20,510 nt of DNA from a virus. The notes under the pieces were generated by a model. That model was not told the origin of the DNA. It saw only the letters and a program-made list of their open reading frames with translations, and did no database searches. A program made the position numbers and the translations under genes. Below, piece after piece: positions 1 to 20,510 of this stretch. The stretch spans positions 1-20,510 of IMG/VR virus record IMGVR_UViG_3300025096_000171; one strand, given 5' to 3'. Position 1 is the first letter of the stretch, and each line of letters opens with the position of its first letter.

Positions 1-2128
1 CAGATATCCTCGCCTTAAAATTCCTTACTCTAGCATTCTGCTCAAAAGTATTTGTAGCGGGAGTAAGATGAGAATGAGATGATACTATAACTTCCTTTTT
101 AGGTGCAAACATACCCTTAACACCTTCCATAAGATTTCCACCCATTTTCTTTACTCCTTCCCACATTTCACCTGCTTTCTTCTTAATATTTTCTCTAAAT
201 TCTTTTGCTTTCTGTTCGTCTATTTCCTTTTGCTTTTCCTTTACAGATTTTGCTGTAACTGCTTTAGGTACCGGAGCATCCCCTTTAGGAATACTAGGAG
301 CACTAGGAAATGCACCAGGCATAAAGGAATTAGCAACATGAGGAATTAAGAAAGGTAATCCAAAAGGAGTAAGTAAAAATAAATTAGGTATCTTAAGCAA
401 TCTTCCACCTTCAACATACTTATTAAGACCTGGAATAAATTGAGCAATAAATCCCAAAACTTCTTGTACTCCTGGAAGTTTTCTTAATGCATCAATTACA
501 GACCATCCACCAATAAAAGGAACCCAATTTGGTATCGATACTGAAAGTAATTTCGGACCTCCAGGAATCTTTTCAATCACATTACCAATCAAATCACCAG
601 GTCTAATATCGGGTATAGGAATAGTTGGAAAATCATCAATTAATCTTGTAATACCTTCTTTAAAGAAAGTATATATTGATCCAGCTCCTTCCACTATTTT
701 ACCAACAACCTTACCAAATAAATCTTTTAACTTACCAATAGCAGCAGATAATCCACCACCCAAAATCAAATCATACATCATATCACCAAGGAAAACACCC
801 ATCATTTCCCCAAGGATTGTCATACCTGGTGTTATCAATGGTCCTAAGAATCCACCTAATCCTCCAGTTCCAAGAGCTAATGCACCCGTTACAGCAACAC
901 CAGCAATAGAACCAAGAAAACCACCCAATGCTGCACCAAATGCCTTAAATAATGCTTGACTTAAAGGTTCTCCTGACATTAAAGAAATGACAGCAGTAAT
1001 GATAGGACCAATAATAGGAATCCTACCAAATGCCTTAGTAGCACCTTTACCTAAAAACTTTATTGATGCTCGTTTAACTCCTCTTAATGCTCCACGTTTT
1101 AAAATGCTACTACCAACCTTTCCGGCACCAGTTCCTCCAATTTTACTTCCTATCGCTGAAATACCCTTACCAGCTAATCCTTTAACACTCTGCCATGCTC
1201 CTTTCGCAAGATTTCCCGCAGCACCACGAGTCATCCAATTAATCGCTTGAGCAGCAAATTTAATCGCAGATTTAGCAACAGACCAAACAAATTTTATATT
1301 TTTAACAATAGTTTCAAATATCTGTTTACCTATAATCTTCCATACTAAAAATCCTGCAACCAAATTCTTCAAATTGTTCATAAAGATGCCAAATTTTTCA
1401 GCACCTTCTTCACCAAAAATACCCTTTACTGCCTTCTCTCCTATAGAAACTAACTGATATCCCCAATCAACAAGAGTCGTAAATGCCTCAAATAAAAACA
1501 TAGCAGTATTGACAATACCATCAATCACTCCAGCAACTATAGGAAGAAACTTCTTCAATGCAGGTAAAAAATCAATCATTTTTACCGCAACCCATCCCAA
1601 TATTATACCTGTAAAGAAATCTAATAATTTTGCCCACAAACTTTTAACTTGCTTAGGTACCAATTTACCTACATTTGGTCCTTTCTTCTTACCCTTTTCT
1701 AAATCTGCCTCATCACCTTTACGTTCTACCTTCTCTGCTGCTTGTTTTTGATCTGCTAATTGCTTCTGTTGTAATGTATATGTTCCTTTAAGAAGGCTAT
1801 CAACTGATATAACAGACGATTTTATCTTAATCAGACTTCCTTCTAAAGTTTCCGTTCCACCTTCTTCTACTCCACCTCCAGTATGTTGCTGAATAGAAGA
1901 TACTGAAGTAGAAATAGGTATTGTTGCTAAAGGACCACCTACCTGAGGAGATGCTGTTGAAGTTTCTTCACCATCTTGACCCATCATTTTTTGTGCTGCT
2001 TCTCTTCTTGCCGCTACCTTCTTTCTCCTATCACCAAGCATCTTCTTGCCTCTGGTAACCACTTTATCGGTGCCCATTGCTTTTGCTTCTCTTTTTAATA
2101 ATCCCTTTGCTAATTTTGCTAAAGACAT
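1..2128 (-). CDS. Large virion structural protein, C-terminus cut by window edge
   Basis: An open frame runs from ATG at 2128 to the left edge with no in-frame stop, giving at least 709 residues (N-terminal part only). The N-terminus is basic (MSLAKLAKGLLKREAK), followed by a polar, probably coiled segment (about 95-140), a KKKG patch, then LLDFFTGIILG (169-178). Long Ala/Gly-rich hydrophobic stretches follow (about 250-420). The stretch with VDS, the basic patch and FFTGIILG recurs in the upstream 754-aa gene, so the two are probably paralogous. The start is 4 bases after that gene's stop, implying co-transcription with gp51, gp26 and gp54. Cyanophage genomes often carry such large virion proteins near baseplate hub genes. 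A tail or baseplate position is inferred; a tape-measure-like role cannot be excluded. Confidence 0.75.
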   Translation of the reverse strand, partial: MSLAKLAKGLLKREAKAMGTDKVVTRGKKMLGDRRKKVAARREAAQKMMGQDGEETSTASPQVGGPLATIPISTSVSSIQQHTGGGVEEGGTETLEGSLIKIKSSVISVDSLLKGTYTLQQKQLADQKQAAEKVERKGDEADLEKGKKKGPNVGKLVPKQVKSLWAKLLDFFTGIILGWVAVKMIDFLPALKKFLPIVAGVIDGIVNTAMFLFEAFTTLVDWGYQLVSIGEKAVKGIFGEEGAEKFGIFMNNLKNLVAGFLVWKIIGKQIFETIVKNIKFVWSVAKSAIKFAAQAINWMTRGAAGNLAKGAWQSVKGLAGKGISAIGSKIGGTGAGKVGSSILKRGALRGVKRASIKFLGKGATKAFGRIPIIGPIITAVISLMSGEPLSQALFKAFGAALGGFLGSIAGVAVTGALALGTGGLGGFLGPLITPGMTILGEMMGVFLGDMMYDLILGGGLSAAIGKLKDLFGKVVGKIVEGAGSIYTFFKEGITRLIDDFPTIPIPDIRPGDLIGNVIEKIPGGPKLLSVSIPNWVPFIGGWSVIDALRKLPGVQEVLGFIAQFIPGLNKYVEGGRLLKIPNLFLLTPFGLPFLIPHVANSFMPGAFPSAPSIPKGDAPVPKAVTAKSVKEKQKEIDEQKAKEFRENIKKKAGEMWEGVKKMGGNLMEGVKGMFAPKKEVIVSSHSHLTPATNTFEQNARVRNFKARIS

Positions 2129-2132
2129 ATTT

Positions 2133-4397
2133 CTATATCACTATCCCCAATACAGCAAGTTTATTAGCTGATATTTTTTTAGCAGCATCAATTTGAGGAA
2201 TATCTTTAGTATTTGCACCCCCTCCACCACCTACCTGATTAAGAGCCTCCATACCAGCCATCGCTAATTCACCATCATAAGCCATTGTTGTTGGAGGTTT
2301 GGGAGAAAGGGGTTTAATTCCTTCACCTATTGGTGGTTTAGAAGTTTTCATAATAGGACTACCTGCCTTAATATCAACAGAAGCAATCCCCATAATTCTA
2401 GGAGTTCCTGAAATACCAGAAATACCATTTATACCCACACCATCAGCACCATCAGCACCAGAAATACCATTTATACCCGCACCATCAGCACCAGAAATAC
2501 CAGAAATACCAGAAGCACCAATCGAACCCATTACACCATCTACCGCATCTTTACCAAACATTCCTTCAGCAACTTTAGATAATGGTGATCCTGCAAATGA
2601 TTCTTTTGCTTGACCCATCAATCCCTGTACTGCTGGCATCTGCATCATTTGTTGTACCATTGGATTATCCATCATATTCTGACCCATCCCTTTCATCATT
2701 GCTCGATGCGGAGAAGTTAGTTTTCCAGCAATTTGTCTTAACATACCTGCAGGACCACTCTTTATAGCATCACCGATTCCTAAATGAGGAGCAAACATAT
2801 TTGCTGCTTTACTAGCAATATTTAAAACACCACTGCCTCTTTGACCTTTCTGTCCAGAAGCGCCATCTATTCCAGAAACACCAGAAGCACCATCCATACC
2901 AGGAGCACCAGGATGACCCCCTCTTGGAGTGACTACTTTCATATTAGAATGATCTTTTTTATGTTTCGTATCTACCTTTTCCTGAGTACTTTCCTTATCA
3001 TCTTTCTTGCCAAAATTAAACAATCCCCCAAATAATCCTTTATCCTCCTCTTTTTCCTTTAACCCTTCAGATTTTTGTGGTTGAGATCCTCCCACTGGAC
3101 CACCTTCTTTAAAAGCAGGAACTCCTTCTTTTACTGATGGTTTATTCGTTGCACCCGCAGCAGCATTTAATGAAAGAAGAGCATCTACGCCATACTTTTG
3201 GACCGCTTCCTTACTTAAAACAAACTCACCATCAGTAAGCATTGCAGGAACTTTATCATCTCCTTTCTCACCCCTTACTTGTCCGCCTTCTTGAGATTCG
3301 ACAGGACCACCCTCTGCCATTCCTTGAGCAGGCTGGACATTCTGCAAATCTTTCTGAGTTTTTTCAGCAGAACCTTGTACAGGTTGGACCTGTGATTGTG
3401 ATTCGCCAGTATCTTCCGTAGGAATATCTTTACTAACTTCCTCTGACTGATTTTTTACATCACTAACTATATCTACTCCAACCTTTTTCGCATCTTTATC
3501 AACATCCTTTAAAGCATCATTAATACCAGGAACCCATCCAAATAATTGCTTGACTATATTCACAATCTTAGGAATAGACCATGCCAATAAAGCAACCACT
3601 CCTGCAATAAAAGTAACTCCTGGCCCTACAAATGCCATAATAGTAGCAACTAAAACAGGCCACCAATCTTTTAAAAATTTAAATAAAGAACCAACTTTCT
3701 TTTTATTTGCTGGATCAGTAAACCAGTCAAATAATTTCATCACTGCTCTTCCTAATATAATTCCAGTGAGAAATTCAATAATCTTACTAAAAATTCCCTT
3801 CACAGGTTCTATTATTTTTTCTCCTACCTTCTTAATTCCAGCAAATGCTTTACCACCAAGTTCTAATGCTTTCTCTTTAAATCCTCTTTTCTTTTGTTCC
3901 TTTTCATTACGGGCATCATCAGAAGCATCTTTTTGAAGACCTTGTTGATCCATCAAAGTTTGCTTAATAGAATCAACTCCACCAGCAATCTCCCGAACAA
4001 TACCTAACAAACCATCTAAAGGTGATGCCGGTTGCTCTGGTGCTTCTATATCCTTTAATAATTCTCCTCCTGGTTGACGAAGAGCAAGAGCACTAGCACC
4101 TGTTGTATCTGCTGGAACAGCCTTCTCTGCTCCACCTATCGCACTACCTTTTTTAAATGCAGCTGCAGATATAGTTGTCTTCTTTAATTTCATCGCAGGA
4201 CTAGGATTCTCTGCTTTCCTCGCTGCTCTTATTCTTTTTACTTCATCCTGTAATAGTGGGATTCTATAATCACTAGCGTCTAATGTATTAACAGCCTCCA
4301 TTAAAGCACTAAGATAATCCGTATCGGATTCAATATCCACCATCTCATATCCGAGATCTGTTAGTATCTTTATAGGACTAGTGCTAGTAACGGGCAT
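2133..4397 (-). CDS. Large virion structural protein with collagen-like repeats
   Basis: This 754-aa protein starts at ATG 4397, overlapping the end of gp51 by 14 bases. Visible in order: a polar N-terminus, VDSIKQTLMDQQ (141-152), a basic EQKKRG patch, IIEFLTGIILG (206-216), a hydrophobic stretch (about 245-290), a charged low-complexity linker, the motif DKVPAMLTDGEFVLS (381-395), and two collagen-like Gly-X-Y stretches (497-521 and 628-664). The LTxGEFV motif recurs in phage tail and virion proteins, and collagen-like repeats are common in phage fibres and appendages. Shared segments with the downstream gene suggest a duplicated pair. Assignment to the virion follows from gp51 and gp26 next door; the exact position is unknown. 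Confidence 0.8.
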   Translation of the reverse strand: MPVTSTSPIKILTDLGYEMVDIESDTDYLSALMEAVNTLDASDYRIPLLQDEVKRIRAARKAENPSPAMKLKKTTISAAAFKKGSAIGGAEKAVPADTTGASALALRQPGGELLKDIEAPEQPASPLDGLLGIVREIAGGVDSIKQTLMDQQGLQKDASDDARNEKEQKKRGFKEKALELGGKAFAGIKKVGEKIIEPVKGIFSKIIEFLTGIILGRAVMKLFDWFTDPANKKKVGSLFKFLKDWWPVLVATIMAFVGPGVTFIAGVVALLAWSIPKIVNIVKQLFGWVPGINDALKDVDKDAKKVGVDIVSDVKNQSEEVSKDIPTEDTGESQSQVQPVQGSAEKTQKDLQNVQPAQGMAEGGPVESQEGGQVRGEKGDDKVPAMLTDGEFVLSKEAVQKYGVDALLSLNAAAGATNKPSVKEGVPAFKEGGPVGGSQPQKSEGLKEKEEDKGLFGGLFNFGKKDDKESTQEKVDTKHKKDHSNMKVVTPRGGHPGAPGMDGASGVSGIDGASGQKGQRGSGVLNIASKAANMFAPHLGIGDAIKSGPAGMLRQIAGKLTSPHRAMMKGMGQNMMDNPMVQQMMQMPAVQGLMGQAKESFAGSPLSKVAEGMFGKDAVDGVMGSIGASGISGISGADGAGINGISGADGADGVGINGISGISGTPRIMGIASVDIKAGSPIMKTSKPPIGEGIKPLSPKPPTTMAYDGELAMAGMEALNQVGGGGGANTKDIPQIDAAKKISANKLAVLGIVI
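2416..2520 (-). repeat. Tandem DNA repeat encoding collagen-like Gly-X-Y
   Basis: A direct repeat with an offset of 42 bases (copies begin at 2416 and 2458, at least 21 identical bases each), followed by shorter 9-base units, encodes the G-I-S-G-A-D-G stretch of the 754-aa virion protein. Such repeats can expand or contract by recombination and change the length of the collagen-like rod. Confidence 0.7.
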
Positions 4398-4563
4398 TAG
4401 ATTTTTCTTGATTCCGTTTTAATTCTTCCTCTTCGAGGTGCAATCGTAGAAGTCCGACATAAATGTCTCGCTCCCAGGGCATCATATTTTCAATCTCTGT
4501 TAAGCTATATTTATGGTACTGCATCAATGCAAAATTGAGCCTGAAGTAATTCTCCAGATCCAT
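4384..4563 (-). CDS. 51: gp51-like baseplate hub assembly protein
   Basis: The product is about 59 residues, starts MDLENYFRLNFALMQYHKYS and contains ENMMPWERDIYVGLL, the pattern found in short cyanophage gp51-like proteins. In T4, gp51 helps assemble the baseplate hub and is not a major virion part. The gene lies directly after gp26, another hub gene. ATG 4563 was chosen because AGGG sits about 9 bases upstream; ATG 4572, which would add three residues (MVH), has its purine run touching the start codon. It is much shorter than T4 gp51, as usual in cyanophages. The name rests on pattern and context. Confidence 0.7.
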   Translation of the reverse strand: MDLENYFRLNFALMQYHKYSLTEIENMMPWERDIYVGLLRLHLEEEELKRNQEKSNARY

Positions 4564-4574
4564 ATGCACCATCC

Positions 4575-5294
4575 CTAGGCGAAAAAAGACGCCAGACCCT
4601 CAAGTACTACATCACTCTCAACTTTTGTCTGTGGATTTGTCACCTTAATTGTATGTGATAATTTAGGCATTGTCTCAAAGAACTTCTCAATTTCCTTAAA
4701 CTGACCTGAATTCATAGACTCAAGAAATTCATTCACTTCTTTCTTAGTACAATCTGCAGTAGCCCAAACTTCATCTTCATTATAAATTTTATCAATACAA
4801 GTAGCAATCAATTGAAATGACTGATCCATTGCATTCTTCTCATTAAAATCAAAATTGTTCTTAATAAATTGATCCAAAGATGGATACTTCATTTCCATCA
4901 TCAAATTTTCATCCAATTGAATCTTATTGGTATGATCTTCACTCTTCTGAACTTGAATATCATCCAAGAAGATATCAACAGTTACTTGAGTTTCTCCATC
5001 ATCAGGGCAAACAATATTAACTTCCAATTCCTCTCCCACGGATTTACCACGGATATTAAGGAACAAGAATTCAATATCAAAAGTAGGAAGATTTTCTACT
5101 TTGATTCCTTTTGTAAGAACACAGCTCTTAAGTACTGCTTTGATAGCAGTTGTAATTTGCTTTGTATCTTCACTCTCTAAAGCAAGTACAAGTAATTTCT
5201 CTTCTTTTACAAGAAAAGGTCTAAATTGGATCGTTTTTTCAGTTGATGGTAAAACCAATTCATAGGTTGGCGTCGCAATCTTTGGTAAAGGCAT
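4575..5294 (-). CDS. 26: gp26-like baseplate hub subunit
   Basis: This 239-aa protein begins MPLPKIATPTYELVLPSTEK and continues with FRPFLVKEEKLLVLALES, typical of the T4 gp26 family (T4 gp26 is 208 aa). That family supplies a baseplate hub subunit, also described in other myoviruses as a T4-like baseplate chaperone. Residues about 82-150 are acidic and predicted to be beta-rich. A perfect TATAAATA late-promoter box lies about 27 bases upstream (5321-5328), fitting late expression. No clear Shine-Dalgarno sequence precedes the ATG. The stop lies 2 bases before the gp51 ATG at 4572 (11 before 4563). Family identity is fairly secure from the N-terminal motif and the gp51 neighbour. Confidence 0.8.
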   Translation of the reverse strand: MPLPKIATPTYELVLPSTEKTIQFRPFLVKEEKLLVLALESEDTKQITTAIKAVLKSCVLTKGIKVENLPTFDIEFLFLNIRGKSVGEELEVNIVCPDDGETQVTVDIFLDDIQVQKSEDHTNKIQLDENLMMEMKYPSLDQFIKNNFDFNEKNAMDQSFQLIATCIDKIYNEDEVWATADCTKKEVNEFLESMNSGQFKEIEKFFETMPKLSHTIKVTNPQTKVESDVVLEGLASFFA

Positions 5295-5320
5295 AATGTG
5301 TTATAAAATTTCAGAATGTA

Positions 5321-5328
5321 TATTTATA
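5321..5328 (-). promoter_or_regulatory. T4-type late promoter box before gp26
   Basis: Read on the minus strand the sequence is TATAAATA, identical to the T4 late-promoter -10-like box, which is recognised by RNA polymerase with gp55, gp33 and the gp45 clamp. It lies 27 bases upstream of the gp26 ATG. A start site would be expected around 5305-5312. Confidence 0.65.
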
Positions 5329-5359
5329 TATAGGAGGTTTTTAAAAAAGTCCTCCTATA
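5329..5359. terminator. Hairpin at 3' end of gp54, possible terminator
   Basis: TATAGGAGG (5329-5337) and CCTCCTATA (5351-5359) form a perfect 9-bp stem around an A/T-rich loop. It spans the gp54 stop codon and abuts the gp26 late promoter. On the minus strand it is followed by ATAAATATAC rather than a clean U run, so terminator function is only possible; a processing or stability hairpin is as likely. Confidence 0.4.
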
Positions 5360-6105
5360 AGTTCTCTTGCGATTCCACCAGAACCAGGTAAATGTTTATT
5401 AGCAAAATCTCCAAGCGCATCTTTAGCCATGTTAATAAAGGGATTCTCATTTGGTTGCCCCCTTCCCGCAGCAGGAGATCTAACTGCTTGTGATGAAATA
5501 TTCTGATCAAGATTATTTAGAATATATCTCATATATGTCATTGATACAGTAGTCTTTAATAAACTAGAAGAATCATATGTAACAGGCATAGAACTTATTG
5601 CTTTTGGCCATGCCTTTACAAATTCATATTCCAATATTCCACTTTGCTTCTCGTCAAAACTTCTTTCAAATTTTCTAACCTTTAATCCTTGTTTTGCCAT
5701 ATAAGTATCGGGATACCTTGCTCTATAAGTATAATTATCACTCTTTGCCGGACCCTCTTCTTCATTCATTACACCCTTCATCCACTTCTCAAAAAATTTA
5801 ATAGGTAAATAATTTTCTGCATCACAATAAAATGTAAAATCCATACTCTCATCAAACATTCTACGATATCCATGTCTCTCTGTTACACCAGTAAAATCAT
5901 TATTAATATCTATCGTTGCGATTTGTGATCCTGGTAGGGAAACCTCAGAACAATTTAATTGCAATTTCCACCTATCAGAACTACTTAATTCTGATGTATC
6001 CATAAAAGGGGGAAATGGAATTTCAACTTCAAAATGAGAAGTTAAAGCGGGATTGAGTAAGTTTGTCTTTACGTCAGAAACGCCTCTTACGGTCGGGGTA
6101 GTCAT
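5341..6105 (-). CDS. 54: gp54-like baseplate tail-tube initiator
   Basis: This 254-aa protein has a tail-tube-like pattern: an N-terminal FEVEIPFPP, the central CSEVSLPGSQIATIDINNDF, then FERSFDEKQ and YEFVKAWPKAISSMPVTY followed by a TVSMTYMRYIL strand. These are features of the gp19/gp54/gp48 tube-fold family. T4 gp54 (320 aa) sits on the central hub and starts tail-tube polymerisation. Size, neighbours gp26 and gp51, and gp48 across the divergent gap support gp54 rather than gp19. The Gly-rich C-terminus (GSGGIARELIGGLF) is not assigned. ATG 6105 is the only reasonable start. A distant tail-tube paralogue remains possible. Confidence 0.75.
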   Translation of the reverse strand: MTTPTVRGVSDVKTNLLNPALTSHFEVEIPFPPFMDTSELSSSDRWKLQLNCSEVSLPGSQIATIDINNDFTGVTERHGYRRMFDESMDFTFYCDAENYLPIKFFEKWMKGVMNEEEGPAKSDNYTYRARYPDTYMAKQGLKVRKFERSFDEKQSGILEYEFVKAWPKAISSMPVTYDSSSLLKTTVSMTYMRYILNNLDQNISSQAVRSPAAGRGQPNENPFINMAKDALGDFANKHLPGSGGIARELIGGLF

Positions 6106-6106
6106 T

Positions 6107-6114
6107 TATAAATA
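6107..6114 (+). promoter_or_regulatory. T4-type late promoter box before gp4
   Basis: The exact late box TATAAATA lies 33 bases upstream of the gp4 ATG in the 41-base divergent gap. It should drive gp4, the next unknown gene, gp48 and gp53 late in infection. On the other strand the same ATTTATAAAT dyad reads TATAAATG and includes the gp54 start codon. Confidence 0.65.
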
Positions 6115-6146
6115 ATTTTTACCTTATATATTATGTAGCCACGATA

Positions 6147-6590
6147 ATGGCGGAAAGTAAAAAAAGTCTATTCAAACCCACTAAACCAAAGAAATATAAA
6201 GGTAATGTTAATAATATTATTTGCCGTAGTTCTTGGGAAGCAAAATTCTGTAATTACTGTGATTTAAATGAAAATATTATAGAGTGGGGTAGTGAAGAAT
6301 TTTGGATACCTTATCGTTCTCCACTAGATAATAGGGTGCATCGTTATTTTCCAGATTTTCTCATAAAAATAAAAGAAAATACTGGCAATCTAAAAACATA
6401 TGTCATTGAAGTAAAACCAAGAAAACAAACTCGACCTCCCATTAAAAGAAAAAAAGTGTCAAAGAACTTTATTCGCGAATCTACAACATATGCAGTAAAT
6501 CAAGCAAAATGGGAAGCAGCAGATGCTTGGTGTAAAGATAGAAAAATTGAATTCAAAATCATCACCGAAAAAGAACTAGGAATTAGGTAA
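6147..6590 (+). CDS. 4: gp4-like head completion protein, nuclease fold
   Basis: This 147-aa protein matches the T4 gp4 (gp50/65) head-completion family: NIICRSSWEAKFCNYCDLN (23-41), then YFPDFLI (67-73) and YVIEVKP (85-91). D70, E88 and K90 fit a PD-(D/E)XK nuclease core like that of TnsA-type endonucleases, and E31 could be a further active-site acid. In T4 the protein acts after DNA packaging, before the tail joins the head. The length is close to T4 gp4 (150 aa). It is the first gene of the plus-strand late group, behind a TATAAATA promoter, and its TAA shares a base with the next ATG (TAATG). Confidence 0.85.
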   Translation: MAESKKSLFKPTKPKKYKGNVNNIICRSSWEAKFCNYCDLNENIIEWGSEEFWIPYRSPLDNRVHRYFPDFLIKIKENTGNLKTYVIEVKPRKQTRPPIKRKKVSKNFIRESTTYAVNQAKWEAADAWCKDRKIEFKIITEKELGIR

Positions 6591-7039
6591 TGCCAAACTT
6601 AAACGATTTTGGATTAGGTCCTTACGAAGCATTTGAAAAATATGTTGCAAATCCCGAATCTGAATTTTTAGAATCACATCCTACTGCAAGAGTAGAAAAA
6701 CTTAAAAGATTAGTTGAAGAAGCAAATACAGATGATGTAGAAGATATTATGCTCATCATCATGGAAGTTTTTAATCAAACTGTCACTCCTATACCAGAAC
6801 CAGGAAACTTCTATACATTTGTCTATAATGCCAAAACTCCTAAAATCTCTTATGACCAACATCCACTCATTGCCTGTGTAGATTTACTTCCGTGGGGATT
6901 TAGGGGACTTAACTTCCACTGGCAAAATTATCGAAATTATACATGGGAAGAACTTGCAGGACAACTCTATATTGTTGAATATCAAGAGCTAGATGAGTTA
7001 CTTTCATTACAATATGGAAAATTCTTGCTAAATAAATAA
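6590..7039 (+). CDS. Conserved cyanophage protein of unknown function
   Basis: This 149-aa protein overlaps the gp4 stop by one base (TAATG) and precedes gp48 by 15 bases, so it is probably late and connected with tail or head assembly. The N-terminal half is acidic and helical (VEKLKRLVEEANTDDVEDIM). The C-terminal half holds PEPGNFYTFVYNAKTPK and YDQHPLI, then GFRGLNFHW. That pattern (a FYxFxYxAK strand, YDxxPL, then GxxGLNxHx) occurs in small proteins of many T4-like phages, by recollection only. No catalytic motif was seen. Confidence 0.75.
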   Translation: MPNLNDFGLGPYEAFEKYVANPESEFLESHPTARVEKLKRLVEEANTDDVEDIMLIIMEVFNQTVTPIPEPGNFYTFVYNAKTPKISYDQHPLIACVDLLPWGFRGLNFHWQNYRNYTWEELAGQLYIVEYQELDELLSLQYGKFLLNK

Positions 7040-7054
7040 AAAGATTACTATCTA

Positions 7055-8425
7055 ATGGAATATAGCCCCACAGCCACAGTAGGAGAAACAGGATACTGGG
7101 GAGATAAATATGGAGATTCCTCTACTGGTAACCAATTTCAAATTTGGAACTGGAACTCCGGCCAATATAAAGGGAATTTAGGAGGAGCCAAATATTATCC
7201 TGTCACAAATAAAGATAATGGTGATATTGCAATAGTAAAAGTTAATAATGAAGGTGATGACTATTCTATTGGTACAGTAAAAAATGGTAGTGGAGATTTT
7301 GTAAATTATGGAGCATCACAAGAAGAAAATTATTATTTTAACCTCCCTATAAATGCGGAAGGGATAAAAAAACATGCTCTTCAAACTGCTAATCTAGAAT
7401 ATAAAAACCTCCCCGTAGGAAATAAACCAAGCAAAACACCAAATCAACTTCTATTCAGTAACGCACACAATACCCAAATAATCCCAGCATTTGATGATTC
7501 CAATATTCCACCTGGTGTTTCAGAATCAGTTGCTGTTGCTACAAACCAAACAGGTCAAAGTGGAAATATCTCTGGTAATTCAGGTGGTATTAGTGGAACG
7601 TATATGGCATTTCCTGGTGGTATTATAGCCTCAGGAAATGACTATATTGAAATTGCTGATTTAGAATACATACCTAGTGAAATAGCATCTGGTGGTGGAA
7701 GCTGGACACGTAATAGGGGTGGAGGTAATGATGCTGCAGGAAGAGTGAATACTAGAATAATCCTCCCAATTCCAGGAGGAATCAACGATTCCAATGGAGT
7801 ATCCTGGGGTGAAGGTAAAATGAATCCAATCGAAACAGGAGCAGCTAACCTAGCATTAGGTGCCGTAGAAGGAGGTGGAGACGGATTTACAACGGCTGGT
7901 GAACAGATGGCAAACACCATACAAGGTAATAAAGGACAAATATCCAAAGCGCTTAAAGCCGCAATCGTAGGTGGTGTCACAGGAACAAATGCTCAATTCC
8001 TCCAAAGAACAGAAGGAATGGTAATGAATCCTAATATGGAACTACTTTTCGGTGGTCCTACCTTAAGAACTTTCACTTTTAATTTTAAACTTTCCCCAAG
8101 AAATAACCGTGAATCTGAAACAATCGTTAAAATTATTCATCACTTTAAAAGAAGTATGGCACCTAAAGCAGAAGGTCCAATGCTATTCTTAAGATCCCCC
8201 CAAACATGGAGACTTACATATAAACACAAAGGTGGAGATCACAAATTCTTAAACAAATTTAAAGAATGTGCAATGACTAATTGTTCTGTTCAATATACTG
8301 ATGGTGGTAATTATTCAACTTATGAAGATGGTGCAATGACAACATATGGATTAGGTCTTACTTTCCAAGAACTGGAACCAATATTCCAGAATGATTATAA
8401 AGGTTCAAACGAAATAGGTTACTAA
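7055..8425 (+). CDS. 48: gp48-like baseplate tail-tube cap
   Basis: This 456-aa protein (T4 gp48 is 364 aa) has a tail-tube fold at its C-terminus: MNPNMELLFGGPTLRTFTFN (about 325-344), FKLSPRNNRESETIVKIIHH, then MAPKAEGPMLFLRSPQTWRL, NKFKECAMTNCSVQYTDGG and a final LTFQELEPIF. In T4, gp48 sits on gp54 and caps the baseplate hub where the tube starts. The N-terminal half is Gly/Asn/Ser-rich (for example GQSGNISGNSGGISG, about 168-182) and looks like an added low-complexity region. It lies between an unknown late gene and gp53, with one base between its stop and the gp53 ATG. Confidence 0.85.
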   Translation: MEYSPTATVGETGYWGDKYGDSSTGNQFQIWNWNSGQYKGNLGGAKYYPVTNKDNGDIAIVKVNNEGDDYSIGTVKNGSGDFVNYGASQEENYYFNLPINAEGIKKHALQTANLEYKNLPVGNKPSKTPNQLLFSNAHNTQIIPAFDDSNIPPGVSESVAVATNQTGQSGNISGNSGGISGTYMAFPGGIIASGNDYIEIADLEYIPSEIASGGGSWTRNRGGGNDAAGRVNTRIILPIPGGINDSNGVSWGEGKMNPIETGAANLALGAVEGGGDGFTTAGEQMANTIQGNKGQISKALKAAIVGGVTGTNAQFLQRTEGMVMNPNMELLFGGPTLRTFTFNFKLSPRNNRESETIVKIIHHFKRSMAPKAEGPMLFLRSPQTWRLTYKHKGGDHKFLNKFKECAMTNCSVQYTDGGNYSTYEDGAMTTYGLGLTFQELEPIFQNDYKGSNEIGY

Positions 8426-8426
8426 A

Positions 8427-9107
8427 ATGTCAAATTACTTCAGTCAAATCCCAAATTTTGATTATGTTAGTCGATTACCAGGTGCTCAAATTGGTGATTA
8501 TATTAGAGTAAAAAATATTTTTAAAGGAGCCCATATTAGAGAAGATATTCTTGAAGATCTAACACTTTTTACAAAATTTCAAATCGTAGGAAATGATAGG
8601 CCGGATAATGTTGCTTTTAAGTTTTATGGTGATTCAAATCTAGATTGGGTAATTTTAAAATGCAATAATATCGTAAATGTCCAATCTGAATGGCCATTAA
8701 CCCAAGAAGATTTGGATAGATATCTACTAAACAAATATGATACTTATGACAATCTTTATAATGGAATTCATCATTACGAAACTAAAGAAATAAAAAATAG
8801 TACTGGTGTAGTTATTGTGCCCGAAGGTAAAGAAGTACCAAAAGACTTTACTGTTTCTTATTTTGATTCTGCTCTAGGACAATATCACTCTAGTTTAATA
8901 AAAGAAGAATTTATGACTACAGAAGTGACAAATTATGATCATGAAATAAAAATCGAAGATGACAAAAGAAATATCTTCCTACTAAAAGCAGCATATATTG
9001 GTATTATTAAAGATGATATACAAAATGCTATGGCATATAAAGAAGGTTCCACTCAATACATGAGCAGAACCCTTAAAAAAGCAGAAAATATTAGAATTTA
9101 TCAGTAA
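8427..9107 (+). CDS. 53: gp53-like baseplate wedge subunit
   Basis: This 226-aa protein (T4 gp53 is 196 aa) shows the family pattern: MSNYFSQIPNFDYVSR at the N-terminus, then DYIRVKNIFKGAHIREDILEDL and KFYGDSNLDWVILKCNNIVN followed by EWPLTQEDLDRYLLNKY. The phrase about a displaced point, 'Dxxxxxx(Y/F)G', and the LDWVIL core recur in gp53 proteins. In T4, gp53 binds gp6, gp25 and gp48 and joins wedges around the hub. Its TAA ends at 9107 and the gp32 stop begins at 9108, so the two convergent genes have no spacer. Confidence 0.85.
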   Translation: MSNYFSQIPNFDYVSRLPGAQIGDYIRVKNIFKGAHIREDILEDLTLFTKFQIVGNDRPDNVAFKFYGDSNLDWVILKCNNIVNVQSEWPLTQEDLDRYLLNKYDTYDNLYNGIHHYETKEIKNSTGVVIVPEGKEVPKDFTVSYFDSALGQYHSSLIKEEFMTTEVTNYDHEIKIEDDKRNIFLLKAAYIGIIKDDIQNAMAYKEGSTQYMSRTLKKAENIRIYQ

Positions 9108-10013
9108 TTACTCTTCAGCAAGTTTCTGAAAATAACTTAAAGCATCATCTTCCTCTGCACTAGCAGATGCTACAGGAGCAGCAACTGATTCTTTGCGAGC
9201 ATTAAAGTCTGGTGTATAAGAACCCCGACTATTATCCTCATCAGAGACTTCCTCATCTACACGACGGGCAGCAGGTCTTTGACCAAGAACATACTTGAGA
9301 CGTTTCTCAAGTTCATCATAAGTCTTAAATTGATCTGCAGCAACTACAGCGGAAAGAGAATACTCTTTCTTCCATAATGCTTCTAGTGCTTCATCATCTT
9401 CAATGAGAGGGGATATTACATCAAACTCTGACTTATCATAGTTCCAGTAACCATCCTTCTTAACAATCTTCAATTTGAAGTTTGCACCTCCCCAAAAATC
9501 AAAAGGATTAATTGGTGTTTCATCCTCGAATTCTGGTTGCATTGCTTCCATAATCTTATCAAAGATCTTCTTACCAAATTTATAGAGGAATACTCCACCC
9601 TCGTTCTGAGGATTGGTAGGATCTTTCACCACATAGATGTTTGCGTAGTAAGATAACTTACGCTTTTGCTTACGGACAGTATCTTTATCTGTCTCATTAC
9701 CGCTATTCCAAAGAGTACGGTTGTAATCGGAAACAGGATCTTTGCCACCACTGGTAGTCAAAGAGTTTTCGATATACCAACCACCAGGACCTTGGAATGC
9801 ATGGGAATACATCTTTGCCCACGGAATATCCTCACCTTCAGGAGAAGGAAGGAATCGGATAACGGCATAACCGTTTCCTGTTTTATCCACTTCTGGTTTC
9901 CAGAGACGGTCATCACCACCTCCACCAGTATTATTCATCTTCTCTACTTCCTTGACTAACTTCTGGGTCAGTGAACCAAGAGAAGATTGCTTCTTTAAGT
10001 CTGAAAAAGACAT
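9108..10013 (-). CDS. 32: gp32-like single-stranded DNA-binding protein, without cysteines
   Basis: This 301-aa protein (like T4 gp32, 301 aa) coats ssDNA in replication, recombination and repair. The N-terminus has the basic SFSDLKKQSSLGSLTQKLVK used for cooperative binding. The core holds GYAVIRFLPSPEGEDIPWAK, then YYANIYVVKDPTNPQNEGGVF, YKFGKKIFDKI and FWGGANFKLKIVKK, which align well with T4 gp32. The C-terminus is acidic (EEDDALSYFQKLAEE), the usual interaction tail. No cysteine is present, so T4's zinc site (one His, three Cys) is missing. A good GAGG site precedes ATG 10013. It is the last gene of the minus-strand replication group. Confidence 0.93.
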   Translation of the reverse strand: MSFSDLKKQSSLGSLTQKLVKEVEKMNNTGGGGDDRLWKPEVDKTGNGYAVIRFLPSPEGEDIPWAKMYSHAFQGPGGWYIENSLTTSGGKDPVSDYNRTLWNSGNETDKDTVRKQKRKLSYYANIYVVKDPTNPQNEGGVFLYKFGKKIFDKIMEAMQPEFEDETPINPFDFWGGANFKLKIVKKDGYWNYDKSEFDVISPLIEDDEALEALWKKEYSLSAVVAADQFKTYDELEKRLKYVLGQRPAARRVDEEVSDEDNSRGSYTPDFNARKESVAAPVASASAEEDDALSYFQKLAEE

Positions 10014-10064
10014 TCGGATTACCTCGGATTTTTTGAGATTTGGCTTGTGTTGTACTCTGTTATT

Positions 10065-10409
10065 TTAGAGTCCTAATTGATCTTTGTCAACCTGTTGTTT
10101 CATAAAAGAAACAGCTCGAGACATATCATTAAAAATGGAATTTATATCTCCACCTTTAGGAAGTCCCATCATTGCAGCAGACTCAGTGATCTGCTTCTTC
10201 ATTTCTTTAGCTTCAGGATCATCAGATAAACTCAAACGAGCATACATGATCTTCTGCTTCTCAAGAAGTCTTTCCAAAACTTCAACATGATATTGTTGAT
10301 CAGATTTAGGGAGTGATGGAAACTTAAACACATTACTATAAACTTCTTCTTGAAGTTCCTGTATTTCAGCCATCTCTGCCCTAACTACGTCTGATTGGAA
10401 AAAACTCAT
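10065..10409 (-). CDS. Conserved cyanophage protein, DUF1825-like
   Basis: This 114-aa mainly helical protein begins MSFFQSDVVRAEMAEIQELQ and contains LLEKQKIMYARLSLSDDPEA. Start motif and size resemble the DUF1825 family, which is conserved in cyanobacteria and their phages and has no known function; this link is by recollection. ATG 10409 overlaps the previous stop (ATGA), so translation is probably coupled. It lies just before gp32 in the replication group, with 51 bases between the two genes. Confidence 0.75.
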   Translation of the reverse strand: MSFFQSDVVRAEMAEIQELQEEVYSNVFKFPSLPKSDQQYHVEVLERLLEKQKIMYARLSLSDDPEAKEMKKQITESAAMMGLPKGGDINSIFNDMSRAVSFMKQQVDKDQLGL

Positions 10410-10633
10410 TCTGGAACTTCTTCACTAACAACGGTTTCAGGGGCACCTTCTTCAACAGGAGGTTCAGGATTATTTTCTTGCTCAATTTGACTCAGAACAT
10501 CAATAGCACCGGTCAATTTAAGAAAAGTTGCTCTTAATTGATCTAGTTGAGCAGACCCCTCATTAACCTGCTTTTCTACTTCTATACGTTGTTGAATCAA
10601 ATTATTTAAAACTTCATTGTTATCAAGAGCCAT
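10406..10633 (-). CDS. Small acidic cyanophage protein, unknown function
   Basis: This 75-aa protein starts MALDNNEVLNNLIQQRIEVE. Its first half looks like a coiled coil and its last 20 residues are acidic and Pro-rich (NPEPPVEEGAPETVVSEEVP). ATG 10633 was chosen because it follows a strong TAAGGAGG site by 8 bases; the in-frame extension upstream of it would overlap gp59 further. It overlaps the gp59 end by 11 bases and the next gene by an ATGA. No function can be assigned. Confidence 0.8.
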   Translation of the reverse strand: MALDNNEVLNNLIQQRIEVEKQVNEGSAQLDQLRATFLKLTGAIDVLSQIEQENNPEPPVEEGAPETVVSEEVPE

Positions 10634-11219
10634 GAATAATAACCTCCTTAAGAATCTGTTTGTAACGGAATACGTCAATATTTAGGAAGGGAGAATACTT
10701 TTTAATTTTCCGACTTACGGTTTCCCACACAGGATCTTTCAATCGTTTATCAAAGTCCTTCCCATACCCTAGTATCCTATCATATATTACCATACTTTCA
10801 AGTGATATGTCACCCCCCAAATATTTTCTCAAGATTGGAGGATGACCTTTAGAACAATCAAACACATCATCTACTTTTTGATCCTCAAATAAATTCTGCG
10901 ATTCCTCTTTAAAAATATAAGAAAGTGACTGTACCTTCTTCTGCCACTCTTGATACCTCCCTTCACCTTCCTTAATCATCTCACCAATCCACATTGTTCC
11001 TGGATCAGTAGAATATACAAAATTTGATACAAAAAATTCTTCTACTTCTTTATCTTTCTTCTGTCTTGCAAACTTCTCAAACCAAAATCTATCCTTTCTC
11101 TTATAGAAAGCCTGAACTGTCGCTCTAGTCTTACCACGATACTTATGATAATCATAATGATCTTTAGTAAAATGATTTTTTAGAGCCAAATAACAACGAT
11201 AAGCATCCACTGGCACCAT
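10623..11219 (-). CDS. 59: gp59-like loader of the gp41 helicase
   Basis: This 198-aa basic protein (T4 gp59 is 217 aa) shows the family pattern: an N-terminal VDAYRCYLALKNHFTKDHYD followed by YHKYRGKTRA, then FYKRKDRFWFEKFARQKKD and FVSNFVYSTDPGTMWIGEM. In T4, gp59 binds forked DNA and gp32 and loads the gp41 helicase, linking recombination to replication. ATG 11219 directly abuts the TGA of the preceding 59-aa gene, and gp32 lies three genes downstream, consistent with a joint role. Confidence 0.9.
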   Translation of the reverse strand: MVPVDAYRCYLALKNHFTKDHYDYHKYRGKTRATVQAFYKRKDRFWFEKFARQKKDKEVEEFFVSNFVYSTDPGTMWIGEMIKEGEGRYQEWQKKVQSLSYIFKEESQNLFEDQKVDDVFDCSKGHPPILRKYLGGDISLESMVIYDRILGYGKDFDKRLKDPVWETVSRKIKKYSPFLNIDVFRYKQILKEVIIHGS

Positions 11220-11399
11220 TCACCTACCTTCTTTAGATTTATTCCTAATTGTAATATGATTACCTTCAATTGCAAACTCAAGTAGATCCCGATGACTCCA
11301 CTCCAACTCCCCATACAATTCATTAAGTCTAGCCATATCTTGCCAGAGATCGGTTGGAGTTGGTTCACCCCAAAAAGGATTGTCGGCGGGATCTCTCAT
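11220..11399 (-). CDS. Small conserved cyanophage protein (59 aa)
   Basis: ATG 11399 gives MRDPADNPFWGEPTPTDLWQ, then MARLNELYGELEWSHRDLLE and a short basic C-terminus (NKSKEGR). Its TGA directly abuts the gp59 ATG, which argues for real translation and coupling. Proteins with DNPFWGEPTPTD near the start are familiar from T4-like cyanophages, always unassigned. No strong ribosome site is visible. Confidence 0.75.
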   Translation of the reverse strand: MRDPADNPFWGEPTPTDLWQDMARLNELYGELEWSHRDLLEFAIEGNHITIRNKSKEGR

Positions 11400-11463
11400 A
11401 ATTCTATGCTAAAAGGTAATAGGGCGATTTTTTACCGGACTTTTTTTCCCGACTTTTTTGGAA

Positions 11464-11727
11464 TTAAATCGGCAATTTCGCACGGGAAGTCCTCTTCATA
11501 AAGTTTAACTCCTGTGCGTCATACTTTATCTTCTCCTTTAACGGTTTAGAAATAAGTTTAGGTACTGATTCTAAATCAAGACTATTCTTATCACAAAAAT
11601 AAACAATAGCATCAATATAATTCATATCAGCATTATGAAGCACAAGTTTTTCTATTTCTTCTGCAAAACGTGTAGAACAAAAGAATTTGCTCTCCATTAC
11701 CTTCTCTAGTTCATCCTTCTTTGGCAT
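11464..11727 (-). CDS. 33: gp33-like late-transcription coactivator
   Basis: ATG 11727 gives 87 residues: MPKKDELEKVMESKFFCSTR, then the core ADMNYIDAIVYFCDKNSLDL and a C-terminus PLKEKIKYDAQELNFMKRTS. This is the gp33 pattern. T4 gp33 (112 aa) binds RNA polymerase beta-flap and the gp45 clamp and, with gp55, turns on late promoters such as those at 5321 and 6107. The start was set at MPKKDELE because the nine residues before it (MYLTILGQI) overlap the exonuclease and are not family-like. Its first 17 bases overlap the exonuclease end. Confidence 0.85.
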   Translation of the reverse strand: MPKKDELEKVMESKFFCSTRFAEEIEKLVLHNADMNYIDAIVYFCDKNSLDLESVPKLISKPLKEKIKYDAQELNFMKRTSRAKLPI

Positions 11728-12400
11728 TATCTGACCCAGTATTGTTAGATACAAATTCTTTAATATACCTCACTAATAATTTAATATAATCCCCTTTGTT
11801 TCTTTTGTCAAATACCTTAACCTCACCACCAGGAGTTACCATAATGGTTATAAGTTTCTTAACAGGGATTTCAGTGAGTTCATAGTAAGCAGCTGCATAA
11901 AAGGTTTCCTGAACAAAATAATTCTCCAACCACTTCTCAGGTTTAATCTTCTCAGATGTTTTAAAATCTATTACCGCTAACTCTCCTTCATACTCCGCAA
12001 TACAATCAACTCTCCCAGCAAGACCAAGGTATTCTGAGTATAAAGTCCTTTCTATAGCGTGTACATTATTTATCTTGTCCAGATATGGTTTGGCATGATG
12101 GAACATAAACTTAGTTACAGGTCTAAACTGCTCCCAATCTATCTCATCATTCCTCATATAAACTTCTACTGCTTCATGAAAATCAGTTCCACGAGTAGTT
12201 GCTTTCTTAGTAATACGATTTGCTTCCTCAATACCAATTCGCTTACGCCAATCAATAAAAATCTGCCTATTATAGAAAGAAGTCACTGAAGTAATGGATG
12301 GAACCCATTGACCATCAGGAAGATGGTAAAGTCTACATCCAGGAGTGTCTTTCTTTTCTAATTCAAGGTCACCTAAAAAATTACAATGATCAAAGGTCAT
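11711..12400 (-). CDS. PD-(D/E)XK exonuclease, RecB-like
   Basis: This 229-aa protein has a nuclease core: RGTDFHEAVE (70-79, with H75), YLGLAGRVDCIAEYEGELAV (124-143) with D132, and VIDFKTSEK (143-151) with D145 and K147. These correspond to the metal-binding and catalytic residues of lambda-exonuclease/RecB-type nucleases (GxxD...D-x-K). A conserved exonuclease of this kind lies next to phoH in T4-like cyanophages. Probable substrates are host or replicating phage DNA. ATG 12400 overlaps the phoH stop (ATGA). Confidence 0.85.
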   Translation of the reverse strand: MTFDHCNFLGDLELEKKDTPGCRLYHLPDGQWVPSITSVTSFYNRQIFIDWRKRIGIEEANRITKKATTRGTDFHEAVEVYMRNDEIDWEQFRPVTKFMFHHAKPYLDKINNVHAIERTLYSEYLGLAGRVDCIAEYEGELAVIDFKTSEKIKPEKWLENYFVQETFYAAAYYELTEIPVKKLITIMVTPGGEVKVFDKRNKGDYIKLLVRYIKEFVSNNTGSDNAKEG

Positions 12401-13149
12401 AAACCCATTTCCAATTTAGCAAGAAGATATTCTTTGACTAATCCAGAGCGAACGATATCTTCAACTCCGAATTCAACAATATCTAGTGATGACATTATAC
12501 GAAGAATTTTCATAAAATCAATAATCCCATTCTTCTCATTCGTTTTTACTAAGTCTGTTTGAGTTGCATCTCCACAGAACATAATTTTAGAATCAGCACC
12601 AACTCTTGTCATTATACTATCAAGTTCATGATAATTCAAGTTTTGGAATTCATCTACAAGAATAATTGCTTTATCAAAAGTTGTACCACGAATAAAAGAT
12701 GTACTTAAGAAATCAATTGTTCCCTGTGATTTAAGATTACCATAAAGCATTTCAAACTCTGCTTCCGTTGGTAACTCAAACATATACTTTACCATATCCT
12801 TGTAAGGTATTTGATAAAGATAGGACTTATCTTCATGATCACCAGGAAGGAAGCCAATTTCCCTAGTAGCAACAAGAGACCTAACAATATATATTTTCTC
12901 GTAAGGAGTGTTTTGGTCCAAGACATCTCTGAGTGCGTTATAGAGTGTAATAAATGTTTTACCCGTACCAGCACAACCATAGGCAACAAGATTTTTATTC
13001 TCTGCATAAGCATTGAATAAAATTTGCTGATTATCTGTGAGAGGTTCAATATCTCTCATCAAATCCGTATTAAGAGGTTTCTTTCTTTTCATCTGCTTGG
13101 CCGTTAATCCGACACCGATTGGTTGCTCTGTTTTTTTCTTTCTTGGCAT
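12397..13149 (-). CDS. phoH: PhoH-like P-loop ATPase
   Basis: This 250-aa protein has Walker A GCAGTGKT (58-65) and Walker B IILVDE (162-167) followed by FQN, with LTDNQQILFNAY before the P-loop and an arginine-rich C-terminal region (VEDIVRSGLVKEYL). This is the PhoH family, which is widespread in marine phages and used as a marker gene. Bacterial phoH belongs to the phosphate regulon, but in phages RNA-related ATPase or helicase roles have been suggested and none is proven. It overlaps the exonuclease gene (ATGA). No PHO box was identified nearby. Confidence 0.93.
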   Translation of the reverse strand: MPRKKKTEQPIGVGLTAKQMKRKKPLNTDLMRDIEPLTDNQQILFNAYAENKNLVAYGCAGTGKTFITLYNALRDVLDQNTPYEKIYIVRSLVATREIGFLPGDHEDKSYLYQIPYKDMVKYMFELPTEAEFEMLYGNLKSQGTIDFLSTSFIRGTTFDKAIILVDEFQNLNYHELDSIMTRVGADSKIMFCGDATQTDLVKTNEKNGIIDFMKILRIMSSLDIVEFGVEDIVRSGLVKEYLLAKLEMGL

Positions 13150-13151
13150 AC

Positions 13152-13406
13152 CTAACTATAATCCCTGTTTTTGCGTACAGCAGCACCAGGTTGCTTAGAT
13201 GCCCTATCTAGTATCTCATTCCACCCATTGGAATTTGCTTCACCTTTAGCAAACATATCACCCACTTCTCCGACTCCAGCAACACCCTTAGACCAGTCCT
13301 TATCCCAATCAGGATTCTCTTTACGCCACTCATCGTAGGCTTTCATAGTCATGGAGAGTTCTTTCTTCTCTTTAGTTTTTAGATTAATAATAGGGTATGT
13401 GGGCAA
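13152..13406 (-). CDS. Small protein before phoH, TTG start
   Basis: Start TTG at 13406 is supported by a perfect GGAGG (13414-13418) 7 bases upstream; the longer frame with TTG at 13430 would run through that site. The product has 84 residues: MPTYPIINLKTKEKKELSMT, then AYDEWRKENPDWDKDWSKG and a Gly-rich middle. A small protein with this N-terminus is common before phoH in cyanophages. It lacks the cysteines of the FmdB zinc-ribbon family, although its N-terminus is reminiscent of it. Its stop lies 2 bases before phoH ATG, so they are coupled. Confidence 0.75.
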   Translation of the reverse strand: MPTYPIINLKTKEKKELSMTMKAYDEWRKENPDWDKDWSKGVAGVGEVGDMFAKGEANSNGWNEILDRASKQPGAAVRKNRDYS

Positions 13407-13447
13407 GGTTTTTCCTCCAAATTTTTTCAATTATAATTATAAATTAT

Positions 13448-14083
13448 TTAGACCCACTCAAGTGCTTCAGAGACTGTTGGGAACTGTTGAACAAAAATAG
13501 ATCGAACTTCAGATACAAGATCTATATGTTCCTTCTGAGTTCCATGTGCAGATCGTAAATTTATATAATGAATCCAAGAACGACATGAACCAGTCATATA
13601 CAAACGTGTAGGAGTAGCAAGGGGAAGTACAAATCTAGCACACTCCTTTGCTATACCAGCATGAAGCATACCCTTATAAAGATCAATAGACTTATCAAAA
13701 TGGGATTTCATTTCCCTATTAAATCTCTCAACCACTTCAGGATCTACATCATCAATACTATTCTGTCTATTCTTAGTATCCTGACGACGTAATTCTGGTA
13801 AAGGAATATCTTCCCTAATAAAAGATACATCTGCATATCTCTGAGAGAACTCTTGATATGTAAATGATCTATGTCTTAAAATCTGTGCTGCTAATCCTCT
13901 AGTTGTCTCAATCTCAACAGTCATAAATGCCTGTTCAAAGACACTCCAATGCCCATGATTAATACAGTACTTTAATAGACCAGCAAACTTTTCATTGTCC
14001 TGATTCTTTGGATTAGAAACTCTAGCAATATAAGCTATAGTCTTCTCCGCATCAGGGGTAACACTTACTAATTTAACATTCAT
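13448..14083 (-). CDS. thyX: ThyX, FAD-dependent thymidylate synthase
   Basis: This 211-aa protein contains the ThyX motif RHRx7S (R70-H71-R72, then S80) followed by QRY (81-83). ThyX makes dTMP from dUMP with methylene-tetrahydrofolate and FAD/NADPH, so the phage can supply thymidylate for its low-GC genome. Length is close to the usual 210-250. Other conserved parts are ARVSNP (20-25), FEQAFMTVEIETTR and GSCRSWIHYINLRSAHGTQK. ATG 14083 overlaps the previous gene (ATGA). Confidence 0.95.
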   Translation of the reverse strand: MNVKLVSVTPDAEKTIAYIARVSNPKNQDNEKFAGLLKYCINHGHWSVFEQAFMTVEIETTRGLAAQILRHRSFTYQEFSQRYADVSFIREDIPLPELRRQDTKNRQNSIDDVDPEVVERFNREMKSHFDKSIDLYKGMLHAGIAKECARFVLPLATPTRLYMTGSCRSWIHYINLRSAHGTQKEHIDLVSEVRSIFVQQFPTVSEALEWV

Positions 14084-14325
14084 TTTACAGGATACTCCCT
14101 CCCTTCAAGATCAAAATAACTTTGGTAATCCATCTTACCTTCTCTTTCATCTAATACCTCATTAATAAGTATCTTCATTTCCTTAACATAAGTATCAGTA
14201 AAGAGACGACGAGGTTTAACCATCATTGGTTTAAATTCCTGCTTACCAGTTACTTTAATATTAGGATCAGCAGGACCACTCATTCCTTGAGTGTCCATTT
14301 TTGAATGTGATTCTGGTTTACACAT
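14080..14325 (-). CDS. Unknown 81-aa protein before thyX
   Basis: ATG 14325 gives MCKPESHSKMDTQGMSGPAD, then PRRLFTDTYVKEMKILINEV and a short acidic/aromatic end (DYQSYFDLEGREYPVK). It lies between a 56-aa gene (2-base gap) and thyX (ATGA overlap), so it is probably translated. No family recognised. The N-terminus is polar and probably disordered, the middle an amphipathic helix. Confidence 0.7.
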   Translation of the reverse strand: MCKPESHSKMDTQGMSGPADPNIKVTGKQEFKPMMVKPRRLFTDTYVKEMKILINEVLDEREGKMDYQSYFDLEGREYPVK

Positions 14326-14327
14326 AA

Positions 14328-14498
14328 TTAATCTGCATATCCATCATCATCGTCATACATTTCATCATAAGAAGTTTCTGGTGAAGAAAATGCAGATGAA
14401 TTTCGATAAGATTCTACATCAGAATAAACTTCCGATTCTAGAACATTCACCAACGACTTAAGATTCCTAACGACAAGTTTTAATTTCTCTTTATCCAT
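14328..14498 (-). CDS. Small acidic protein (56 aa)
   Basis: This short frame reads MDKEKLKLVVRNLKSLVNVL then ESEVYSDVESY and a very acidic tail (YDEMYDDDDGYAD). Cyanophage genomes carry similar small proteins with DDDGY tails, function unknown. It follows the 14527-14556 terminator, so it is probably the first gene of the thyX-to-gp32 group, and stops 2 bases before the next ATG. No good Shine-Dalgarno sequence; AAGGAAT lies 5 bases upstream. Confidence 0.75.
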   Translation of the reverse strand: MDKEKLKLVVRNLKSLVNVLESEVYSDVESYRNSSAFSSPETSYDEMYDDDDGYAD

Positions 14499-14526
14499 AA
14501 GATTCCTTTTCCATCTAATTATAGTA

Positions 14527-14556
14527 CAAAAAAAGCAGGTTGTCTAGCAACCTGCT
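14527..14556 (-). terminator. Rho-independent terminator
   Basis: Read on the minus strand, AGCAGGTTG, loop CTAGA and CAACCTGCT make a perfect 9-bp stem (14534-14556) followed directly by a run of T (14527-14533). It ends the transcript of the riboswitch/YRG-peptide unit and separates it from the thyX group. Confidence 0.9.
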
Positions 14557-14588
14557 CCACAGTCTAATTCAAGTAAGATGTTCTCACT

Positions 14589-14780
14589 CTAAGCACAAAC
14601 AGTTTTAGTCTCTTCATGCTTAATTCCCCTGTAGACTTCTTCAAGTTGAACTCTCTGGCAAGTCCCAGTGGTAGGATGGAGGTTTGAATAAGAATTCCCA
14701 CGATAAGTGAGAGTCTTAGCAATTACAGCACCATCTCTGTGATCTGTGGTGTATGGTACACCGCGATAAGTTAAAGTCAT
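14589..14780 (-). CDS. Riboswitch-controlled YRG-repeat peptide (DUF4278-like)
   Basis: This 63-aa protein has three repeats around YRG (residues 5-7, 26-28, 50-52), the first two being LTYRGVPY and LTYRGNSY. Such LxYRGxxY motifs define the DUF4278 family of short cyanobacterial and cyanophage proteins of unknown function. The gene has AGGAG 7 bases before ATG 14780. It is alone between a promoter with two glutamine-type aptamers upstream and a terminator downstream, so it is a one-gene unit. Known small proteins under glutamine riboswitch control in cyanobacteria include inhibitors of glutamine synthetase, but this one shares no visible motif with them. A nitrogen-related regulatory role is inferred only. 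Two cysteines are present (41, 62). Confidence 0.85.
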   Translation of the reverse strand: MTLTYRGVPYTTDHRDGAVIAKTLTYRGNSYSNLHPTTGTCQRVQLEEVYRGIKHEETKTVCA

Positions 14781-14781
14781 T

Positions 14782-14814
14782 GGATTACTCCTAAAGTAGT
14801 TGGGTTTTTAATCC
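14782..14814 (-). promoter_or_regulatory. Possible expression platform covering the ribosome site
   Basis: On the minus strand GGATTA (14814-14809) can pair with TAATCC (14787-14782), which lies between the AGGAG site (14792-14788) and the ATG. ACTAC just 5' of the site can partly pair with GGAGT. Together they could hide the ribosome site of the YRG peptide. GGATTA begins with the last G of the second aptamer's closing stem, so the two folds compete by only one base pair. Inferred from sequence alone. Confidence 0.4.
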
Positions 14815-14858
14815 GTTCCTTTAGTCGGCTTTTGCGTCTCCCTTTCGGGGGATGAACG
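14814..14858 (-). ncRNA. Glutamine-type aptamer 2 (Downstream-peptide RNA-like), variant core
   Basis: The minus-strand RNA begins CGUUCAUCCCCCGAAAGGGA, continues GACGCAAAAGCCGA and closes with GGAACG. The outer stem is CGUUC/GAACG, the inner hairpin UCCC-CCGAAA-GGGA or a close alternative. Sequence and order match aptamer 1 except that the core reads CGCAAAAGCC, two bases shorter than CGCAAGUAAGCC. It resembles the glutamine-II riboswitch class but may bind differently or not at all. Confidence 0.7.
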
Positions 14859-14861
14859 ATC

Positions 14862-14905
14862 CGTTCCGAGTCGGCTTACTTGCGTCTCCTTTATAGAGAT
14901 GAACG
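14862..14905 (-). ncRNA. Glutamine-type aptamer 1 (Downstream-peptide RNA-like)
   Basis: The minus-strand RNA begins CGUUCAUCUC, has a loop, then GGAGACGCAAGUAAGCCGA and closes with GGAACG. The outer stem is CGUUC/GAACG and an inner stem UCUC/GAGA lies below it. Paired letters differ from aptamer 2 while pairing is kept. This matches the Downstream-peptide (glutamine-II) aptamer found in marine cyanobacteria and cyanophages upstream of short peptide genes, the class shown to bind L-glutamine. Only 3 bases separate it from aptamer 2. Confidence 0.85.
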
Positions 14906-14925
14906 ATGTGTTAATATTAACACAT
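14906..14925. repeat. 20-bp perfect palindrome over the -10 box
   Basis: ATGTGTTAATATTAACACAT is a perfect inverted repeat. It covers the -10 hexamer TAATAT (14914-14919) and the likely start site of the riboswitch promoter. It could be an operator for a dimeric repressor, or chance in AT-rich DNA. Confidence 0.7.
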
Positions 14926-14942
14926 ATACTCTATATAGTCAA
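14914..14942 (-). promoter_or_regulatory. Sigma-70-type promoter for the riboswitch unit
   Basis: TTGACT (-35, 14942-14937) and TAATAT (-10, 14919-14914) are separated by exactly 17 bases. Transcription should start near 14907, right at the 5' end of aptamer 1 (14905). This is an early-type promoter read by host polymerase. Confidence 0.8.
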
Positions 14943-14973
14943 ATTGATTAATATAATGTAATATAATTTTATA

Positions 14974-15123
14974 TTATCTAAATCTTTCCGCAATATTTGC
15001 AGCATGATCATCCATTTTAATCAATTTATATCTCCAAACTCTTTCTAATAAACTAACAGAACGACCTAATTTCATCCTACAACAAATTTCTACTAACCTT
15101 AACCGATCATCTCTTTCAAGCAC
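14974..15123 (-). CDS. Small protein with GTG start, paralogue of the upstream gene
   Basis: GTG 15123 overlaps the upstream stop (GTGCTTGA) and opens a 49-aa frame: MLERDDRLRLVEICCRMKLG then RSVSLLERVWRYKLI and a short charged tail. It aligns with the upstream 63-aa protein: DRLRLVEICCR against YRLELTDICCR, and VSLLERVWRYKL against VSLDERIWMKKL. The two are therefore tandem paralogues, and matched reading frames argue that this short frame is coding. Unknown function; helical. Confidence 0.7.
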   Translation of the reverse strand: MLERDDRLRLVEICCRMKLGRSVSLLERVWRYKLIKMDDHAANIAERFR

Positions 15124-15307
15124 TATCTTCTACTTTATACGGACACAATAAAGACTCAGCAAGTTGCCGTGCTTGTAAATTAGCATCACATAATTTCTTC
15201 ATCCAAATTCTCTCATCCAAACTAACAGTATCATTGGCAATGATACGACAACAAATATCAGTAAGTTCTAATCTATACTTGGTACTTAACATTTTTTTAA
15301 AAGGCAT
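15116..15307 (-). CDS. Small cyanophage protein, upstream member of a paralogous pair
   Basis: The frame gives up to 63 residues, MPFKKMLSTKYRLELTDICC, then RIIANDTVSLDERIWMKKLC. ATG 15307 overlaps the purN end; ATG 15292 (MLSTKYRLEL), just after the purN stop, is an equally good start. Short proteins with KYRLxL...IxxRI...W..KL are common in T4-like cyanophages, unassigned. It is linked to the following paralogue by an 8-base overlap. Confidence 0.75.
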   Translation of the reverse strand: MPFKKMLSTKYRLELTDICCRIIANDTVSLDERIWMKKLCDANLQARQLAESLLCPYKVEDSA

Positions 15308-15818
15308 TAATAACTAATGGTAAAAGATAATGTTCCGCTTGTTGAATTGCTCTCTGTAACGAATCAATATTATCACCTGGAAGAATGGGTACGATTTGTT
15401 GTTTAATTATTCCACCAGAATCCAATTCTGCCGTGACAAAATGAACAGTACATCCAGTTTCATCATCTCCAGATTCTAACGCCTGTTCTACTGCATGTAA
15501 ACCTTTATACTTAGGAAGCAATGAAGGATGAAGATTTATTACTTTTCCTGCAAATGCTTCACAAAACTTCTTGGAAACAATTCTCATCCATCCTGCCATC
15601 ACAATAAGATCTACTTGATGAGCCTCAAAGATTGTAATAATATCACCCTCATCCTTACTAGCAATTCGAACAGATCTAATACCCAATCGCTCCGCCCTCT
15701 TCTGAGCACCACATTTCTTCTTATTGTACACCATCAGCACAATATCATGATCTGGACAAGAATGAACGATGTTTTCGAAATTTGTTCCTTCTCCGGAACA
15801 CATAACACCTATTCTCAT
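15297..15818 (-). CDS. purN: PurN, phosphoribosylglycinamide formyltransferase
   Basis: This 173-aa protein has the GAR transformylase fold: N-terminal MRIGVMCSGEGTNFENIV with the phosphate-binding loop, INLHPSLLPKYKG with the catalytic Asn and His, and the signature GCTVHFVTAELDSGGIIKQQ containing the catalytic Asp. It transfers formyl from 10-formyl-tetrahydrofolate to GAR in purine synthesis. It is a little shorter than bacterial PurN (about 190-210). ATG 15818 overlaps the preceding stop (ATGA). With purC about 3 kb away it supplies purines during infection. Confidence 0.95.
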   Translation of the reverse strand: MRIGVMCSGEGTNFENIVHSCPDHDIVLMVYNKKKCGAQKRAERLGIRSVRIASKDEGDIITIFEAHQVDLIVMAGWMRIVSKKFCEAFAGKVINLHPSLLPKYKGLHAVEQALESGDDETGCTVHFVTAELDSGGIIKQQIVPILPGDNIDSLQRAIQQAEHYLLPLVINAF

Positions 15819-16099
15819 TTCAATGGCTTTCCATGCTTATCCACCAAACCCATTTTTTTTATCTGACTAAAATTCGATTTCTGATTCTTCTTAATCTTCT
15901 TATATTCTTTAATAAGTTTATCTATTTCATTTTTAGATACATTAACTTTTAATTCTTTTTCATCTTCCTTTTCAACAAAACCAAGACCTTGCTTCTCAGT
16001 ATCTTCTTTATGTTCTACGTATTCATTTATATCATCTTGAATTTCATCACGGATGAGTGCATCTATCTGAGCCCTTAATAGATCATCGTTATGTTTCAT
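15815..16099 (-). CDS. Charged 94-aa protein before purN
   Basis: ATG 16099 follows AGGAGGAAGG. The product is charged and helical (MKHNDDLLRAQIDALIRDEI, then KNEIDKLIKEYKKIKKNQKS) and ends in KKMGLVDKHGKPLK. A coiled coil is likely. It overlaps both neighbours (ATGA at each end), so it belongs to the same transcript. No function recognised. Confidence 0.75.
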   Translation of the reverse strand: MKHNDDLLRAQIDALIRDEIQDDINEYVEHKEDTEKQGLGFVEKEDEKELKVNVSKNEIDKLIKEYKKIKKNQKSNFSQIKKMGLVDKHGKPLK

Positions 16100-16437
16100 C
16101 CCTTCCTCCTTTTCTTTTTTTCTGGTGATTTATATCCCCAAGTAACAGGACTCACTGTACCAAATCCATAATCAATCTTCTTTACATTCTTATACTTGTC
16201 ATAATAAAAATCAAAAATATTTGACATCTTACTAGAACGAGCAACATCTAAACATTCAGTTCCATCACAGTCATAATAAACATTAAAAGCATCTGTAGGA
16301 TATTTCTTCTCCTTTGATTTTTCTAAAGTTGTCTTCTCTTGGAGAATTTCGCAAGAATATGCAGAAGGATCAAACTCAACCTCTTCTTTTTTCTGTTCTT
16401 CAGCCACTTGTTTTTCTGTTTTAGTTTTAGTAGTCAT
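16096..16437 (-). CDS. Unknown protein (113 aa), lysine-rich ends
   Basis: ATG 16437 overlaps the previous stop (ATGA) and was preferred to the longer frame at 16452. The start MTTKTKTEKQVAEEQKKEEV is Lys/Glu-rich and probably disordered, the middle has YYDCDGTECLDVARSSKMSN and IFDFYYDKYKN, and the end is a basic KKKRRKG. The basic tail may bind nucleic acid. No family recognised. Confidence 0.7.
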   Translation of the reverse strand: MTTKTKTEKQVAEEQKKEEVEFDPSAYSCEILQEKTTLEKSKEKKYPTDAFNVYYDCDGTECLDVARSSKMSNIFDFYYDKYKNVKKIDYGFGTVSPVTWGYKSPEKKKRRKG

Positions 16438-17006
16438 GACCTGCCGCCCCAAGAAATATCAGGATATGCCTTTGCTACATGATCTTTAGTTATCTTATAC
16501 TTATCTCCCATTTTCTTATCTTTAACAAGAATCAATAACTCTGCCTCTTTTGGATGAAGACCCTGAAGCATATTAATAAACATCATCTCGCGACGAGCAG
16601 TAGTAAGTTTATCATTCCCACCTCGAATAAAATTATAGAAATTTATATATTCATGTCTAATAGATGTTTTATTCCTACCATCCAAGTCCTGTCCGGTCGC
16701 TGACTCCCCTCCCTGTGCCTCTCTAGCAAGGTTGTCTGATAGAGTACCAGCAAATGTAGTCTGAGCATTTGTCTCACCGTAGGGAACAGGTCCCTCAGGT
16801 AGCATACTCAGTACAGTTTCGTCAAAATTCCATATGGCCATAGCCTTAATAGAATCGTGTTCATATTTTTTTAATACCTCTACCTTTTTTGCAGCACTAC
16901 GTTGATTAGATGCTGCTTCAAATACCTCAAATACAAATGGATTAAGAGGTAATTCTGGGATAGGTGTTACCTTCCTAGTCTTCTTCGTCGTCGGTGTCTT
17001 CGTCAT
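16434..17006 (-). CDS. Conserved cyanophage protein, DUF6433-like
   Basis: ATG 17006 starts a 190-aa protein: MTKTPTTKKTRKVTPIPELP, a helical part (FEVFEAASNQRSAAKKVEVL), PEGPVPYGETNAQT, TSIRHEYINFYNFIRGGNDK, then MLQGLHPKEAELLILVKDKK and AYPDISWGGR. This pattern is very common in T4-like cyanophages, and I recall it as DUF6433, function unknown. The frame continues to a TTG at 17018, but ATG 17006 is better supported. It overlaps the preceding gene by 32 bases. Confidence 0.85.
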   Translation of the reverse strand: MTKTPTTKKTRKVTPIPELPLNPFVFEVFEAASNQRSAAKKVEVLKKYEHDSIKAMAIWNFDETVLSMLPEGPVPYGETNAQTTFAGTLSDNLAREAQGGESATGQDLDGRNKTSIRHEYINFYNFIRGGNDKLTTARREMMFINMLQGLHPKEAELLILVKDKKMGDKYKITKDHVAKAYPDISWGGRS

Positions 17007-17208
17007 AATTGTTTTCAAATCGAACTGCTACTATTTCATCAGGTACTACGTTACCATGTTCATCAAACATCTCTGGATGCGTATAGGCGGCTACGTATGC
17101 TGTTTCATAAGAATGTTGTCTTGCCATCCATCCTATCATACCTCCTACTAAAAGTGCAAGGAACGACACAACTGTCGTTAAAGTCAAAGTTACTATAGTA
17201 GTTTCCAT
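16975..17208 (-). CDS. Small membrane protein with acidic tail
   Basis: This 77-aa protein has one membrane helix at residues about 5-28 (VTLTLTTVVSFLALLVGGMI), then THPEMFDEHGNVVPDEIVAV and an acidic tail (YDEDTDDEED). The HPEMFDExGN segment occurs in small cyanophage membrane proteins by recollection. ATG 17208 follows GGGAGGAG at good spacing. The last 32 bases overlap the next gene in another frame. Probably inserted in the host membrane; role unknown. Confidence 0.8.
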   Translation of the reverse strand: METTIVTLTLTTVVSFLALLVGGMIGWMARQHSYETAYVAAYTHPEMFDEHGNVVPDEIVAVRFENNYDEDTDDEED

Positions 17209-17227
17209 GATACTCCTCCCAGAGATT

Positions 17228-17377
17228 TTATTTTTTTCTTATGTCCAAGTAAAAATTTAAATGAAAAACAATCTCAGTATTCCACAAAGCAATAAGTTTT
17301 CCAACTTTCACTTGAAAGGTCTTTGGTCTTTCTACTTTCCTCCTATTACGTAACAATAATTCGACTCCTCTATTCAT
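17228..17377 (-). CDS. Doubtful small ORF, 49 aa
   Basis: A frame from ATG 17377 reads MNRGVELLLRNRRKVERPKT, then FQVKVGKLIALWNTEIVFHL and NFYLDIRKK. It fills the gap between two genes but has no ribosome site at its ATG, begins inside a strong hairpin, and matches nothing recognised. Its basic and alternating hydrophobic pattern is protein-like, so it is listed with low confidence. A longer ATG at 17434 would overlap the previous gene. Confidence 0.3.
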   Translation of the reverse strand: MNRGVELLLRNRRKVERPKTFQVKVGKLIALWNTEIVFHLNFYLDIRKK

Positions 17378-17399
17378 CTGAATGGAGTCGTTTTTATTT
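17362..17399 (+). terminator. Strong hairpin with T run on the plus strand
   Basis: CGACTCC (17362-17368) pairs with GGAGTCG (17384-17390), with an inner ATTC/GAAT stem (17372-17375, 17380-17383), a 3-base bulge and an ATCT loop. TTTTTATTTA follows on the plus strand. It stands just after the stop of the minus-strand gene at 17394-17756, where a terminator would be expected, yet the T run points the other way (minus side: AATTATTGTT). It could act in both directions, weakly on the minus strand. Confidence 0.6.
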
Positions 17400-17756
17400 A
17401 GAGGTCTTTTTCCTTCTTCCAGGTCTCCTGTCATAACTATACCTTACGGCATCCTCAAGAATACGATGTAAATAATTTTTTATCTTTCTTGCCTGAGGTT
17501 TGGGGATGTGATGATATGCCTCACGCAATTGTTTATGATTATTATCCTTACCACCTCTAATATATTCCTCCAATTCCAATACAACATCTGCAAGTTCCTT
17601 AGCAGTGGAACTATCGATAAAAGAATCCACCTCCACCTTAGTGGTCTTACGATACTTCAGAAATTCATAAAACTTGAGTTGAAAATTTCCTCTAGTAAAC
17701 GCTAAGTCAATAGCATGTTCCACCAAATCATAAACGCTTTCGAAATCGTCTTTCAT
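17394..17756 (-). CDS. Conserved cyanophage protein (120 aa), unknown
   Basis: ATG 17756 overlaps the glutaredoxin stop (TAATG), preferred to an upstream start inside glutaredoxin. The protein is helical: MKDDFESVYDLVEHAIDLAF, KFYEFLKYRK, AKELADVVLELEEYIRGGKD, LREAYHHIPKPQARKIKNYL, then a basic SYDRRPGRRKKTSK. The ADVVLELEEYI-GGKD and PxARKIxxYLxxILEDA patterns occur in other cyanophage proteins, unassigned. The basic tail may contact nucleic acid. Confidence 0.8.
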   Translation of the reverse strand: MKDDFESVYDLVEHAIDLAFTRGNFQLKFYEFLKYRKTTKVEVDSFIDSSTAKELADVVLELEEYIRGGKDNNHKQLREAYHHIPKPQARKIKNYLHRILEDAVRYSYDRRPGRRKKTSK

Positions 17757-17992
17757 TAGACCAAACTCTTCTCCTTGAGATATTGAACTGTTTCTGTGCA
17801 ACCACCCAAATTAGTTCCATTAAGTACTACTTGGGGAAATGTGGACCCTTCTCCGAATTGTCCGTAAAAACTTTTCTTATCAAAGTCTTTACCTAATTTA
17901 TAATTTACATAATTTAGACTAGCTAACTCCATAACTTTTTGGATCTTGGTGCAATAAGGGCAACCATCTCGTGAATAAATTGTGAAGTTCAT
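17756..17992 (-). CDS. Glutaredoxin
   Basis: This 78-aa protein has the dithiol active site CPYC (11-14), STFPQVVLNG in place of the usual TVPQIF loop, and the GG-CTET segment for glutathione binding. It uses glutathione to reduce disulfides, typically ribonucleotide reductase, matching the role of T4 nrdC. Size is usual for the family. A third and extra Cys follows the GG (NLGGCTET). ATG 17992 is the only plausible start. It shares a base with the following ATG. Confidence 0.92.
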   Translation of the reverse strand: MNFTIYSRDGCPYCTKIQKVMELASLNYVNYKLGKDFDKKSFYGQFGEGSTFPQVVLNGTNLGGCTETVQYLKEKSLV

Positions 17993-18010
17993 ATTTTCGT
18001 GTTAAAAAAT

Positions 18011-18157
18011 TTATTTAGTGTTTATATCGTATTCAATTAAAACTTTTTTACTAGTTCTCCCACTCTGATCTAATGTTGTAGAAAAATGTATTTTTCCATT
18101 TAGATCTTCTGCGATGCTTTGAAGCATTTCTTTATAGTCATCTGGTAATTCAGTCAT
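18011..18157 (-). CDS. Small unknown protein (48 aa)
   Basis: ATG 18157 gives MTELPDDYKEMLQSIAEDLN then GKIHFSTTLDQSGRTSKKVL and IEYDINTK. It begins 8 bases inside the end of the preceding 34-aa frame, and the coherent overlap chain supports coding. An amphipathic helix is followed by two probable strands. No family recognised. Confidence 0.65.
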   Translation of the reverse strand: MTELPDDYKEMLQSIAEDLNGKIHFSTTLDQSGRTSKKVLIEYDINTK

Positions 18158-18254
18158 TTTGTTTAAGAGCTAACCCTAAAAGATAAACAGGGATGACAGC
18201 GACTATGCCACCCAATATAACAAATCCCATCTCAGTAATAACACTATCCATCAT
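18150..18254 (-). CDS. Small single-helix membrane protein (34 aa)
   Basis: ATG 18254 (or 18251) gives MMDSVITEMGFVILGGIVAV then IPVYLLGLALKQND, one clear membrane helix. It overlaps neighbours at both ends. Too short for a family call; such tiny membrane peptides are common in phage early regions. Confidence 0.65.
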   Translation of the reverse strand: MMDSVITEMGFVILGGIVAVIPVYLLGLALKQND

Positions 18255-18381
18255 CCTTTTTCTCCTTTTTCATAATACGATCATACTCTTCAGCAGAATC
18301 AAGGAATGCCTTTTTACATTCTTCAACACCCCACTTAGGATCATCGAATACACTCTCTTCCGGTTCTAAATTTCCATGCAT
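18244..18381 (-). CDS. Small charged protein (45 aa)
   Basis: ATG 18381 shares one base with the previous stop (TAATG). The product reads MHGNLEPEESVFDDPKWGVE, then ECKKAFLDSAEEYDRIMKKE and a short KKDDG end. The FDDPKWGVEE segment followed by a helix resembles other small cyanophage proteins by recollection. Function unknown. Confidence 0.7.
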   Translation of the reverse strand: MHGNLEPEESVFDDPKWGVEECKKAFLDSAEEYDRIMKKEKKDDG

Positions 18382-18752
18382 TACGTTTTTCTCCTTGGTA
18401 CTTTAATAGTCCATGATGGTGATACTAAATCTACCATCTCAAACTCTTTCATAGCCTTTTCCCTTCTGTTTAATTCATCTTCCCGTCCAGGTTCAGGTGC
18501 TATCTGTCCATACTGAGGAAGCATCTCTTGATTATCTGCAATCTCCCAGATCATCATATCTGTTTGCTCAAATAATGAATCAAACGTCATTCTGGTTCGC
18601 AATTCACTTGCAGTTTCCTGTATCTCATCATCATTCAATTGTATATCTGCATAAGAGGATATTGTATTAAGAAACTTCACACGATCCTTAACCAACTCAT
18701 TAAGATTTATACTAATCCAGCAATCATTAGAAATTGTCATCGGTTCATCCAT
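18381..18752 (-). CDS. Unknown 123-aa protein
   Basis: ATG 18752 gives a mainly helical protein: MDEPMTISNDCWISINLNEL, DDEIQETASELRTRMTFDSL, then a Pro-rich linker (QYGQIAPEPGRED) and a basic end (TIKVPRRKT). It overlaps the 31-aa membrane peptide gene by 16 bases and the next gene by one. No family recognised. Confidence 0.75.
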   Translation of the reverse strand: MDEPMTISNDCWISINLNELVKDRVKFLNTISSYADIQLNDDEIQETASELRTRMTFDSLFEQTDMMIWEIADNQEMLPQYGQIAPEPGREDELNRREKAMKEFEMVDLVSPSWTIKVPRRKT

Positions 18753-18832
18753 AATTCAATTAAAGTTATTTCAACATAGGTTAAAGTCAGTGCTACTGTA
18801 ATGAGTCCTGTCCACCAAATAATATAGTCCAT
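18737..18832 (-). CDS. Small membrane peptide (31 aa)
   Basis: ATG 18832, 7 bases after the purC stop, gives MDYIIWWTGLITVALTLTYV then EITLIELWMNR, with one membrane helix and a WW pair. Similar MDYxxWWTG peptides occur in cyanophage genomes by recollection. It fills the only gap between purC and the next gene. Confidence 0.6.
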   Translation of the reverse strand: MDYIIWWTGLITVALTLTYVEITLIELWMNR

Positions 18833-18839
18833 ATTAGTA

Positions 18840-19535
18840 TTACGCAAATTGTCTCAACTTAGTTAGGATGTATTTGTATGCTTCTACTATATCACCTTCA
18901 TCCTTTCTGAACAAGTCCTTATCAAATCTTTCTCTCGTATCTTTTTTCCAGAGTCGCATATTGTCAGGTGATAATTCATCGGCAAGATACAAATCACCAT
19001 GAACATCATAACCAAACTCCAATTTAAAATCAACTAGATCAATACCCATAAGCAAGAACAATTGCTGTAAGACACCATTAATCTCTAATGCTCTCTCAGT
19101 AAGAGGTTTAGTATCAACTCCCATTAACCTTACACGATCAGGAGTCAATAAAGGATCATTCTTACTATCATCCTTTAAAAAGAACTCAACAATTGGTGGT
19201 TGAATAAGAGTACCTTCATGAAGATGAGTGGTCTTAACAATAGAACCTGCAGCAATATTCCTAACAATAACTTCTACAGGTGCAATAGTAAGTTTTTTAC
19301 AAATCAAAGAATCAAGACCATCAAGTTGTAAAAAATGAGATCTAATACCATACGATGCTAACTTCTCAAAAAGTAATGCTGAAATCAAACAACAAGTAGC
19401 ACCCTTATCTTTTGGATACTCTGCACGTTGTCCGTTCCATGCAGTCACTTTATCATGAAATACAATCTTGACCTTCTCTGCATCACCATCAACATCATAG
19501 ACAGTCTTTACTTTTCCTTTAAGAATTTCATTCAT
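18840..19535 (-). CDS. purC: PurC, SAICAR synthetase
   Basis: This 231-aa protein has both SAICAR synthetase signatures: IAPVEVIVRNIAAGS and LVDFKLEFG, with KTVYDVDG near the N-terminus and LADELSPDNMRLW near the end. It joins CAIR and aspartate to give SAICAR in purine synthesis. Length is close to the usual 235-240. ATG 19535 (MNEILKGKVK) was chosen: GAAGAAGG precedes it and it overlaps the upstream stop as TAATG; a TTG at 19550 would start earlier. It works with PurN on phage purine supply. Confidence 0.95.
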   Translation of the reverse strand: MNEILKGKVKTVYDVDGDAEKVKIVFHDKVTAWNGQRAEYPKDKGATCCLISALLFEKLASYGIRSHFLQLDGLDSLICKKLTIAPVEVIVRNIAAGSIVKTTHLHEGTLIQPPIVEFFLKDDSKNDPLLTPDRVRLMGVDTKPLTERALEINGVLQQLFLLMGIDLVDFKLEFGYDVHGDLYLADELSPDNMRLWKKDTRERFDKDLFRKDEGDIVEAYKYILTKLRQFA

Positions 19536-20083
19536 TACCTTCTTCCCCAAATTACTAAAGAACGTCTTACTCCCTTTGTGACTGCATTTACTCTATGCCG
19601 AAACAATGAGGGGAATATAATCATATCACCTTGATTCTCTTCTACCTTAAACGACTTTCCATTATCTATATTCTCAAACTCCAATTGCCCACCTTCATAG
19701 TCATTGGGATTAGATAAAAATAAAGAAGCAGAGACATCTCTATCCAATGATGGATCATCTATACAGTCCCAATGATAATGGTAATACATTCCTTCCTTAT
19801 ATTCCGCATATTGTGGAGATTCAATTTGATTAATAGGAAACAAAAGATGTTGGGCACAAGCTTCCAAATAGGATCTTATCACAACCGTTAAAATTTTATC
19901 AATTACAGGATCCTCACCTCTTTCAAAAAAGGTATTTACTGATTTCCTATGATCCGTCACTTCAAATAATTTCTCTTCAGATTCAACAACAGATTTCTCA
20001 CATCTAGATGAACCAAAATCAGACAGAATCTTACACTCCTCTGGAGTTAAAATGCTACGACCAAATATAGTACGAGGTAACAT
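19535..20083 (-). CDS. 2-oxoglutarate/Fe(II)-dependent oxygenase
   Basis: This 182-aa protein has the iron triad of the prolyl-4-hydroxylase-like family: H104-W-D106 in YHYHWD, and H163 in PSLFRHRV, with R173/R174 (VRRSLV) to bind 2-oxoglutarate. SASLFLSNPNDYEGGQLEFE is typical. Such enzymes hydroxylate proteins or nucleic acids; the substrate here is unknown. They are frequent in T4-like cyanophages and have been linked to 2-oxoglutarate use under nitrogen stress, unproven here. ATG 20083 and the stop both overlap neighbours as TAATG. Confidence 0.9.
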   Translation of the reverse strand: MLPRTIFGRSILTPEECKILSDFGSSRCEKSVVESEEKLFEVTDHRKSVNTFFERGEDPVIDKILTVVIRSYLEACAQHLLFPINQIESPQYAEYKEGMYYHYHWDCIDDPSLDRDVSASLFLSNPNDYEGGQLEFENIDNGKSFKVEENQGDMIIFPSLFRHRVNAVTKGVRRSLVIWGRR

Positions 20084-20358
20084 TATGTTCTACCATCACC
20101 TGCTCGGTTCTGTAAGGGACTACCTGGACCAAACCCCTCCTTCCATTGATTCTTCTCATAATCAAAATTAGAATGTGGTTCTGCAGAAACTACAGGGTTC
20201 TTAGTGTTATTTGTCAAACTAATAAACTTATCTGCTGCGAATGTACCACCAATATTAACAGAGATCTCATCTCCATCATTCCATACAGGATCTCCATTCT
20301 TCTTACGCATATCCAGAGCCTTCTCTAGATCATCAATAATCTTTTGTGTGATCTTCAT
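20083..20358 (-). CDS. Unknown 91-aa protein
   Basis: ATG 20358 gives MKITQKIIDDLEKALDMRKK, a short strand-rich middle (DGDEISVNIGGTFAADKFIS) and a Gly/Pro-rich end (FGPGSPLQNRAGDGRT). It shares a base with the oxygenase ATG, suggesting coupled translation and perhaps a common pathway. No family recognised. Confidence 0.75.
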   Translation of the reverse strand: MKITQKIIDDLEKALDMRKKNGDPVWNDGDEISVNIGGTFAADKFISLTNNTKNPVVSAEPHSNFDYEKNQWKEGFGPGSPLQNRAGDGRT

Positions 20359-20397
20359 TATTTTTTATTCAGTGGCCAGATTAGTTTAAACATACAT

Positions 20398-20510
20398 CTA
20401 TGTAGGTTTATGGTGCTTCATACCATCATGATTACCATCATTGGGCAACTTACCATATACCAGATATTCTACACATTGAAGAGATCCTTCTACCCTAGCC
20501 AACTGCAATT
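20398..20510 (-). CDS. C-terminal end of an unknown protein, cut by window edge
   Basis: A frame open from the right edge ends at TAG 20398-20400 after 36 visible residues: LQLARVEGSLQCVEYLVYGK, then LPNDGNHDGMKHHKPT. The other two minus-strand frames close early, so this is the likely one. Too little is visible for a family call. Confidence 0.5.
   Translation of the reverse strand, partial: LQLARVEGSLQCVEYLVYGKLPNDGNHDGMKHHKPT

Follow-up and report, generated by a model that had tools for sequence, protein, structure and literature searches.

A probable nested, two-site glutamine-type riboswitch before a small peptide gene of a T4-like cyanophage

The leader of a small peptide gene in a T4-like cyanophage is very probably a single nested, two-site glutamine-type riboswitch. 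The window, by which we mean the whole 20,510-nucleotide stretch that was analysed, is a 20.5-kb fragment of such a phage, in which the site is surrounded by thyX, a purN-type formyltransferase and cyanophage PHROGs. An earlier note on this DNA had described a self-contained phage transcription unit with a glutamine-riboswitch-type RNA before a small YRG peptide, which our analysis bears out, the peptide being a DUF4278 protein. The same note had read the RNA as two separate aptamers; covariation instead places the halves of each site in different units. The pairing register, a P3 helix shared between the sites and the P2 stems are all shown by this covariation in the sequences of relatives.

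The transcription unit

The unit occupies 14942-14527 on the minus strand and comprises a promoter, two CGTTC...GGAACG units, a Shine-Dalgarno (SD) sequence, a 63-codon ORF and a terminator, each located where it had been reported. The promoter is likewise as described, with a -35 element TTGACT (14937-14942) and, after a spacer of 17, a -10 element TAATAT (14914-14919). Promoter-like sites number 11 in the region vs 10.3 expected, so that a lone pattern is no better than chance; across relatives, a promoter score of at least 9/12 is reached in 68%, vs 6% in shuffles, and a TTGACT-17-TATAAT-like promoter stands at the same position in 205/216, with the -10 element mostly ending 7-10 nt before CGTTC. 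Given this spacing, we expect transcription to start at the outer P1 boundary, with a predicted position near 14907, the 5′ edge of the RNA element. A perfect DNA dyad, TGTGTTA-ATAT-TAACACA (14908-14925), is centred on the -10 element and is a possible operator; dyad arms of at least 6 occur there in 138/205 relatives. The arm sequences vary between phages (TGTGTTA, GGTATG, GTCATG and GGTCTA in the window and relatives L002-L137) with the symmetry kept, which possibly resembles an operator changing with its repressor. In addition, GTAN8TAC, the consensus applied to cyanophage NtcA sites (PMC3037559), is found upstream in 163/205 relatives (for example L005, L021 and L022), mostly 7-9 nt before the -35 element, vs 2.6% in shuffles; by sequence, it is absent upstream of the element in the window. 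An NtcA-like site would let a single phage unit respond to both 2-oxoglutarate and glutamine.

The SD sequence AGGAG (14788-14792) lies 7 nt before the AUG, and an SD-like motif is present in 162/163 unique leaders of relatives. The peptide gene (14589-14780, ATG at 14780, minus strand; phrog_5049) encodes 63 amino acids with three YRG motifs and matches DUF4278 (PF14105) at 38.3 bits (E 1.7e-9), above the Pfam gathering cut-off of 25.3. Among the matches listed, 230/240 relatives have a YRG gene after the element. A tblastn search of phage records with the peptide gave no match at 0.01, and AlphaFold predictions of the peptide, with pLDDT of 61 and 52, were too poor for a fold search. Most cyanobacterial glutamine riboswitches control DUF4278 genes, and the same domain occurs in IF17, a glutamine-synthetase inactivating factor that is encoded behind such riboswitches (PMC6316151). 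The N-terminal-type domain is dispensable for IF17 function (PMC6316151); in the phage peptide only this domain is recognised, with no recognisable C-terminal part of the kind that inhibits glutamine synthetase. Because of the DUF4278 domain, our guess is that the peptide might act on host glutamine synthetase. An intrinsic terminator (14532-14558), found also in relatives, closes the unit. Terminator-like sites number 4 in the region vs 0.9 expected, and a terminator lies within 110 nt in 87/223 relatives and in 0 shuffles. Elsewhere on the minus strand, two adjacent, overlapping small ORFs (14974-15123 and 15116-15307) are paralogues, both phrog_19028, and a 754-aa protein at 2133-4397 has collagen-like G-x-x repeats.

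Pairing across the two units

Relatives were collected by blastn, which matched part of the leader in 102 phage records, and by pattern scans of IMG/VR, which returned several hundred contigs or more; the figures given here are among the matches listed. In these matches, adjacent unit pairs form two populations. In true tandems (at least 64 pairs), each unit has both halves of loop E and its own P3 hairpin. In the cyanophage population, to which the window belongs, loop E is split: AAGUA is the only half present in unit 1, and GAA the only one in unit 2. After the final parse, the matches listed comprised 240 distinct split-loop-E elements of the cyanophage type; the window is not one of the 240, as a C.A mismatch in P2(2) failed the stem filter. 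True tandem Glutamine-I doublets (L353, L356 and L141 among others) were observed in SAR86-type, SAR92 and other marine non-cyanobacterial genomes, which supplied many of the 64 pairs, and in viral contigs, which supplied the remainder.

We number bases as in the solved aptamers (PMC6698751), in which 19 pairs with 41, and give the unit in brackets. In the window, unit 1 spans 14905-14862 and unit 2 spans 14858-14814, and the whole nested element covers 14905-14813, as located by a held-out covariance model with the architecture taken from relatives. The outer site would combine CGUUC of unit 1 (14901-14905) with GAACG of unit 2 (14818-14814, within GGAACG at 14814-14819) as outer P1, the P2(1) hairpin UCUC-UAUAAAG-GAGA (14885-14899), whose loop is short in the window, and a pair between C19(1), in the C17-G18-C19 triplet (14882-14884), and G41(2) at 14813. 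The two halves of its loop E, AAGUA from unit 1 and AAAGG from unit 2, would complete a Glutamine-I aptamer. The 5′ half and the 5′ strand of the shared P3 lie in J1, AAGUA-AGCCGACU-C (14868-14881), and the 3′ strand of P3 and the 3′ half of loop E in J2, AAA-AGCCGACU-AAA (14820-14833). This P3 would have no terminal loop and would run on into a second, circularly permuted site. There, GAACG of unit 1 (within GGAACG, 14862-14867) would pair with CGUUC of unit 2 (14858-14854) as inner P1, capped by a short loop that reads GAU in the window, alongside the P2(2) hairpin UC-C-CCC-GAAA-GGG-A-GA (14837-14852), which has one C.A mismatch and a GAAA tetraloop, and a pair between C19(2) at 14834 and G41(1) at 14861.

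Among the matches listed, 19(1):41(2) is complementary in 240/240 relatives and 19(2):41(1) in 233/240, whereas the local 19:41 pairs are complementary in 139/240 each and fail in 101/240. Where 41(1) is C, 19(2) is G in 29/30 and 19(1) in 5/30, and where 41(2) is C, 19(1) is G in 81/81 and 19(2) in 5/81, again among the matches listed. Because two of the scans fixed only base 41 of one unit and left base 19 free, these tallies can be read without selection on base 19. Across units, J1 and J2 oppose each other as AG-CCGA-C-X with Y-G-CCGA-CU, including two C.A oppositions, and X:Y is U:A, G:C or A:U in 202/202 of the matches listed; in some lineages J1 and J2 are fully paired (AGUCG/CGACU and AAACGAC/GUUGUUU). 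The J1 x J2 complementarity is reached by 0/2000 partner permutations, and true tandems have local P3 hairpins and no such cross-unit signal. Changes on both sides of a pair were counted in 37 distinct cores, with the P2 hairpins left out and P1 constant by construction. The nested structure has 42 both-side-changed cells, vs 13.0 (sd 2.6) after shuffling (0/500), and the tandem structure has 3, vs 5.6 after shuffling, with 488/500 reaching 3.

The P1 strands are almost invariant among relatives, and the P1 register therefore rests on two contigs together with the 19:41 and P3 pairings. The nested register expects a change in one P1 strand to be compensated in the other unit, and this prediction was tested by scanning for a changed C5 in the unit 1 P1 strand with the 3′ strands left free. 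Two contigs (L484 and L485) were returned, in both of which unit 1 has CGUUU, its own 3′ strand is still GGAACG, and the 3′ strand of unit 2 is AAGAAACG. The compensating change, G36 to A, is thus in unit 2 in 2/2 contigs and, in L484, lies 209 nt away, past an embedded ORF. For inner P1, the corresponding scan, directed at G36 of unit 1, found no variants. On a tree built on the downstream genes, which are short, independent pairs agree with the P3 closing pair X:Y in 11/11, with 19(2):41(1) in 6/6 and with 19(1):41(2) in 5/5, where 6 and 5 pairs are barely enough, or too few, for significance alone; local pairings go mostly in the opposite direction on this tree.

Predicted folding of the window RNA alone gives outer P1 a probability of 0.96-0.99 and local P1 0.01, and predicted folding in full leaders gives inner P1 0.73 vs 0.07 for outer P1. 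Such a mixture of predicted folds, in which inner P1 prevails in long leaders, and the interchangeable P1 strands of the two units would suit an RNA that switches register, being nested with glutamine and side-by-side, or an inner hairpin only, without it. We consider such switching unlikely, as covariation is seen in the nested register only and local P1 is predicted at low probability. The 19/41 bases of the window itself (C,G,C,G) are compatible with both the nested and the local registers, so its nested assignment rests on membership of the family.

Class, ligand and mode of action

The earlier note had placed the RNA in the Downstream-peptide (Glutamine-II) class and had proposed a search with the Rfam models for Downstream-peptide and glnA RNAs. 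Both models score below threshold, with glnA the closer: RF01739 (Glutamine-I, glnA) gives 28.7 and 25.1 bits on the two units (E 0.0003 and 0.003) against a gathering cut-off of 35 bits, and RF01704 (Glutamine-II/Downstream-peptide) gives 17.1 bits against 33. There are 0 matches in the window at the RF01739 gathering score, and no Rfam family reaches its own gathering score there. At 17.1 bits, the Downstream-peptide identity was dropped, and the RNA is instead Glutamine-I-like. The Glutamine-I layout of a three-way junction, loop E and a long-range 19:41 pair is found in the outer site across units and in neither unit alone, and the Glutamine-II pseudoknot, between the linker and the bases just 3′ of GGAACGG, is not seen in the element, where the linker strands pair across units and the tail x middle pairing belongs to a separate hairpin. 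The sub-threshold Rfam scores fit with each unit alone being half an aptamer. The units of relatives score 31-36 bits to RF01739, the units of one true tandem score 58-63 bits, and the minimum-energy z-scores of single units are near zero. The held-out covariance model from relatives matches a single 93-nt element, 14905-14813, with a score of 91.7 bits (E 1.5e-21). Nested and tandem covariance models score 91.7 and 93.4 bits on the window and do not separate the two folds, as the window follows the consensus.

Both sites contain the pocket bases C1, G2, G18, C39 and G40 together with the 19:41 pair, as judged from the solved structures (PMC6698751), and from these contact bases we infer that the ligand is glutamine. 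The inner site may be weaker, or non-binding, as its junction is without loop E and 19(2):41(1) is broken in 7/240 relatives among the matches listed. Glutamine binding would close outer P1 and so change how accessible the SD before the DUF4278 coding sequence is. Characterised glutamine riboswitches are ON switches (PMC6316151; PMC6698751), and on that model glutamine should stabilise P1, free the SD and probably turn this gene on; the phage would then produce the peptide at times of ample glutamine, and hence ample nitrogen, in the host. One possible route is competition between outer P1 (G40 and G41) and a hairpin of the next bases. A hairpin from G40 onward is found in 68/163 leaders, with tail x middle covariation (0/300 permutations), and is a plausible expression platform; the version in the window is weak (GG:CC), and UUAAA and UUUAG could form a hairpin at the SD instead. 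Another candidate SD switch, GGAUUA (14814-14809) with UAAUCC before the AUG, was rejected, being unsupported across relatives (243/300 permutations reach it). In constrained folding for ON and OFF states, the constraint modes gave near-equal values. It is doubtful that glutamine switches the gene off: closure of outer P1 could release a UCC before the SD for pairing with the GGA of the SD, but the characterised Glutamine-I and Glutamine-II switches activate (PMC6316151; PMC6698751).

The Rfam scores under cut-off would also fit a nested RNA with a ligand other than glutamine, or a purely structural or processing element. Riboswitch variants can change ligand. We nevertheless hold this to be quite improbable, as both sites retain the bases that contact glutamine in the solved structures (PMC6698751) and the regulated gene encodes DUF4278, with which cyanobacterial glutamine riboswitches are usually associated (PMC6316151). 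The least probable alternative is a pseudo-cooperative doublet of two ordinary side-by-side Glutamine-I aptamers, each folded locally; each unit does have its local RF01739 match, glutamine doublets are common (157 doublets; PMC9481103) and marine genomes, SAR86-type ones included, do have true local tandems, at the 58-63 bits per unit noted for one of them, but here local 19:41 pairing fails in 101/240 of the matches listed, the local register is without covariation, loop E is split where true tandems keep it intact in each unit, and P1 compensation is cross-unit in 2/2 cases.

Genes in the P2 loops and relation to known glutamine RNAs

The nested architecture also accommodates genes. The window has short loops in both P2 positions. 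Among the matches listed, 90/240 relatives have a long P2(2) loop; 89/90 of these long loops contain an ORF with its ATG within 16 nt of CGTTC, and in 77/90 the stop is exactly at GAC GCA AAA GCC GAC TGA or equivalent codons. A long P2(1) loop, nearly always with an ORF, occurs in 45/222 elements with a traceable 5′ end, and both loops are long in 17 elements, likewise among the matches listed. The P2 stems enclosing the ORFs covary (0/2000 permutations each), substitutions within the loop ORFs favour third codon positions, and the 3′ codons of these ORFs often form the aptamer junction. The loop ORFs correspond exactly to GenBank CDS coordinates in named phages including P-SSM4, P-SSM7, P-RSM6, P-TIM40, S-SSM7, S-SSM4, ACG-2014d, S-SKS1, DSL-LC02 and P-HM1. 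In P-SSM4, for example, they lie at 500-700 and 740-913 of contig L476 within an element at 490-921, and the outer P1 strands are more than 400 nt apart. We give even weight to the idea, and to its failing, that the nested riboswitch is a gene-housing scaffold, in which SD-less P2-loop ORFs would start after the P2 5′ strand and end in junction codons, translation and ligand folding would affect each other, and the glutamine level would be coupled to up to three peptides. Complete small ORFs in the P2 loops of P-SSM4, L484, L037 and others belong to phrog_504, phrog_6471 and phrog_13397. Separately, a strong manA RNA (141.7 bits; 1180-1374 of contig L474) follows the element in P-TIM40 at a distance of a few hundred bases.

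The phage element shares with Glutamine-I (RF01739) its P1 and P2, the AAGUA/GAA loop E, the 19:41 pair, the pocket bases and a position before a DUF4278 gene, but differs in having each site divided between the two units and a shared P3 that leads into a permuted site. With Glutamine-II (RF01704) it has in common the CGUUCA...CGC...GGAACGG core, a pocket near-identical in solved structures and a small-peptide target, whereas the P2/pseudoknot layout of that class is unsupported in the phage element. Tandem Glutamine-I doublets (Sherlock et al. 2022, PMC9481103) and glycine-type dual aptamers also place two sites before one gene; these are described as side-by-side with separate expression platforms, whereas the phage element exchanges strands and shares P3, which makes true cooperativity possible. 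gifB/IF17 and DUF4278 genes (Klahn 2018, via PMC6316151) show the same domain under glutamine-riboswitch control, with the difference that here the gene is a phage gene for a short protein with YRG repeats. The glnA element of S-CREM1 (PMC9964418) is the same element; it was given as one glnA RNA and its nested form was not described. The published match is 99 nt long, scores 44.0 bits to RF01739 and spans both units; for a 53-position model, this is what the outer site predicts. In our own Rfam runs on S-CREM1, only unit 2 was matched, at 33.5 bits, and none at the gathering score. Tandem glutamine aptamers are noted by Weinberg 2010 (PMC2864571) and treated as pseudo-cooperative side-by-side systems by Sherlock 2022 (PMC9481103), with no nested form in the text of either. 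Judged against the papers available, we found no description of a nested layout with genes in its loops, the surveys giving side-by-side doublets only.

If the nested reading is true, exchanged strands interlace two ligand sites around a common helix, and a short phage leader could sense one metabolite cooperatively. The side-by-side doublets of surveys would then need re-checking. The relatives with genes in their loops make the coupling of translation to aptamer folding testable in the cultured phages P-SSM4 and P-SSM7, with S-PM2 as a short form. In addition, a phage peptide family common in marine cyanophages would be tied to the nitrogen state of the host.
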